DNA from: Flagellimonas oceanensis
GTDB taxonomy: Bacteria; Bacteroidota; Bacteroidia; Flavobacteriales; Flavobacteriaceae
NCBI RefSeq assembly: GCF_003992595.1
Contig: NZ_RZNA01000024.1
Location: forward strand, 137,199 to 201,198
Reading direction: 5' to 3'
DNA: 64,000 bases
Below, piece by piece: positions 1 to 64,000 of this stretch. The position numbers and the translations under genes are program-made. The number at the start of each line of letters is the position of its first letter. The first letter of the stretch is position 1. The notes under the pieces were generated by a model, which saw only the letters and a list, made by a program, of their open reading frames with translations, ran no database searches and had not been told where the DNA came from.

Positions 1-32
1 AGTCGCTTTTTTGTTTTATGTACATTTGGAAT

Positions 33-506
33 ATGAATCATACGAAAAGCTACACCCTTACCGAAGCCACCAAAAAGATGGAGCGTTACTGTGCCTATCA
101 AGAGCGTTGCCACAAAGAGGTAGTGGAAAAACTGAAGCGTATGAACATGATTCCGGAAGCCATAGACCAAATCCTGGGGCACCTCATCCAAGAAAACTAC
201 CTCAACGAGGAGCGCTTTGCCAAAGCATTCGCCCGTGGTAAATTCAATATGAAAAAATGGGGGGCGAACAGAATCATCAGGGAGTTGAAATTCCGTGATA
301 TTTCTGCTTACAACATCAAAAGCGCATTGGCCGAAATACAAAATGAGGACTATTTAACAACTTTTGATGAGCTTGCCAAAAAACGGGTGACCCAAATAAA
401 GGAGACGAACCCTTTCAAGAAAAAAAAGAAACTAGCTGATTATTTGTTGTACAGGGGCTGGGAAAGCCACTTGGTGTACGAAAAAGCAAATGAGCTTATC
501 AAATAA
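33..506 (+). CDS. recX: RecX family regulatory protein
   Basis: A protein of about 157 residues that matches the RecX family, whose members bind RecA filaments and limit recombinase activity in the cytoplasm. The family look is seen in the tandem three-helix repeats, with the conserved stretch LIQENYLNEERFAKAFARGK in the first third and a basic run KKKKKL near the end. An ATG at 18 is also in frame, but I prefer the ATG at 33 because MNHTKSYT resembles flavobacterial RecX starts. It ends 3 bases before the convergent cupin gene. No recA is in the window, which is normal for Bacteroidota. Family call is strong; the start is uncertain. Confidence 0.9.
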   Translation: MNHTKSYTLTEATKKMERYCAYQERCHKEVVEKLKRMNMIPEAIDQILGHLIQENYLNEERFAKAFARGKFNMKKWGANRIIRELKFRDISAYNIKSALAEIQNEDYLTTFDELAKKRVTQIKETNPFKKKKKLADYLLYRGWESHLVYEKANELIK

Positions 507-509
507 GCA

Positions 510-1379
510 TCAATCCTGCAGTAATAGTTTCTGCGTACGTTCCACAGCCTTTTCATTTTTCCAATCAATCCATTCTTGCCCTTTCAATCTACGCATGAGG
601 TTATCAAAATGTCGCATCACAAAAATGTTGTAAACTGCTTTCCCAAGATTTTTAGGTTTACGGGCAATCGCCCTTAAGCTCATGGAAAAACCAGGTGTAA
701 TGTACTTCATATGGTGCCAATATCCTTCGGGGATATATAGTACATTCCCATGTTCCAAATTCGTTATATGCCCTTTGGCATGTTGGAGCGCGGGCCATTT
801 ATCCAAATCAGGGTCTGCAAAATCGATATCTTCACGCGTAATCAGTGAATGCGGAATCTTGTACAGAAATTTGGTCTCATCTTGCGAGAAAAGAATACAT
901 TGTTTTTTTCCTTCAAAATGAAAATGGAAAATATTGGCCAAATCAATGTCGTAGTGCATAAAGGTGTGCGAATCCTGTCCGCCAAAAAAGAGCATGGGAA
1001 GCCCCTTCATTAAGCGTAGACCAAAATCCGGGTATGAAAAATCCTTTTGCAGCTCGGGAACTTCCTTTAAAATGTTCCAAAGGAAAATCCGGTATTTGGT
1101 AGGACCGCTTTTTAAGAGCTCGACATAGTCGGCCATCTTCATTTTGGCATGAGGTTCATTGAAGCCTTCATCATGCTTTACCGGTCGATCATCGTAAAGT
1201 GGCACTTCCTTGTCCCCTGCAATTTCTTTCATGTAATCCAGGTCCCATTTGGAATAGGCTGGCCAATCCTCAATAAAGCGCTCAATGACTACGGGCTTTT
1301 GGGGCTTGAAATATTTATGGATAAACTCCTGTTTGGTCAGGGCTTTCTCCCGAGGTATCTGTTCAAGATTCAGTTTCAA
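510..1379 (-). CDS. Cupin-like (JmjC/Cupin_8) Fe(II)/2-oxoglutarate oxygenase-type protein
   Basis: A 289-residue cytoplasmic protein with a JmjC/Cupin_8 fold signature. The metal triad is visible as H142-Y-D144 and a distal histidine at 222/223 in the strand after IPEGY, and the region between has the expected beta-rich pattern. Family members are iron and 2-oxoglutarate dependent hydroxylases of proteins or small molecules; the substrate cannot be read from the sequence. It lies 98 bases downstream of a TonB receptor on the same strand and is convergent with recX, so co-transcription with the receptor is possible. No signal peptide is seen. Confidence 0.82.
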   Translation of the reverse strand: MKLNLEQIPREKALTKQEFIHKYFKPQKPVVIERFIEDWPAYSKWDLDYMKEIAGDKEVPLYDDRPVKHDEGFNEPHAKMKMADYVELLKSGPTKYRIFLWNILKEVPELQKDFSYPDFGLRLMKGLPMLFFGGQDSHTFMHYDIDLANIFHFHFEGKKQCILFSQDETKFLYKIPHSLITREDIDFADPDLDKWPALQHAKGHITNLEHGNVLYIPEGYWHHMKYITPGFSMSLRAIARKPKNLGKAVYNIFVMRHFDNLMRRLKGQEWIDWKNEKAVERTQKLLLQD

Positions 1380-1477
1380 AATTTCAAGGAATTTGAAACA
1401 GCTAAATTAATAAAACGTTTTGAAAACTACTATTTGGGCACCAATTTGCCTTTCCCAGTGGCTGCTCCGTTTTCATT

Positions 1478-3310
1478 CTATTTAAAACTATATCGCAAAC
1501 CAAATAATACATTACTCGGCGGCATAGGTATAAAGCCAGACTCTATGTAATCTGCATCGAAAATATTATTTGCAGTAATGGTAAACTCAGCCTTTTTTAC
1601 TTTAATGACCAATGATGCATCCCAAACATTATATGTTTGTCCCGTAGTACGTTCTGCATACTTATAAATAATATTCTGACGTACATTTTTAAACAATTGG
1701 GTACTTAAGCGCGTAGTATATTGATGCTTCAATGTATTTAAAGAGTAACGGGACAATTCTTCGTTTTGGTCCAAAATATTGTCATCCAAAAACGCATAGC
1801 CCACACTTAAGGTTTGCGTAAAGTCTTTGAACTTAAAATTATAAGCAGCATCCAACTCCAAACCTTTGGTATTTACTTCTGTAATGTTTGTAGCCGTAAA
1901 TACATCTTCAGAAACATCGTTTCTAATAAAATCGATTAGATTGTCCGCATCCCTATTAAAAACAGCAACGCTGGCATTAAATTCAGGAGTAGTATACTTT
2001 AAGCCCAATTCCTGCGCAAAAGCTTCTTCTGGTTCCAAATCTGTGTTACCACTGGTAACTGGGTCGTTATAGTACAAATCCGTATAAGTCGGTATGCGGT
2101 AGGTATAGCCAATATTACCATATACTTTAAAAGTATTGGTAAGGTTATACCCAATATCCAATCCAGGGAATGCTCTCAACTTAAAGTCTGAAAAGTAAGT
2201 CAGCGCCACACCTGGGGTAATATCCAATTTGTTGTCCGCTATACTAAAACGATGTTCCAAAAACACGTTGGACATGAAACGGTTTCGGCTACCTAGGTTA
2301 TTACTTCTTAAATAGATTTGAGAAAGCTCTACCCCAAATCCTGTAATTCCCAATTTAGAGGCATAAGAGGCGTTGGTCTCTACCCCAATTTTATTGGAAA
2401 TATGCATGTTTCTGTAAAAACTTGGTTCATTTCGCCTCAAGAGAAACAAGTCTTGATTACGTTTCCAATAGATTCTTGGCTGTATTCTAAGCTTGTTGTT
2501 CTTAAAGGTGGTGGACAACGCCAACAGGCTGTTTTGGGTTTCTTCATACTCATGAAATGTAGGATTGGTGGTATAAAAATTCTCCGCTCCAAAATTGCGC
2601 TCCAAGAATGTAGCCGTCATTTGTATAGGCTGTGCATTTTTATTGAAAACACTCTTTAAATAGTAATTTCCATTATCATAATCTGAGTTATTTCTATATC
2701 CTTCAGATGTCATCCTTCCCACATGTATGATATGCGTTGAGTTTTCCGTATCGACACCGGCAGTTGCACTACCATTTAATTGTCCAAAAGAACCAGCTTC
2801 CACGTTTAGGGAAACCGAATTATCCAAATTCTTCTTGGTAATGATATTAATAGCACCAGCAAATGCATTCTGTCCAAAAACCCGTGCTGCCGGACCTTTT
2901 ATAATTTCTATTCTTTCTATAACCTCCAATGGCAAGGCTGCGTTCATGGTGTGGTGTCCCGTTTGCGCATCGTCCATTTTAACGCCATCTATCAATAATA
3001 AGGTTTGGTCAAAACCACCACCCCTTATATACAAATCTGCTTGACTACCACCGGTACCGCGTCTTCTTATATCCACACCTACAACTTGTTGAAGTAAATC
3101 TGTCACATTCACAGCGGCACTATTTTTAATATCATTGGAAGTGATGATATTGATGGTCCGTGAATTTTCCTTGAAAGGAAGATTAATTCGGTTTGCCGTC
3201 ACCACAACTTCGCTTAACGAATCTACCATTATAGCAGCATCGTCCTGTTGCGCTTTTACCTGAAAAGCACCGATCAGTACTATCGCAGTAAATAAAATTG
3301 ATTTTTTCAT
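1478..3310 (-). CDS. TonB-dependent outer membrane receptor (BtuB-sized)
   Basis: A 610-residue TonB-dependent receptor. It has an N-terminal signal peptide ending near AQQ, a TonB-box-like SEVVVTANR at about residues 33-41, a plug domain with IRGGGFDQTLLLIDGVK, then a beta barrel ending in phenylalanine-lysine (LRYSFK). It lacks the carboxypeptidase-regulatory-like domain seen in the larger receptors of this window. Its length is like BtuB or siderophore receptors, but the ligand is unknown. It is divergent from a MocR-type regulator across only 95 bases, which suggests that the regulator controls it. No cobalamin riboswitch fits in the gap. Confidence 0.9.
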   Translation of the reverse strand: MKKSILFTAIVLIGAFQVKAQQDDAAIMVDSLSEVVVTANRINLPFKENSRTINIITSNDIKNSAAVNVTDLLQQVVGVDIRRRGTGGSQADLYIRGGGFDQTLLLIDGVKMDDAQTGHHTMNAALPLEVIERIEIIKGPAARVFGQNAFAGAINIITKKNLDNSVSLNVEAGSFGQLNGSATAGVDTENSTHIIHVGRMTSEGYRNNSDYDNGNYYLKSVFNKNAQPIQMTATFLERNFGAENFYTTNPTFHEYEETQNSLLALSTTFKNNKLRIQPRIYWKRNQDLFLLRRNEPSFYRNMHISNKIGVETNASYASKLGITGFGVELSQIYLRSNNLGSRNRFMSNVFLEHRFSIADNKLDITPGVALTYFSDFKLRAFPGLDIGYNLTNTFKVYGNIGYTYRIPTYTDLYYNDPVTSGNTDLEPEEAFAQELGLKYTTPEFNASVAVFNRDADNLIDFIRNDVSEDVFTATNITEVNTKGLELDAAYNFKFKDFTQTLSVGYAFLDDNILDQNEELSRYSLNTLKHQYTTRLSTQLFKNVRQNIIYKYAERTTGQTYNVWDASLVIKVKKAEFTITANNIFDADYIESGFIPMPPSNVLFGLRYSFK

Positions 3311-3361
3311 TATGTAGGCTTGTTAGGTAAATTTTTAAGTCAATTCATTTTATGTTGCAAA

Positions 3362-3422
3362 AGTCCTAACTTTCCGGACGATTAAACTAGTCCAGTTTTA
3401 AAACAATGAATAGTCCGGTTTT
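3362..3422. promoter_or_regulatory. Candidate operator: repeated AGTCC boxes between receptor and MocR regulator
   Basis: AGTCC occurs in direct orientation at 3362-3366, 3389-3393 and 3412-3416. The last two are part of longer near-identical copies (TAGTCCAGTTTT at 3388-3399 and TAGTCCGGTTTT at 3411-3422, 23 bases apart). An inverted copy, CCGGACG, lies at 3374-3380. MocR-type regulators are known to bind mixed direct and inverted repeats beside their own genes. The final copy lies inside the first codons of the regulator, which would fit autorepression. A near-consensus -7 element TAACTTTC is at 3367-3374. The binding role is inferred. Confidence 0.5.
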
Positions 3423-4902
3423 TGATCTATTGGTTCAAATAGTGTCCATAGACAAATCTATTGTTCAGCCTGCATATGTACAGGTGGCACAACAAATCAT
3501 GAACGCCATACAACGTGGTTATTTGGAAAAAGGCAGCAAATTACCGGGAACCCGGGTTTTAGGTAAACTATTGAACGTTCATCGGAATACAGCTGTGGCC
3601 ATCTATGATGAACTGGCCTCCCAAGGTTGGGTAAACATCATACCCAATAAAGGAACCTTTGTGGTAGTTCCAGAAGATTCCAAAGTAAAAATCAAAGCAA
3701 ACACACAGCATATCAACCAAGTTTACGAACATCCCAAGATTCCAGGATTCACTTTCCAACAATCCTTTAATCTAGCATCAACCAAAAAGGAGACCACGGC
3801 CAAATATTCCATAAGTGATGGCAAACCCGATTTACGATTACATCCCGTGCACCAATTTTCCAGATGGTACAGTGCTGCAATGAAACGAAAGCCGTTAATC
3901 AACAAATGGAATAGATCCAGTGCCTTGATTCCTTCGGTTTTTAGCACCCAACTCTGTAACTATTTAAATGCCACTAGGGGATTTCATATCAAACCAACCC
4001 ATTTATTGAATACCCGCAGTACGGAAATGAGCCTGTATATTGTTTCGCAGGTATTGATAAATCCAGGCGATTTGGTGCTGGTTGGACAACTAAGCAATTA
4101 TGTGGCCAACATGATATTTCAACAATCGGGGGCAAAAATTAAAACAGTACCTGTAGATGATGAGGGATTGGATATTGGTTATATAAAGAGGCATTTTAAA
4201 CATGGGCACATTCGTTGTATTTATGTTTGCTCTAACAGGGACTATCCTACAACCACAACATTGAGCACAAAAAGAAGACTGCAATTATTGGAATTGGCCA
4301 AAACGCATGGTGTTGCCATAATCGAGGACGATTTTGACCATGATTTTCAGTTTGAAGGGTCTTCCATGTTGCCCATGGCATGTGCAGATGCCAATGGGAA
4401 TATCATCTACTTGGGTAAACTGGGACAGTCTTTATTCCCAAGTTTTCATACTGGGTTTGTTGTGGCACCAGAACAGGTAATTTCCGAAGCCAATAATTAC
4501 TTGCAATTATTGGATACACAAGGAGACCTGATACAGGAACAAATGCTTTCTGAACTTATATCCGAAGGTGAAATATACCGGCTCAAGAAAAAAAATATCG
4601 TAACCTACAAACAACGTAGGGATGCTTTATGCACTTTTTTAAAAGAACATTTTGACGACATACTTGATTGGCAAATACCTTCTGGAGGGCTGGCCATGTG
4701 GTTGCGATTTAAAAAGCCCATATCTTTAGTAAAACTGGCCGAAGAAGCTGAAAAACTGGATTTATTTTTACCAAAAACCATTCTCTATCAAGATAGAAAC
4801 ACCTGTGCCATACGTTTTGGTTACGGGAACTTAAACGAGGAAGAACTTAAAATCGTGATTGAAAAGTTAAAACAAGCATACCTGCAGTTGGCAGCTGCTT
4901 AA
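3406..4902 (+). CDS. MocR/GabR-type transcriptional regulator with degenerate aminotransferase domain
   Basis: A 498-residue fusion of a GntR-type winged helix (about residues 20-90, including GTRVLGKLLNVHRNTAVAIYDE) and a fold-type I aminotransferase domain (about 120-490). In typical MocR proteins the motif YLGTFSKTLFP carries the lysine that binds pyridoxal phosphate. Here it reads YLGKLGQSLFP, so the lysine position is Q341. The nearby phosphate-contact arginine region reads SFHTGF rather than S-R-GY, while the cofactor-contact Asp in EDDFD (308) and the terminal IRFGYG are kept. It probably senses a ligand without forming a Schiff base. It is divergent from the TonB receptor gene at 1478-3310. 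Confidence 0.88.
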   Translation: MNSPVFDLLVQIVSIDKSIVQPAYVQVAQQIMNAIQRGYLEKGSKLPGTRVLGKLLNVHRNTAVAIYDELASQGWVNIIPNKGTFVVVPEDSKVKIKANTQHINQVYEHPKIPGFTFQQSFNLASTKKETTAKYSISDGKPDLRLHPVHQFSRWYSAAMKRKPLINKWNRSSALIPSVFSTQLCNYLNATRGFHIKPTHLLNTRSTEMSLYIVSQVLINPGDLVLVGQLSNYVANMIFQQSGAKIKTVPVDDEGLDIGYIKRHFKHGHIRCIYVCSNRDYPTTTTLSTKRRLQLLELAKTHGVAIIEDDFDHDFQFEGSSMLPMACADANGNIIYLGKLGQSLFPSFHTGFVVAPEQVISEANNYLQLLDTQGDLIQEQMLSELISEGEIYRLKKKNIVTYKQRRDALCTFLKEHFDDILDWQIPSGGLAMWLRFKKPISLVKLAEEAEKLDLFLPKTILYQDRNTCAIRFGYGNLNEEELKIVIEKLKQAYLQLAAA

Positions 4903-4963
4903 CCATTCAAATTTATCTATATTGCACAGATGACAATTAACGATCAAAACGCTGAATACCATC

Positions 4964-6439
4964 GTGCTTAAAAAATTATGTTCCTTAAGGTATGAAGATC
5001 TGGACTGGAAAATGGTCCTTTTTGTTTTGGTCGTGGTGTCCGTTTTTATCCGTTTCCCTTTCTTTTTTAGGGATTATGTGGATCGAGATGAAAGCACTTT
5101 CATCCTTATGGGACAATCCTGGGTCGATGGATATTTGCCCTATACCCAACTTTGGGACCTTAAACCGCCGATTACCTTTCTGTATTTTGCCGTAATCATT
5201 AAAATTTTTGGGAAAAGCTTTTTTGCCATTCGCTTTTTTGGCGCTGTAATGGTGGGCTTGACAAGTTTGTTTACGTATGGCATTACTAAAAAAATAACCA
5301 GTAAAAAAATTGCATTCTGGGTCGCCATCTTTTGTGTGTTCTTCCAAAGCTTGTTTGGGAGTTTACAAGGAGTAATGTCGGAACACATTTGTACACTTTT
5401 TTTTGTCGCAGGTATTTATATTGTGATTTATAAAAGGAAATGGCAATGGTTTTTATTGGCCGGACTATTGTTTGGGCTTTCCATTATGTCCAAATTGAAT
5501 ATGGCATATCCCGTATTGACTTTGGGCATCTACTTTTTGTCGGAGGGTTTTGCCAAGGACAAGTTATCCAAGAGCATTCGGAATTTATTCTTTATGGGAA
5601 TCGGTGTCGCCCTTACCGTTATCCTGACCGCATTGCCCTATTATCTTCAAGATAACCTTTATGTTTGGTGGGAATCCATTTTTGAGGCACCCTTGGCCTA
5701 TGCTGGAAGCAAGTATCACTCTCCAGTAAAAACATTGCCCTTTGTTTTTATTGTTCTTGGGCTTTTGATTGTTGGTTTTGTGTACAAAATCATCGATTTT
5801 AAATCGAGGGAATCACAGTTATTGACCGTTGTCATCATTGGCATTTTGCTTTCTTTTATGCAAACCGGAAAGGTCAATGGCCATTATTTGATTCAACTGT
5901 ATCCCTTTATTTTGATTCCGATAGGAGCTGCCTTTGGCAAGCTTCCGAAGCTGAAGAAATCATACAAACCTCTTATCATAGCGTTGCTTTTGCTTATTCC
6001 GATGGAATCTTATTTGGAATACATGAACATTGTTTCCAACAAAATAAAAAAAGGGTCTTTATATAATGGTGAAGGGATTGATGTCCCCAGATACATCCTA
6101 GAACATAATCTGGAAACCAATAATATTTTCTTTACCGAATACCATATTGGATATTGGGTTTTGGGCGAAACACCACCCACAAAAGCGGCTACCCACCCTA
6201 GTAACATTACCCGTGATGAATTGTTTTCCAATCTCGACAACCCAAGAAAAACAGGGGTTGAAGAGCTCAAATACATTATGGAGGTCATCCAACCAAAAAC
6301 CTTGATAGCTCGAAATGGTAAAAAGATTTTTGATAAAAAACTAGTGGAGTACAACACTTATATAGATGCTTATATAGAAACACATTATAAGTTAGAGGCT
6401 ACTGTGGGAAGAGGACTAATCTACCAACGACTAGAATGA
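4964..6439 (+). CDS. GT39/PMT-like polytopic membrane glycosyltransferase
   Basis: A protein of 491 residues with roughly ten hydrophobic segments, of the dolichyl-phosphate-mannose mannosyltransferase/ArnT-like class (PMT_2). Support is the first periplasmic loop with DRDES (residues 40-44) followed by WDLKPP, typical of lipid-phosphate-sugar dependent transferases, and the soluble C-terminal tail. It probably moves a sugar from a polyprenyl phosphate donor onto an envelope acceptor; donor and acceptor are unknown. The start is a GTG at 4964 because the first in-frame ATG (5012) would cut into the first membrane helix. It lies 61 bases after the MocR gene. Confidence 0.8.
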   Translation: MLKKLCSLRYEDLDWKMVLFVLVVVSVFIRFPFFFRDYVDRDESTFILMGQSWVDGYLPYTQLWDLKPPITFLYFAVIIKIFGKSFFAIRFFGAVMVGLTSLFTYGITKKITSKKIAFWVAIFCVFFQSLFGSLQGVMSEHICTLFFVAGIYIVIYKRKWQWFLLAGLLFGLSIMSKLNMAYPVLTLGIYFLSEGFAKDKLSKSIRNLFFMGIGVALTVILTALPYYLQDNLYVWWESIFEAPLAYAGSKYHSPVKTLPFVFIVLGLLIVGFVYKIIDFKSRESQLLTVVIIGILLSFMQTGKVNGHYLIQLYPFILIPIGAAFGKLPKLKKSYKPLIIALLLLIPMESYLEYMNIVSNKIKKGSLYNGEGIDVPRYILEHNLETNNIFFTEYHIGYWVLGETPPTKAATHPSNITRDELFSNLDNPRKTGVEELKYIMEVIQPKTLIARNGKKIFDKKLVEYNTYIDAYIETHYKLEATVGRGLIYQRLE

Positions 6440-6456
6440 TTCCCGTAACAAATATT

Positions 6457-6843
6457 TCATTGAGCGGGTTTGGTAATGAAATTGCATTGCATGCATTGGT
6501 ACTTTCTGGGCTCAAAGAACGGAAACAGTTTATAAAAAATAGTACTTCGCGAATAGTAAATCTCTGACTTGGTGGCCTTGCAATTAGGGCAAACCACTGG
6601 ATTGCCAAAATCATCGGTGGCGTAGTTTCGGACTTCATCGAAAATTTCCTTGGCTCTTTCCTTATCGCTTGAATACACTTGTAACTTAACACCACCTAAA
6701 GCTGCACTAATCAAAGGATCTGAATTAATAGTAGCTTCATCCCTTAAAAATACAGGAATCCCCTCTGCTTCCAATTTGCCTTTAATGACCACGGCATCCG
6801 CCGGAAACTCAAAGCTTCCCAAAGTGTAAAATTCAGTTTTCAT
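6457..6843 (-). CDS. DUF2007 protein with C-terminal zinc ribbon
   Basis: A small cytoplasmic protein of about 128 residues. The N-terminal half matches the DUF2007 'putative signal transducing protein' pattern (FPADAVVIKGKLEAEGIPVF and a ferredoxin-like alternation). The C-terminal half has two CxxC pairs, CPNCKAT and CMQCNF, that form a zinc ribbon. I chose the ATG at 6843 (MKTEFYTLGSF) over an upstream in-frame codon since the domain starts there. It is convergent with the glycosyltransferase gene. Function is unknown; DUF2007 is PII-like in fold by family knowledge. Confidence 0.75.
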   Translation of the reverse strand: MKTEFYTLGSFEFPADAVVIKGKLEAEGIPVFLRDEATINSDPLISAALGGVKLQVYSSDKERAKEIFDEVRNYATDDFGNPVVCPNCKATKSEIYYSRSTIFYKLFPFFEPRKYQCMQCNFITKPAQ

Positions 6844-7008
6844 CCTTCCAAATATTTTAAAGGGCTTGCAAACAAAATCGCAATCGCTCAATTTCTTGTT
6901 AAAATAGTCGATATTTTCAAATAGCTACCGAAAAATTTCTCCACCCCACAAATCTAGCACTTACGCAGATTAAACAGTATCTTAGTGCATCTTAAACCTA
7001 ACTCGAAA

Positions 7009-8805
7009 ATGAAATTTACCCTTTCCATTTTAGCACTATTCACTGGGCTATTGATGACTGCCCAGACCAACACCTATTCTATTTCTTTTGACAATGCCTT
7101 GCATCATGAGGCAATTATTGAAGCTACTTTTCCCGATTTAACTTCGGACACTGTGGAGTTTCGGATGAGCAGAACCTCTCCTGGACGTTATGCCCTTCAC
7201 GAATTCGCCAAAAACGTTTATGGCTTTCAAGCTACCGACAGCAAAGGAAATCCCCTGACCGTGACCCGTCCAAATCCATATGCTTGGGAAGTTAGCGGAC
7301 ATGATGGCACCATCAAGATCAAATATATTTTATTTGCCAATCGAGGTGGGGGTACTTATTCCCAAGTGGATGAGACTCATGCCCACTTGAACATTCCTGC
7401 AACTTTTATGTTCTCCCCTGAATTGAGTGAGCGCGAAATCGAAGTGACTTTTGATGTTCGTGAAGACTTGGACTGGAAAGTGGCCACACAACTTCCTTTG
7501 GTCTCCGGCACTACCTATTCGGCACCTGACCTCCAATATTTTATGGACAGTCCTACGGAAATCAGCAATTACATGCTACGTTCTTTTGAAGTGGATGACA
7601 AGACCATCAATCTTGCACTGCATCACAACGGAACTGAGGAAGAAGCTGATGAGTATTTTGAAAAAGTAAAAAAAGTAGTTCTGGCAGAAAAGGACGTCTA
7701 TGGTGAGTTGCCAGATTACGATTATGGAAGTTACACGTTTCTTGCCTGTTATATCCCCAATGCCTCGGGCGATGGCATGGAACACCGAAATTCCACCATA
7801 TTGACGAGTACCCGAAGCTTGGCTGATGGCGGTATGGAACGTAATATCGGGACCGTATCCCATGAGTTTTTCCATTCTTGGAACGTAGAGCGTATTCGCC
7901 CAAAAACTTTGGAGCCTTTTGATTTTGAGGAAGCCAATATGAGCGGGGCGCTTTGGTTTGCCGAAGGGTTCACTAGTTATTACACGGGCCTGATTTTATG
8001 TAGAGCTGGTCTTTCCAGCCCCCAATCATATGTTGAGGGATTGGCCGGGACCTTCAATTATGTTTGGAACTCCCCTGCACGACAATTCTTCAATCCGATT
8101 GAAATGAGCTTCCAAGCGCCCTTTGTGGATGCAGCCACCTCGGTAGACCCTGTCAACCGTGAGAACATGTTCATTTCCTATTATTCCTACGGAAGTGTAT
8201 TGGGCTTGGCTTTAGATCTTTCCCTTCGTGAAAAAGATTTAAACCTGGATGGTTTCATGAAATATGTCTGGAAAAAATATGGCAAAGCTGAAAACCCATA
8301 TACGATTGAAAATCTGCATGGTGCTTTGAGCGAGTACGCAGGAAAATCTTTTGGGGACCAATTTTTCAACAGTTATATCTACAAAAGTGATATGCCCGAT
8401 TACAAAACACTTATGGAGTCAGTAGGTGTAATTCTGGAACAAGCTGAAACTGCTCCGTATTTTGGATCATATGTCTTAATGAGCAGGGATAACTCAGGTT
8501 ATAGGATTCTCAGAAACACAAAAATGAACAGTCCTGCCTACGTTGCTGGACTGGACAGTGGGGATGTGATTTTGAGTATCAACGACAAGCCTTTGGCTGA
8601 GGACCAATCTTTTGATGATTACTTGATGCAATTCAATTTAGGAGAAGCATTGCAAGTAAAGTATACAAGATACGGGGAGGAAAAAACCACAGAACTGGTT
8701 CTGACACCCAGTCCCGACTATTCCTTTAGCTTAATGGAGGACAAAGATTTAAAACCGTCCAAAGAAATGCTTGAACATCGAAAAGAGTGGCTTAAGGTGG
8801 AGTAA
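7009..8805 (+). CDS. M61 family glycyl aminopeptidase-like metalloprotease with PDZ domain
   Basis: A 598-residue secreted or periplasmic peptidase. A signal peptide (MKFTLSILALFTGLLMTAQ) leads into the M61 N-terminal beta domain, then the zinc motif HEFFH at residues 285-289 with the downstream glutamate in WFAEGFTSYY, and finally a PDZ domain at about residues 490-580 (SPAYVAGLDSGDVILSIND). M61 enzymes are aminopeptidases related to glycyl aminopeptidase. The ATG at 7009 is chosen because it starts the signal peptide. The stop codon is immediately followed by the ATG of the GNAT gene, so the two are translationally coupled. Confidence 0.92.
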   Translation: MKFTLSILALFTGLLMTAQTNTYSISFDNALHHEAIIEATFPDLTSDTVEFRMSRTSPGRYALHEFAKNVYGFQATDSKGNPLTVTRPNPYAWEVSGHDGTIKIKYILFANRGGGTYSQVDETHAHLNIPATFMFSPELSEREIEVTFDVREDLDWKVATQLPLVSGTTYSAPDLQYFMDSPTEISNYMLRSFEVDDKTINLALHHNGTEEEADEYFEKVKKVVLAEKDVYGELPDYDYGSYTFLACYIPNASGDGMEHRNSTILTSTRSLADGGMERNIGTVSHEFFHSWNVERIRPKTLEPFDFEEANMSGALWFAEGFTSYYTGLILCRAGLSSPQSYVEGLAGTFNYVWNSPARQFFNPIEMSFQAPFVDAATSVDPVNRENMFISYYSYGSVLGLALDLSLREKDLNLDGFMKYVWKKYGKAENPYTIENLHGALSEYAGKSFGDQFFNSYIYKSDMPDYKTLMESVGVILEQAETAPYFGSYVLMSRDNSGYRILRNTKMNSPAYVAGLDSGDVILSINDKPLAEDQSFDDYLMQFNLGEALQVKYTRYGEEKTTELVLTPSPDYSFSLMEDKDLKPSKEMLEHRKEWLKVE

Positions 8806-9333
8806 ATGATTGTTTACAAACAAGCTGATTCTTTAAAAGAACTGGAACAGATTCTAGCGCTTCAGCAGCGTAATCTACCTAAAAATATAAGTCAAGAGGA
8901 AAGCACAAAAGAAGGTTTTGTGACTGTGGAACATTCCTTGGAGACCTTAAAGTCCATGAACGATGTCTGTGGACACATCATAGCTATGGATGATGGTCAG
9001 GTCGTGGGTTACGCACTTTGCATGCACCCTGAATTTTCCGAGGATATTGAAGTACTTCGCCCCATGTTCATGGAAATCGAAACGGCACTGAATGATGATG
9101 TACGCTATATGGTAATGGGGCAAATCTGCGTGGCCAAAAGTCATCGGAACCAAGGTATCTTCCGAAAACTGTATCAAACCATGAAGGAGAAACTACCCAT
9201 GGGGTTCGATACCATTGTTACCGAAGTGGATGGAAAGAATAAGAGGTCTTTGGATGCACATGCCGCCATTGGCTTTCAGGAATTGAGAAGATATTATGCT
9301 GACAATAAGGAGTGGGTCATAATTATTTTGTGA
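8806..9333 (+). CDS. GNAT family N-acetyltransferase
   Basis: A 175-residue GCN5-related acetyltransferase. The acetyl-CoA binding motif A appears as ICVAKSHRNQGIFRKLY, followed by a conserved end region (DAHAAIGFQELRRYY) that is typical of motif B. The substrate cannot be predicted. It begins at the base after the M61 peptidase stop codon, which makes an operon with that gene likely. It is followed by the inverted repeat and promoter of the DUF2975 gene. Confidence 0.85.
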   Translation: MIVYKQADSLKELEQILALQQRNLPKNISQEESTKEGFVTVEHSLETLKSMNDVCGHIIAMDDGQVVGYALCMHPEFSEDIEVLRPMFMEIETALNDDVRYMVMGQICVAKSHRNQGIFRKLYQTMKEKLPMGFDTIVTEVDGKNKRSLDAHAAIGFQELRRYYADNKEWVIIIL

Positions 9334-9337
9334 GGCT

Positions 9338-9390
9338 AATTATTGTTTTTCGATAATTTAATGTATGTTTGTTATCGAAAAACAATAATT
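9338..9390 (+). promoter_or_regulatory. Promoter embedded in a 19-bp perfect inverted repeat
   Basis: Perfect 19-base arms (9338-9356 and 9372-9390, with AATTATTGTTTTTCGATAA as the left arm) flank a 15-base spacer. A Bacteroidota-type promoter sits on this frame: TTG at 9343-9345 in the left arm, 18 bases, then TATGTTTG (TAnnTTTG) at 9364-9371 filling the spacer. The transcription start would fall in the right arm. This is what an operator for the adjacent HTH protein should look like. Terminator function for the GNAT gene is a weaker alternative. Confidence 0.72.
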
Positions 9391-9393
9391 TTC

Positions 9394-9921
9394 ATGAAAA
9401 AATCAACCACCTACTTAAAATACATCGTCAACTTCTTGTTGATTGCCCTTGCACTGGATATACTCTCAAAGGCTTTGAAATTTCCATTGATCGTTTTAAC
9501 TAAATTTGATTTGGTTCATGAAAACACTCCCTCGGATTTCAGTACTTTGGATATTATCTTACTTACCATCAATTTGATTCTATTGATTTACATGGGGTGG
9601 TTACTCTTGAAACTCAGGAAAACCGTGTATGATTCAGAATCAAAATCACTCTTTTCGAAAGCGAATAAATCGATTTTTAAACAGGTGGGTAATGGTTTGA
9701 TTTATTACTCCATAGCTATCTTTATCGTAAGGATAGTGGAAAAACTCTCTGGGCAAATTGAAAATATCAATGATTCATCAGCCTATCTATTTGGGCATAA
9801 TATAGGAGAACTCATTAGCGGTAGAATCCCACTATTGGTCATAGGAATATTTATATTGATTTTGGCAGATTTGATTCAAGATGGCTATGATTTAAAACAA
9901 GAGAACGACCTTACCATTTAA
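9394..9921 (+). CDS. DUF2975 family membrane protein
   Basis: A protein of about 175 residues with four predicted membrane helices (near residues 8-30, 45-70, 95-120 and 140-165). It fits the DUF2975 family, whose genes are commonly placed next to a small YozG-like HTH gene, as here with a two-base gap. The ATG at 9394 is taken because the membrane segment starts just after it and earlier in-frame codons lie inside the operator-like repeat. The pair resembles membrane-protein/repressor modules, but the function of DUF2975 is not known. Confidence 0.85.
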   Translation: MKKSTTYLKYIVNFLLIALALDILSKALKFPLIVLTKFDLVHENTPSDFSTLDIILLTINLILLIYMGWLLLKLRKTVYDSESKSLFSKANKSIFKQVGNGLIYYSIAIFIVRIVEKLSGQIENINDSSAYLFGHNIGELISGRIPLLVIGIFILILADLIQDGYDLKQENDLTI

Positions 9922-9923
9922 GC

Positions 9924-10133
9924 ATGGCAATTTTAATAAACCTAGACGTAATGCTTGCCAAACGAGATATGAAGAGCAACGAACTTGCAGAAAAAGTGGG
10001 TATTACAACGGCTAATTTATCAATTCTTAAAACGGGAAAAGCCAAAGCAATTCGGTTTACCACATTGGAGGCCATCTGCGAAGCATTGGATTGCCAACCC
10101 GGGGATATTCTTGAACACTCCAAAGAAGAATAG
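9924..10133 (+). CDS. Small XRE/YozG-type HTH regulator
   Basis: A 69-residue protein that is almost entirely one Cro/C1-type helix-turn-helix (SNELAEKVGITTANLSILKT followed by TLEAICEALDCQPGDILE). This compact form is characteristic of the YozG-like regulators paired with DUF2975. It starts two bases after the DUF2975 stop codon and so is in the same transcript. It is the obvious candidate to bind the inverted repeat at 9338-9390, which would make the module autoregulatory; that link is inferred. Confidence 0.88.
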   Translation: MAILINLDVMLAKRDMKSNELAEKVGITTANLSILKTGKAKAIRFTTLEAICEALDCQPGDILEHSKEE

Positions 10134-10159
10134 ATGACTATCCTTTCATTGGTAAATGA

Positions 10160-10849
10160 CTAGTTGGTAACAATAAATCCAACAACCTTTTTGATACCGC
10201 TTTCTTCTTCAAGATCGATATCATTATCCTTTATGTAGTCATCGATTTCATCCTCTTTTGAATCAAATAACTTTGAAAACTTTCTGCGCTTGGTCGGCAT
10301 TTCAACGATTGGCCCATCTTCTATTAGTCGGATAAAAAATATTTCACTTGCCTGGGTAAAATAAGCATTCTTATCTTTTGAAAAATTATCTGTGGCCTCT
10401 CTTCCTTCAACAAAGCGTTTTGTTTGCTTCTTATATACGGATATTTTATCCGTTGTCACCAATTCAACATAATATCCTGGCATTTTCTCCCCTTGATTGT
10501 AAATTGTAGTGTAAGTGAGGTCATTATCTCGAAAAACCATCTTATAATCCCTTCTAGCATTGTCCAAGACCAAAATTTTATCTTCAGCGAGTTGCACCTC
10601 AATTTCATCATCTTTTGCATTGTATCTGGCCAAATACAGTTTTTCATCAGGATAAAGCATGGCTGGCATAAAATCATCGTTCATATATGGCGAACCTTCC
10701 ACATCCACATACGTGTTATAAACCTCGCCCCTATTTTCTTGGACCTGTAGATTTACATTCACTGTTCGTACTACCTCAGGAACTCTATCTTGAGCAATAA
10801 TAGACAACGGAAAAATAGCAGCAATCAAAAAGAAGAAAGGGTTTTTCAT
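10160..10849 (-). CDS. Secreted hypothetical protein
   Basis: A 229-residue protein not recognised as a named family. It has a signal peptide (MKNPFFFLIAAIFPLSIIAQ), a beta-rich middle region, and a charged C-terminal segment rich in Lys, Asp and Glu (about residues 185-220) that ends in the hydrophobic strand VVGFIVTN. It is probably periplasmic or surface associated. It is convergent with the HTH gene and separated from the next gene upstream by about 260 bases. Short secreted proteins of this style are common in Flavobacteriaceae. Confidence 0.6.
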   Translation of the reverse strand: MKNPFFFLIAAIFPLSIIAQDRVPEVVRTVNVNLQVQENRGEVYNTYVDVEGSPYMNDDFMPAMLYPDEKLYLARYNAKDDEIEVQLAEDKILVLDNARRDYKMVFRDNDLTYTTIYNQGEKMPGYYVELVTTDKISVYKKQTKRFVEGREATDNFSKDKNAYFTQASEIFFIRLIEDGPIVEMPTKRRKFSKLFDSKEDEIDDYIKDNDIDLEEESGIKKVVGFIVTN

Positions 10850-11054
10850 ACTAAAACGTAATTAACCAGGGTTATTTTATTTTCAACTACTCTTGATTGG
10901 GGAATGCATGAAAATAAGCCGTAAATCAAGAATCTTTTCCTACAAGTTATTGATTATTATCACTCTAAGAAAAAAATGTACTCATTAAGACCACATATAC
11001 CAGTCAAAATGTGATTCTTTTATTTTAGGGTCATCTTATTTTAGAATATCTCAA

Positions 11055-11090
11055 TAAAAAAAGCCGCTCCAATTGGAGCGGCTTTTTTGT
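11055..11090 (-). terminator. Intrinsic terminator after atpC
   Basis: A 24-base perfect palindrome at 11061-11084 (stem AAGCCGCTCC, loop AATT) is flanked by an A run on one side and a T run on the other, so it can stop transcription in both directions. It lies just past the atpC stop. The rest of the gap 10850-11054 shows no clear gene or element. Confidence 0.9.
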
Positions 11091-11110
11091 TGTGAATTAA
11101 TTCATTTATT

Positions 11111-11389
11111 TTAATCGGCTAGTACGATTACTTTGTTGTCTTTCATCTCCACAGTTCCGCTTGTAATCGCCAATACGGTCTCTCCATTGCTTCCTTTGGA
11201 AAATTTATCGGCAAAATCCTCATCAATGGTAATGTCGCCTTTTACCTTTACGTTTCCCTTTTGTAATAAAGAAACAATGGGCGCGTGGTTTTCCAACATC
11301 TGGAACTCGCCATTTACACCAGGCACGGTAACCGAGGTCACGTCGCCTGAGAATAAAGTAGCTTCGGGTGATACTATTTCTAAATACAT
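11111..11389 (-). CDS. atpC: F1Fo ATP synthase epsilon subunit
   Basis: A 92-residue short-form epsilon subunit: only the N-terminal beta-sandwich domain is present (LEIVSPEATLFSGDVTSVTV, FQMLENHAPIVSLLQKG). The C-terminal helical hairpin found in longer epsilons is missing, as is usual in Bacteroidota. It belongs to the central stalk of the cytoplasmic F1 sector. It lies 92 bases downstream of atpD on the same strand, with a palindromic repeat in between. The other ATP synthase genes are not in this window, which fits the common split of atpDC from the main atp operon in this phylum. Confidence 0.95.
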   Translation of the reverse strand: MYLEIVSPEATLFSGDVTSVTVPGVNGEFQMLENHAPIVSLLQKGNVKVKGDITIDEDFADKFSKGSNGETVLAITSGTVEMKDNKVIVLAD

Positions 11390-11395
11390 CTTATT

Positions 11396-11439
11396 TAGTT
11401 ATGAGCCTGCCTGTCGGCAGACAGGTTTCTAGTTATGAG
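11396..11439. repeat. REP-like palindrome flanked by 10-bp direct repeats in the atpD-atpC gap
   Basis: An imperfect palindrome (CCTGCCTGTCGGCAGACAGG, 11406-11425) of the kind scattered in flavobacterial genomes is flanked by exact 10-base copies of TAGTTATGAG at 11396-11405 and 11430-11439. The flanks look like a target-site duplication or a slipped repeat. It lies in the atpD-atpC message and could fold and influence relative expression. Confidence 0.65.
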
Positions 11440-11481
11440 ATGAGTTACTCTGAACTCGACACTCTTAACCCTTAACTTGTT

Positions 11482-13002
<1,521 letters not shown>

Positions 13003-13045
13003 TTATAATTGAATACGCGGAAAATAACCGCTATTTTTTCGGCTG

Positions 13046-13053
13046 CAAAGATA
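13046..13053 (-). promoter_or_regulatory. Putative atpD promoter (-7 element)
   Basis: On the minus strand TATCTTTG matches the Bacteroidota -7 consensus TAnnTTTG. The expected transcription start near 13040 gives a leader of about 50 bases for atpD. No clear TTG is seen at the -33 position. Confidence 0.55.
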
Positions 13054-13100
13054 TGCTTTTACATTTTTATTCAGAAACCGATTTCAGCTTTTTTTTCAAT

Positions 13101-13134
13101 AAAAAAGGCGTTGGTTTGCCCAACGCCTTTTCTT
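13101..13134 (-). terminator. Intrinsic terminator after the 920-residue TonB receptor
   Basis: Stem GGCGTTGG (13107-13114) pairs with CCAACGCC (13120-13127) and is followed on the minus strand by a T run. It is 20 bases past the receptor stop and upstream of the atpD promoter, so it separates the two transcripts. Confidence 0.88.
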
Positions 13135-13152
13135 TTTCTTTTTTACTGTTGT

Positions 13153-15915
13153 TTAAGGGTTTATGCTCCAAGACAAATAGTATATGGAACCAATAAGTCC
13201 TGTACCAATTGCCGTGTAGTATTCATCGCCCAATAGATTAGATCCACCCAGTTTGAAAACTGATTTGATGGATGGAACCGAATAGTTGATCTGGGCATCC
13301 AACACAGTATATGCTGGAATATCGCCATCCGCAAAAGAGGCTTCCCAGTAATAGCTATCGCTCCAACGGTAGTTTACGTTAAATCCAAAGTTTTTGAAAA
13401 GCTCGGTGTTCCCGAAAGATGCTTTTACCTTATGCTTCGGCGTGTTAAAGTTGGTTCTTAAATCTGGGTATTTACCTTCATCAATATCCAATTCGGCAAA
13501 CGTATAGTTTACTCCTAAATCAAAATTACCAAGTTTGGTGTCCACACCTATGGTACCTCCATAGGAGTTGATATCCGCCTCGGAATTGGTATAGGTTTGG
13601 TAGACTTGGTAATCGCCATTTTGGATAGCCGCTAAAGACAAGCCGCCATCTCCTGCTTCACCATAAAAAGGAACCGCTGTGGTTGTATTGGCCAAAAAGT
13701 CGGAATAGCTATTGTAATATCCGCTCAAGTCAATGGTAAACTTACCCACTTGCCCTCGATAACCTGCTTCGTAGGCAATGATTTCCTCAGGTTTTACAAG
13801 CGGGGTGTTCACTACCTCAGGAGCCCCTGCTTGCAAAGAACTAGTAGAGTATGCATTTTCATAGGCCTCACGCCCCACAATTTCAACTGTAGCTGGTTGT
13901 CCATATTCTTCCTGACCTGCCTCACTTATATTGAATGTTCTTACATCCCTATCCAAGTTTGAGGGTGCAGAACCTACCAAAATGGCACGACCTGCATTCA
14001 AACCAATGAACAAATCTTGCGTTGTCGGGTTTCTAAATCCCTGCTGCACTGAAACCCTAAGGTTATGGTTTCTTTCCTCTCCCAATGTATAGGCCAAAGA
14101 AAGTCTTGGGGATAGGAAACCATCAAAAAATTCATTTTTATCGTAACGAGCAGAACCCGTAAATTTTAAACGATCGTCCAAAAATTTCTTTTGTACTTGA
14201 AGATATGCTCCGTATTCGTTGTATTTGATGGGGCCATCAATATCAGTAAAAATGGTCCCTTGGGAATTCAGTTCATACTCCCGGAACGACCCACCAATTT
14301 GGATATCGGCCCAATCATCAATTAGGTGGGCGATATTGTAATTACCGTTTACATGACGGAATTTGGTCTTATCAATGAACTTTGCCCCTGTGGTCAAATC
14401 CCCATCATTGATTACCCTGTTAAACGCATTTTGAAAAGCATTTGTTCCCGGAATCAATCTTCCTTGGTCTGCAGCTTGTCTACCTGCAATGTGTGCTTGG
14501 GCAGAAGCTTGGTCAGGAGTAAGTCCAGCTCCTTGAATACCCCCTAAGTACGTTGGGATATAAGCCGTTGCATAGTCCGTAAACCATTGTGTATCTGATT
14601 TCCAAGCTCGATTTACATTAATTGCAGCAAAACGGGTATCATAGGCATCACCTGAGTTTTCCGAAACGATATACCCCCTTACAAAGAAATTGTCGTTTTT
14701 GATTTCCAGTTTATGCTGTTGCATGGTAAACCCTGCTACGGCATATCGGTTGCCCCCCTGATAGATGGTAGTACCTCTACCTATTCTACTGTTTAATATT
14801 ACCTCCAGATCATCAGCAAACGGTCTGATATGCAAAGCAAAATCCGCTTTCACACTTTCTGCATTATAATTGGCCAAATCGGCTTCGTCATAACCTGTTC
14901 TAGAAATTAAAGCCGACCCAACTGTTCCTGATGGGAAACCTGCAGCCGCATCAAAATCCAAAACAGTGGAAACCTCATCACCATATACATTCAATCCATC
15001 ATAGGCTGGATTGGAACGGTCAGCTCCTGGGTTGTTCAAATCCATTCGGCTATTGGCATGCCAATCCTCACCTGTCAAAACGGATAGATTGGCCTTAACG
15101 GCCACCTTATCACTGAAGGCATGGGCTGCACGCACTCCAAAATCTTTATAAAAATTGCTGCCTGCAGCATCTTGTGTCGTTACCCCACCTTTGGCGTAAG
15201 CACTTATGCCTTGGAAGTCGAATGGGCTTTTACTGGTCATGAACAGAATACCATTAAACGCACCTGCACCATAAAGGGCAGAGGAGGCTCCTGGAAGAAT
15301 CTCCACGCTCTGTACGTCCAATTCGGACATCCCCACAAGGTTACCCAATACAAAGTTGAGTCCGGGTGCGGTATTGTCCATACCATCCACCAATTGTAAG
15401 AACCTATTATTGGCAAAGGTTGCAAAACCTCTGGTGTTTATGGATTGGAACGTTAAACTATTCGTATTGATATCCACACCCTTCAAGTTTTGAAGGCCAC
15501 CGTAAAAGGATTCAGCCGTGGTGTTTTTAATTTCCCTAAGCCCAAACCTTTCAACGGATACGGGAGATTCAAAAATTCGTTCCGGTGTTCTTGACGCCGA
15601 GATTACGATTTCGTCCAACAACGTATTAGCTTCCGAAAGTGTAATGGTAAGCGTTTGGTTGTTTGATGTGACATTTGCTGTGAAATCCGAAAAACCAATA
15701 CTGGAAAATTCAAGCTGGAAAGGGGGCTCTTCATCAGTATTAAAGGTAAAATTTCCATCAAAGTCCGTAGTGGTTCCTTCTGCTTTACCTACCAAGACCA
15801 CATTGGCTCCCGGTATAGGCTCATTGTTTTCATCAACTACCTTTCCCTGTACAGTGGTTTGACCATAAGTCGCCAAACCCAAAAGCATCAGGGAAACAAA
15901 CATAAGTTTTTTCAT
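13153..15915 (-). CDS. TonB-dependent receptor with carboxypeptidase-regulatory-like domain
   Basis: A 920-residue outer membrane receptor. It has a signal peptide (to about residue 18), a CarboxypepD_reg-like domain (residues 20-100; GKVVDENNEPIPGANVVL and TTDFDGNFTF), a TonB-box/plug region (LLDEIVISASRTPERI, then INTRGFATFANNRFLQLVDG) and a long beta barrel. No SusD partner follows, so it is not a classic SusCD pair, and the ligand is unknown. The gene is monocistronic, with its own terminator, and stands between glmS and atpD. Its coding style matches the neighbours. Confidence 0.93.
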   Translation of the reverse strand: MKKLMFVSLMLLGLATYGQTTVQGKVVDENNEPIPGANVVLVGKAEGTTTDFDGNFTFNTDEEPPFQLEFSSIGFSDFTANVTSNNQTLTITLSEANTLLDEIVISASRTPERIFESPVSVERFGLREIKNTTAESFYGGLQNLKGVDINTNSLTFQSINTRGFATFANNRFLQLVDGMDNTAPGLNFVLGNLVGMSELDVQSVEILPGASSALYGAGAFNGILFMTSKSPFDFQGISAYAKGGVTTQDAAGSNFYKDFGVRAAHAFSDKVAVKANLSVLTGEDWHANSRMDLNNPGADRSNPAYDGLNVYGDEVSTVLDFDAAAGFPSGTVGSALISRTGYDEADLANYNAESVKADFALHIRPFADDLEVILNSRIGRGTTIYQGGNRYAVAGFTMQQHKLEIKNDNFFVRGYIVSENSGDAYDTRFAAINVNRAWKSDTQWFTDYATAYIPTYLGGIQGAGLTPDQASAQAHIAGRQAADQGRLIPGTNAFQNAFNRVINDGDLTTGAKFIDKTKFRHVNGNYNIAHLIDDWADIQIGGSFREYELNSQGTIFTDIDGPIKYNEYGAYLQVQKKFLDDRLKFTGSARYDKNEFFDGFLSPRLSLAYTLGEERNHNLRVSVQQGFRNPTTQDLFIGLNAGRAILVGSAPSNLDRDVRTFNISEAGQEEYGQPATVEIVGREAYENAYSTSSLQAGAPEVVNTPLVKPEEIIAYEAGYRGQVGKFTIDLSGYYNSYSDFLANTTTAVPFYGEAGDGGLSLAAIQNGDYQVYQTYTNSEADINSYGGTIGVDTKLGNFDLGVNYTFAELDIDEGKYPDLRTNFNTPKHKVKASFGNTELFKNFGFNVNYRWSDSYYWEASFADGDIPAYTVLDAQINYSVPSIKSVFKLGGSNLLGDEYYTAIGTGLIGSIYYLSWSINP

Positions 15916-16011
15916 TTGCTATGGATTAGAGTTAATTTAGTTTTTGTGCATGTTAAGTATCAATCGGGAAGATACATTTTTTTTTATTCCGATTATACAA
16001 ATTTGAAAAAA

Positions 16012-16027
16012 ATTATGCATGCATAAT
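16012..16027. promoter_or_regulatory. 16-bp perfect palindrome upstream of the TonB receptor
   Basis: ATTATGCATGCATAAT at 16012-16027 is a perfect dyad, about 97 bases before the receptor start. A TAnnTTTG match on the minus strand (TAGATTTG, 16059-16052) lies just upstream of it, so the palindrome would sit just downstream of the start site. It may be an operator; no regulator gene is adjacent. Confidence 0.4.
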
Positions 16028-16070
16028 ACTTTTTTGGCAAAAAAAAGTATTCAAATCTACTTTATCAATA

Positions 16071-16097
16071 AAAAAAGCGCTGAAAACAGCGCCTTTT
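16071..16097 (-). terminator. Intrinsic terminator after glmS
   Basis: The stem GCGCTG / CAGCGC with a short A-rich loop, flanked by A and T runs, lies 28 bases past the glmS stop codon on the minus strand. Confidence 0.85.
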
Positions 16098-16124
16098 TGA
16101 TTCAAATTGTATTTCTTGTTCCTT

Positions 16125-17972
16125 TTACTCTACCGTAACGGATTTTGCCAAGTTTCTTGGCTGATCCACATTACAACCTCTCATTACCGCAATATGGTAT
16201 GACAACAATTGCAATGGAATGGTTGTGAGTAGTGGAGAAAGACCTTCTGAAGTTTCAGGAACTTCTATCACGTGGTCAGCAAGCTCCTTAACGGCTTTGT
16301 CCCCTTCGGTAACAATGGCAATAATCCTACCCTTTCGGGATTTGATTTCCTGGATGTTGCTTACCACTTTTTCGTAATGCCCTTTTTTAGTGGCAATTAC
16401 CACTACGGGCATTTGCTCATCGATCAAAGCAATGGGACCGTGCTTCATCTCGGCGGCCGGGTAGCCTTCGGCATGGATATAACTGATTTCCTTCAATTTC
16501 AACGCCCCTTCCAAGGCAACGGGGAAGTTGTATCCCCTACCTAAATACAGACAGTTCGATGAATCTTTATAGATTTCCGATATTTCCTCTACCAATGCAT
16601 TGGACAATAATGCCTTTTCCACTTTTGTGGGCACGGCTTCCAATTCTGCCAAATATTCATGGTATTTGGATTGCGACAACGTCCCTTTTTCTTGTGCCAA
16701 TTTCAGGGCAATCAAGGTCAATACCGTAATCTGCGTGGTAAATGCCTTGGTCGAAGCCACTCCGATTTCCGGTCCTGCGTGAGTATATGCTCCTGCATGG
16801 GTTTCCCTCGCGATAGAGGAACCTACCACATTACAGACACCGAATACGAACGCACCTTTTTCTTTGGCCAACTTAATGGCCGCCAAGGTATCTGCCGTTT
16901 CCCCGGATTGGGAGATAGCTATCAATACATCGTTTTCGGTAATAACAGGATTTCGGTACCTGAATTCCGATGCGTATTCAACCTCAACAGGTATTCTGGC
17001 CATGTCCTCAAAAATATATTCGGCCACCAAACCTGCATGCCATGAAGTACCGCATGCTACGATAATGATTCTATTGGCATTGAGGAATTTTTCAAGGTTC
17101 TGATCAATGCCAGACATTTTGACTATTCCCTTGTCCGCAAGCAAACGTCCTCTATATGTATCCTGAATAGCTTTTGGCTGCTCATAGATTTCTTTGAGCA
17201 TAAAGTGGTCATAGCCTCCTTTTTCAATTTCTTCAAGATTGAGCTTAAGCTCTAAAATATTAGGGTAGGCAATGGAATCATCCTTGATTTTTCTCAACTT
17301 GATTTCCTTACCTATCCTTACAATGGCCATTTCCTCATCTTCTAAATAAACGGCATTGTTCGTGAATTCTATGAAAGGTGAGGCATCAGAAGCAATAAAG
17401 TATTCGTTTTCCCCTATTCCGATGGCAAGTGGACTACCTAGCTTGGCAACCACGATTTCGTCGGGTTTATTCTTATCAAAAACCGCAATGGCATAGGCCC
17501 CCACCACTTGGTTCAAAGCAATTTGAACTGCGTGACCCAATTTTACGCCTTCCTTTTTCTTGACTTCTTCAATGAGATTGATAAGCACTTCGGTATCTGT
17601 ATCAGATTCAAAAGTGTATCCTCTTTTAATAAGTGCCTGTTTGATGGATTCATAATTTTCAATGATTCCATTATGGATAATCACTAAATCTCCGGAATTT
17701 GAGTAATGTGGATGGGAATTCACATCATTTGGTACACCATGGGTTGCCCATCTGGTGTGTCCGAGACCTAACTTCCCTTTTGTGGAAATGGATGCTTCCG
17801 CTTTGTTTTTTAAATCTTCAACTTTTCCCTTTGTTTTGGTAAGATGGATATTCTCACCATCGAACAAGGTAACACCCGCACTATCGTACCCTCGGTATTC
17901 TAGTCTTTGCAGGCCTTTGATTATAACTGGATAAGCATCTCTATGGCCAATGTAACCAACTATTCCACACAT
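16125..17972 (-). CDS. glmS: Glutamine-fructose-6-phosphate aminotransferase (isomerizing)
   Basis: A 615-residue GlmS. Cys2 in MCGIVGYIGHRDA is the N-terminal glutaminase nucleophile; the C-terminal half carries two SIS sugar-isomerase domains (for example ISQSGETADTLAA and AEMKHGPIALID) and ends in the family signature PRNLAKSVTVE. It makes glucosamine-6-phosphate for cell wall and LPS precursors. The leader is too short for a glmS ribozyme. A perfect TAnnTTTG element lies 41 bases upstream. The gene is followed by a terminator. Confidence 0.98.
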   Translation of the reverse strand: MCGIVGYIGHRDAYPVIIKGLQRLEYRGYDSAGVTLFDGENIHLTKTKGKVEDLKNKAEASISTKGKLGLGHTRWATHGVPNDVNSHPHYSNSGDLVIIHNGIIENYESIKQALIKRGYTFESDTDTEVLINLIEEVKKKEGVKLGHAVQIALNQVVGAYAIAVFDKNKPDEIVVAKLGSPLAIGIGENEYFIASDASPFIEFTNNAVYLEDEEMAIVRIGKEIKLRKIKDDSIAYPNILELKLNLEEIEKGGYDHFMLKEIYEQPKAIQDTYRGRLLADKGIVKMSGIDQNLEKFLNANRIIIVACGTSWHAGLVAEYIFEDMARIPVEVEYASEFRYRNPVITENDVLIAISQSGETADTLAAIKLAKEKGAFVFGVCNVVGSSIARETHAGAYTHAGPEIGVASTKAFTTQITVLTLIALKLAQEKGTLSQSKYHEYLAELEAVPTKVEKALLSNALVEEISEIYKDSSNCLYLGRGYNFPVALEGALKLKEISYIHAEGYPAAEMKHGPIALIDEQMPVVVIATKKGHYEKVVSNIQEIKSRKGRIIAIVTEGDKAVKELADHVIEVPETSEGLSPLLTTIPLQLLSYHIAVMRGCNVDQPRNLAKSVTVE

Positions 17973-18013
17973 AAGTTTTTTTTTAATTAATAACCATTTG
18001 GGGGTTTGGTCAT

Positions 18014-18021
18014 CAAATTTA
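18014..18021 (-). promoter_or_regulatory. Putative glmS promoter (-7 element)
   Basis: TAAATTTG on the minus strand fits TAnnTTTG. A start near 18008 gives a leader of about 35 bases before the glmS ATG at 17972. The -33 element is not clear. Confidence 0.5.
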
Positions 18022-18100
18022 AAAGGTATACGTTAAAATAGGTACTTATGGTTCTTTAAAACGATAAACGTTCAAAAAACCACGACAAATCAAAGATTGA

Positions 18101-19909
18101 TTAGTTGGCTTCGGTGTAAGAAATCTCCAATTTCAACTTTTTCCCTTCTTCTCCATCTGCCACATTACTACCATATAGTATCGTTCCCAGAGGACTTATG
18201 GATGCACCTATAGGATAATCCACTCCTTGCATATCAGCACCAATCGCTTCTCGAGCGACTGTAAGGTTGATATTCGGAGTCAATGTCAATCCCAGTTTGG
18301 CATTAGCGGAGTCTCTTACAATAATATTATTGATATGTTCCGTAATGCGAATGGTATACTTTACGCCCAAATCGTTTTCCTCTTGCAACACACCATCATG
18401 GTTGGGGTAATATCTTAATGAATTGGGGCCTGAATTCGATGTTACCGGTTCATTGCCCACACTGAACAAGGGCGAATTGGTTTCCGCATTGTACAAATAC
18501 AGTCTTGGTGGCTCAACAACAGATTGGTCCAATGCTTCTCGATCTACATAGAATGTCAAATTGGCTTCATTGATCACCCAATTGTTCTGCTTGATTTGAT
18601 TGATGATATCAGAACCACCGTTTTCCATTTCATCAAACAACCTTATTTCTGCAAGTGTTTGTCCTCCCTTTACATATATTCTGGAAGCATTTTCCCCATT
18701 GTCCAGGGCATTTGCTATATCCGGGTTTGGAAACATTTCATTTTCAAAAACATTTACCGCATTTCCTGAAATTCCACTTTGGGCATTCCCGGACAAAAAG
18801 CTCAATACAAAATCCCTTTCAGCAGTTACAATTTCATCAGCTTCGGAATCGTAATCATCATATTCGTAAGTGATGGTAATATTGGCCTGTGTCAAATCCA
18901 ACAAGAACATCAAGTCATCCGCATTTGTCCCAGATAAATGGATTCCCCGTAGAAAATTCCTGAAATTGGATTGGCTCAACAATTCGGTCTGTCCTTCTTT
19001 ATCAAGTATGTTCTCTTGAAAAAATGCATTGTCCAAGGGAACATGAATACCAGGGGCCAATCTACTGGTTACTTCCAGGGATTCGTCTACATCGGTTTCC
19101 GGATCGTCTTCATTATCCCGAAACAACTGTTCTTCATTATCTATGGTAACTTCCCCATTAAAAAGAGTCTCTCCTATGAAACTGGAAAAATCGTGATTGG
19201 AGTAGTATTCCTGTGCTTCTTCAAAATTGGAGTTGGGGTCTAAGCCTCTAAGGAAATAATTTGACCTCGATACAACTAAATTAAAAGTCTGCTCTTCATC
19301 TACATAGCCATAAATACTATCCAGATCGAACTTATTCGGGTAGGCGTTGGCCACAAAATCAGCACCTGTGCCATCCTCGTCCGAATCATATGGATTAGAT
19401 CCTATCGCTTGTTCCTGAATATCGGAAACACCGTCATTATCCCAGTCGGAATTTGGATCAGTGGCATCACCATCACTTTCAAGCGCATCGGGTATACCAT
19501 CACCATCCAAATCCGGCGAAGGAGCCGTTTGGAAAGGAATGTGCAACATGACCTCTTTTACCGTTTCGTTCTCTTGATCGTTATCCGCCTCATCTTCCCT
19601 GGCCTGACTTAGTACACCAAACGTTGGGGAGGCAGATTGCAATACAATTTGCGAAATTATACTTGCCTTCCTTTGTCCGTAAACAGGATCATTAAAAGTC
19701 CCCAATTGGTATAATGGGAGTCTATTGGTCTGCACAGCGGTAATGCTCTTATTATAGGCAAAAACATCATACTCCACTTTGCCGGTCGTAAAAGGCTCTC
19801 CTGAAATAACACCTTCACCTATGGTGTCCAATTCATCTTCACAAGAGGCAATCAGTAAAAACAAAGTTCCAACCAGCGCCGAAACCTTGAAAATCTTGGA
19901 AAATCTCAT
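18101..19909 (-). CDS. DUF4270 lipoprotein with calcium-type TSP3 repeats
   Basis: A 602-residue lipoprotein. The signal peptide ends in a lipobox with Cys23 (LLIASC). The protein fits DUF4270, a Bacteroidota family of surface or periplasmic lipoproteins of unknown role. At about residues 132-180 it carries an Asp-rich block ([19 protein letters not shown], then [13 protein letters not shown]) like thrombospondin type 3 calcium repeats, inserted between the N-terminal and main beta-rich parts. It lies 5 bases downstream of the GT5-like gene and is probably co-transcribed with it. Function is unknown. Confidence 0.82.
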
Positions 19910-19914
19910 TCAAT

Positions 19915-20724
19915 CTATTTTAAAACCTCTGTATTATAGAAATTTATGTACGCCTCTTCCGCTTCCTGAAGGGAAACGTAGGGCAATACTGGTACGGAAA
20001 GATTATCGATATGGCCTTTTAGGTCATCGGACAAATCCTCCGCGGCTAAAATAACGGCATCGGAATGATCTACGGCAACCTTTAACAAATTATTATACTC
20101 GGGCTGGGCAAGCGAGGAAATTTCCTCCTTGTCAATGCCATCAAAAGCAATTTTGTCTATCATAGCGCTATCCAGCTCTCCCTCAAAATCCTTACCATAT
20201 ACGGATGTGACTATCTTACTTTCGGAAAACAAGGGCTCGTCAGCATAATACTTTCTCAGGTAAAGCGGCACCATGGAAGCCATCCAACCGTGGACGTGGA
20301 TGATATCCGGCGACCAATTCAGTTTTTTCACTGTTTCCACCACACCTTTGGCAAAGAATATGGCGCGCTCGTCATTATCGGGGAACAGATTCCCATCGGC
20401 ATCGGCAAACGTGGCTTTTCTTTTGAAGTATTCATCGTTGTCTATAAAATAGACTTGGATTCGTTCCTTTGGAATGGACGCCACCTTTATGATCAGGGGC
20501 ATATCCATGTCATTGATCACCAGGTTCATCCCCGATAAACGTATTACCTCATGTAATTGATGCCTCCTTTCGTTGATGTTTCCATACCTTGGCATAAATA
20601 TGCGGATCTGCCCACCGTTACTGTTCACCATTCTAGGTGCTTCGTACGACATTAAGGAAACAGGATTCTCTGGGAGGTAGGGAACTAATTCAGAAGATAC
20701 AAACAATACCTTTTTACCATTCAT
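19915..20724 (-). CDS. Half-length GT5 (glycogen/starch synthase N-terminal domain) protein
   Basis: A 270-residue protein that matches only the N-terminal Rossmann-like half of GT5 glycogen synthases: KKVLFVSSELVPYLP at the start and DIIHVHGWMASMVPLYLRK near residue 135. Full enzymes are about 470-500 residues with a second domain that holds the nucleotide-sugar site; that domain is absent. The ADP-glucose motif K-x-G-G-L expected after the first strand is also missing. It is probably not a working glycogen synthase. The ATG at 20724 is preferred over an upstream in-frame one. It is divergent from panC and leads into the DUF4270 gene. Confidence 0.78.
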   Translation of the reverse strand: MNGKKVLFVSSELVPYLPENPVSLMSYEAPRMVNSNGGQIRIFMPRYGNINERRHQLHEVIRLSGMNLVINDMDMPLIIKVASIPKERIQVYFIDNDEYFKRKATFADADGNLFPDNDERAIFFAKGVVETVKKLNWSPDIIHVHGWMASMVPLYLRKYYADEPLFSESKIVTSVYGKDFEGELDSAMIDKIAFDGIDKEEISSLAQPEYNNLLKVAVDHSDAVILAAEDLSDDLKGHIDNLSVPVLPYVSLQEAEEAYINFYNTEVLK

Positions 20725-20760
20725 AAACGCTTTCTTTTGTTTATCTGAAAAACATAGCTG

Positions 20761-20807
20761 CAAAAGTACAAAAATTATGCTGATTAGCTGTATTTATAGT
20801 ATTTTTG
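20761..20807. promoter_or_regulatory. Divergent promoter pair between the GT5-like gene and panC
   Basis: Minus-strand TACTTTTG (20768-20761) and plus-strand TATTTTTG (20800-20807) both match TAnnTTTG. They point to starts near 20755 and 20814, which gives leaders of about 30 bases for the GT5-like gene and 13 bases for panC. Confidence 0.5.
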
Positions 20808-20826
20808 CACCCTTTTGTACCTGTAT

Positions 20827-21675
20827 ATGAAGATATTCGACCTTAAAAAACAACTCAACAACTTTACCGCCAAGCAGCGTAAAGAAGACCACACCATAGG
20901 TCTTGTGCCCACAATGGGGGCGCTTCACACGGGTCATATCTCATTGGTTAAAAAAGCACTTTTGGAAAACGACTTGGTGGTTGTCAGCATTTTTGTGAAC
21001 CCCACCCAATTCGACAAAAAGGACGATCTGGAAAAATATCCACGGACTTTTGAAAAGGATATTGAGCTTTTGAAACAAGTTTCGGACAATATTGTGGTTT
21101 TTGCTCCTACGGTTGATGAAATTTATGATGGCAATGTCACATCCGAATCCTATGAGTTCGATGGTTTGGACAAGGTAATGGAAGGGGAATTTAGAACAGG
21201 ACATTTTGATGGTGTAGGTACCATTGTGGAGCTTTTGCTCCGGACCATAGCCCCAGACAAAGCTTATTTTGGCGAAAAGGATTTCCAGCAATTGCAGATC
21301 ATTCGGAAAATGGCCGAGATCAAGAACTTGCCCTATGAAATCATCGGTTGCCCCATTGAAAGGGAACCCCACGGCTTAGCCATGAGTTCCCGCAACGAAA
21401 GACTATCAAAAGAAACCCGTGAAGAAGCCGGTTTTATTCACACTACGCTACAAGCTGCCAAAGCCGAATTTGGCACGAAAAGTGCTACATATATAAAGGA
21501 TTGGGTAAAATCCGAATTTGAGCAACATCCTTTGTTTGACCTGGAATATTTTGAAATCGCGGACGAGAACACACTGACTCCAGCTTTAAAAATACAGAAC
21601 AATCAAAAATATAGGGCGTTTATTGCCGTTTACGCAGATGGCGTGCGCTTAATTGATAATCTAAGATTGAATTGA
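20827..21675 (+). CDS. panC: Pantoate-beta-alanine ligase (pantothenate synthetase)
   Basis: A 282-residue PanC that joins pantoate and beta-alanine with ATP in pantothenate synthesis. The nucleotidyltransferase HxGH motif is seen as H34-T-G-H37 after LVPTMGAL, with the substrate region FGEKDFQQLQIIRKM and the later EPHGLAMSSRNERLS. The ATG at 20827 is chosen over one four codons upstream because the family begins there. It is followed 12 bases later by panD, which supplies beta-alanine, so the pair is a clear operon. Confidence 0.97.
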   Translation: MKIFDLKKQLNNFTAKQRKEDHTIGLVPTMGALHTGHISLVKKALLENDLVVVSIFVNPTQFDKKDDLEKYPRTFEKDIELLKQVSDNIVVFAPTVDEIYDGNVTSESYEFDGLDKVMEGEFRTGHFDGVGTIVELLLRTIAPDKAYFGEKDFQQLQIIRKMAEIKNLPYEIIGCPIEREPHGLAMSSRNERLSKETREEAGFIHTTLQAAKAEFGTKSATYIKDWVKSEFEQHPLFDLEYFEIADENTLTPALKIQNNQKYRAFIAVYADGVRLIDNLRLN

Positions 21676-21687
21676 TAATTTTGCACC

Positions 21688-22038
21688 ATGCAAGTAGAAG
21701 TTGTAAAATCTAAAATACACCGAGTAAAAGTTACCGGAGCAGACCTTAACTATATAGGCAGCATTACCATAGACGAAGATCTTATGGACGCCGCCAATAT
21801 AATCAGGGGCGAAAAAGTGCAGATCGTGAACAACAACAACGGTGAGCGATTGGAAACTTACGCTATTCCTGGCCCTCGAAATTCTGGAGAGCTTACCCTG
21901 AACGGTGCCGCAGCCAGAAAAGTGGCCGTGGGAGACGTATTGATCCTGATCACCTACGCATGGATGGATATCGAAGAGGCAAAAACATTTAATCCAGCAT
22001 TGGTCTTCCCCAACGAAGAAACCAATCTACTCAAGTAA
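21688..22038 (+). CDS. panD: Aspartate 1-decarboxylase
   Basis: A 116-residue PanD proenzyme. The self-cleavage site is G24-S25 ([10 protein letters not shown]), where Ser25 becomes the pyruvoyl group. The conserved [13 protein letters not shown] and [13 protein letters not shown] segments are present. It makes beta-alanine for the panC product next to it. The next gene starts 3 bases after the stop codon. Confidence 0.97.
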
Positions 22039-22041
22039 ATT

Positions 22042-23007
22042 TTGGGCAAATCCCTGAAAAAATTTCTTAAGCTGTTCGTACCCATCGCATTTGGGTTGTT
22101 TTTGGTTTGGTACTCCTACAATTCCACCACACCCGAGGAGCGAAAACAAATCATCCATTATATTTCCAATGCAAGCCCATTTTGGGTAACCATTTCCGTG
22201 ATTATTGGCATATTGAGCCATATTTCACGAGCTGTTCGTTGGAAATACCTCTTGGAACCCATGGGATACCGTCCTAAAACGGTAAACACTATATTCATTG
22301 TCCTAATCTCCTATTTTGCCAACTTGGGAATACCTCGTTCCGGCGAAATTTTAAGGGCGACCGCACTTACCACCTATGAAAAAGTGCCTTTTGAAAAAGG
22401 ATTCGGCACCATCGTTACCGAAAGAGTAGTCGATTTGTTGATGCTTTTGGCCATCGTTCTAATTACCCTGGCACTCCAAACAGATTTCATCCTTGGGTTT
22501 CTCGAAGAGAGAGGCGTGAACATTGTCGGTGCCATCGGAATATTGCTAGTTGGCATTGTTGGACTCTTTTTGGGATCCTACATCATCCGTAAATCAAAGT
22601 CGCCATTGGCACTAAAACTGAAAGGGTTCCTCAACGGATTGCAAGATGGCGTACTCAGTGTTTTCAAAATGAAGAACAAATGGCCCTTCATACTCCACAC
22701 CTTGTTTATTTGGACAGCCTATTTTGGCATGTTCTGGGTCATTAAGTACACCGTTGAAGAGACCATTCCACTATCCCTCGGGGAATTATTGGTCGCCTTT
22801 GTGGCCGGTGCCTTCGCCATGTCCACCACCAATGGCGGAATAGGCCTTTATCCCATAGCGGTTAGTGCTGCATTGGGCATTTATGGCATCAGCTCCGTTT
22901 CCGGGGATGCATTTGGTTGGATCATGTGGATCGCCCAAACTTTAATGGTCGTTGTTTTCGGTACAATATCCTTTATCGTATTACCGTTATTGAATAGAAA
23001 TCGGTAA
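22042..23007 (+). CDS. Lysylphosphatidylglycerol synthase TM-region/UPF0104 (AglD-like) membrane protein
   Basis: A 321-residue polytopic protein with about seven to eight hydrophobic helices that fits the flippase-like domain family (LPG_synthase_TM, UPF0104). Conserved pieces include SRAVRWKYLLEPMGY, the helix around YFANLGIPRSGEILRATAL, and TNGGIGLYPIAVSAALGIYG near the end. It has no MprF-like catalytic domain, so lipid transport or flipping is the likelier role. The start is a TTG at 22042, right after panD; no ATG occurs before the first helix. It is the third gene of the panCD operon. Confidence 0.8.
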   Translation: MGKSLKKFLKLFVPIAFGLFLVWYSYNSTTPEERKQIIHYISNASPFWVTISVIIGILSHISRAVRWKYLLEPMGYRPKTVNTIFIVLISYFANLGIPRSGEILRATALTTYEKVPFEKGFGTIVTERVVDLLMLLAIVLITLALQTDFILGFLEERGVNIVGAIGILLVGIVGLFLGSYIIRKSKSPLALKLKGFLNGLQDGVLSVFKMKNKWPFILHTLFIWTAYFGMFWVIKYTVEETIPLSLGELLVAFVAGAFAMSTTNGGIGLYPIAVSAALGIYGISSVSGDAFGWIMWIAQTLMVVVFGTISFIVLPLLNRNR

Positions 23008-23032
23008 GCCCAAGCCGCCTAAATCTTAACCA

Positions 23033-24175
23033 ATGAAAAAATGTCTATTTCTACTGATAGGCTTTACGTGCTTGAACCTAAGCGCTCAAGTGACAAAGGA
23101 GATTTTTGAATCCTTCAAACTGCAAGAGCGAAGGGATGTCTCCTACTATTTTCCCGAGGACTACACTGAAGAAAAATCATACCCATTGATCGTGGTTTTG
23201 GATGCCGAATATTTGTTCGATCTTGTTGTGGCCAATGTGAAATTCCAAAGTAAGTTTGACCGTATGCCCGAAGCCATCGTGGTCGGCGTGCATCAACTGC
23301 AAAACGATTTGCGTTGGGTAGATTGCGACTACGAAGACATCTCAGGATTGCCCACCGAGAAAGGCAAAATGTTCTACGAGTTTTTGGGCACCGAACTGAT
23401 TCCGTATCTGGAAACCAGTTATAATGTCGCTCCGTTTAAAATGTTCGTGGGCTACGATATCACAGGCAATTTTGGCAATTACTATTTGTTCAAAGACCGC
23501 TCCCTATTCAACTCTTATATTAGTATTTCTCCCGTTTTGGCCACCGAAATGGAAAGCAGGGTCCCTGCCCGCTTGTCCGAACTCGACCAGACTATTTTTT
23601 ATAACCTGATCGTAGAAAAACAACCTACGGACGATAGACAGCGTATCCTTCAAATGAACACTAGCATCAGCTCCATTACCCGTGAATCATTGCATTATTT
23701 TTTTGATGAATACGAAAAAGCTGACCATACCTCCATTGCGGCCTATGGTATAAGTAAAGCTTTTGATAATGTATTCAGCATATACAGACCTATCACACCA
23801 GCAGAGTACAAATCCGATATTTTGACCTCCGAAGAACCTGTTTTCAGTTATTTGGAGAACAGATACCAAACCATAGAAGACCTGTTCGGGTTTGAAAAAC
23901 CAGTGGAACTCAACGATATTATGGCCATTTATGCTGCCTGCTTGAAAAAAGAGGACTACGAGTCACTGGAACCCTTGGCAGACCTTTGCAAAAAGGAATT
24001 CCCGGATACCATGATGGGCTTTTATTTCGAGGCAGAATACTACGAGTTTATCGGAGAGCCCAAAAAAGCGTTCAAAACATTCGAAAAAGCATTTCAACTT
24101 GAAGAAATCGACTTTTTGACCAAGGATATGGCCCTCGAAAAAATTGATGCCCTTAAAGCGGATTTCGGGTATTAA
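23033..24175 (+). CDS. Esterase D-like alpha/beta hydrolase-fold protein with Asp at the nucleophile position
   Basis: A 380-residue secreted protein. A signal peptide (MKKCLFLLIGFTCLNLSAQ) leads to a putative-esterase domain (strand YPLIVVLDAEYLFD; VGVHQLQNDLRWVD). The nucleophile elbow that should read G-H-S-x-x-G is VGYDITGN, with Asp at residue 142 in place of Ser. A later histidine in ADHTSIAA is at the place of the usual catalytic His. The C-terminal 100 residues are helical and TPR-like (MGFYFEAEYYEFIGEPKKAF). It may be a pseudoenzyme or use the Asp as nucleophile. It lies 25 bases after the flippase-like gene. Confidence 0.8.
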   Translation: MKKCLFLLIGFTCLNLSAQVTKEIFESFKLQERRDVSYYFPEDYTEEKSYPLIVVLDAEYLFDLVVANVKFQSKFDRMPEAIVVGVHQLQNDLRWVDCDYEDISGLPTEKGKMFYEFLGTELIPYLETSYNVAPFKMFVGYDITGNFGNYYLFKDRSLFNSYISISPVLATEMESRVPARLSELDQTIFYNLIVEKQPTDDRQRILQMNTSISSITRESLHYFFDEYEKADHTSIAAYGISKAFDNVFSIYRPITPAEYKSDILTSEEPVFSYLENRYQTIEDLFGFEKPVELNDIMAIYAACLKKEDYESLEPLADLCKKEFPDTMMGFYFEAEYYEFIGEPKKAFKTFEKAFQLEEIDFLTKDMALEKIDALKADFGY

Positions 24176-24299
24176 CCGAATGGGTTCGTTGATTATTGGA
24201 TCATTAAATGATTTCCCTTCTAAAAATCGAATTATCTAATAATCCAAATATCCAATCCATCATCTAAATCCATATCTTTAGGCCCCTCATTTAGTTTGA

Positions 24300-25658
24300 A
24301 TGGCCAAGACCAAAACAGCATTCTTTTGTCAAAATTGTGGAGCCCAATTCCCTAAGTGGATAGGGCAATGTTCCTCTTGCAAGGAATGGAACACCATTGT
24401 GGAAGAAGTGGTCCAAAAGGAGGATAAAAAAAGTTGGAAGGCCGACAAAGTTGCCACACAGGCCAACAAACCCCTTCGAGTTTCCGAAATCACCCAAGAA
24501 AAAGAACTGCGTTTGGACACATTGGACCAAGAATTCAATCGCGTTTTAGGCGGTGGGCTCGTTCCAGGGTCTTTGACTTTGTTGGGCGGCGAACCGGGTA
24601 TCGGAAAAAGTACCTTGCTGCTTCAGATTGCCTTGAAACTGCCCTATAAAATCCTATATGTGTCGGGCGAGGAAAGTCAACGGCAGATAAAAATGCGCGC
24701 TGACCGTATTCAGCCCAATAGCGAAAACTGCTACATCCTTACCGAGACCAAAACACAGAATATTTTTCAGCAAGTTTCGACCATTGAGCCCGATTTGGTC
24801 GTCATTGACTCTATTCAGACACTCCACACCGATTATATTGAATCTGCCGCCGGGAGCATTTCCCAAATTCGTGAATGCACCGCGGAACTCATCAAATTTG
24901 CAAAAGAAAGTCACACCCCCGTTATTTTAGTGGGACACATCACAAAAGATGGCACTATTGCAGGCCCCAAGATTTTGGAGCATATGGTGGACACCGTTCT
25001 ACAGTTTGAAGGTGACCGTAATTATGTGTACCGCATTCTCCGTTCCCTCAAAAACAGATTCGGCTCAACTGCGGAATTGGGCATTTACGAAATGCAGGGA
25101 AGCGGCCTCCGTGAAGTCAATAATCCTTCGGAGGTATTGATTTCCAAAAATGACGAAGACCTTAGCGGTACGGCCATCGCTGCAACAGTGGAAGGTATGC
25201 GACCCTTGCTCATTGAGATTCAAGCTTTGGTGAGCACTGCCGTGTATGGAACACCGCAACGTTCGGCTACAGGATTCAATGCCAAAAGATTGAACATGCT
25301 TTTGGCCGTTTTGGAAAAACGCGCAGGTTTTAAATTGGGTGCTAAGGATGTTTTCCTGAACATTACAGGTGGGATTTCCGTGGATGACCCTGCCATTGAT
25401 TTGGCCGTTATGGCCGCTATCCTATCCAGTAATTCCGATATCGCCATTGAAAAAGGCGTTTGTTTTGCCGCAGAGGTCGGACTTGCAGGAGAAATCAGGC
25501 CTGTGCAACGTGTGGACCAACGTATTCTTGAAGCGGAAAAACTGGGCTTCTCCAAAATCTTTGTCTCAAAAAACAACAAGATTGGGCTAAAACAATCTGG
25601 AATTCTGGTTCAAAAGGTCTCCAAGATTGAAGATGTGGTCGCACATCTCTTCGGATAA
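24300..25658 (+). CDS. radA: DNA repair protein RadA
   Basis: A 452-residue RadA/Sms that supports branch migration in recombination. The N-terminal zinc finger has Cys10, 13, 24 and 27; the RecA-like ATPase has GGEPGIGKST near residue 100 and the RadA signature LKNRFGSTAELGIYEM; a Lon-protease-like domain forms the C-terminal third (GISVDDPAIDLAVMAAIL). The gap of 124 bases before it is AT-rich, with TGGAT/ATCCA inverted pieces and no gene. The length is normal. Confidence 0.97.
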   Translation: MAKTKTAFFCQNCGAQFPKWIGQCSSCKEWNTIVEEVVQKEDKKSWKADKVATQANKPLRVSEITQEKELRLDTLDQEFNRVLGGGLVPGSLTLLGGEPGIGKSTLLLQIALKLPYKILYVSGEESQRQIKMRADRIQPNSENCYILTETKTQNIFQQVSTIEPDLVVIDSIQTLHTDYIESAAGSISQIRECTAELIKFAKESHTPVILVGHITKDGTIAGPKILEHMVDTVLQFEGDRNYVYRILRSLKNRFGSTAELGIYEMQGSGLREVNNPSEVLISKNDEDLSGTAIAATVEGMRPLLIEIQALVSTAVYGTPQRSATGFNAKRLNMLLAVLEKRAGFKLGAKDVFLNITGGISVDDPAIDLAVMAAILSSNSDIAIEKGVCFAAEVGLAGEIRPVQRVDQRILEAEKLGFSKIFVSKNNKIGLKQSGILVQKVSKIEDVVAHLFG

Positions 25659-25717
25659 AAAAGTAATTGCAGGTTTCTTTTTATATTTAAAATTCTGATT
25701 GTCCATAAACAACAGGT

Positions 25718-25797
25718 TGTCAGGTCGAGCGCAGTCGAGACCTCATTTTTAAGACGTTGGTTCCAATAACTTCTCGACTGCGCTCGAAGAGACAAGG
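25718..25797. repeat. Inverted pair of a dispersed 16-bp flavobacterial repeat (copy A)
   Basis: TCGAGCGCAGTCGAGA at 25725-25740 and its exact reverse complement at 25772-25787 enclose 31 bases. The same 16-mer recurs at 38609-38624. It lies between radA and the PQQ dehydrogenase gene and could fold into a long hairpin. Confidence 0.75.
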
Positions 25798-25845
25798 CAT
25801 CATGATTGATTACTAATATTCAATTAAAAAACATTCAAACCGCAC

Positions 25846-28002
25846 ATGAAAAAGTATTTTCTCCTCGCCCCCATAGCAATTCTCATTTCCTGTACCAGCC
25901 CAAATCCCAATAATGCAGACAAGGTTTATTTCAACACTTGGGAGCATTATTTAGGCGACCCCGAACGAACCCATTTCTCCAATCTTGATCAAATTGACAC
26001 CACGAATGTTTCCCAATTAAAACTAGCTTGGAGCTATAAAAGTGGAGGTCTGCAAGAGGGAAGAACTACACAAATACAGACCAGCCCTTTAATGGTTGAA
26101 AATGTGCTTTATGGGGTAAATGCGGCCATTGAATTGTTCGCAATCAATGCGAAAACAGGAAAGGAAATCTGGAAATTTTCCCCAAAAACAAAGGATGAAT
26201 CAGGTCTAGGGCTCAATCGTGGCTTGAATTATTGGAAATCTGACGGTACTGCTCCCAGTCGTATCTTTTTCTCATCAGGGCCAAAACTGTATGCCATCAA
26301 TATTGAAACTGGCCAACCCATTACCGAATTTGGTAATAATGGTAGCATTGACCTTCGTGATGGTTTGGGTAGGGACCCGAGCAAATTATCCGTGGTCTCC
26401 AACACCCCTGGTGCAGTTTTTAAAAACATATTGATACAAGGTACCCGAGTGGGCGAAGGTCCCGGTTCTTCGCCAGGACACATCCGAGCCTACGACGTGC
26501 TCACGGGCGAAATTTTATGGACCTTCCATACCATTCCACAACCAGGAGAGTTTGGTTACGATACCTGGCCTGCTGAGGCATATAAAAAAGTTGGGGGAGC
26601 AAATAGTTGGCCCGGTATGGCGTTGGACAACGAGCAAGGCATTGTTTACATCCCCACGGGTTCAGCGGCTTTTGACTGGTACGGTGGCGACCGCGAAGGA
26701 TCTAACCTTTTTGCCAATTCCCTGTTGGCGCTAAATGCGAATACAGGAGAACGAATTTGGCATTTTCAAATGGTGCACCACGACATTTGGGACCGTGATT
26801 TACCCGCACCGCCCAACTTGGTGGACATTGTAAGGGACGGGCTAACCATTCCCGCTGTGGCACAGGTGACCAAAAGCGGCCATGTATTCGTGTTTAACCG
26901 AATCACAGGGGAACCCTTATTCCCTATCGAGGAAAAAGCATATCCAAGCTCAACTTTACATGGAGAAAAAGCATTTGAGACCCAACCCCTGCCCAAAAAA
27001 CCTGCGCCTTTTGCACGTCAGATTTTAACAGAGGACGATTTATATGCTCCTGAGCGAACTGCTTTTGTCGATGATTTGGTTCCTGGCAACGAAACTGATG
27101 AAGCTCCCACCGTGCTTGAAAAATTCAAATCCATTACATCACAAGGACAATTTATACCCATGGATACTACCGGGGTAATCCTATTCCCAGGGGCCGATGG
27201 TGGTGCAGAATGGGGTGGAGCAGCACTCGACCCAAGAGACGGCGTAATGTACGTAAATGCCAACGAAATGGCTTGGATCATTAAAATGAAGGAAGTTGGT
27301 GGCAATGGCGAAGGTTCGAGTATGGGACAAAGTTTGGCACAAATTCACTGCGCCAGATGCCATGGAGGGGATTTGCAAGGCCTGAACGGAATCCCTGAGC
27401 TTCAGAACGTGAAGTTGCGATTGGAATCCGACTCCATAACAAGCATTATCCAAAAAGGTCGTGGTGCCATGCCGGGCATGCCAAATCTTTCTGAAGAAGA
27501 AACCAATGCCATTACCGACTTTTTAATGGATATCGAAGAAACCAAAGATCATAGGGTTGAGAAAACAAAGATCGATGTTCCTTATTCCATTTCAAGCTTT
27601 GCAAGATTTAAAGATGACCGAGGTTATCCTGTGGTAAAACCGCCATGGGGAACTTTAAATGCCATAGACCTTAATTCGGGTGAATATCTGTGGACGGTAC
27701 CCTTAGGGCATGAAGAAAGTTTACAGGACCCCAACGTTCCTGTTTCCGGACTTGAAAACTATGGAGGACCAGTCGTAACCAAAGGCGGTGTCCTTTTTAT
27801 TGCTGCCACCAAGGATGAAAAAATACGTGCGTTCAACATGAAAACGGGCAAACAGCTTTGGGAAGATCAACTACCTGCCGGAGGGTATGCCACACCAATT
27901 ACTTACCAAGTCGATGGCAAACAATACGTGGTCATTTCCTGTGGTGGAGGAAAAATGGGCACCGACCCTGGCGACGAGTATCGCGCTTACACTTTGGAAT
28001 AA
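25846..28002 (+). CDS. PQQ-dependent dehydrogenase lipoprotein with inserted cytochrome c domain
   Basis: A 718-residue quinoprotein of the glucose-dehydrogenase-like PQQ propeller family. The lipobox is ILISCTS (Cys16). Propeller segments are seen at both ends (LKLAWSYKSGG, TGKEIWKF, GEYLWTVPLGHEE). A heme c motif CARCH (Cys502, Cys505, His506) with an axial Met candidate in GAMPGMPNLSEEE forms a cytochrome domain at about residues 490-570, inserted before the last propeller blades rather than at an end. It should oxidise a sugar or alcohol in the periplasm and pass electrons onward. No PQQ synthesis genes are in the window. It is convergent with, and abuts, the aldo-keto reductase gene. Confidence 0.88.
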   Translation: MKKYFLLAPIAILISCTSPNPNNADKVYFNTWEHYLGDPERTHFSNLDQIDTTNVSQLKLAWSYKSGGLQEGRTTQIQTSPLMVENVLYGVNAAIELFAINAKTGKEIWKFSPKTKDESGLGLNRGLNYWKSDGTAPSRIFFSSGPKLYAINIETGQPITEFGNNGSIDLRDGLGRDPSKLSVVSNTPGAVFKNILIQGTRVGEGPGSSPGHIRAYDVLTGEILWTFHTIPQPGEFGYDTWPAEAYKKVGGANSWPGMALDNEQGIVYIPTGSAAFDWYGGDREGSNLFANSLLALNANTGERIWHFQMVHHDIWDRDLPAPPNLVDIVRDGLTIPAVAQVTKSGHVFVFNRITGEPLFPIEEKAYPSSTLHGEKAFETQPLPKKPAPFARQILTEDDLYAPERTAFVDDLVPGNETDEAPTVLEKFKSITSQGQFIPMDTTGVILFPGADGGAEWGGAALDPRDGVMYVNANEMAWIIKMKEVGGNGEGSSMGQSLAQIHCARCHGGDLQGLNGIPELQNVKLRLESDSITSIIQKGRGAMPGMPNLSEEETNAITDFLMDIEETKDHRVEKTKIDVPYSISSFARFKDDRGYPVVKPPWGTLNAIDLNSGEYLWTVPLGHEESLQDPNVPVSGLENYGGPVVTKGGVLFIAATKDEKIRAFNMKTGKQLWEDQLPAGGYATPITYQVDGKQYVVISCGGGKMGTDPGDEYRAYTLE

Positions 28003-29043
28003 TTATGGCGCAGGGTTCGGAATTGCGTTGTGGATTTCCTGAATGCCTTCCAGAACCTCATCCGACAGTACTACATCGATACTTCCGATGTTTTCCTTAA
28101 GTTGCTCCATACTGGTTGCTCCTATGATGTTACTGGTCAAAAAAGGTCGGGTATTTACAAAGGCCAAAGCCATTTGTGCCATGCTCAACCCATGTTCTTT
28201 AGCCAATTGGGCATATTTCTCGGTGGCTGCAACAGCTGAATCCCCACTATACCTGTTGTAATTTGGAAATAAGGTTATCCTGGCTTTCCTTGGTGGAACT
28301 TCGGTAAGATATTTTCCGCTCAATACCCCAAAACCAAGTGGCGAATAAGCCAACAGACCTATCTGTTCCCGCATGGAAATCTCGGAAAGTCCTACCTCAA
28401 AGAGACGGTTCAAAAGGCTGTACGGATTCTGTATGGTCTTCATTCGGGGCAAAGATTGATGTACCTTGCTCTCCTCCAAAAAACGCATTGTTCCCCAAGG
28501 CGTTTCGTTGGACAGTCCTACGTGACGAATCTTGCCTTCGGCAATCAAATCGCGTAGCGTTTCCAAAACTTGATGAATATTATCATCCCAAACATCCACG
28601 GCATGGGCATTGTATCCCCGTTGTCCAAAATAATTGGTGTTTCGTTCTGGCCAATGAAGCTGGTATAGGTCAATGTAGTCTGTTTGCAGTCGCTTTAAAC
28701 TACCTTCCACCGCACTGATAATGGATTCCCTGCTAAATCCGGTGCTGCGAATATGCTTTGCGGCATGACCAGGTCCTGCTATTTTGGATCCCAATACTAC
28801 TTTATCACGATTTCCAGTTTTTTTGAACCAGTTTCCGACAAGTTCCTCGGTAACCGCGTAGAGCTCCTTTTTTGCAGGAACCGGATACAGTTCGGCCGTA
28901 TCAAAAAAGTTGACACCTTGGTCAAGGGCATAATCCATTTGCTCGTGCGCCTCGTCTTCATTGTTCTGGCGGCCCCAGGTCATGGTACCCAAACAAATTT
29001 TGGATATTCGGATATCGGTATGTGGAATTCTAGTGTATTTCAT
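28003..29043 (-). CDS. Tas-type aldo-keto reductase
   Basis: A 346-residue NADP(H)-dependent aldo/keto reductase of the Tas subfamily. The tetrad is visible: Asp and Tyr in FFDTAELYPVPA, Lys in VVLGSKIAGPG, and His in LYQLHWPERNTNYFG. The N-terminal ICLGTMTWGRQN and the C-terminal NIIGATSMEQLKENI (cofactor site) are typical. The physiological substrate is unknown. Its stop codon touches the stop codon of the convergent PQQ dehydrogenase gene with no intervening base. Confidence 0.92.
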   Translation of the reverse strand: MKYTRIPHTDIRISKICLGTMTWGRQNNEDEAHEQMDYALDQGVNFFDTAELYPVPAKKELYAVTEELVGNWFKKTGNRDKVVLGSKIAGPGHAAKHIRSTGFSRESIISAVEGSLKRLQTDYIDLYQLHWPERNTNYFGQRGYNAHAVDVWDDNIHQVLETLRDLIAEGKIRHVGLSNETPWGTMRFLEESKVHQSLPRMKTIQNPYSLLNRLFEVGLSEISMREQIGLLAYSPLGFGVLSGKYLTEVPPRKARITLFPNYNRYSGDSAVAATEKYAQLAKEHGLSMAQMALAFVNTRPFLTSNIIGATSMEQLKENIGSIDVVLSDEVLEGIQEIHNAIPNPAP

Positions 29044-29103
29044 CTTCTGCAGTTTAGCACGGTTAAAGGTACTGAAACAAAAACATCGGTCTTTATGCCA
29101 ATG

Positions 29104-29868
29104 TTATTTTTCGACCTCCAATAAAATCGGACAATGATCACTATGTTTTGCCTCAGACAAAATCACGGAGCGCTTTAATCTATCTTCCAACGGTTCGGCC
29201 ACCATACCATAATCCAAGCGCCATCCTTTGTTGTTGGCCCTTGCATTGGCTCGGTAACTCCACCAAGTGTAATTATCGGGCTCCTTATTAAAATGGCGGA
29301 AACTATCAATAAAGCCACTTTTCATAAAGTTACCGATCCATTCGCGCTCCACAGGTAAAAAGCCTGATACGTTCTTATTTCGAACAGGGTCATGGATGTC
29401 TATGGCTTCATGACAGATATTGTAATCCCCGCAAACAATAAGATTGGGGCGTTCTTTTCTAAGCCCTTCCGAATACTTATGAAAATCGGCCATATAGGTC
29501 AACTTAAAATCCAAACGGTCCATATTGGTCCCGGATGGCAAATACATGCTCATTACCGAAAGGTCGCCAAAATCGGCCCGGATGTTTCTTCCTTCCAGGT
29601 CCATATAATCTATGCCCGTACCAAATTCAATATGGTCAGGTTCGTTCTTGCAAAGCAGGGCCACACCACTGTATCCTTTTTTCTGGGCACTGAACCAATA
29701 GTTATGGGAATACCCTGCCTCCTCAAAAACAGAGGTGTCCACTTGTTCTTCCATGGCTTTGGTCTCCTGTAAACAGACCACATCTGGACTTACCGTTTCC
29801 AACCATTCCACAAAACCCTTTTTTAAGGCGGCCCTTATTCCATTTACATTGTAGGATACAATCTTCAT
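29104..29868 (-). CDS. xth: Exodeoxyribonuclease III
   Basis: A 254-residue AP endonuclease/exonuclease III for base excision repair. Conserved catalytic motifs are present: NVNGIRAA at the start, VVCLQETKA, the GDYNICHEAIDI metal and phosphate site, and the closing SDHCPILLEVE. I start it at the ATG at 29868 (MKIVSYNVNG). It precedes the aldo-keto reductase gene by 60 bases on the same strand. Nothing odd is seen. Confidence 0.96.
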   Translation of the reverse strand: MKIVSYNVNGIRAALKKGFVEWLETVSPDVVCLQETKAMEEQVDTSVFEEAGYSHNYWFSAQKKGYSGVALLCKNEPDHIEFGTGIDYMDLEGRNIRADFGDLSVMSMYLPSGTNMDRLDFKLTYMADFHKYSEGLRKERPNLIVCGDYNICHEAIDIHDPVRNKNVSGFLPVEREWIGNFMKSGFIDSFRHFNKEPDNYTWWSYRANARANNKGWRLDYGMVAEPLEDRLKRSVILSEAKHSDHCPILLEVEK

Positions 29869-30004
29869 GTGCTCAAATTTGTTCAAAAATAGCTATTGTG
29901 GGCGGCTCCCTAAAATTGAATTTGCCAATGTATCCATCGATGAAAAGAATCAAACTGTTCTTTCTTGATGTTTTCCCGTAATTTTAGGTCAAAAATTCAA
30001 CCTC

Positions 30005-30568
30005 ATGACTGCACTTGTGTTGATAGACACCCAAATCGGACTCCAGGAAGGGGCTTTTTATGGCTCAGAACGTAACAATCCCGAAGCAGAGGAAAATTGT
30101 GGTAGATTATTGCAAATTTTCAGAAAAAAGCAACTGCCCGTTTTCCATGTAAAACACAATTCCACTGAAATTGATTCCCCGTTGTACCCCAACAAAATGG
30201 GCAATGAATTTCATCCGGCCGTACAGCCTTTAATCAATGAACCTGTATTCGAAAAGACTGTTAATAGTGCCTTTATCGGAACCAACTTGGAAGTTAGTTT
30301 AAAAGCACAAAATATAACGGATTTGGTAATTGCAGGACTGACCATCGAACATTGCATTTCCACGTCGGTCCGGATGGCCTCCAACCTTGGCTTTAATGTT
30401 ATTTTGGTATCCGACGCCACCGCAGCCTTCGATAAAGTGGGGTATGATGGCAATAAATACCCCGCAGAGGTTATATTTCACGCAGAATTGGCGAATTTAA
30501 AGGACGAATTTGCCACGATCATGGATACCGAAACCTTGATGGACGAACTTGATAAATCAATTGAATGA
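30005..30568 (+). CDS. Isochorismatase-family cysteine hydrolase
   Basis: A 187-residue isochorismatase-like hydrolase. The catalytic triad is seen as D8 (LVLIDTQ), K84 (VFEKTVNSAF) and C117 (LTIEHCISTS). Family members hydrolyse amides or vinyl ethers (nicotinamidase, biuret-type substrates and others); the substrate here is unknown. Its stop overlaps the start of the following TonB receptor gene by 4 bases (ATGA), so the two are translationally coupled. Confidence 0.92.
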   Translation: MTALVLIDTQIGLQEGAFYGSERNNPEAEENCGRLLQIFRKKQLPVFHVKHNSTEIDSPLYPNKMGNEFHPAVQPLINEPVFEKTVNSAFIGTNLEVSLKAQNITDLVIAGLTIEHCISTSVRMASNLGFNVILVSDATAAFDKVGYDGNKYPAEVIFHAELANLKDEFATIMDTETLMDELDKSIE

Positions 30569-32637
30569 ATTTTAAATCAAAAGCGCTCCCCTTACTTTTT
30601 ATATTTTTCACAACACTGTCTATAGTCGCCCAGAACACCCAGAAAGATTCCATTACCCAGTTGGACGAAGTAGTGCTTACCCAAGAAGCAATTCCCAAAA
30701 AAGCAACGGGAATAACCCCATCCTCGAAAATAGCGGGGAAGACCTTTGAGCGTTTTAATCCCACGGATATTCCATCGGCCTTCAATCAAATTTCGGGAGT
30801 TTACATCCTATCCGGTGCCATCAACACCAATCGGATAACCGTTCGGGGCATTGGTTCCAGGACACCCTATGGGACCAATAAGCTTCGCATGTATTTCAAC
30901 GGTATCCCCGTAACCAATGGTACGGGTTCCTCCACCATCGAGGCGTACGATTTTGAGAACCTTGGTGCGGTGGAGATCATCAAAGGTCCAAAAGCTTCAG
31001 CCTTTGGTTCGAATCTTGGTGGGGCCATTCTGTTGGAGACAAAAGCTTCAGTACAGGAGAAAACCCAATTGATCAATTCGTTTACGATCGGTTCCTATAA
31101 TATGCTCAAGGACAATCTTAGTTTTTCACATTCGGAAGATGGTTTTAATTTGAGTTTGAGCTACAATCATTTGGAAACCGATGGCTTCCGGCAGAACAGC
31201 CAGTTCCAACGTGATGGGTTGCTGTTGAACACACAATTCCGTACGGGTCAAAAAAGCAGTGTAGCCCTTTTGGTAAATTATATCGATTACACCGCCCAGA
31301 TACCAAGTTCCATTAACCAAACCGATTTTGAAGAGAACCCTACCCGTGCCGCATCAAACTGGTTGGCCGCTCAAGGATACGAAGCCAACACCTATATTTT
31401 GACAGGCCTGTCCCACACCTATCAATTTTCCGAACACCTGCAGAACACCACGAGTATCTTTTATAGCTATTTGGACCATTATGAGCCGCGGCCTTTCAAC
31501 ATATTGGACGAGTTTACCAATGGCTACGGATTCCGGAGCCGCTTCACCGGAAATTGGAGGAAAGCGGACTTCTCCTTTGGTGCAGAGTTTTACAGGGACG
31601 AATATCACTGGGGTACTTTTGAGAACCTATATCAGGAAAATAATGGGAATGGTAGCTTAGTTGGCGACCAGCTTAGCGATAACATAGAATTCCGTAGGCA
31701 GTTCAACCTTTTTGGCACCTTGACCTACCCCATTACGTCAAACCTTTCGGCTCAAATGGGCATCAACTGGAACAAGACCCATTATGATTTTAGGGATTTG
31801 TTCAACCAGGGTAGTGCCAATGCTTCGGCAGAACGCGATTTTGATGCGATATTGCTTCCAAATCTTGGCCTAAATTACCAATGGCAACAAGGTAAGGTCT
31901 ATGCAAATATTAGCAGGGGATTTTCCAATCCAAGTCTGGAAGAGACATTGACCCCGGATGGCATCATCAACCCGGACATTGCACAAGAAACAGGAACCAA
32001 CTACGAGCTAGGGACCGAATGGATGCTTTTCCAGAAAAGGATGATTGCAAACTTTACCTTGTACCGAATGGACGTAAAAAACCTTTTGGTGGCCGAACGG
32101 GTGGACGAGGACCAATATATCGGGAGAAATGCTGGTAAAACTCGACACCAAGGTCTGGAACTCGATTTAAAATATAGCGGAAAACTCACATCAAAGCTGA
32201 CTTTTGCACCCTATTTCAGCTATACCCTCAACGATCATAGTTTCGTGGAATTTGTAGATGAGGACAATGATTATTCGGGCAATCCGCTAACTGGTGTGCC
32301 GAAACATCGGTTGAGTTCTGGAATCGATTTTAGACATTCCAATGGGTTACAATTAAACTTGACCCATCAGTTCGTGGACGAAATTCCCATGACGGATGCC
32401 AATTCCATTAGCAGTGACTCCTTTAATGTTTTCCATGCCAAGTTAGGGTTCCGTACAGCGGTATCATCACAAATTAGCTTGGGGCTAAGTGCCGGCATCA
32501 ATAATATTTTTGACAGCAATTATGCCCAATCCGTATTGATCAATGCGGTTGGTTTTGGCGGGGCCCAGCCCAGATATTATTACCCAGGCAATGGCCGCAA
32601 TTATTTTTGGGGGCTGCAATTAAATTATGTTTTCTAG
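30565..32637 (+). CDS. TonB-dependent receptor (FecA-like class)
   Basis: A 690-residue outer membrane receptor with a signal peptide ending near VAQ, a TonB-box-like LDEVVLTQEAI, a plug domain with ITVRGIGSRTPYGTNKLRMY and VEIIKGPKASAFGSN, and a barrel ending GLQLNYVF with a terminal Phe. It has no carboxypeptidase-like prefix. Coupling to an isochorismatase-family hydrolase might mean that the imported compound is modified inside the cell, but this is a guess. The ligand is unknown. Confidence 0.92.
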   Translation: MNFKSKALPLLFIFFTTLSIVAQNTQKDSITQLDEVVLTQEAIPKKATGITPSSKIAGKTFERFNPTDIPSAFNQISGVYILSGAINTNRITVRGIGSRTPYGTNKLRMYFNGIPVTNGTGSSTIEAYDFENLGAVEIIKGPKASAFGSNLGGAILLETKASVQEKTQLINSFTIGSYNMLKDNLSFSHSEDGFNLSLSYNHLETDGFRQNSQFQRDGLLLNTQFRTGQKSSVALLVNYIDYTAQIPSSINQTDFEENPTRAASNWLAAQGYEANTYILTGLSHTYQFSEHLQNTTSIFYSYLDHYEPRPFNILDEFTNGYGFRSRFTGNWRKADFSFGAEFYRDEYHWGTFENLYQENNGNGSLVGDQLSDNIEFRRQFNLFGTLTYPITSNLSAQMGINWNKTHYDFRDLFNQGSANASAERDFDAILLPNLGLNYQWQQGKVYANISRGFSNPSLEETLTPDGIINPDIAQETGTNYELGTEWMLFQKRMIANFTLYRMDVKNLLVAERVDEDQYIGRNAGKTRHQGLELDLKYSGKLTSKLTFAPYFSYTLNDHSFVEFVDEDNDYSGNPLTGVPKHRLSSGIDFRHSNGLQLNLTHQFVDEIPMTDANSISSDSFNVFHAKLGFRTAVSSQISLGLSAGINNIFDSNYAQSVLINAVGFGGAQPRYYYPGNGRNYFWGLQLNYVF

Positions 32638-32684
32638 TTGTACTGGATGTAGAATAGGCTATCTTTAAATTAAACACACTGGCC

Positions 32685-33032
32685 GTGAACGAAATAGAAC
32701 AATACATTTCAAGATTCCCTGAAGAGGTGCAACAGCTTCTTCAAAAAATAAGGACCATCATTAAAGAAACAGCTCCAATGGCCACGGAAGAAATAGTCTA
32801 TGGTATGCCAGGTTACAAAACCAATGGCAAACCTTTGGTTTACTTTGCTGGATATAAAAACCACATCGGTTTTTACGCAACCCCATCGGGACACGAAGCA
32901 TTTCAAAAAGAGCTTTCAAAATACAAACAAGGAAAGGGTTCCGTACAGTTTCCCTTGAACCAGCCCATTCCATTTGACCTCATAGAACAAATCGTTCTGT
33001 TTAGGGTTGAAGAGAATGCTAACCTAAACTAA
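32685..33032 (+). CDS. DUF1801 (YdhG/iron chaperone-like) protein
   Basis: A 115-residue protein of the DUF1801 family, related in fold to frataxin-like YdhG. Conserved segments are ATEEIVYGMPGYKTNGKPLV and YKNHIGFYATPSGH. The start codon is a GTG at 32685 and no ATG fits. It is followed after 6 bases by a GyrI-like protein, and the two may be one unit. The biochemical role is not established for this family. Confidence 0.85.
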   Translation: MNEIEQYISRFPEEVQQLLQKIRTIIKETAPMATEEIVYGMPGYKTNGKPLVYFAGYKNHIGFYATPSGHEAFQKELSKYKQGKGSVQFPLNQPIPFDLIEQIVLFRVEENANLN

Positions 33033-33038
33033 AATTTG

Positions 33039-33521
33039 ATGACCCCACGAATTCAAACCTTACCCACTACTACACTGGTTGGCAAAAAAACAATTACCTC
33101 CTTCGCAGAGAAAAACACTTTTGAACTTTGGCAGAGCTTTTCTCCCCGTAAAAAGGAAATAAATCATTCCATTAACAATGATAGTTACGCAGTGGAAATC
33201 TATCCCACCACCACATTCTTTCAAAATTTTGACCCCACACAGCCATTTGAAAAGTGGGCAGCCATTGCCGTTTCCAAAATGGAAGAAATACCAAAAGGCA
33301 TGGAAAGCTTGACCATTCCCGAAGGATTGTATGCCGTGTTCCCCTATAAAGGTAAACCGAGTGAAGCCATGAAAGCTTTCAGGTATATTTATGGGGAATG
33401 GCTTCCCAAATCAGAATATGAAATGGACTGCAGACCTTATTTCGCCCTTATGGGAGAAAAATACAAAGGGGAGCATCCCGAATCGGAAGAAGAGTTCTGG
33501 ATACCTATCATAAAAAAATAG
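33039..33521 (+). CDS. GyrI-like/effector-binding domain protein
   Basis: A 160-residue single-domain protein similar to the GyrI-like small-molecule binding domain found at the C-terminus of AraC and MerR regulators, here without a DNA-binding part. Signals are the SHV-like repeats around GLYAVFPYKGKPSEAMKAF and the ending YEMDCRPYFALMG. I use the ATG at 33039. Stand-alone members can bind or hydrolyse small ligands. It forms a pair with the DUF1801 gene. Confidence 0.78.
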   Translation: MTPRIQTLPTTTLVGKKTITSFAEKNTFELWQSFSPRKKEINHSINNDSYAVEIYPTTTFFQNFDPTQPFEKWAAIAVSKMEEIPKGMESLTIPEGLYAVFPYKGKPSEAMKAFRYIYGEWLPKSEYEMDCRPYFALMGEKYKGEHPESEEEFWIPIIKK

Positions 33522-33565
33522 CTGCACCCCGAATATTAGACACAAGACCACTTAAGTTTAAATGT

Positions 33566-33573
33566 TATATTTG
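33566..33573 (+). promoter_or_regulatory. Putative promoter of the M28 peptidase gene
   Basis: TATATTTG fits TAnnTTTG. A start near 33580 gives a leader of about 65 bases. No clear -33 TTG is seen. Confidence 0.45.
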
Positions 33574-33645
33574 AGAGAATTATGATTCTTTTACTGCCAG
33601 CAAACGAACAAACACGATTGCCTGCCTTATAAACACTTCAAAAAA

Positions 33646-35121
33646 ATGAAAAAACAACTATTCTTTACTTTTGCCTCCATCCTTTTTTCTTTCCTAAGCT
33701 TTGCTCAATCCGACAAAGAAAAGGCAGCCGCCACGGTCAACAAGAACACCATTGAAAGCCATATCCAATTCCTATCCGATGACCTTTTGGAAGGTCGCGA
33801 AGCTGGCACAAAAGGCAACAAAATAGCGGCCAGCTACTTGGCCAATCAACTACATAAATTTGGGGCAAAGCCCGTTTCTGAGGGTAATTCCTATTATCAA
33901 AAATTTAAATTGGAGCAATCCAAACCCCCAAGCGTTTTGGACCTTACCGTAAATGGTGTTGAATATCCATTGACAGCTCCTTTTTCCTTGCCTGCCATTG
34001 ACCAATCGGCAGAAGCCGTGTTTTTGGAGTATGGTTCAGAAGATGATTTTGAAGGTGCCGATGTCTCAGGAAAAGTCGTGGTCGTGCTAGCCGGAAGTGG
34101 CGAAGATGCTACCCCGAACAATATGTTCAGGAGTAGATCAAAAAAGGTAGAGCTGGCTCAACAAAATGGAGCCTTGGGCTTGATTGAACTGGTTGATTTC
34201 GAGGAAGACCTTTGGAGCAGGATAAAACACTACTCTGGTTCTGGAACAACAATAAAGAAAGAATCCGATGGTACTGACGATAGTTCATTTTTCAACATGT
34301 GGGTAAATTTGAACAAGAACAAGCCCAACCTAGAAAAGGGACAAACCATGCCCATTACCATCAAATCTGACGGTCAATCCAAAAAGTATTTGGACACCCA
34401 AAATGTGGTAGGTGTTATCGAAGGTTCCGACCCCACCCTCAAAAATGAATATGTGATCTACTCTGCACATTATGATCATGTGGGCATAGGGCAACCCAAT
34501 GCTGAAGGAGATTCCATTTACAATGGGGCACGTGACAATAACATTGGAGTAACCGCTGTACTTTCCATGTTGGAAAACCTCGGCAAGTATCCCACCAAAC
34601 GTTCCGCACTGTTTATTTTGTTCACAGCGGAGGAAAAAGGATTATTGGGAAGTCGGTACTACGCAGACCACCCCTTGATTCCACTGGATCAAGTCTCTTA
34701 TTGCTTCAATACCGATGGCGGGGGATACAACGATACTTCTTTGGCCACCATAATCGGTTTGGAACGCACCTCGGCAGAAGAATTGATTGTAAAGGGAGCA
34801 GGAGCATTTGGCCTCAAGGCCATTGGTGATCCAGCACCGGAACAGGGACTTTTTGACCGTAGCGATAATGTAAGCTTTGCCAGAAAAGGAATTCCCGCAC
34901 CTACGTACTCCACTGGTTTCCATAGTTTTGATGAAGAAATCATGAAGTACTACCACCAAGCCGACGACGAAGCAGACAGTTTGGATTACGACTACCTTTT
35001 AAAATTCTATCAAGGCTATGTATACAGTGGCCGATTGATTGCCAATACTACGGATAAATTATTCTGGAACGAAGGCGATAAATATGAGGAAGCGGGCAAG
35101 GCTTTGTATGGGATGGATTAA
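33646..35121 (+). CDS. M28 family zinc aminopeptidase with PA domain
   Basis: A 491-residue secreted peptidase. A signal peptide (to SFAQ) is followed by an M28 domain interrupted by a PA insert (about residues 120-235; SGKVVVVLAGSG). The di-zinc ligands are in place: H275 (SAHYDH), bridging D297 (GARDNN), E329/E330 (FTAEEKG), D357 (FNTDGGG) and a late His in TGFHSFDEE. The usual ADDN motif is ARDN here, but the bridging Asp is kept. It is likely to cut peptides in the periplasm or outside the cell. Confidence 0.93.
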   Translation: MKKQLFFTFASILFSFLSFAQSDKEKAAATVNKNTIESHIQFLSDDLLEGREAGTKGNKIAASYLANQLHKFGAKPVSEGNSYYQKFKLEQSKPPSVLDLTVNGVEYPLTAPFSLPAIDQSAEAVFLEYGSEDDFEGADVSGKVVVVLAGSGEDATPNNMFRSRSKKVELAQQNGALGLIELVDFEEDLWSRIKHYSGSGTTIKKESDGTDDSSFFNMWVNLNKNKPNLEKGQTMPITIKSDGQSKKYLDTQNVVGVIEGSDPTLKNEYVIYSAHYDHVGIGQPNAEGDSIYNGARDNNIGVTAVLSMLENLGKYPTKRSALFILFTAEEKGLLGSRYYADHPLIPLDQVSYCFNTDGGGYNDTSLATIIGLERTSAEELIVKGAGAFGLKAIGDPAPEQGLFDRSDNVSFARKGIPAPTYSTGFHSFDEEIMKYYHQADDEADSLDYDYLLKFYQGYVYSGRLIANTTDKLFWNEGDKYEEAGKALYGMD

Positions 35122-35242
35122 CGTATTACTTTGAATTCAGTTCAAGGTCTTACCACATTGATTTCAAAAATGGCCTGCTGAAAATAAGCTCAGTACGACT
35201 CATTAATCACTAATATTCAAGTTTTTACAGAAATATTATTTG

Positions 35243-35281
35243 TAAATTTCAACAGTTATTTAGATATTTATCTAAATAACT
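35243..35281 (+). promoter_or_regulatory. sdpR-sdpI promoter and 28-bp palindromic operator
   Basis: AGTTATTTAGATA (35254-35266) and its exact reverse complement (35269-35281) form a 13+2+13 dyad that ends 7 bases before the sdpR ATG. A near-consensus -7 element TAAATTTC is at 35243-35250, which puts the start inside the dyad. The shape fits an ArsR-family dimer site and supports autorepression. Confidence 0.72.
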
Positions 35282-35288
35282 AATTTTA

Positions 35289-35543
35289 ATGAATTCGCTG
35301 TTTAAAGCCCTTAATGACCAAACCCGAAGGCAGATTGTGGAACTGCTCAAGGAAAAAGACATGAACGCTGGGGAGATTGCCGAACGGTTCAACATATCCA
35401 AACCCAGTATTTCGCACCATCTGGATATTTTAAAACAGGCCGATTTGGTCACCAGCGAAAAAAAAGGGCAATTTGTGGAATACTCCCTCAACACCACCAT
35501 TTTAGAAGATTTACTCAACTGGATACTGACTTTAAAAAAATAA
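35289..35543 (+). CDS. sdpR: SdpR-like ArsR-family autorepressor
   Basis: An 84-residue winged-helix ArsR-type repressor (LFKALNDQTRRQIVELLKEK, recognition region NISKPSISHHLDILKQA). No metal-binding Cys cluster is present, as in SdpR. In Bacillus, SdpR represses itself and sdpI and is sequestered by membrane SdpI bound to its toxin. Here sdpI follows after 3 bases, and a palindrome lies over the promoter. The name is by similarity and context. Confidence 0.88.
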   Translation: MNSLFKALNDQTRRQIVELLKEKDMNAGEIAERFNISKPSISHHLDILKQADLVTSEKKGQFVEYSLNTTILEDLLNWILTLKK

Positions 35544-35546
35544 ATT

Positions 35547-36188
35547 ATGAAATTGACAAAGGAACTCCCCTTGATTGGCATTGTATTATTGCCCTTTTTA
35601 TACTTGGCCTATGTCTGGAACCAACTCCCCGCCGAAGTTCCACTACATTACAACATTAAGGGAGAAGTAGACCGCTACGGGGATAAGTCGGAACTTATTT
35701 TGATTCCTATTCTAACATCAGTGCTCATCTATGTGATCTTTTTGGCCGTACCTTATATTGATCCAAAAAAACAAATCCAAAAAATGGGCAAGAAATACGA
35801 CACCTTAAAATTGATTGCCACCACATTTATGTCAGTTTTGGCGTTGTTTATCATTTATATGGCAAAAAATCAATCCGTGGCCAATCCAAATTATATATTC
35901 TTGTTGATGGGTGTGCTATTTATCATATTTGGAAACTACTTCAAAACCATCAAGGCCAACTATTTCATCGGAATCCGAACACCGTGGACTTTGGAAAGTG
36001 AAATTGTTTGGAAAGAAACCCATAAAATGGGAGGCAAAATTTGGTTTATCGGAGGGCTGCTGATCATTCTTTCCTGCTTAATTTTTGAAAAAGAAATCAA
36101 TGCCGTCATTTTTTTGATCATTACGGCTATCATGGTTCTGGTACCCGTAGTGTATTCCTATTTACTGTTCAAAAAACAAAAAAGCTAG
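35547..36188 (+). CDS. sdpI: SdpI-family membrane protein
   Basis: A 213-residue six-helix membrane protein with the N-terminal DUF1648 region (LPAEVPLHYNIKGEVDRYGD) and the SdpI core NYFIGIRTPWTLESEIVW. In Bacillus SdpI gives immunity to the SdpC toxin and works in signalling with SdpR. No sdpC-like toxin or its maturation genes are seen nearby, so the pair is orphaned. It may respond to an outside toxin or membrane stress. Confidence 0.9.
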   Translation: MKLTKELPLIGIVLLPFLYLAYVWNQLPAEVPLHYNIKGEVDRYGDKSELILIPILTSVLIYVIFLAVPYIDPKKQIQKMGKKYDTLKLIATTFMSVLALFIIYMAKNQSVANPNYIFLLMGVLFIIFGNYFKTIKANYFIGIRTPWTLESEIVWKETHKMGGKIWFIGGLLIILSCLIFEKEINAVIFLIITAIMVLVPVVYSYLLFKKQKS

Positions 36189-36255
36189 TTCCATCAAACT
36201 AGTGTGATTTTTAATCCATTCCCAACTAATCCGTATCTTAGTTATTCATATTCCA

Positions 36256-36777
36256 ATGTATATGCTGAGTAAATGGGTTCCTTTTGTTTTTTTACTATTG
36301 ATTTTTTCCTGCGCCGAAAAAGCAAAGGAAGAAGTAAGTTCCATTGACCCGGTAAACTGGAGCAATAGAACCGCTACAATTTCCGAACAGGATTCCCTGT
36401 TGAAGGGCGCCTCGTATCTTTCTGTGTATTCCGAAATTTATAGCGAAACAGAACACCGGACCCATAACCTTACCAGCACCATAAGCATGCGCAATACTAA
36501 TTTGGCGGATACCATTTACATCCACAAGGCTGAATATTTTGATACCAAAGGAAACCCCATCAGAACCTATTTTGATGAACCTATCTACATCAAACCCATG
36601 GAAACCGTGGAAATTGTGATTGACGAAAAAGACCGATCGGGCGGAACGGGTGCCAACTTCCTTTTCCAATGGTCTATAAAACCCTCTTCGCACGAACCCT
36701 ATTTTGAAGGTGTTATGATTTCCACATCGGGCCAACAAGGACTTTCCTTTACCACCGAAGGCAGACGCGTGGAATAG
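36256..36777 (+). CDS. DUF3124 lipoprotein
   Basis: A 173-residue lipoprotein. The lipobox is LLIFSC (Cys19). The remainder fits DUF3124 (SYLSVYSEIYSETEHRTHNL, then TISMRNTNLADTIYIHKAEY). It is all-beta with no catalytic motif visible; function is unknown. An alternative ATG lies two codons later. It stands alone between sdpI and fhs. Confidence 0.82.
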   Translation: MYMLSKWVPFVFLLLIFSCAEKAKEEVSSIDPVNWSNRTATISEQDSLLKGASYLSVYSEIYSETEHRTHNLTSTISMRNTNLADTIYIHKAEYFDTKGNPIRTYFDEPIYIKPMETVEIVIDEKDRSGGTGANFLFQWSIKPSSHEPYFEGVMISTSGQQGLSFTTEGRRVE

Positions 36778-36881
36778 ACTCCCCCAGCACACAAATGTCA
36801 TAGTTTTTATACCCCGATTATAGTATCTTGTCTATCAATTTGGGAGCTATTTACGTTTCCCTTGCGCATAAAAACTAGACC

Positions 36882-38549
36882 ATGACTGACTTACAGATCG
36901 CCAAAGGTGTTCAGTTGAAACACATAACCGCCATTGCGGAAAAATTCGGAATTGATTCAGAACACATTGAAATGTTCGGGAAATACAAAGCCAAACTTCC
37001 CCTAAAGGCCATAAATCGAAAAAAAGCACAGGAAAGCAACCTTATTTTGGTCTCGGCCATTTCCCCAACACCTGCAGGAGAAGGAAAAACCACTATGTCC
37101 ATTGGTCTATCTGAAGGATTGAACCGATTGGGCAAAAAATCCACAGTGGTGTTGCGTGAACCTTCTTTGGGTCCCATTTTCGGAATCAAGGGAGGTGCCA
37201 CAGGAGGCGGTCACTCCCAAGTACTGCCCATGGAAGACATCAACCTGCACTTTACGGGCGATTTTTCCGCCATTGAAAAAGCACACAATCTGTTATCGGC
37301 CATAATCGATAATAATATCCAGAGCAAAACCAATTCGCTGCTCTTGGACCCTAGAACCATAGGTTGGAAACGGGTAATGGACATGAACGACCGCTCCCTT
37401 CGTCATATAATCGTAGGTCTAGGAGGTACAACATCTGGAGTTCCCAGAGAAACAGGTTTTGACATTACGGCTGCCTCCGAAATCATGGCCATTCTATGCT
37501 TGGCTGAAAGTTTGAGTGATTTGAAAGAGCGGCTAGGAAATATTTTTGTGGGCTATACCTACGACAAAAAACCAATCTACGCGAAAGATTTGAAGGCCGA
37601 AGGCGCTATGGCCGCTTTATTGAAAGATGCCATAAAACCTAATTTGGTGCAGACCATCGAAGGAAACCCGGCCATTATTCACGGCGGACCCTTTGCCAAT
37701 ATTGCCCAAGGAACCAATTCGGTTATTGCAACTTTGATGGGCATGACCTATTCCGACTATACCGTAACCGAAGCTGGCTTCGGATTTGATCTTGGAGCTG
37801 AAAAATTCTTTGATATCAAGTGCCAAAGTGCTGACCTCAAACCAAAAGCTGTTGTGCTTACCACTACAATTCGCGCATTGAAATATCACGGAGGAGCCGA
37901 CTTGAAATCGCTGACTGAACCCAATGTGGAAGCCTTGAAAAAAGGATTGCCCAATTTGGAAAAACACTTGGAGAACATAGCCAAGTTCAAAGTGGTTCCC
38001 GTGATTGCCATTAATAAATTTGTGTCTGATACAGAAGAGGAGATTGAAGTAATCAAAGAATTTGCAGCTTCCAAGGGTGTTCTTGTGGCCGTTGCCAATG
38101 TTTGGGCCAAGGGAGGCGAAGGTGCCAAAGATTTGGCAAAAGCCGTTATTGAAATCGTAGAATCCAATGCTTCAGATTTCAAACCACTTTATGATTGGAA
38201 ATCCACTGTAAAAGACAAAATAGCGACCATTGCCACTGAAATTTATGGTGCCGAGTATGTGGACTACACCTCCAAGGCCAAAGCGGACCTCAGAAAAATA
38301 GCTGATTTAGGTTTAGATCAATTGCCCGTTTGTATTGCAAAAACACAAAAATCCCTTTCGGACAATCCAAAACTTTTGGGCAGGCCCAAGGATTTTATCA
38401 TCACCGTACGGGAAATTGAAATTGCCGTCGGTGCGGGTTTCTTGATTCCGATAACGGGAAATATCATGCGAATGCCCGGTTTGCCGGCTCATCCAGCATC
38501 CGAAGGAATCGACATCAACGATGATGGGGAAATTACAGGCTTGTTTTAA
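36882..38549 (+). CDS. fhs: Formate-tetrahydrofolate ligase
   Basis: A 555-residue enzyme that makes 10-formyl-THF from formate, THF and ATP. The P-loop TPAGEGKTT (residues about 63-71), the FTGDFSAIEKAHNLL region and GGHSQVLPMEDINLH are all conserved. It links with the 5-formyl-THF cyclo-ligase at 60957 in one-carbon metabolism. It is convergent with glyQS, with a repeat hairpin between them. Confidence 0.97.
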   Translation: MTDLQIAKGVQLKHITAIAEKFGIDSEHIEMFGKYKAKLPLKAINRKKAQESNLILVSAISPTPAGEGKTTMSIGLSEGLNRLGKKSTVVLREPSLGPIFGIKGGATGGGHSQVLPMEDINLHFTGDFSAIEKAHNLLSAIIDNNIQSKTNSLLLDPRTIGWKRVMDMNDRSLRHIIVGLGGTTSGVPRETGFDITAASEIMAILCLAESLSDLKERLGNIFVGYTYDKKPIYAKDLKAEGAMAALLKDAIKPNLVQTIEGNPAIIHGGPFANIAQGTNSVIATLMGMTYSDYTVTEAGFGFDLGAEKFFDIKCQSADLKPKAVVLTTTIRALKYHGGADLKSLTEPNVEALKKGLPNLEKHLENIAKFKVVPVIAINKFVSDTEEEIEVIKEFAASKGVLVAVANVWAKGGEGAKDLAKAVIEIVESNASDFKPLYDWKSTVKDKIATIATEIYGAEYVDYTSKAKADLRKIADLGLDQLPVCIAKTQKSLSDNPKLLGRPKDFIITVREIEIAVGAGFLIPITGNIMRMPGLPAHPASEGIDINDDGEITGLF

Positions 38550-38566
38550 ACGATCAAGATTGCATG

Positions 38567-38634
38567 TGTCATCTCGAGCAAAGTCGAGAAATCATTACCG
38601 AGAACAGGTCTCGACTGCGCTCGACCTGACATCA
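38567..38634. repeat. Inverted pair of the dispersed 16-bp repeat (copy B), likely terminator
   Basis: TCTCGACTGCGCTCGA at 38609-38624 is identical to the unit at 25772-25787. An inverted relative with two mismatches is at 38574-38589. The pair lies exactly between the ends of the convergent genes fhs and glyQS, so a bidirectional stop-hairpin role is plausible. Confidence 0.72.
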
Positions 38635-38653
38635 TTCTGAAAACCCATACAAC

Positions 38654-40195
38654 TTAGATTTTCTGCAACCAATAACGCATATCCACTTCTTTGGAAATGA
38701 TGTCCTTCACTTCTGAAAGCTTTACGCGTTTTTGGTCCATGGTATCCCTATGACGGATGGTTACCGTATCGTCCTCCAATGTTTGATGGTCCACGGTTAC
38801 ACAGAAAGGGGTTCCTGCAGCATCCTGACGACGGTATCTACGCCCTACAGCATCCTTTTCGTCATAATCCACATTAAAATCCCATTTGAGCTCATCCACT
38901 AATTTTTGTGCGACTTCTGGAAGTCCATCACGCTTCAACAATGGGAGAACAGCGACCTTATTGGGAGCCAACACTGCTGGAATCTTAAGTACGGTACGCG
39001 TAGATCCGTTTTCCAACTCTTCTTCCTGCAACGAATTGGAGAACACCGCCAAGAACATACGATCCAATCCTATGGATGTTTCCAGTACATATGGGGTGTA
39101 GCTCTTATTTTCCTCGTGGTCGAAATATTGAAGTTTCTTACCTGAATATTCCTCATGCTTGCCCAAATCAAAATCGGTACGGGAATGGATTCCTTCCAAT
39201 TCTTTGAAACCGAATGGGAACCTGAACTCGATATCCGCGGCAGCATCGGCATAGTGGGCCAATTTTTCATGGTCATGGAAACGGTAGTTGTCCTCTCCCA
39301 TTCCAAGGGAAAGGTGCCATTTCATACGTTTTTCCTTCCAGGCTTCGTACCACTCCAGTTGGGTACCTGGTTTTATAAAGAATTGCATCTCCATCTGTTC
39401 GAACTCCCTCATGCGGAAAATAAACTGACGGGCCACAATCTCGTTACGGAAGGCTTTTCCTGTTTGGGCAATACCAAACGGAATCTTCATCCTTCCTGTT
39501 TTTTGTACGTTCAAAAAGTTGACAAATATACCTTGGGCGGTCTCAGGACGAAGGTATAGGTCCATGGCACTATCAGCGGAAGCCCCTAGTTTGGTGCCGA
39601 ACATCAGGTTGAACTGCTTTACATCAGTCCAGTTTTTAGACCCTGAAAGTGGACAGGCAATTTCCAACTCTTCAATTAACGCCTTAACATCGGCCAAATC
39701 TTCATTTTCTAGAGATTTGCCCATTCTTTTTAAAATGGAATCGGCTTTCTCTTGATAGCCTAGCACCCTATTATTCGTTGCAAGAAACTGTTCTTTATCA
39801 AAACTATCACCAAAGCGTTTTTCGGCCTTTTTGACTTCTTTTTCGATTTTGGCCTCGATTTTGGCCACATAATCTTCAATCAGAACATCAGCGCGATATC
39901 TTTTCTTGGAATCCTTGTTATCTATCAACGGGTCATTGAAGGCATCCACGTGGCCAGAGGCCTTCCAAGTGGTGGGATGCATAAATATGGCGGCATCGAT
40001 GCCCACAATATTCTCATTGAGCTGCACCATGGCCTTCCACCAATATTCTCGAATGTTCTTTTTTAGCTCGGCACCGTTTTGACCGTAGTCATAAACAGCA
40101 CTGAGTCCATCATAAATCTCACTGGATTGAAATACATAACCGTACTCCTTTGCGTGGGAGATAACCTTCTTAAAAATGTCTTCCTGATTTGCCAT
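38654..40195 (-). CDS. glyQS: Glycyl-tRNA synthetase (homodimeric type)
   Basis: A 513-residue class II synthetase of the eukaryote/archaea-like alpha2 type. Motif-bearing regions are SSEIYDGLSAVYDYGQNGAE near the start, LRPETAQGIFVNF, FRNEIVARQFIFRMREFEQM (motif 2 region) and TSIGLDRMFLAVF. The C-terminal anticodon-binding domain is present. It charges tRNA-Gly. The gene upstream on the same strand, 36 bases away, is a coiled-coil protein. Confidence 0.97.
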   Translation of the reverse strand: MANQEDIFKKVISHAKEYGYVFQSSEIYDGLSAVYDYGQNGAELKKNIREYWWKAMVQLNENIVGIDAAIFMHPTTWKASGHVDAFNDPLIDNKDSKKRYRADVLIEDYVAKIEAKIEKEVKKAEKRFGDSFDKEQFLATNNRVLGYQEKADSILKRMGKSLENEDLADVKALIEELEIACPLSGSKNWTDVKQFNLMFGTKLGASADSAMDLYLRPETAQGIFVNFLNVQKTGRMKIPFGIAQTGKAFRNEIVARQFIFRMREFEQMEMQFFIKPGTQLEWYEAWKEKRMKWHLSLGMGEDNYRFHDHEKLAHYADAAADIEFRFPFGFKELEGIHSRTDFDLGKHEEYSGKKLQYFDHEENKSYTPYVLETSIGLDRMFLAVFSNSLQEEELENGSTRTVLKIPAVLAPNKVAVLPLLKRDGLPEVAQKLVDELKWDFNVDYDEKDAVGRRYRRQDAAGTPFCVTVDHQTLEDDTVTIRHRDTMDQKRVKLSEVKDIISKEVDMRYWLQKI

Positions 40196-40231
40196 TGGGC
40201 AAAAATAGAATTTTACCCAAAAAGTAGTATG

Positions 40232-41128
40232 CTATTTCAGCTGAAATTCGGTCGAAGCCAATAATCTTTCATCCTCAAATACATTTAAGGTGTAAATTCC
40301 CTCTGCCAAAGACCCCTCGGGAACGGTAATGGCATCACAAACGCTGATTTCCTTTCCAGTGTACACAATCTCCACCTTTTTGCTATAGGTATTGCCGCTT
40401 ACGGAAATAGTATTCGCGTTGTCCTCGATAATGGCCATGTTGGGGTCCAAGAACTGTAGGTACAGCACCTTAATGTCCCCTCTGGAATTGGGGTCGCTCA
40501 AAATGGTGACGCACCCCCTCAGTTTTTCGATAACCGAAGCCTTATTGGTTTTGATGGGCCTGCCCGCCCTTAATCTGAATCCACTACCTTCGGCATCTTG
40601 TAATTTCAGATAGCTTTTGATTCGTAACTCTCGGGTAAGTTCCTTGTTGGTTTCACGAAGCAAGGATTCTGTCCGTTCCATGCTATTGGCCCTTCCTCTA
40701 AGCTCCTCCATTTGCCTGACAGTTTCCTCATATTTACTGGCCAGCAAACTATTGTTGTAGCGTAAAAAGTTGTTCTTAAGCTTAAGGCTGTCAAAACGCA
40801 ATTCCAATTTACGAAGCTCCTTTCTGGTCTCCTTCAATTTGGTAATGCTGAAGTTCAATCTCCCTACGGAATCCAATAATTGCTGTACCCTAAAACGAGA
40901 GGTTTGCAGCTCGATTTCGTTTACCTCGTTCAATCCCGATAAACGATCGACCTCGGCCCGCATCAAAGTTAAATCTTTAACCAAAAGTCCTTTTTCCTCT
41001 TCCAAATAAATCATTTGGTTTTTGGACTGTGCGTAGCTGTAATAAAAAGCTATAAGAATCCCAACTATGGCCGCTGCCATGGCGGCAAAGATAATTTTGT
41101 AGTTGAAAGTGTTATCTTGGGAGTTCAT
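40232..41128 (-). CDS. Membrane-anchored coiled-coil protein
   Basis: A 298-residue protein not assigned to a named family. It has one N-terminal membrane helix (about residues 12-33), a long coiled coil (about 38-165, heptad-rich with LKETRKELRKLELRFDSLKL), and a C-terminal beta-sandwich-like domain (about 185-298, SVIEKLRGCVTILSDPNSRG). The orientation would place the coiled coil and beta domain outside the cytoplasm. It lies upstream of glyQS. A scaffolding or envelope role can be imagined, but nothing shows it. Confidence 0.65.
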   Translation of the reverse strand: MNSQDNTFNYKIIFAAMAAAIVGILIAFYYSYAQSKNQMIYLEEEKGLLVKDLTLMRAEVDRLSGLNEVNEIELQTSRFRVQQLLDSVGRLNFSITKLKETRKELRKLELRFDSLKLKNNFLRYNNSLLASKYEETVRQMEELRGRANSMERTESLLRETNKELTRELRIKSYLKLQDAEGSGFRLRAGRPIKTNKASVIEKLRGCVTILSDPNSRGDIKVLYLQFLDPNMAIIEDNANTISVSGNTYSKKVEIVYTGKEISVCDAITVPEGSLAEGIYTLNVFEDERLLASTEFQLK

Positions 41129-41162
41129 GAGGTTGACAGACTACGCTAAAAATGTATAAGAT

Positions 41163-41679
41163 TTGATACCAAAAAGGTTGGCTAAGATAATAAACGAGAT
41201 TAACAACATCCTATTGCCAAGGGTATGTTTTGGATGTAATACCCAATAATTTAGTGGAGAACGCATTTTATGTGCCGTTTGTCGACATGATGTGCCACTC
41301 ACCGATCATAACTATCTGGAAGAAAATGCAGTGGACCGCATATTTTACGGCAGAATCCCGATAAAAAAGGCAGCATCTTTCATTTTTTTCTCAAAAAATG
41401 GTCTGATTAAAAATTTATTGCACTGGATGAAGTATAAAAACCAAGAACAAATCGGAGGCTTTTTTGGCGAATGGTGTGGTGCGCATACAAGGGCGCTGGG
41501 AAAGCTCCAAAGATGCTTTTGCACTCAATGCATCAAACAGCCGAGATTATAAGCACGTACTCTTGGTGGACGATGTGGTCACTACCGGGGCAACCATAGA
41601 ATCGTGCGCACAAACACTTCTTCAGCAAAAAAATGTAGCGGTCTCCGTACTGAGTATGGCCATGACTTCAGAGGGTTAA
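41163..41679 (+). pseudogene. comF: comF phosphoribosyltransferase pseudogene
   Basis: Remains of a ComF-family gene. Starting from TTG at 41163 the frame reads the N-terminal zinc-finger region (CFGCNT at 41226-41243, CAVC at 41271-41282) but is cut by TAA at 41247-41249, where a TTA leucine codon fits the family. It then continues through MKYKNQEQIGGFFGEW to about 41475. The next family segment, GRWESSKDAFAL and the PRPP-binding VLLVDDVVTTGATIES, follows at once in a different frame to 41679. The middle of the family (about 50-65 residues) is missing. A nonsense codon plus a deletion/frameshift makes a functional product unlikely. Confidence 0.82.
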
Positions 41680-41744
41680 AATTTATTAATGCGGTGCCCC
41701 AGTTTTCAAATTAGTTGTTTCTTTGTTCCACATTATTTTTAGGC

Positions 41745-43364
41745 ATGGTGTACTTAAAAAAACTGTTTGGACTTCTTTTTTTGGCTTTTATCGCCCTTGC
41801 CCTGTGGCAATGTGCTAAACGAGGTTCACCAAGTGGAGGTCCAAAGGATGTTACACCACCTGAGCTTTTACGCACCGAACCCGAAAACTATAGCACCAAT
41901 TTCAAAGCCAAGAAAATACGCCTTTATTTTGATGAACTCATCAAACTGGAGGATGTGCAAAACCAATTGGTGGTCTCACCGCCTTTTAAATATCCTGCTG
42001 AGATAACTCCGATGGGAGGGCCCAGCAAGTATATAGAAGTGGTCATCAAGGATACTCTTCGGGAAAATACCACGTACACCATCAACTTTGGACAAAGCAT
42101 TGTAGACAACAACGAAGGAAATCCGAACAGTTTTTTGACCTATGTGTTCTCTACAGGAGACTATCTCGATTCGTTGACCCTATCCGGGGCAGTAAAAGAT
42201 GCCATCAATCGAAAAGCAGATGAGTTCATCAGTGTGATGCTTTATGAAATGGACAGTACCTATACTGATTCCACGATATTTAAGGAACCCCCATTATATA
42301 TTACCAATACAGGTGACAGCCTTCCATTTTTTGAATTAAGGAACCTAAAAGGTGGAAAATATGCCTTGTTTGCGCTCAAGGATGTGAACAAAAACAATAT
42401 GTTCGACCAGGGACAGGACAAAATCGGATTCATAGAGGATACCATTACCTTGCCAACAGATTCCATTTATGGCTTGAACCTGTTCCGTGAACAACTCAAT
42501 TACAAGGCTACTGTACCAAGTTTTGTGGCCAACAATAAAATCATTTTTGGATATCAAGGCGACTACAGGGATATGGTCATTGAAACCCTGACATCACTGC
42601 CCGATTCCGTTGACACCAAAATATTGAAAGAACGGAACAAGGACACTCTGAATTATTGGATGACCCCAACCGATTTGGACTCTATTGTTTTTACGGTTAG
42701 AAATGACAAAGCCCTGATCATAGACACTTTCACGGTCAAAATGCGGGATTTGCCCATGGATTCCCTAACGGTCTCCACTTCTACGAGTGGGAAATTCAAT
42801 TTTGAGGACACTTTCAGTTTGCTGGCGAACACTCCTATTAGCGCATTGGACACTTCCCAAATTGCATTAGTGGTCAGCGATTCCATTCCTGCAAATTACA
42901 CCTACGTGCTGGACACAGTACAGAATAAGGTGGATTTCGATTTTGAGGTGGAGCCGAACCAAAAATATTCTTTCTCCCTTTTGCCTGGGGCGATTACCGA
43001 TTTCTTTGGAGTTGAAAATGACACATTGGCTTATAATCTATCCACAGGCAGCTATGCTGACTATGGCAATTTACGTATGATTTTGGGCGGCAATGTCACT
43101 TACCCCGTTATTGTTCAGCTTACGAACGAAAATGGAGTAGTTCAGCGGGAAATTGTTGCTTCCGAATCCCAAGTACTTGAATTCAACCATTTGGATCCAG
43201 GCAATTATGTGGCCCGGGTAATTTTTGATGAAAATGGCAATGGAAAATTGGATACGGGTAACTTTCTTGAAAGAAGACAGCCAGAAGAAATCAGCTACTA
43301 TCCAGGAACTATTGAGATCAGGGCCAACTGGGAAAAGGAGGAAACCTTTATCCTTTCAAACTAA
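41745..43364 (+). CDS. Ig-like (SbsA/Big_5) lipoprotein
   Basis: A lipoprotein of 539 residues. The lipobox is ALWQC (Cys22), followed by a GSPSGGPKDVTPPELL linker and a bacterial Ig-like domain of the SbsA type (residues about 35-140, FDELIKLEDVQNQLVVSPP). The rest is beta-rich, with repeats that look like prealbumin-like modules (GGKYALFALKDVNKNNMFDQ and YVARVIFDENGNGKLDTG). A surface or periplasmic structural role is likely. Its 3' end overlaps the convergent omega-amidase gene by 17 bases. Confidence 0.82.
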   Translation: MVYLKKLFGLLFLAFIALALWQCAKRGSPSGGPKDVTPPELLRTEPENYSTNFKAKKIRLYFDELIKLEDVQNQLVVSPPFKYPAEITPMGGPSKYIEVVIKDTLRENTTYTINFGQSIVDNNEGNPNSFLTYVFSTGDYLDSLTLSGAVKDAINRKADEFISVMLYEMDSTYTDSTIFKEPPLYITNTGDSLPFFELRNLKGGKYALFALKDVNKNNMFDQGQDKIGFIEDTITLPTDSIYGLNLFREQLNYKATVPSFVANNKIIFGYQGDYRDMVIETLTSLPDSVDTKILKERNKDTLNYWMTPTDLDSIVFTVRNDKALIIDTFTVKMRDLPMDSLTVSTSTSGKFNFEDTFSLLANTPISALDTSQIALVVSDSIPANYTYVLDTVQNKVDFDFEVEPNQKYSFSLLPGAITDFFGVENDTLAYNLSTGSYADYGNLRMILGGNVTYPVIVQLTNENGVVQREIVASESQVLEFNHLDPGNYVARVIFDENGNGKLDTGNFLERRQPEEISYYPGTIEIRANWEKEETFILSN

Positions 43365-44124
43365 ATTGGTCCCGATCTTCCAAAAACCGTAGTTTTTTTC
43401 GGGTCGAGTCAATATGCTCTTTGTTCAAGGTAGCATATAGGATGCCTTCCTCTTCTGAAAAAGCCAATGGATTACCCAACACATCATAAACCGTGGAATG
43501 TCCAGGATATTCAAAATCAAGACCATCCAATCCTGTACGGTTTACGCCAATACAGTACGCCATGTTTTCAATGGCCCTGGCTTTAAGTAGCGTATCCCAT
43601 GCATTGATTCTTTTTTTTGGCCAATTGGCCACATAGATCAATACATCATAATCTTCGGTATTTCTGGACCAAACGGGAAATCTAAGATCGTAACAGATCA
43701 TAGGGCAAATTTTGAAGCCTTTATATTCAAAAATGAGCTTTTCGCTTCCGGCTTCGTAAACCTCATCTTCCCCTGCTAGGGTAAACGTGTGCTTTTTATC
43801 GTAGGCCTCAACCATCCCTTCCGGTGATACAAAATACAAGCGATTAAAAAATTTACCTTTATCTTGGAATATAAGGCTTCCCAATAGCGCTTTGTTTTGT
43901 TCTTGGGCCATTTGCTTCATCCAAGTTAAGGTGCCTTCACTTTCCGACAACGCTATCCTTTTGGGCTTCATAGTAAACCCCGTTGTGAACATTTCGGGCA
44001 ATACGATCACATCCACATTATCAGGGTTGCTTGCTATTTTTTCCTCAAACATATTTCGATTACTTACCGGGTCTTCCCAGTACAGATCAGTTTGAATCAA
44101 AGCAATGTTCAAGGTTGTGGGCAT
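43348..44124 (-). CDS. Nitrilase-superfamily omega-amidase-like hydrolase (YafV type)
   Basis: A 258-residue carbon-nitrogen hydrolase. The Glu-Lys-Cys triad is E44 (VLPEMFTTGF), K110 (EAYDKKHTF) and C144 (ICYDLRFPVWSR). The sequence is close in style to YafV/Nit2 omega-amidases, which clear alpha-ketoglutaramate or related repair substrates in the cytoplasm. The ankyrin gene ends at the base before its ATG, so both may be in one transcript from katG downward. Confidence 0.92.
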   Translation of the reverse strand: MPTTLNIALIQTDLYWEDPVSNRNMFEEKIASNPDNVDVIVLPEMFTTGFTMKPKRIALSESEGTLTWMKQMAQEQNKALLGSLIFQDKGKFFNRLYFVSPEGMVEAYDKKHTFTLAGEDEVYEAGSEKLIFEYKGFKICPMICYDLRFPVWSRNTEDYDVLIYVANWPKKRINAWDTLLKARAIENMAYCIGVNRTGLDGLDFEYPGHSTVYDVLGNPLAFSEEEGILYATLNKEHIDSTRKKLRFLEDRDQFSLKG

Positions 44125-44601
44125 TTAGTATTTTTTTAAAAGTTCTTCCAATTCGGTATTTCCCTGTTCCAGAACGAGATCCTTCGCTGTTTTCCCCCTG
44201 TTATCCTTTACCGACGCATCTGCTCCGTTATTTAACAGCATTTCGGCAATATCTTTCCGATTAAAAGTTACGGCGTAGATGAGGCAAGTGGCCCCCATGG
44301 CGTTTTTTTGACTGACATTGGCCCCTGCATCGATCAACTTTTCGGCAATGTCGGTAAATCCTTTGAAACATACTCCCATGAGCGCAGTATTCCCCGATCC
44401 GTCCAAGGCATCCACTTGGGCCCCTTTGTCCAATAAAAATGTTACGATCTCCCCATGTCCATAGTAAGCCGCCAACAAAAGTGGTGTTGAACCCCTTTCG
44501 TCCTTGGCTTCTAAAAAATCAGGGGTGTTTTGCAAAAGATTCTCTACGGCCTTTGCGTTCCCATTACGTATTTGGTTGAAGAATTCCTTTGTATTGTTCA
44601 T
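44125..44601 (-). CDS. Ankyrin repeat protein, katG-linked
   Basis: A 158-residue protein with about four ankyrin repeats (for example GSTPLLLAAYYGHGEIVTFL and GNTALMGVCFKGFTDIAEKL). No signal peptide is seen with the ATG at 44601. Ankyrin proteins are found next to catalase genes in other bacteria (AnkB with KatB in Pseudomonas, Cj1386 with KatA in Campylobacter), where they help catalase activity or heme loading. Here it directly follows katG, so a similar helper role is inferred. A leaky terminator lies between them. Confidence 0.85.
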   Translation of the reverse strand: MNNTKEFFNQIRNGNAKAVENLLQNTPDFLEAKDERGSTPLLLAAYYGHGEIVTFLLDKGAQVDALDGSGNTALMGVCFKGFTDIAEKLIDAGANVSQKNAMGATCLIYAVTFNRKDIAEMLLNNGADASVKDNRGKTAKDLVLEQGNTELEELLKKY

Positions 44602-44613
44602 AGCTATGTGAAA

Positions 44614-44655
44614 GTTATAAAAAAACTGCCACAACCTCCTTGGTCATGGCAGTCT
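44614..44655 (-). terminator. Intrinsic terminator/attenuator between katG and the ankyrin gene
   Basis: On the minus strand ACTGCCATGACC pairs with GGTTGTGGCAGT (two wobble pairs) and is followed by seven T residues. It lies about 50 bases past katG and just before the ankyrin start, so it would lower the downstream message relative to katG. Confidence 0.72.
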
Positions 44656-44704
44656 TTGTAAATTCTAATTTTCTCCTTCTATTTTTTGTTATGGGCAGGA
44701 TTGA

Positions 44705-46933
<2,229 letters not shown>

Positions 46934-47083
46934 TTAAATAGATTTTCGGATTACTAAATTTACGAAATCGCACTCCTTTATCATAGAGGTTTGATATTAA
47001 AATACTATTAAAACATAGCTGTTCTCTATTGCGAATTGATGCGATATAGAAAAAATTTAACTCATTCGATTTTCTTAACAATT

Positions 47084-47130
47084 ATTGGGAAAGCCTATCC
47101 CAATATCAGCGACTACGTTTTCTAACTTTG
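47084..47130 (+). promoter_or_regulatory. Promoter and small inverted repeat upstream of the SYLF gene
   Basis: TAACTTTG at 47123-47130 matches TAnnTTTG and gives a leader of about 20 bases. An inverted repeat ATTGGGA (47084-47090) / TCCCAAT (47098-47104) lies just upstream. The rest of 46919-47083 shows only AT-rich sequence. Confidence 0.5.
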
Positions 47131-47154
47131 AGTAATCACAAAAAATAAATAATT

Positions 47155-47685
47155 ATGAAAATGATAAAATCCATCCTGGTAATAGCTGTTGTGCTGCTGG
47201 GAACAAGTGCCTTTGCACAGAGTAAAAAAGATAAGAAAATAATGGCCGATGCCCAAAAAGCAAAGGCCACTCTCTTGGAGACAAGTCCAGGTTTGGAACC
47301 CTTTTTTGACGAATCCGCAGGCTATGTGATTTTTCCCAATGTTGGAAAAGGCGGTTTTATTATTGGAGGCGCATCAGGTAACGGTGTGGTCTACGAAAAT
47401 GGTAATGCCGTGGGTATGGCCGATCTTAAAAAATTGAACATTGGCCTACAAGCTGGAGGACAGGCCATCATAGAGGTGATTTTCTTTGAAACCGATGTGG
47501 ACCTACAGCGTTTTAAAACTGAAAAGTTCCAATTTGCGGCCGAAACATCTGCGGTTGCCTTAAAGTCGGGCATTGCCTTTGAGGCCAAATACAAGGATGG
47601 TGTAGCCGTTTTTGCACTTCCAAAAGCCGGCCTTATGGCCGATGCCTCGGTGGGTGGACAAAAATTTAGGTACAAAGCATTTTAA
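47155..47685 (+). CDS. SYLF/YSC84-type lipid-binding protein
   Basis: A 176-residue secreted protein with a signal peptide (to SAFAQ) and a SYLF domain (residues about 60-176; GYVIFPNVGKGGFIIGGASG and later AVALKSGIAFEAKYKDGVAVF). In eukaryotes SYLF domains bind phosphoinositides; bacterial ones are periplasmic and poorly understood. It is a single gene opposite katG. The 181-base gap after it holds only a small AATTAAATT-centred hairpin. Confidence 0.88.
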   Translation: MKMIKSILVIAVVLLGTSAFAQSKKDKKIMADAQKAKATLLETSPGLEPFFDESAGYVIFPNVGKGGFIIGGASGNGVVYENGNAVGMADLKKLNIGLQAGGQAIIEVIFFETDVDLQRFKTEKFQFAAETSAVALKSGIAFEAKYKDGVAVFALPKAGLMADASVGGQKFRYKAF

Positions 47686-47866
47686 ACAACTCAATCCCAA
47701 TCCCCTGAAGAAAAATTCTCGGGGTCGGGGTATCTTCCCATATCGGTAATAGAGCTACTCGATCGCATAAAAGTCACGGAATTAAATTCCGGGACCATTT
47801 AAGGATTGTCTCAAAGTACATTGAAGGATTTCCTTGCCTAAGCGCGAAGACGACATTAATCCACAT

Positions 47867-48304
47867 TTATGCTAACCATTGCGCCCATGGAATACGACTC
47901 AAAATCAACAGCAAACCCAGTCCATAGAAAATGGAGATGGTCTTGAACTTACGATCGCTTTCCATCATTTTTTTGTGACGGGACCACCCGACTGTAATCA
48001 AAACCAAAGCAATGATGTTAATGAATGGATGTTCTACGGCCAAAAGCCTTGCCGGGGCATTGAGTCCGCCCATGCCCAAGGTTTTTATGGCTTTGAATCC
48101 ATTGCCGGATACAAAATACAAAATAAGGCCTACCACCAGTTGAATGTGGCTCAATATAAGCGCGAACAAGCTGATGCGAAGGTCTTTTTGTAGGGTAAAG
48201 TCCTTTTTGCCCAACCAGCCTGCTATGGCATTGATGACAGCGATCACTAAAACGGCCAGCACCACATAGGCCAAATAAGAGTGTAGGTTCTTGATGATTT
48301 CCAT
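47867..48304 (-). CDS. Four-helix membrane protein, possible b-type cytochrome
   Basis: A 145-residue protein with four hydrophobic helices. Histidines lie at the ends of helices: H8 near helix 1, SHIQ in helix 2 and VEHPFINI in helix 3, a layout that could hold heme b. Bacteroidota homologues are often labelled cytochrome B, but the assignment is uncertain. No partner oxidoreductase is nearby. It lies just downstream of the terminator of the large TonB receptor. Confidence 0.65.
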   Translation of the reverse strand: MEIIKNLHSYLAYVVLAVLVIAVINAIAGWLGKKDFTLQKDLRISLFALILSHIQLVVGLILYFVSGNGFKAIKTLGMGGLNAPARLLAVEHPFINIIALVLITVGWSRHKKMMESDRKFKTISIFYGLGLLLILSRIPWAQWLA

Positions 48305-48346
48305 TAGGTAGAGTTTGTGTGGCCTAAAAATACGGAATTTTGGAGA

Positions 48347-48382
48347 TAAAAAAAGCCCCTCGCTAAAGTGAAGGGCTTTTAA
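48347..48382 (-). terminator. Intrinsic terminator after the 932-residue TonB receptor
   Basis: The stem AAAAGCCCxTC / GAAGGGCTTTT with A and T flanks lies 20 bases past the receptor stop codon on the minus strand. Confidence 0.85.
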
Positions 48383-48402
48383 TTTATCTTTTCCAGGTTA
48401 TG

Positions 48403-51201
48403 TTAGAATCTGTAACGAAGACCAACGTTCCAAGTTCTTCCGAAGCCCCAGAATACGTTGTTAGCAACGTTAACACCGTTCCAAGTCTCATCTCCAGCTT
48501 CTGCTTCTCTATTGGAAGTAGCTTCTGAGATGTAAATCTCATCAAAAACGTTGTTTACGTTCAACCTTAGGTTAAGGTACTTCATTTTTTCCTTGCCAAC
48601 GTTCACACGATATGAAATACCAGCGTCAAACAAATCGTAAGCGGGTAATTTCAATTGGAAGTCTCCACCATCAGGAAGCCCATCAGAATCTTGATCTTGC
48701 AAATCCAACACATCAAATTGCGCATAAAGATCTGCAGCATGGTACCAGCTAGCATCAAAGAACAAGTTTTCAACTGGTTCCACAGTTGCTCCTAACCTCC
48801 AAGTGGTCTGAGCTGCGTCGTCAACTTTTTGTCCATCCAATATAACACTTGCCTCACCAACTACATTCTGGCTTTCATCATACACGGTACCCAATGGGTT
48901 ACCAGAATACTCCCAGTTACCCAAGGACAACATACCCGTAAAGGTCAAGAAATGAGTAGGACGCGCTGTAAAATCGAATTCAGCACCCATGTGAACTTGT
49001 TCAACACCATCGTAATTTGCTGTACCAGAGAATAATTGGTTTCCTTGGTCATCTGTAACACTAACACCATCACTTAGGTATCTATCTGCCCAAGAAGTTC
49101 TGTACAGGTTAACATTAGCACTGAAGAATTGGCTTCTGAAACCATAACCTACTTCAACACCCAAAATCTTCTCATTTTGATAGTTATCGTTAATCTCATT
49201 AACGTAGTTCAAGAAAATCCCATCAAAAATAGGTTGCTTTAGGTAGTAACCTGCATTAGCAAATACATTGTGTTTTTCATCGATATTGTAGTTAAGTCCA
49301 CCTTTGATGTTCCCTCCTACGATGTTTACCCAATCCGTTTCTTGTTCCGGATCGGAATCCAAGTAGTTGAAGTAGTCAATTCTTTTGAATCCTTGGTTAG
49401 AAATACCTCCTTGCAAGAAAGCAGAGATTTTGTCAGTTTTATACTCAACCTGACCAAAAGCACCCAACCAGTTTACTTTACCATCATTATAATAATCTAT
49501 TTTGGTTTCATCATCCACATTCTTGAACACATTCCAAATGTTTCCAATGGTTGGAGCATAGGTATCTGTAGTAAAGTTGTAAGGGTTGTTGATATCATCA
49601 TTGTCAACATAGACATCAGCTCCTAAAAGATCCACCAATCTTCTGTAGTGGATTCCCTTATACATTCTAGCATCGATACCCGCGTCAAAAGCCCAATTAT
49701 CATTTACATCGTTATGGAAATTAATGATGGTTCCATACCAGTTGTGAGAGTTCATGGAAGAACGTTGGGAAATACCGTTTTCAGTTCCATAAATATGATC
49801 ACCGTCATCTATGCTGTCAAAAGGAGATGGATACTGACCTCCATTGACAAATGCGCCTTGATAAGCACCTCCGCCTCCAGTATATCCAGTTCTTGGATCA
49901 CCAAAAGCAGGAACATTTGTCCCTTGGTTCCAAGCTACGATATCATCAAAACGAACATGTCCCCTTGCATCCTTAAATTGACCATAATATGAAGGGCCAC
50001 CATTGATTCTACCGATAGAACCAATAGAACCTCCACGACCCAAAGAGGCATAAACAACAGATGACAAGGTAGATTGATCAGAGATTTTCCAATCCCAGTT
50101 GATCATCGCCTTAGGCTTGTGGTAGAAGTTTCCAGAGAATGTATCCTCTTTTCCATTCCTGTAACCGTAATCGGAGTTGTAGCGAATATTAGGATCCACA
50201 CCATTGTTACCATAAGCAATGTAGTTGCTGATTGATTCAGCATAACCTCTTTGGAAATGTTGCTGTGGAGCACCAGTTATCATAAACTGGAAATCGTGCT
50301 TATCGTTAGGTCTGTACCCAATAGCCACAAAGTAGTTGTATGCTTCGAATGGGGTTCCTTGAACATAACCATCACCAGCAGTACGGCCAAACATCGCACT
50401 TACAGAAAGTCCATTTTCCATAAGACCTGTGTTGTAGCCCATTGTTGTTTTCAAGTAATCGTTGTTACCTACGGAAGCCGCAACAGTACCCCCTTCTTGA
50501 AGGTCGGCTGCTTTTGTGATAACGTTGATGGTACCACCCACAGAAGAGATGGCCAGTTTGGAAGAACCAAGACCTCTTTGAACCTGCATAGCAGAAGTTA
50601 CATCAGAAAGTCCTGCCCAGTTACTCCAATATACCCAACCATTTTCCATGTCATTTACAGGTACACCATTTATCATTACCGCAGTGTTTCTTTGGTCGAA
50701 ACCACGAACGTTGATTCTGGAATCACCAAAACCACCTCCTTGTTTTGTTACATAGATAGATGGAGTTGATCTCAAGATTTCCGGGAATTCCTGAGAACCC
50801 AATTTTTCAACAATTTCTGATGCTTTGATGGTAGATACAGCGACGGGAGTTTCCCTTTCTTTTGCAATATCCATTACCCCGGTCACAACAACTTCTCCAA
50901 GTTGTTCAGCATCGGGCATTAATACAATAGTACCCACATTACCCGTGGAAGAGAAAGCGACTTCTTGTCTAAGAAATCCAATGTAAGTTACTACCAATGT
51001 TCCTGAGCTTTGCTCTACTTCCAAAGTAAAGTTCCCATCAAAATCGGTAGATGTTCCTGTAGTGGTTCCTTTAACCATTACAGTAGCGCCTGGTAGTGGC
51101 CCGCCCATGTCCCCATCGGTAACCGTACCAGTAAGAGTTCCTTGTGCAAATGCCATCGCGGAAACGAAAATAGCCGCAATAGCCAAGTAGATTCTTTTCA
51201 T
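48403..51201 (-). CDS. TonB-dependent receptor with carboxypeptidase-regulatory-like domain
   Basis: A 932-residue outer membrane receptor. A signal peptide (to AMAFAQ) is followed by a CarboxypepD_reg-like domain (residues 20-100; GTVTDGDMGGPLPGATVMVK), TonB-box/plug segments (LGEVVVTGVMDIAKE; INVRGFDQRNTAVMINGVPV) and a long barrel. The Thr/Val-rich, repeat-free coding sequence, strong promoter and clean terminator suggest high expression. No SusD gene follows. The ligand is unknown. Confidence 0.93.
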   Translation of the reverse strand: MKRIYLAIAAIFVSAMAFAQGTLTGTVTDGDMGGPLPGATVMVKGTTTGTSTDFDGNFTLEVEQSSGTLVVTYIGFLRQEVAFSSTGNVGTIVLMPDAEQLGEVVVTGVMDIAKERETPVAVSTIKASEIVEKLGSQEFPEILRSTPSIYVTKQGGGFGDSRINVRGFDQRNTAVMINGVPVNDMENGWVYWSNWAGLSDVTSAMQVQRGLGSSKLAISSVGGTINVITKAADLQEGGTVAASVGNNDYLKTTMGYNTGLMENGLSVSAMFGRTAGDGYVQGTPFEAYNYFVAIGYRPNDKHDFQFMITGAPQQHFQRGYAESISNYIAYGNNGVDPNIRYNSDYGYRNGKEDTFSGNFYHKPKAMINWDWKISDQSTLSSVVYASLGRGGSIGSIGRINGGPSYYGQFKDARGHVRFDDIVAWNQGTNVPAFGDPRTGYTGGGGAYQGAFVNGGQYPSPFDSIDDGDHIYGTENGISQRSSMNSHNWYGTIINFHNDVNDNWAFDAGIDARMYKGIHYRRLVDLLGADVYVDNDDINNPYNFTTDTYAPTIGNIWNVFKNVDDETKIDYYNDGKVNWLGAFGQVEYKTDKISAFLQGGISNQGFKRIDYFNYLDSDPEQETDWVNIVGGNIKGGLNYNIDEKHNVFANAGYYLKQPIFDGIFLNYVNEINDNYQNEKILGVEVGYGFRSQFFSANVNLYRTSWADRYLSDGVSVTDDQGNQLFSGTANYDGVEQVHMGAEFDFTARPTHFLTFTGMLSLGNWEYSGNPLGTVYDESQNVVGEASVILDGQKVDDAAQTTWRLGATVEPVENLFFDASWYHAADLYAQFDVLDLQDQDSDGLPDGGDFQLKLPAYDLFDAGISYRVNVGKEKMKYLNLRLNVNNVFDEIYISEATSNREAEAGDETWNGVNVANNVFWGFGRTWNVGLRYRF

Positions 51202-51286
51202 TTAATTCAGTGTTTAAGTGTTTAATTAGCCCTGCAAATGTGATCCATTTTTGACACTCTGCGATTAAGCCAAAGTTAAAATCAAG

Positions 51287-51318
51287 CAAATATACTTAAC
51301 ACTAAATTAACAAATCAA
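51287..51318 (-). promoter_or_regulatory. Well-formed promoter of the 932-residue TonB receptor
   Basis: On the minus strand TTG (51318-51316), a 21-base gap and TATATTTG (51294-51287) fit the Bacteroidota TTG/TAnnTTTG promoter. A second TAnnTTTG match (TAACTTTG, 51278-51271) lies just downstream. The leader would be about 70-80 bases. Confidence 0.6.
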
Positions 51319-51373
51319 GTTGTCTGAGAAACAATTGTTTAGAGTTTTTACGAGCTTTTGAGCAGATGACAAT

Positions 51374-53011
51374 TTACTCCTTAAAAAAATGCAAAAGGTT
51401 CAATGTGGAGCTATCGTGTTTACCAATATCTGAATTCTCAATATCGGACAAAATATTTTTGGCCAATTGTTTGCCCAATTCCACACCCCATTGATCATAA
51501 CTGAAGATATTCCAGACCACACCTTGAACAAATATTTTATGCTCATAAAGTGCAATCAACGAACCTAAGCTTTTAGGGGTCAGTTTATCTATCAATATAG
51601 TATTGGTAGGCTTATTGCCCTCGAAGATTTTAAAGGGAAGCAGAGTTTCAAGTTCTTCTCCAGATAAACCTTGGGATACCAGTTCGCTTCTTACTTCATC
51701 CGCGGTTTTGCCGTTCATCAAAGCTTCGGTCTGGGCAAAAAAGTTTGCCATCAATTTACTATGATGGTCCACATCACCATGCAATGATTTCTTGTATCCA
51801 ATAAAATCGGTCGGAATCAACTTTGTTCCTTGGTGTATCAACTGGAAAAAGGCATGTTGCGAATTGGTCCCCGGCTCTCCCCAAATGATGGTTCCGGTTT
51901 CATGACCAACCCTATTCCCTGCTCTGTCCATACTTTTACCGTTGCTTTCCATGATACCTTGTTGCAGATATGCCGAAAAACGGTGGAGGTATTGCGTATA
52001 GGGAATAATCGCTTCTGTTTCTGCCTTATAAAAATTATTGTACCAAATACTGATGAGTCCCAATAGTACGGGTATGTTGTCCTCAAACGGAGTTTCTTTG
52101 AAATGGACATCCATTTCGTGGGCTCCATCCAAAAGGGATTCGAAATTTTCGTACCCTACGGAAAGGGCAATGGACAATCCAACGGCACTCCACAGGGAAA
52201 ATCTACCGCCCACCCAATCCCACATGGGGAACACATTGTCATCTGCGATACCAAATTCCTTGATTTTTTCCAAGTTGGTGGACACTGCCACGAAGTGGTC
52301 GGCCACATCTTTTTCTGATGCACTTTTCAAAAACCACTTTTTAATGGTCAAAGCATTGCTCAAGGTTTCTTGTGTAGTGAATGACTTGGAAACAATCACG
52401 AACAAGGTAGTCTCTGGATCAAGCTCCTTTAGCACTTCGTGAACCAAATCTCCGTCCACATTGCTTACAAAATGGGTTTTCAGGTCGTTTTGATAGAATT
52501 TCAAGGCTTCTGTGACCATCACAGGACCCAAATCCGACCCACCGATGCCAATATTTACGATATCGGTAAAGGCTTTGCCCGTATGTCCTTTTCTTTCTCC
52601 GGAAATGACAGCTTCAGAAAAGGTTTTGATTTTTCTCTTTACTTCAAAGACCTCATCAACGATATTGACTCCGTCCACCAAAACCTTGTCATCCTTTTTG
52701 GCTCGCAAAGCGGTATGCAGTACGGCCCTACCTTCGGTCTGGTTGATGAGCTCTCCTCCAAAATAACTTTTGATGGCGGCTTTCAATCCGACTTCATCGG
52801 ACAATTCCAACAACAACTTCAAAGTTTCATCGGTAATTCTATTCTTTGAATAGTCCACCAAAAAATCATTCCACAGAACAGACAACTCCTTACCACGATT
52901 TTCATCGGCAGCAAATAGTTCCCTTAAATGTGTGTCTTTGGTGTCTTGGTAATGGTTTTGAAGTTTTTTCCAGGCTTCGGTTGTAGTAGGGTTGATTGTG
53001 GGTAGTGCCAT
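51374..53011 (-). CDS. pgi: Glucose-6-phosphate isomerase
   Basis: A 545-residue glycolytic isomerase. Conserved parts include [17 protein letters not shown], the catalytic-region [16 protein letters not shown], and the C-terminal [11 protein letters not shown] with the catalytic Lys. Its ATG overlaps the stop codon of the M23 peptidase gene by one base (TAATG), so the two are translationally coupled. The length is normal. Confidence 0.98.
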
Positions 53012-54291
53012 TACTGGGTGTATGATATTAAGGTTTCTTCGGGTTCTACAGGTGTTGGGTCAACTAATTCGATGCAATCCAATTGATGCTGTAAAGGTTT
53101 AATGTAATCCAAATATCCGGCGCGCAGTGAATCTGCGATGGGTTCTGCTGCGGGAAGTTCTTCTTTAAATGGATCTACTTGCCTTCCATTTTTCCAAAAA
53201 CGGTAACAAACGTGAGGTCCTCCCGTATTTCCTGTCATACCGATCCAGCCAATTACATCACCTTGGCGCACAAAATCCCCGCGTTTAACATTCTGGGCCT
53301 TCATGTGCAAGTATTGAGTGCTGTACGTATCATTGTGCCTAATCTTTACATATTTACCGTTACCTCCTCTACGTGTCGATTCGGTTACGGTACCATCTGC
53401 AGTGGCGACAATGGGTGTTCCTATTGCTGCGGCAAAATCAGTTCCTTTGTGGGGCCTTACTTTATATCCGTAGTAAGCGATCCTTCTTTTAAGGTTGTAG
53501 CGAGATGACAAACGATACTGGAATTTAACCGGTGCACGTAAAAAGGTGCTACGTAGGTTATTGGCATCCTGATCAAAGTACTCCAAGATGTTGTTTGTTG
53601 CATCTGATATGTATGGAAATGCATAAATGGTTTTTCCTTTGTGCTCAAAATAAGCTGCCTTTATGGAACCTATGCCCGCATAAATACTGTCATTGATATA
53701 GCGCTCATCAAAAACCACCTTGAATTTGTCCCCCTTGTCCAATCGTCCAAAATCGATGGTCCATGCATATATATCCGAAAGGGCAAAGGTCAGGTTGTAA
53801 TCCACTCCCAAAGTATCGATCGACATAGACAAACTATGATCGATAACGCCTCCTATCTCTCGCTCCACCAATGTGACTTTTTTCTTGCTCTTGTAGGCTT
53901 TGGTTGAATCACGAAGGTCGACTACAGTGTAGTTGATTTTGTCATTTTGGTAAATAAATATCTCGGCGACCTCGGAGGTATCCTTGGATTTAAGAATAAG
54001 GTATGGTTTACCAACTTGAATTTTACGGACATCAAAGGTGTCTCGGTAATTTTCGGAAATAGCGGCGATTTTGGGATAATCCACCTTGTTCTTGAGCATG
54101 AGCTCCCCAAAACTGTCGCCATTGCGAACGGTATCATGAACTACATGGAATTCATCAAGGTTAAACCCATAGTGCAATTTGGGAAGTTTTTCAATGACTT
54201 CCACTTTTGCCACTTCTTCAACCGGTTCTTTTGTTTGCTTACATGATGCCAGCACAGCCAGCACCATAATTGCCCCAATAATTTTCTGCAT
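53011..54291 (-). CDS. M23 (LytM) family peptidase lipoprotein
   Basis: A 426-residue envelope protein. The lipobox is LAVLASC, then an extended N-terminal region with OapA/LysM-like parts, then a LytM domain. The metal motif HKGTD is present, but the usual H-x-H near the end is PHVCYRF, so the second His is replaced by Cys, which could still bind zinc. It probably trims peptidoglycan or activates amidases. The ATG at 54291 is chosen as it starts the lipoprotein signal. The gene sits between a TDO-family gene (7 bases upstream) and pgi. Confidence 0.9.
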
Positions 54292-54298
54292 CGTTCTT

Positions 54299-55273
54299 CT
54301 ATTCCTTGTATTCTTCTTTTTCTGGATTATAAACATGGTCCACCCATTGCTTGCCCCATGTATCCAACTCCTCTTCGGTATGCAAAGTTGGGAAAAAAAT
54401 TATTTTCTGGAAACTGGGCGGCAAATAGTCCTTCCAATTGGTACCCCCCGTTGCCTCAACATCCTTACCTTCCCTGGCCAAATATCTATGCGCGGAGCCC
54501 ATATGCATCAATGGCCAATTGACATTTGCATTCAGGTCCAACTCCTTTAACGCTGAAATCAGCTCTTCATTGCATCGGGATGCATCGGGGAGCTGTAAAT
54601 ATTTATGGTAAATGGTACTGTCCTTCACTTGGTTGGCTATCCGCAACAACCTTGGGGTATATCTTACTTCAAACTGCTTTAAGGTAAGGGTTTTTTCGCC
54701 AGTTGCCAGATCGGTCGCTCCTTTTTTCCAATACACATGCTCGAAAAGTTCCTCAATGCTGTTTTCCGAAGAGAATTTATCCCTATCGGAGGGGTGTATC
54801 ATATTTTCCAAAGGTGTTGCATAGAACTCGATCATCCTATACTGTGCCGATTGAAATCCACTGGCGGGAAGCAGAGCCATTCGATAACGCAAAAACTGCT
54901 CTCTTTCCATGCCCTTGATCATTATGCTAAATGAAGATATGAGCGCCTTGAAATAGCTGTTTATCCTACGGACTTTTTCAATGAAAAATGCAACATCCTG
55001 GGATTTATCCTCAATTATTTGTTTTTCTTCATGAAGGATAAGTTTAAAGTACAACTCGGTAATCTGGTGGTACATGATGAAAATTTCCTCATCGGGAAAA
55101 TGGGTTCGCGGTACCTGAAGACTGAGCAAGGTATCCAGATGGATGTAATCCCAATATGTTAAATACCTTTCATAAAGAAGTCCATCCAAATAAGAACTTA
55201 GGTCCTGCCCTGAGTTTTTATATTTTTCCTCTAGCTTATTGATTTGGGAAGCGATTTTTGCATCCTTATCCAT
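54299..55273 (-). CDS. Tryptophan 2,3-dioxygenase family protein
   Basis: A 324-residue protein of the TDO family. Active-site-like residues are the distal H69 in FIMYHQITELYFKLIL, the probable heme ligand in WPLMHMGSAHRYL, and the substrate loop ATGGTNWKDYL. The family oxidises tryptophan to N-formylkynurenine. No other kynurenine pathway gene is in the window, and the sequence departs from classic TDO in the GTGGS loop, so substrate is not certain. It is the first gene of a run with M23 and pgi. Confidence 0.87.
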   Translation of the reverse strand: MDKDAKIASQINKLEEKYKNSGQDLSSYLDGLLYERYLTYWDYIHLDTLLSLQVPRTHFPDEEIFIMYHQITELYFKLILHEEKQIIEDKSQDVAFFIEKVRRINSYFKALISSFSIMIKGMEREQFLRYRMALLPASGFQSAQYRMIEFYATPLENMIHPSDRDKFSSENSIEELFEHVYWKKGATDLATGEKTLTLKQFEVRYTPRLLRIANQVKDSTIYHKYLQLPDASRCNEELISALKELDLNANVNWPLMHMGSAHRYLAREGKDVEATGGTNWKDYLPPSFQKIIFFPTLHTEEELDTWGKQWVDHVYNPEKEEYKE

Positions 55274-55283
55274 TAATGCCGAA

Positions 55284-56066
55284 CTATTTCATTATTATTT
55301 TAAACTGGTTCTTAAGTCCATTGTAACCATCCAAATCGGCTTTTAAGGAACCTACGGCCAAATCGGCCTTGATTCGGATAGGAATTTTGTTCCAATCGTT
55401 GGAAACCCAGAGTGTAAGACTTTCTTTTTCCTTGAAAACACGGCCGGACTGAACCAAAGGCCTAAATTTAAGACATTCTACCTTTCCAAACTTGGTCCGG
55501 ATGATTTCTTTTCCCAAATATTTCAACTGGAACCTAAAAACGCCGTCATCATCGAAGAGCATATCCAAATCGATGGATTCACCAACCTCGAATTCCTCCA
55601 AGTTATAGTTACTTCTTAAAAAGTATGAAGCGGAAATAAGGTCTTGGATCTGGTCATGGATGGGAAAGTTCTGCTTTGTGCCATTCTTGTTGTCAATCAA
55701 CAGCGCTTTGTCCTTCTCGTAATCAAATTCAATTTCTATGTCCTTGGTATAACCTCCTTCATCAATTTTTCTTATAAACTTATAGGGTTTCCCATATTCT
55801 TGCCCAAAATAACTTTCGTAGGTATCATCCACCTTAAAAAATATACTGGCAAATCCTGTGGTCTTTCCTTTCCCAACAACATGATAGACGGGAATATCGT
55901 CCAAAGTTTTGGATGTTAGATGTAAAGTGGCATAGCTTGCATTTAGGATACCGTAATGAATCCTAAACTTCAACCATTCCCCTGGCTTAAAGGCGGGACG
56001 TGAACTTTGGCCCATAACGGGCATTGCCAAAAGAAGCAACAATGTAGGTATCAATATTTTTTTCAT
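55284..56066 (-). CDS. DUF3108 secreted protein
   Basis: A 260-residue periplasmic protein with a signal peptide (MKKILIPTLLLLLAMPVMGQ) and a DUF3108 beta-barrel-like domain (GEWLKFRIHYGILNASYATL at the start; ESLTLWVSNDWNKIPIRIKA near the end). Function is unknown. It lies 10 bases upstream of the TDO-family gene and may share its transcript. Confidence 0.85.
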   Translation of the reverse strand: MKKILIPTLLLLLAMPVMGQSSRPAFKPGEWLKFRIHYGILNASYATLHLTSKTLDDIPVYHVVGKGKTTGFASIFFKVDDTYESYFGQEYGKPYKFIRKIDEGGYTKDIEIEFDYEKDKALLIDNKNGTKQNFPIHDQIQDLISASYFLRSNYNLEEFEVGESIDLDMLFDDDGVFRFQLKYLGKEIIRTKFGKVECLKFRPLVQSGRVFKEKESLTLWVSNDWNKIPIRIKADLAVGSLKADLDGYNGLKNQFKIIMK

Positions 56067-56159
56067 GTGCAATTTTATTGATATAAAATTAGTAAAATCA
56101 CTTTAGGGGCTATGCTGTTCACATATACTTAAACAAAACTTATTCCAAAATAGTATAAA

Positions 56160-56275
56160 CAAAAAAAGCCCAGTCTCGAGACTGGGCTTTTCCTAAATAA
56201 CCAACCAAACTTTAAATTATGAAAAACCAATACTTAAAGTTATAAGGGAACCACCCCTTATGTGGGTCAAAGATA
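56160..56275 (-). ncRNA. Candidate ~100-nt structured small RNA with own promoter and terminator
   Basis: On the minus strand a perfect -7 element TATCTTTG (56275-56268) is followed by two abutting hairpins: 56261-56242 (stem ATAAGGG/CCCTTAT, 6-base loop) and 56241-56208 (stem AACTTTAA/TTAAAGTT). A short single-stranded segment (56207-56190) leads to an intrinsic terminator at 56189-56162. The predicted RNA starts near 56262 and ends near 56160. No open frame of note is inside. It could also be a 3'-UTR product of the patatin-like gene. The family is not identified. Confidence 0.55.
56162..56190 (-). terminator. Strong intrinsic terminator
   Basis: A near-perfect palindrome (56167-56189) with the half AAGCCCAGTCTC is followed by seven T residues on the minus strand and only four on the plus strand, so it mainly stops minus-strand transcription from the candidate small RNA and/or the patatin-like gene. 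Confidence 0.88.
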
Positions 56276-56402
56276 CGGCAAGGTTTTGTAGGAAAAAGTG
56301 TTTTTAACGGACTTTAACTAAACCCCTGTGATATTGATTGGTTTTATCTGTTTTTTTGACAAATTATTAAGAGAACTTTGCTGTTTGATCATGTGATTTT
56401 TA

Positions 56403-58670
56403 TCAAAACCAATATCCCACACTGAAGAAAACGTTGCTTTCCGACAACTCAGGAGACCAAGAGTAATATACTTGGATGGGACCCAAAAAGGATTCAAAAC
56501 CGTAACCCACTCCGTAACCTGAAAAAGTGGGCTCCTTGAACCAGTCCCCAGTCCTAAAAAGATCATCCTCGATATTGGCATAATTGGCCGAGAACAAAAA
56601 ATGGTGCTTGTAGGTAAATTCGTAATCCAGTCTACCGTACCCTTTGATAAAACTATTGCCCGGGAGACTAAGAAAGTCATAGCCAAAAAAGGGGACAAAA
56701 TTATTCACAAAGTCGTTCCCGAAACCTCCCAAAATAAAATCAAAAGAAGTGACAGGGGATGTTCCCAGCTTAACTCCTCCTTCGGTTTCAAGTTGTAGGC
56801 TCAAACCGGGCAACAATGACATGGTTCCACCTAGTTTTGCCTTACCTACCGCAAACTGGCTAAAATTATCATTGTAATCGGACGAGAGGGCATAAAAATG
56901 GAAGTCCCCATCAAACAAAAGTCCTTTGGTTGGGAAATACTTGTCGTCATAGGTATCCAATTTTATTTGGGAATAAGCACTGAAGTAATTGGAGTTTTCA
57001 AACGTGGTGCGCTGGTTGGAAGCTGAAATATCCATCTCTGCATCGGCATCGATATTGTTCAACGTTCGCGTACTGTAGTTCAAAAATTTGTGTTCCGCCC
57101 CAATGGTAAATGCAAATTCCTCTTGCAAAACAGTTTGCAGATACACCTGATTGGTAAGATCGGTCACATCAATATTGATTCTTTGGATATTGGGGTCGTT
57201 GGGAACATTAAAATTTCCTTGTATCAGGGAAAAATCGGTTTCCGCATCAAAATCGGTCAATTTTGAATTGATGCCAAAACTCCAATAATAACCCTTGTCC
57301 AAATAATACTGCATGTTGTACCTAATGTGGTCGCCCAGGATAAAATCAAAGGAAGCCACATCATCCTTCATTAAAAAGTTCTTTTTGGTCAAGTTGATGA
57401 GCGCCGCGCTTTTATAAAGATCATCGTAATGGGCGGACATTTTGATGAACATCTTGGTCGGGTTTTCCTTAAGCTTTAAAATCAAATCCGTGCCCAGTCC
57501 ATTCGATATCAAATCATACCGTATGGCCTTAAAGTTTCCCGTGGCCGAAAGATTGCTCATCCCCTGCCTTAGATCGGCAAACGATATTTTTTCAGCCAAG
57601 TTGAACCGCAACTTCCCTTTGAAATAACCTCTGGTATATTGATCGTTACCCTCGATGATCATCCGGTTGATGGTCAAACTATCTGCTATCTTGACACTCT
57701 TCCTTGGCTTTGGCGATACTTTTTGACTTTGGGCGATTTGCTTCAGCTCATCCAACTTACCCTGGGCGGCTTCTTCCCCGCTTTTTACGATTCGTTTTCC
57801 TTTATCAAAAGCTATGACCGAGAACTCATCAATATCCGGTCTAATGTAGATGTCCGTTTCCTTGGATTTCTTTTTCATATCGTTCACCGTACGATAGTTG
57901 TTGATCTGCAGCAATATTTCCGTTGCAGAGGAAAGGGATTCCCTTGTGGCCAGGTCATGTTGCACATCCACCCCGATAATAATATCGGCACCCATGGCCC
58001 TGACTTGATTTATAGGATAATTATTGACCACTCCTCCATCAATCAAAATTTGTCCCTCTATTTCCGCAGGTTCAAAAAGCGAAGGAAATGTTCCACTTGC
58101 CACAATGGCTTCGGGCAAATATCCTTTGTCCAACAAAACTTCTTCTCCGGTCTCCACATTGGTGGCCATACACAGAAATGGGATGGGCAATTTCCTGAAA
58201 TCCTGCACATCCTTCACATGGAAAAGCAATTGCACCAAAAGATTGTAAATGTTCTGTCCACCGGAGATCGCCTGTGGGAAGGATACTTTAAAATTTTCGA
58301 ATGGGAGGGATAGCGCATAACGTTCCGAATCCTCTTTTTCATAAAAGGTTTTGGCACTTCGAGGCACATTATCCTGAATCAAATCGGTAAAATCGGTGCT
58401 CCTGAAAATAGAGTCCAATTGGTGCGACGAATATCCCGATGCATACAAGGCTCCGACAATGGCACCCATACTTGTACCGCCTATGTAATCCACTTTTACC
58501 CCGGCTTCCTCAATAATCTTCAATGCTCCAATATGGGCCAACCCTTTGGCACCACCCCCACTCAACACCAAGCCCACCTTGGGTGGTTTGCCATCTGAAG
58601 TGTTTTGGGCAAATACCATCGTGCCCAGAAAGGCAAATAGAAATGTGAGTATGATTGCCTTGTTTCGCAT
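56403..58670 (-). CDS. Patatin-like phospholipase with POTRA and beta-barrel (type Vd-like)
   Basis: A 755-residue outer membrane protein with a signal peptide (to FAQ). The N-terminal patatin domain has the oxyanion loop GGGAKG (residues 38-43), nucleophile S67 in GTSMG and the Asp of DGGVVNNYP. A POTRA-like region (about 330-400) and a BamA/Omp85-type barrel (about 430-755, ending VGYWF) follow. This matches PlpD-like type Vd autotransporters. It is expected to hydrolyse lipids at the surface or in the periplasm. It starts 3 bases after uvrC. Confidence 0.92.
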   Translation of the reverse strand: MRNKAIILTFLFAFLGTMVFAQNTSDGKPPKVGLVLSGGGAKGLAHIGALKIIEEAGVKVDYIGGTSMGAIVGALYASGYSSHQLDSIFRSTDFTDLIQDNVPRSAKTFYEKEDSERYALSLPFENFKVSFPQAISGGQNIYNLLVQLLFHVKDVQDFRKLPIPFLCMATNVETGEEVLLDKGYLPEAIVASGTFPSLFEPAEIEGQILIDGGVVNNYPINQVRAMGADIIIGVDVQHDLATRESLSSATEILLQINNYRTVNDMKKKSKETDIYIRPDIDEFSVIAFDKGKRIVKSGEEAAQGKLDELKQIAQSQKVSPKPRKSVKIADSLTINRMIIEGNDQYTRGYFKGKLRFNLAEKISFADLRQGMSNLSATGNFKAIRYDLISNGLGTDLILKLKENPTKMFIKMSAHYDDLYKSAALINLTKKNFLMKDDVASFDFILGDHIRYNMQYYLDKGYYWSFGINSKLTDFDAETDFSLIQGNFNVPNDPNIQRINIDVTDLTNQVYLQTVLQEEFAFTIGAEHKFLNYSTRTLNNIDADAEMDISASNQRTTFENSNYFSAYSQIKLDTYDDKYFPTKGLLFDGDFHFYALSSDYNDNFSQFAVGKAKLGGTMSLLPGLSLQLETEGGVKLGTSPVTSFDFILGGFGNDFVNNFVPFFGYDFLSLPGNSFIKGYGRLDYEFTYKHHFLFSANYANIEDDLFRTGDWFKEPTFSGYGVGYGFESFLGPIQVYYSWSPELSESNVFFSVGYWF

Positions 58671-58673
58671 GTT

Positions 58674-60467
58674 TTACTTGTGAAAGGTTTTATAAATTTT
58701 CTTTGCTTTGGACTCCCCAACGGATGCCGTCAAAGTTTCCAATGATGCCTCTTTGATTCGCTTTACCGATTTAAAGCTTTTCAACAGTTGTTGAGCGGTT
58801 TTCTCTCCAATTCCATCAATGTTCACCAATTCCGAACCAATGGCTCCTTTGCTCCTTTTGTTCCTGTGATGCGTAATTCCAAAACGGTGCGCTTCGTTTC
58901 GGAGTTGTTGTATTATTTTCAGGGTTTCCGACCTTTTGTCCAAATACAATGGCACCGGGTCATCTGGAAAGTAAATCTCCTCCAAACGTTTGGCTATCCC
59001 AATAATGGCGATTTTTCCACGCAATCCCAAAACCTCCAAACTCTTTAAGGCCGAAGACAATTGACCCTTTCCACCATCGATAACAATAAGCTGGGGAAGG
59101 GGCTCTTCTTCGTTGAGCAACCGTTTGTACCTCCTGAACACCACCTCCTCCATGCTGGCAAAATCATCTGGGCCTTCCACTGTTTTTATGTTGAAATGGC
59201 GATAATCCTTCTTGGATGGTTTCCCATCCTTAAAGACTACGCAGGCCGCAACGGGATTGCTCCCCTGTATGTTGGAGTTGTCAAAACATTCTATATGTCT
59301 TGGCTCTGCGGACAGGCGCAAATCGGATTTCATTTGACCCATAATGCGTTTGGTATGGCGGTCGGGGTCTGTTATTTTGATTTGTTTCAACCTGTCTTGA
59401 CGATAGAATCTGGCGTTACGTTCCGATAAATCCAAAATCCTACGTTTATCGCCCAGTTTGGGCAAGGTTACTTTCAGGTCTCCATCAACAGTGACGGGAA
59501 ATGGTAAATAAACTTCCTTTGATTTTGAGTTGAAGCGTTGTCGAATTTCAGTGATGCCCAATTGCAGCAATTCCTCATCCGTTTCATCCAGTTTTTTCTT
59601 GATTTCCAAGGTATGCGACCTGATTATCGCCCCATGGGAAATCTGTAAAAAATTAACGTAACCGTAGGTCTCATCCGAAATGATCGTGAAGACATCCACA
59701 TTGTTGATCTTTGGGTTTACCACGGTGGATTTTGCCTGATAGTTCTCAAGGACTTCGATCTTATCCTTTACCCGTTGTGCTTTTTCAAACGCCATCTCAT
59801 CTGCATAATCCTTCATTTGTTTTTTGAAGGTCTGTATGGAGTTTTTTAAGTTCCCTTTTATAATCTGCCTGATATCCTCTATCTGATCATGATACTCCTT
59901 CTCGGTCTGGAACCCCTCGCAAGGACCCAAACAGTTACCTAAATGATAATCCAAGCATACTTTGTACTTTCCCGAATCAATTTTTTCTTCGGACAGATCA
60001 TAATTACAGGTGCGCAGGGGGTACAAGCTTTTGATCAAGTCCAAAAGTGTCCGTACCGTTTTCATGCTGGTGTAGGGTCCAAAATATTCAGAACCATCCT
60101 TGATCAACTTACGGGTGGAAAATACTCGGGGGAACCTTTCATTTTTGATGCAGATCCAAGGATAGGATTTATCGTCCTTGAGCAGCACATTGTATCGGGG
60201 AAGCAATTTTTTGATGAGATTGTTTTCAAGTAAAAGGGCATCCGACTCTGTGGGCACCACAATATGCTTTATGGAATCAATCTTTTTGACCAACACCCGT
60301 GTTTTCCCATACTCCTGCCTTTTATTGAAATAAGAGGATACCCGTTTCTTCAGATTTTTGGCCTTGCCCACATATAGGATCTTTCCATCGGCATCATAGA
60401 ACTGATACACACCCGGATTATCTGGAAGTGCACTTAATTGTACTTTTAATGATGATGATTTGGACAT
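58674..60467 (-). CDS. uvrC: Excinuclease ABC subunit C
   Basis: A 597-residue nucleotide excision repair nuclease. The N-terminal GIY-YIG domain (GVYQFYDADGKILYVGKAKN), a UVR motif near residue 210, the RNase H-like endonuclease domain (HIECFDNSNIQGSNPVA, LIVIDGGKGQLSSAL) and C-terminal helix-hairpin-helix (IDGIGEKTAQQLL) are all present. It is co-oriented with and nearly touches the patatin-like gene. Confidence 0.97.
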   Translation of the reverse strand: MSKSSSLKVQLSALPDNPGVYQFYDADGKILYVGKAKNLKKRVSSYFNKRQEYGKTRVLVKKIDSIKHIVVPTESDALLLENNLIKKLLPRYNVLLKDDKSYPWICIKNERFPRVFSTRKLIKDGSEYFGPYTSMKTVRTLLDLIKSLYPLRTCNYDLSEEKIDSGKYKVCLDYHLGNCLGPCEGFQTEKEYHDQIEDIRQIIKGNLKNSIQTFKKQMKDYADEMAFEKAQRVKDKIEVLENYQAKSTVVNPKINNVDVFTIISDETYGYVNFLQISHGAIIRSHTLEIKKKLDETDEELLQLGITEIRQRFNSKSKEVYLPFPVTVDGDLKVTLPKLGDKRRILDLSERNARFYRQDRLKQIKITDPDRHTKRIMGQMKSDLRLSAEPRHIECFDNSNIQGSNPVAACVVFKDGKPSKKDYRHFNIKTVEGPDDFASMEEVVFRRYKRLLNEEEPLPQLIVIDGGKGQLSSALKSLEVLGLRGKIAIIGIAKRLEEIYFPDDPVPLYLDKRSETLKIIQQLRNEAHRFGITHHRNKRSKGAIGSELVNIDGIGEKTAQQLLKSFKSVKRIKEASLETLTASVGESKAKKIYKTFHK

Positions 60468-60649
60468 AGATGGCTCCGAAAAATGAACTGATTTTGACTT
60501 TACAACAAATTTATACTTTAATTGTCGTCATTGTTGTTAAACTTGATCGATTCCTGTTTTGTGTTGACGTGTAATTGGTTTCAAATGATGGATTGCTCAA
60601 GAGACCACAAAATCAGAATTTTACGTTCATAATTTTAATCTTTTCCCAA

Positions 60650-60690
60650 ACTGGGGTTTTTCCTTAAAAAAACTATGGAAAACCCCCAGT
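60650..60690. repeat. 14-bp inverted repeat in the uvrC upstream region
   Basis: ACTGGGGTTTTTCC (60650-60663) and GGAAAACCCCCAGT (60677-60690) are inverted copies with one mismatch and a 13-base loop. No T run follows on either strand, so it is not a standard terminator. The 489-base gap 60468-60956 also holds the direct repeats and tiny gene listed separately; the rest is AT-rich with nothing recognised. Confidence 0.6.
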
Positions 60691-60737
60691 CAACTTATTG
60701 TGAATCAGTCTAAATTGTTAAACTGTTGCTAAAAACT

Positions 60738-60768
60738 GTGCATTTCATCGATAAAAAGTGCATTTCAT
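60738..60768. promoter_or_regulatory. Pair of direct repeats GTGCATTTCAT spaced 20 bp
   Basis: Exact 11-base copies at 60738-60748 and 60758-60768, each followed by C/G-G, are in phase on the DNA helix (20 bp apart). A possible -7 element TACATTTA is at 60793-60800. The layout is typical of a tandem-repeat activator site such as those used by LytTR-type regulators. The factor is unknown. Confidence 0.45.
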
Positions 60769-60819
60769 GGTAAATTTTTCAAATGTTTTACTTACATTTA
60801 ACCATATAATTACAATCCT

Positions 60820-60915
60820 ATGGAAAACTATATCATCGTTTTGGGAATGTACTTGATTTTGATGCTTTTCTTCAAAATCTTTTTCTCCGTTGCAACCAAC
60901 AAAGGAGAGCAATAG
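60820..60915 (+). CDS. Putative 31-residue membrane miniprotein
   Basis: A small frame from ATG to TAG encodes a 31-residue protein whose residues 4-25 are one hydrophobic helix (IIVLGMYLILMLFFKIFF), with a short polar tail ATNKGEQ. It is 42 bases before the cyclo-ligase gene. Upstream features (tandem repeats, a near-consensus promoter) support expression. Size and hydrophobic pattern could arise by chance in AT-rich DNA, so conservation must decide. Confidence 0.45.
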   Translation: MENYIIVLGMYLILMLFFKIFFSVATNKGEQ

Positions 60916-60956
60916 TCCATTGCCCTAAAACAACCCCAAAAATCTTCAACAGTTGA

Positions 60957-61520
60957 ATGTTGAAACATGAATTAAGAAAAAAGTATAAAAATCTGAGAGC
61001 GGATATTTCTCCTGAACAAGCCTCGGATTTCAGTTTGGCAATAGCCAACAGTTTACTCCAAATCCCGATATGGGATTTTTTTTATTACCATATATTTCTG
61101 AGCATAGAAGAAAAAAGTGAAGTGGACACCTTGCCTCTTATTACCTTGTTGCTAGGCAAGGACAAAAATGTAGTGGTTCCCAAGGTCAGCGGCAATGATT
61201 CCATGGAAAATTATTTGCTTACCGATAATACTTCTTTGAAAAAAAGCGCTTGGGGCGTTTCCGAACCAGTTGATGGCATTGAAGTTCCCGAGAGCAAAAT
61301 CGATGTCGTTTTTGTTCCGCTTTTAGCTTTTGATGCCTTGGGCAACCGTGTAGGATATGGCAAGGGTTTTTATGATGGATTTTTGCAAAAGTGCAGAAAA
61401 GAGACCCTTAAAATAGGGGTGTCGTTCTTCCAGTCTGAAGAAGAACCCATTTCCGATGTGAATGCAAATGATGTTAAATTGGATTATTGCGTAACCCCCG
61501 AAAAGGTTTATACATTCTGA
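60957..61520 (+). CDS. 5-formyltetrahydrofolate cyclo-ligase
   Basis: A 187-residue enzyme that converts 5-formyl-THF to 5,10-methenyl-THF with ATP. Typical parts are LRKKYKNLRADIS at the start, VVPLLAFD-like FVPLLAFDALGNRVGYGKGF (nucleotide site) and the closing DYCVTPEKV. Together with fhs it serves one-carbon folate metabolism. Its 3' end overlaps the convergent lspA gene by 13 bases. Confidence 0.94.
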   Translation: MLKHELRKKYKNLRADISPEQASDFSLAIANSLLQIPIWDFFYYHIFLSIEEKSEVDTLPLITLLLGKDKNVVVPKVSGNDSMENYLLTDNTSLKKSAWGVSEPVDGIEVPESKIDVVFVPLLAFDALGNRVGYGKGFYDGFLQKCRKETLKIGVSFFQSEEEPISDVNANDVKLDYCVTPEKVYTF

Positions 61521-62158
61521 TCGGCAGCTTCCTCCTTCTTCTCCTCTTGCTTTGGAAATGCCTTTTTATTGAACACAATCAAAATACCAACTCCCGTACT
61601 TATTGCCGTGTCGGCAATATTGAACACGGGTTCAAAAAATCGGAATCGTTGACCCCCCACCGATGGTACCCAATCGGGCCAAGTGGTATCCACCAAGGGA
61701 AAATATAGCATATCCACCACCTTGCCATGAAATAGGCTACCATACGCTTCATCTGCAAACAATGTGGCAACCTGTCCGTTACTATGATCAAAAATGATTC
61801 CGTAGAAAACAGAATCGATAATGTTGCCAACGGCTCCAGCAAAAATCAAGGAAACAGCCAAAATCAATGTTCGGGGCGATTGTTTTCTGATAATATCCCA
61901 CAACCAATATCCGATACCAAAAACAGCGAAAATTCGGAAAATGGTCAAAATCAATTTTCCTGTAGGTTCCGAAATGGGCAATAAGTCGCTCAGCTTCGTG
62001 CCCCAGGCAGCCCCCTCATTCTCAATAAAAAGAATTTTGAACCAACCAAACACATCATGGGCCTCGCCCAAGATAAAACTGGTCTTGATATAGATTTTAC
62101 TTATCTGGTCCACCAGTAGGATCAGTATGATGATAATAAGGGACTTTTTTAAATTCAT
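61508..62158 (-). CDS. lspA: Lipoprotein signal peptidase
   Basis: A 216-residue four-helix inner membrane aspartyl peptidase that cleaves prolipoproteins. The catalytic Asp residues are D115 (GAVGNIIDSVFYG) and D183 (FNIADTAIS). It is longer than E. coli LspA because of an extended periplasmic loop (about residues 120-178) and a charged C-terminal tail, common in Bacteroidota. It serves the many lipoproteins in this window. It belongs to the ileS-dksA-like-lspA group. Confidence 0.96.
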   Translation of the reverse strand: MNLKKSLIIIILILLVDQISKIYIKTSFILGEAHDVFGWFKILFIENEGAAWGTKLSDLLPISEPTGKLILTIFRIFAVFGIGYWLWDIIRKQSPRTLILAVSLIFAGAVGNIIDSVFYGIIFDHSNGQVATLFADEAYGSLFHGKVVDMLYFPLVDTTWPDWVPSVGGQRFRFFEPVFNIADTAISTGVGILIVFNKKAFPKQEEKKEEAADQNV

Positions 62159-62191
62159 GCTTTTACTAAAGAGATTGCAAAAATATGGATA

Positions 62192-62812
62192 TTATTTCGT
62201 TTTGGTCAGGAAGATGTTACCTTCTATTGTCTTCAGAACAAATTGATTGTACCCAAAAGGTATGGTTTCTTTTTTCACATGTCCATAGGCACTCTCCGCA
62301 TCAATGGTACCACTGGGGACAGTCAACAAAATATCCCCTTTTTGTGTGGTTACCTGCACGGATTCCGCAACATTTTCCAAAGTACAGCGCCCATCTGACA
62401 AGGTTACATTCAAATCCTCGTAAGTTCCTGTCGCGTATAGATTGGTATTGGTGCCAAAAACATCAACATTCTTATATTCCGGCACACTGATTTCCAAAGC
62501 TATGGAAACCACTTTGTGGGCACTGAGTTTATCATTTGGGTTTACAAATAGAGGTTGGAAACCAGCACTTATCATTGCGGTGGTTCCATTTTGCTTTATG
62601 GAAATCAACAAGTCCTTGGCGTATTCCCCTTCCATACTAGCGGAAACATGCACCTCATCGGTCGGTTCTGTCTTTAGGTCAATTCGGTAGCAATATTGCG
62701 CATCAATTTGAATGGTTTCCGTTCTATCATCAATAAAAGCTTTCTTTACCAATTTTTGCCCATGAACATGCACGAGCGCAAAAAAAACCAACAAAAACAC
62801 CGACACCCTCAT
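62192..62812 (-). CDS. Secreted protein with DUF4097-like beta-helix character
   Basis: A 206-residue protein with a signal peptide (MRVSVFLLVFFALVHVHGQ) and a repetitive beta pattern (VDVFGTNTNLYATGTYEDLN, VQVTTQKGDILLTVPSGTI) like head/DUF4097-type adhesin-like sheets. The family is not certain. It is inserted between the dksA-like gene and lspA. Its ATG lies only a few bases after the terminator U run of the dksA-like gene, so its expression depends on read-through. Confidence 0.65.
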   Translation of the reverse strand: MRVSVFLLVFFALVHVHGQKLVKKAFIDDRTETIQIDAQYCYRIDLKTEPTDEVHVSASMEGEYAKDLLISIKQNGTTAMISAGFQPLFVNPNDKLSAHKVVSIALEISVPEYKNVDVFGTNTNLYATGTYEDLNVTLSDGRCTLENVAESVQVTTQKGDILLTVPSGTIDAESAYGHVKKETIPFGYNQFVLKTIEGNIFLTKTK

Positions 62813-62837
62813 AAAGAAAAAACGCCCGAAGGCGTTT
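62813..62837 (-). terminator. UUCG-loop intrinsic terminator after the dksA-like gene
   Basis: On the minus strand AAACGCC-TTCG-GGCGTTT is followed by a T-rich run that reaches the ATG of the next gene. The very stable UUCG loop supports a genuine terminator or attenuator. Confidence 0.85.
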
Positions 62838-62840
62838 CAT

Positions 62841-63224
62841 TTATTTCTGCATGTTCTTAGCCTCGATACTCAACGTAGCATGGGGCACAAGCTTTAAACG
62901 CTCCTTGTTGATGAGCTTTCCGGTAACTCTGCAGATACCATAGGTTTTGTTCTCAATACGCAACAAAGCGTTTTTAAGGTCACGGATAAATTTCTCCTGA
63001 CGGATGGCCAACTGCGTGTTCGCCTCCTTGCTCATGGTCTCAGAACCTTCTTCGAAAGCCTTGAACGTCGGCGAGGTATCATCGGTACCATTGTTACCAT
63101 CGTTCATATAAGAACTCTTTAAAAGCTCCAAGTGTTTCTTGGCCTTATCTATTTTTTCCTCAATCAAGGTTCTGAATTCAGCAAGGTCCGCATCGGAATA
63201 TCTTACTTTTGAATCTTCTGCCAT
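62841..63224 (-). CDS. DksA/TraR-type protein with degenerate zinc finger
   Basis: A 127-residue DksA-like protein: an N-terminal coiled coil (about residues 10-95) and a C-terminal finger-like region. The canonical CxxC...CxxC zinc site is reduced to one Cys (C98 in YGICRVTGKL), with VPHATLSIEAK in the place of the second pair. DksA proteins act with ppGpp in the RNA polymerase secondary channel; loss of zinc Cys is also known in some Bacteroidota members. It starts 4 bases after ileS. Confidence 0.9.
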   Translation of the reverse strand: MAEDSKVRYSDADLAEFRTLIEEKIDKAKKHLELLKSSYMNDGNNGTDDTSPTFKAFEEGSETMSKEANTQLAIRQEKFIRDLKNALLRIENKTYGICRVTGKLINKERLKLVPHATLSIEAKNMQK

Positions 63225-63228
63225 TTTC

Positions 63229-64000
63229 TTAATGTTTTTGAATAAACAATTTTGTGTTCACCTCATCAAAGGCTATCTCTGTACCCTCTTCAAGTTTCTC
63301 TTCAAAGTTGAGCTCAGCGGTCAAGGTTTCCGTTTTGATATAATCCTCATTGCTGGAAACCGCATTTTCCACTAGGCCATCCTTCAATATCTTTATGTCA
63401 ATTTTATCGGTCACTTCAAATCCCGATTCCTTTCTCAGGTTCTGGATTCGGTTCACAAGTTCCCTTGCAATCCCCTCTTTTCTCAAGGTTTCATCTATGA
63501 TAACGTCCAAGGCCACCGTCAATGGACCTGCACTTGCCACCAACCATCCTTCGATATCTTGTGAGCTAATGTCTACATCGGTTAACTGTAAATTAACGGT
63601 TTTATTTTCCAACTGCAGCACTAATTCACCTTCTCTTTCAATTTTTTGTATGTCTTCCTGACCCAATTTGGATACCTCAGCGGCAATCGCTTTCATATCC
63701 TTACCAAATTTTGGGCCCAACACCTTAAAATTGGGTTTTATCTGTTTTACCAATACTCCTGAAGCATCGTCCAACATTTCAATCTCCTTCACATTCACTT
63801 CGGATTTGACCAAGTTGGAAACAGCTTCGATATCATTTCGTTGCTGATCGTCCAACACTGGAATCATGATTTTTTGAAGCGGTTGGCGCACCTTGATTTT
63901 CTCCTTCTGACGGATGGATAGTACCAAAGAAGAGATTTTCTGTGCCAACTGCATTTTACGCTCCAAATCCTTGTTGACCATATCGGCATCAAAAACTGGG
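63229..64000 (-). CDS. ileS: Isoleucyl-tRNA synthetase, C-terminal part
   Basis: The 3' 257 codons of ileS; the frame stays open to the window edge, where it reads PVFDADM before the in-window ATG. Visible parts are the anticodon-binding helix region (LERKMQLAQKISSLVLSIRQ) and the C-terminal domain with IARELVNRIQNLRKESGF, typical of the long bacteroidal/eukaryotic-like IleRS. The catalytic HIGH/KMSKS parts lie outside the window. It is the first gene of the dksA-like/lspA group here. Confidence 0.96.
   Translation of the reverse strand, partial: PVFDADMVNKDLERKMQLAQKISSLVLSIRQKEKIKVRQPLQKIMIPVLDDQQRNDIEAVSNLVKSEVNVKEIEMLDDASGVLVKQIKPNFKVLGPKFGKDMKAIAAEVSKLGQEDIQKIEREGELVLQLENKTVNLQLTDVDISSQDIEGWLVASAGPLTVALDVIIDETLRKEGIARELVNRIQNLRKESGFEVTDKIDIKILKDGLVENAVSSNEDYIKTETLTAELNFEEKLEEGTEIAFDEVNTKLFIQKH

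Follow-up and report, generated by a model that had tools for sequence, protein, structure and literature searches.

A MocR-type regulator with glutamine in place of the PLP-anchoring lysine, beside a TonB-dependent receptor in Flagellimonas oceanensis: a diverged member of a BioL-like clade with a possible role in biotin or dethiobiotin sensing

The regulator gene and its neighborhood

The window, i.e., the whole stretch of 64,000 nucleotides of the Flagellimonas oceanensis genome analyzed here, carries at 3406..4902 on the + strand a gene for a MocR-type regulator of 498 aa, assigned below to the lysine-less branch of a BioL-like clade. Both of its domains score above the Pfam cut-offs (GntR at residues 24-86, 6.8e-11; Aminotran_1_2 at residues 179-487, 1.9e-7), in the order typical of MocR proteins, i.e., an N-terminal GntR winged helix-turn-helix (wHTH) and a C-terminal fold-type-I aminotransferase domain. 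The top NCBIfam model is PdxR, with a score of 253.7 bits, below its cut-off of 320. The best solved-structure match, 7pq9, covers residues 15-488 and is labeled merely as a PLP-dependent aminotransferase family protein in the structure search; we take it to be a MocR/PdxR protein, and its lysine and arginine at columns 341 and 348 are presumably its PLP contacts. In the alignment to 7pq9, the segment YLGKLGQSLFP (residues 335-345) places Gln341 (CAG, 4426..4428, + strand) at the PLP-lysine column, and His348 (CAT, 4447..4449, + strand) falls at the column of the phosphate-contact arginine, showing that two residues of the MocR class, the PLP-anchoring lysine and the phosphate arginine, are both absent from the regulator. 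An AlphaFold2 model built from 34 close sequences has a mean pLDDT of 58, with residues 337-349 below 50, so that the pocket is not readable from it.

The gene divergent from the regulator, at 1478..3310 on the − strand, encodes a TonB-dependent receptor of 610 aa with Plug and beta-barrel domains, a candidate biotin/dethiobiotin receptor. Its top NCBIfam model is TonB-B12, whose score of 170.7 bits is far below the cut-off of 599.7. Riboswitch control of the receptor was set aside, as no Rfam match reached the gathering scores in window positions 1-8000. Beyond the receptor lie a cupin-8 gene (510-1379, − strand) and a gene that is presumably RecX-like (18-506, + strand), both of which recur there in many relatives.

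Conservation of the altered cofactor site

A regulator match was found in 51 of the 149 genomes of the family sample; 18 genomes (the bacterium's own included) encode a protein 61-100% identical to the regulator, and the next best match is 41% identical. When each species was represented by a single genome, a further scan gave 305 relatives, the best 80 of which were kept as named loci, and the 18 family genomes together with these best 80 of 305 make up 98 orthologous loci, with at least two repeats among them. The receptor adjoins the regulator divergently in 18/18 and 80/80 of these, respectively, so that the divergent TonB receptor noticed in the preliminary description of this DNA was confirmed in all 98 loci; in one of them (L136) the receptor is split into two pieces.

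In all 18 close family genomes, column 341 is Gln and column 348 is either His or Gln. Among the best 80 of 305 relatives, column 341 holds Gln in 78, Lys in one (L142) and Arg in one (L153), and column 348 holds His or Gln in 80/80. The pooled counts are thus 96/98 for Gln341 and 98/98 for His or Gln at 348 (His 47, Gln 51), whereas MocR rows outside the clade have both Lys and Arg in 36/36 in the same alignment. The replacement of the MocR PLP lysine by Gln341, proposed from the sequence of this one locus, is confirmed by the alignment to 7pq9 and by these loci, as is the further change at the phosphate-contact arginine. It had been suggested that homologues with an intact lysine could expose the substitution as a sequencing error; lysine is kept in distant clade members, and in the homologue alignment Gln is nearly fixed among the close orthologues, ruling out a sequencing error or the oddity of one strain.

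The two exceptions, Lys in L142 (Lutibacter citreus) and Arg in L153 (Polaribacter), fall inside the Gln clade and both have Gln at column 348, showing that a lysine at column 341 alone is not evidence of PLP use. Other parts of the protein are retained despite the loss of the lysine and the arginine, namely Arg50, Arg470 (97/98), Ser205/Glu207 (E207 in 96/98) and the DNA site described below; D309, an acidic residue of the EDD motif, is kept in 98/98. Ser205/Glu207 is common to the Lys, Arg and Gln types, and it is absent from L020 and from 36 other MocRs.

The shared promoter region

A conserved operator-like region lies between the divergent genes at 3358..3421, without assigned strand, with the consensus CAAAAgTcgTAACTTTCCGGACgAtTaAa.TAGTCCAgTTTTAAAAcaATgaATAGTCCGGTT, in which capitals mark letters present in at least 90% of 96 distinct orthologous (Gln-type) promoters. 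It contains three boxes, i.e., box 1, inverted and read as CCGGAC on the + strand (3374..3379, − strand), box 2, AGTCCAG (3389..3395, + strand), and box 3, TAGTCCGGTT (3411..3420, + strand), which overlaps regulator codons 2-5 (NSPV). In the 96-promoter profile, the mean information per column reaches 1.94 bits in box 3 and 1.66 bits over the 52 columns preceding it; outside the repeats it falls to 0.68 upstream of that stretch and to 0.92 in the codons after box 3. The strict three-box pattern is present in 87/96 promoters (86 with one spacing and one shifted by one base), and the other nine differ by base changes. The repeats reported earlier over the regulator start are thus confirmed, and they are better conserved than the sequence around them; however, the AGTCC at 3362-3366 that was counted among them is no conserved box, the consensus there being AgTcg. 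That box 3 overlaps the beginning of the regulator gene is in line with the invariant SPV near the N terminus of the protein. As a side observation, the DNA site may itself fix this start, box 3 lying within the opening codons (3406-3420), and a similar AGTCC box is found at the start codon in several other MocRs of the class.

The layout extends beyond the Gln-type promoters. Among ten non-Gln clade members, boxes at −39 or −38, −21 and 0 are present in nine, with letter variants, and L049 is without box 1; the layout is the same whether the promoter faces a bio operon, bioB, the receptor or neither, and the box spacing is equal to within one base across Lys-, Arg- and Gln-type promoters. In this comparison with the relatives' own promoters, the window promoter shares the operator layout of the bio-operon-linked relatives. 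Region 3358-3421 is best read as a putative three-box operator kept from bio-operon promoters. A genome-wide search of the 18 Gln-type genomes with a 25-base pattern and at most three mismatches recovered the regulator's own site in 17 and missed it in G122. Further matches consisted of two three-mismatch places (G132, G032) and an overlapping reading of the own site in G061, and a reversed control pattern gave one match, so that no second clear operator site per genome was seen in those 17/18 genomes at the sensitivity used.

Relatives of the regulator and comparison with BioL

In a class-wide search, 28/395 genomes have a clade member, to which a 41% relative, L019, is added. In a first tree, for which 17 of the 80 named loci were taken and L251 and L254 were dropped as repeats of L022 and L024, the clade of 45 rows stands on one branch with an SH-aLRT of 100, and the grouping of L226 with the remaining Arg rows is weak (52). 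In a second tree, of 28 clade rows and four others and with none of the 80 named loci, support is 100/100 for the clade, 100/100 for the Gln group and 94/86 for the Arg group. The trait columns 341 and 348 were left in the alignment for both trees. Two changes at the lysine suffice on the 28-genome tree; two losses are the simplest account, and one loss with one regain also fits.

All five members with both Lys and Arg (G142, G169, G223, G440 and G188) are divergent from a gene of about 207 aa that is bioE-like, followed by bioF, bioD, bioB and bioA, and a true bioA is present in 5/5 of these genomes. In all five Lys-type loci (L048, 3848-4483, − strand; L222, L223, L224 and L225), the ~207-aa gene heads the bioF-D-B-A cluster. 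The L048 protein gave no Pfam or NCBIfam match and no solved structure below E 0.4; by its place, its motifs and the published description it is a putative BioE, recently reported as a diiron oxygenase. Of the four Arg-type members, which have Arg for Lys, G402 is divergent from bioB alone, G227 and G321 from a receptor 33-34% identical to that of the window, and G248 from neither, its bioB being elsewhere; none of these four genomes has bioA. A further member, G022, faces a divergent receptor gene (31%); its Lys is retained, its Arg is replaced by Gln, and S205 and E207 are missing. No bioB, bioD or true bioA was found in this genome, which is 88% complete. Taken by pocket type, bioA is present in 5/5 Lys+Arg genomes vs. 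1/23 with a changed pocket (Fisher p 6e-5, a test that ignores relatedness), and an independent-pairs test, with two pairs, has no power.

The Lys-type relatives resemble BioL of Elizabethkingia, a MocR protein reported to repress bioEFD and bioBA and said to sense AON (8-amino-7-oxononanoate, KAPA) (PMC12915131). According to that report, residues R50 and K340 are needed for repression, R50A and K340A raise the bio transcripts about 4-fold, compared with about 40- and 13-fold for the deletion, and both reproduce the growth defect seen when bioL is deleted; the Elizabethkingia biotin ligase has no DNA-binding domain (PMC12915131). The Lys-type relatives match this type by operon content and residue places (Arg50 with K338, K342 and K338 in the three whose starts are comparable; R51 and K336 in G142).

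The window regulator is, by its tree placement and alignment, a diverged lysine-less member of this BioL-like MocR clade, grouped with the bio-operon-linked MocRs of the sampled genomes in both trees (SH-aLRT 100; 100/100). It shares with BioL as described from Elizabethkingia and Chryseobacterium (PMC12915131) the MocR architecture, Arg50, a ligase lacking the DNA-binding domain and the clade of the Lys-type bio-operon relatives. Unlike BioL, it has Gln341 in place of the PLP lysine K340 and His/Gln for the phosphate Arg, its divergent gene is the TonB receptor, and the BioL targets bioB, bioD and a true bioA are missing from its genome, which departs from repression of bioE-F-D and bioB-A. 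GabR, PdxR and EnuR have the same combination of a GntR wHTH with a fold-type-I aminotransferase domain and an operator of repeated boxes; however, those proteins use Lys-bound PLP, whereas the window branch has no such lysine. An EnuR Lys302His variant is reported to be unable to bind PLP and to act as a constitutive repressor (PMC8739950).

Outside the MocR class, control of biotin genes by a GntR-family protein is also described for BioR of alphaproteobacteria (PMC4554459). Among the open-licence papers searched, no report was recognized that describes a BioL without the lysine or a regulator of this kind in control of a TonB receptor. BioR reportedly belongs to another GntR subfamily, without the aminotransferase domain.

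Biotin genes in the window genome and near Gln-type regulators

A profile search of the window genome found no bioB, no bioD and no true bioA, the three bioA-like places reaching up to 239 of the 405 bits needed. In its biotin ligase, of 247 aa, the ligase domain begins so close to the N terminus that there is no room for a DNA-binding domain; reading of this translation ruled out BirA as the biotin regulator in this genome. The bacterium thus appears, from its gene content, to be unable to make biotin. BioY as the inner-membrane partner was ruled out as well, none of the 28 clade genomes searched having BioY; the inner-membrane step of biotin uptake would then fall to another system.

Genome-wide counts covered bioA, bioB (model TIGR00433) and bioD. 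In total, bioB occurs in 91/149 family genomes, i.e., in 5/18 Gln-type genomes vs. 86/131 others (Fisher p 0.004, which again ignores relatedness). In four of the five bioB-bearing Gln-type genomes (G115, G061, G093 and G135), bioB comes just after the receptor gene, in the same orientation; these four are without bioA and bioD, so that wherever bioB survives alone in a Gln-type genome it adjoins the receptor (4/4). In the fifth, G122, bioB is on another contig, away from the receptor, and G122 is also the only one of the 18 Gln-type genomes with bioD and with bioA over the cut-off, making it the one case of bioA among the 22 genomes with a Lys-less form (0/4 in the Arg type). Among the best 80 of 305 relatives, an intact bioB lies beside the receptor in L097, L112, L137, L139 and L150, of which L150 repeats G135, giving eight distinct loci when combined with the family genomes. 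Any bioB match in the stretch covered was found in 11/98 loci, one of them a repeat, and five loci span less than 3.2 kb on that side. Decayed copies are also present, with a bioB fragment matching residues 234-318 of 360 beside the receptor of L088 (Flagellimonas lutimaris, 4809-5063) and, in L152 (Winogradskyella flava, 1681-1976), broken bioB pieces at a distance of some 5 kb from the regulator.

The presence of bioB without bioA and bioD in G135, G115, G061 and G093 is like the A1 type of biotin salvage, in which BioB is the sole synthesis enzyme and a genome can use dethiobiotin (PMC6593275), although the main text of that survey makes no mention of TonB or MocR. Use of dethiobiotin was reported from growth tests in a Rhizobium strain without bioD (PMC9123166).

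The biotin genes of G122 form a cluster of their own (L274:4701-10329) of bioB, a ketoacyl-synthase-like gene (129.9 bits with the fabF model, below the cut-off), bioA, bioD and bioF, with no match to a bioE-like gene or a MocR within 14 kb. It appears to be a different type of flavobacterial biotin cluster, without a bioE-like gene or a MocR regulator.

The other side of the regulator was searched with biotin-protein queries from 1.5 to 9 kb downstream of the regulator start in the best 80 of 305 relatives and the window. Matches to bioA, bioD, bioF or the cluster synthase were obtained in 17/81 loci, 14 of them with E at most 1e-6, and the reversed control gave 0/81; the window itself has no biotin-gene remnant in this range. 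The remnants sit 1.6-8.5 kb from the regulator start, all on the opposite strand, and most are short or have stops. The loci that bear them belong to Flagellimonas/Muricauda/Allomuricauda and to Maribacter (e.g., L088, L094, L096, L099, L112), a pattern that fits the decay of a biotin cluster that once stood beside the regulator. Four Maribacter loci (L099, L100, L101, L103) have a nearly full-length bioD match with no stops (frame read for L101), and L112 has an intact bioB, a long bioF match running to the end of the stretch covered and a bioD match with stops. The remnants, the Maribacter bioD and L112 together indicate that a KAPA-making type of cluster stood by Gln-type regulators after the lysine was lost.

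Discussion

The explanation that best accounts for these observations, and which is considered likely, is that a PLP-independent BioL derivative senses biotin, dethiobiotin or a derivative of these and controls a biotin/dethiobiotin receptor via the three-box operator. The clade-wide loss of the lysine and the phosphate arginine supports the absence of a covalent internal aldimine. It had been proposed from the window that the regulator must bind PLP non-covalently or sense something else; the loss of the internal aldimine is now supported, and non-covalent binding of PLP keeps a small probability. The related proposal that the ligand of the receptor, or its product, is sensed has gained both support and a candidate, biotin or dethiobiotin, from the adjoining bioB, the biotin-gene remnants, the BioL-type placement and the missing biotin genes. 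The receptor itself probably takes up biotin and/or dethiobiotin, or imports biotin or a precursor of it.

The amine of KAPA can react with Lys-bound PLP, which biotin and dethiobiotin cannot do. By analogy with other MocRs, Lys-bound PLP in BioL would read the amine of AON. A BioL-type ancestor would have controlled a BioE-type operon, and the regulator would have kept the operator layout, while the divergent target in the window lineage would have become the TonB receptor, with bioB downstream of it in some relatives. Once the regulator had stopped controlling the BioE-type operon, the Lys and the phosphate Arg could have been lost, and the aminotransferase fold would sense, with no Schiff base, either biotin, dethiobiotin or a related compound, for example biotinyl-AMP. 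Bound to the three-box operator at 3358-3421, the regulator would repress the receptor gene and its own gene under sufficient biotin, the direction of control being taken by analogy from BioL.

In a more specific form, a PLP-dependent biotin regulator lost its cofactor chemistry, the lysine becoming Gln in one branch and Arg in a second; the inactive aminotransferase pocket would then have turned to sensing biotin or dethiobiotin directly and non-covalently, in control of a dedicated receptor in the outer membrane. This form is put forward tentatively, and the KAPA-type cluster that stood near some Gln-type regulators makes it slightly less probable. Loss of the lysine because KAPA had vanished is weakened as a reason by G122, which is of the Gln type yet has bioB, the synthase-like gene, bioA, bioD and bioF elsewhere, and by the Maribacter loci; loss of control over the BioE-type operon fits the cases seen. 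The tidy history also has counter-cases, as G022 keeps the Lys though its bio genes are missing, and L142 and L153 have Lys and Arg within the Gln clade. The roughly 4-fold derepression by K340A, set beside the deletion values, means that a lysine-less BioL must have changed its working. The two lysine mutants go in opposite directions, K340A derepressing BioL and Lys302His making EnuR repress constitutively, so that what the natural change does is not readable from them.

The conserved D309 and Arg470, together with PdxR as the best NCBIfam match, albeit below its cut-off, could be taken to mean that the Gln-type protein binds PLP non-covalently and responds to PLP status or to an adduct of PLP with an amine; the receptor would then import a B6- or amine-linked compound. 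However, the lysine and the phosphate arginine are both gone, the genomic links are to biotin genes and the protein is placed with bio-operon-linked MocRs, which makes this reading unlikely. A constitutive repressor, or a simple DNA-binding protein at its own promoter, that has lost its effector function and uses the aminotransferase domain for dimerization would agree with the EnuR variant (PMC8739950) and with the single clear operator per genome; this is quite unlikely, given that the aminotransferase domain is strongly conserved over many genera (R470, E207) and that an auxotroph would gain little from a receptor whose gene is always repressed.

The TonB-B12 model, although far below its cut-off, and the scarcity of bioB matches (11/98 loci, with the repeat and the short loci noted above) could instead point to a receptor for cobalamin or another micronutrient, with the nearby biotin genes there by chance gene order. 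This is judged very unlikely, in view of the position of bioB by the receptor in four of the five bioB-bearing Gln-type genomes and of its remnant in L088, the remnants on the other side of the regulator in 17/81 loci, the relatives that face a bio operon, and the lack of an Rfam match in window 1-8000.

If the explanation by a PLP-independent BioL derivative is true, it would show how a cofactor-dependent sensor can be rebuilt without its cofactor, with natural Lys, Arg and Gln variants to compare, and the natural Gln-type protein makes the need of MocR proteins for PLP directly testable. It would also name a candidate outer-membrane biotin/dethiobiotin receptor, together with the protein that regulates it, in marine flavobacteria that are widespread and of which many seem to rely on biotin supplied by other organisms.
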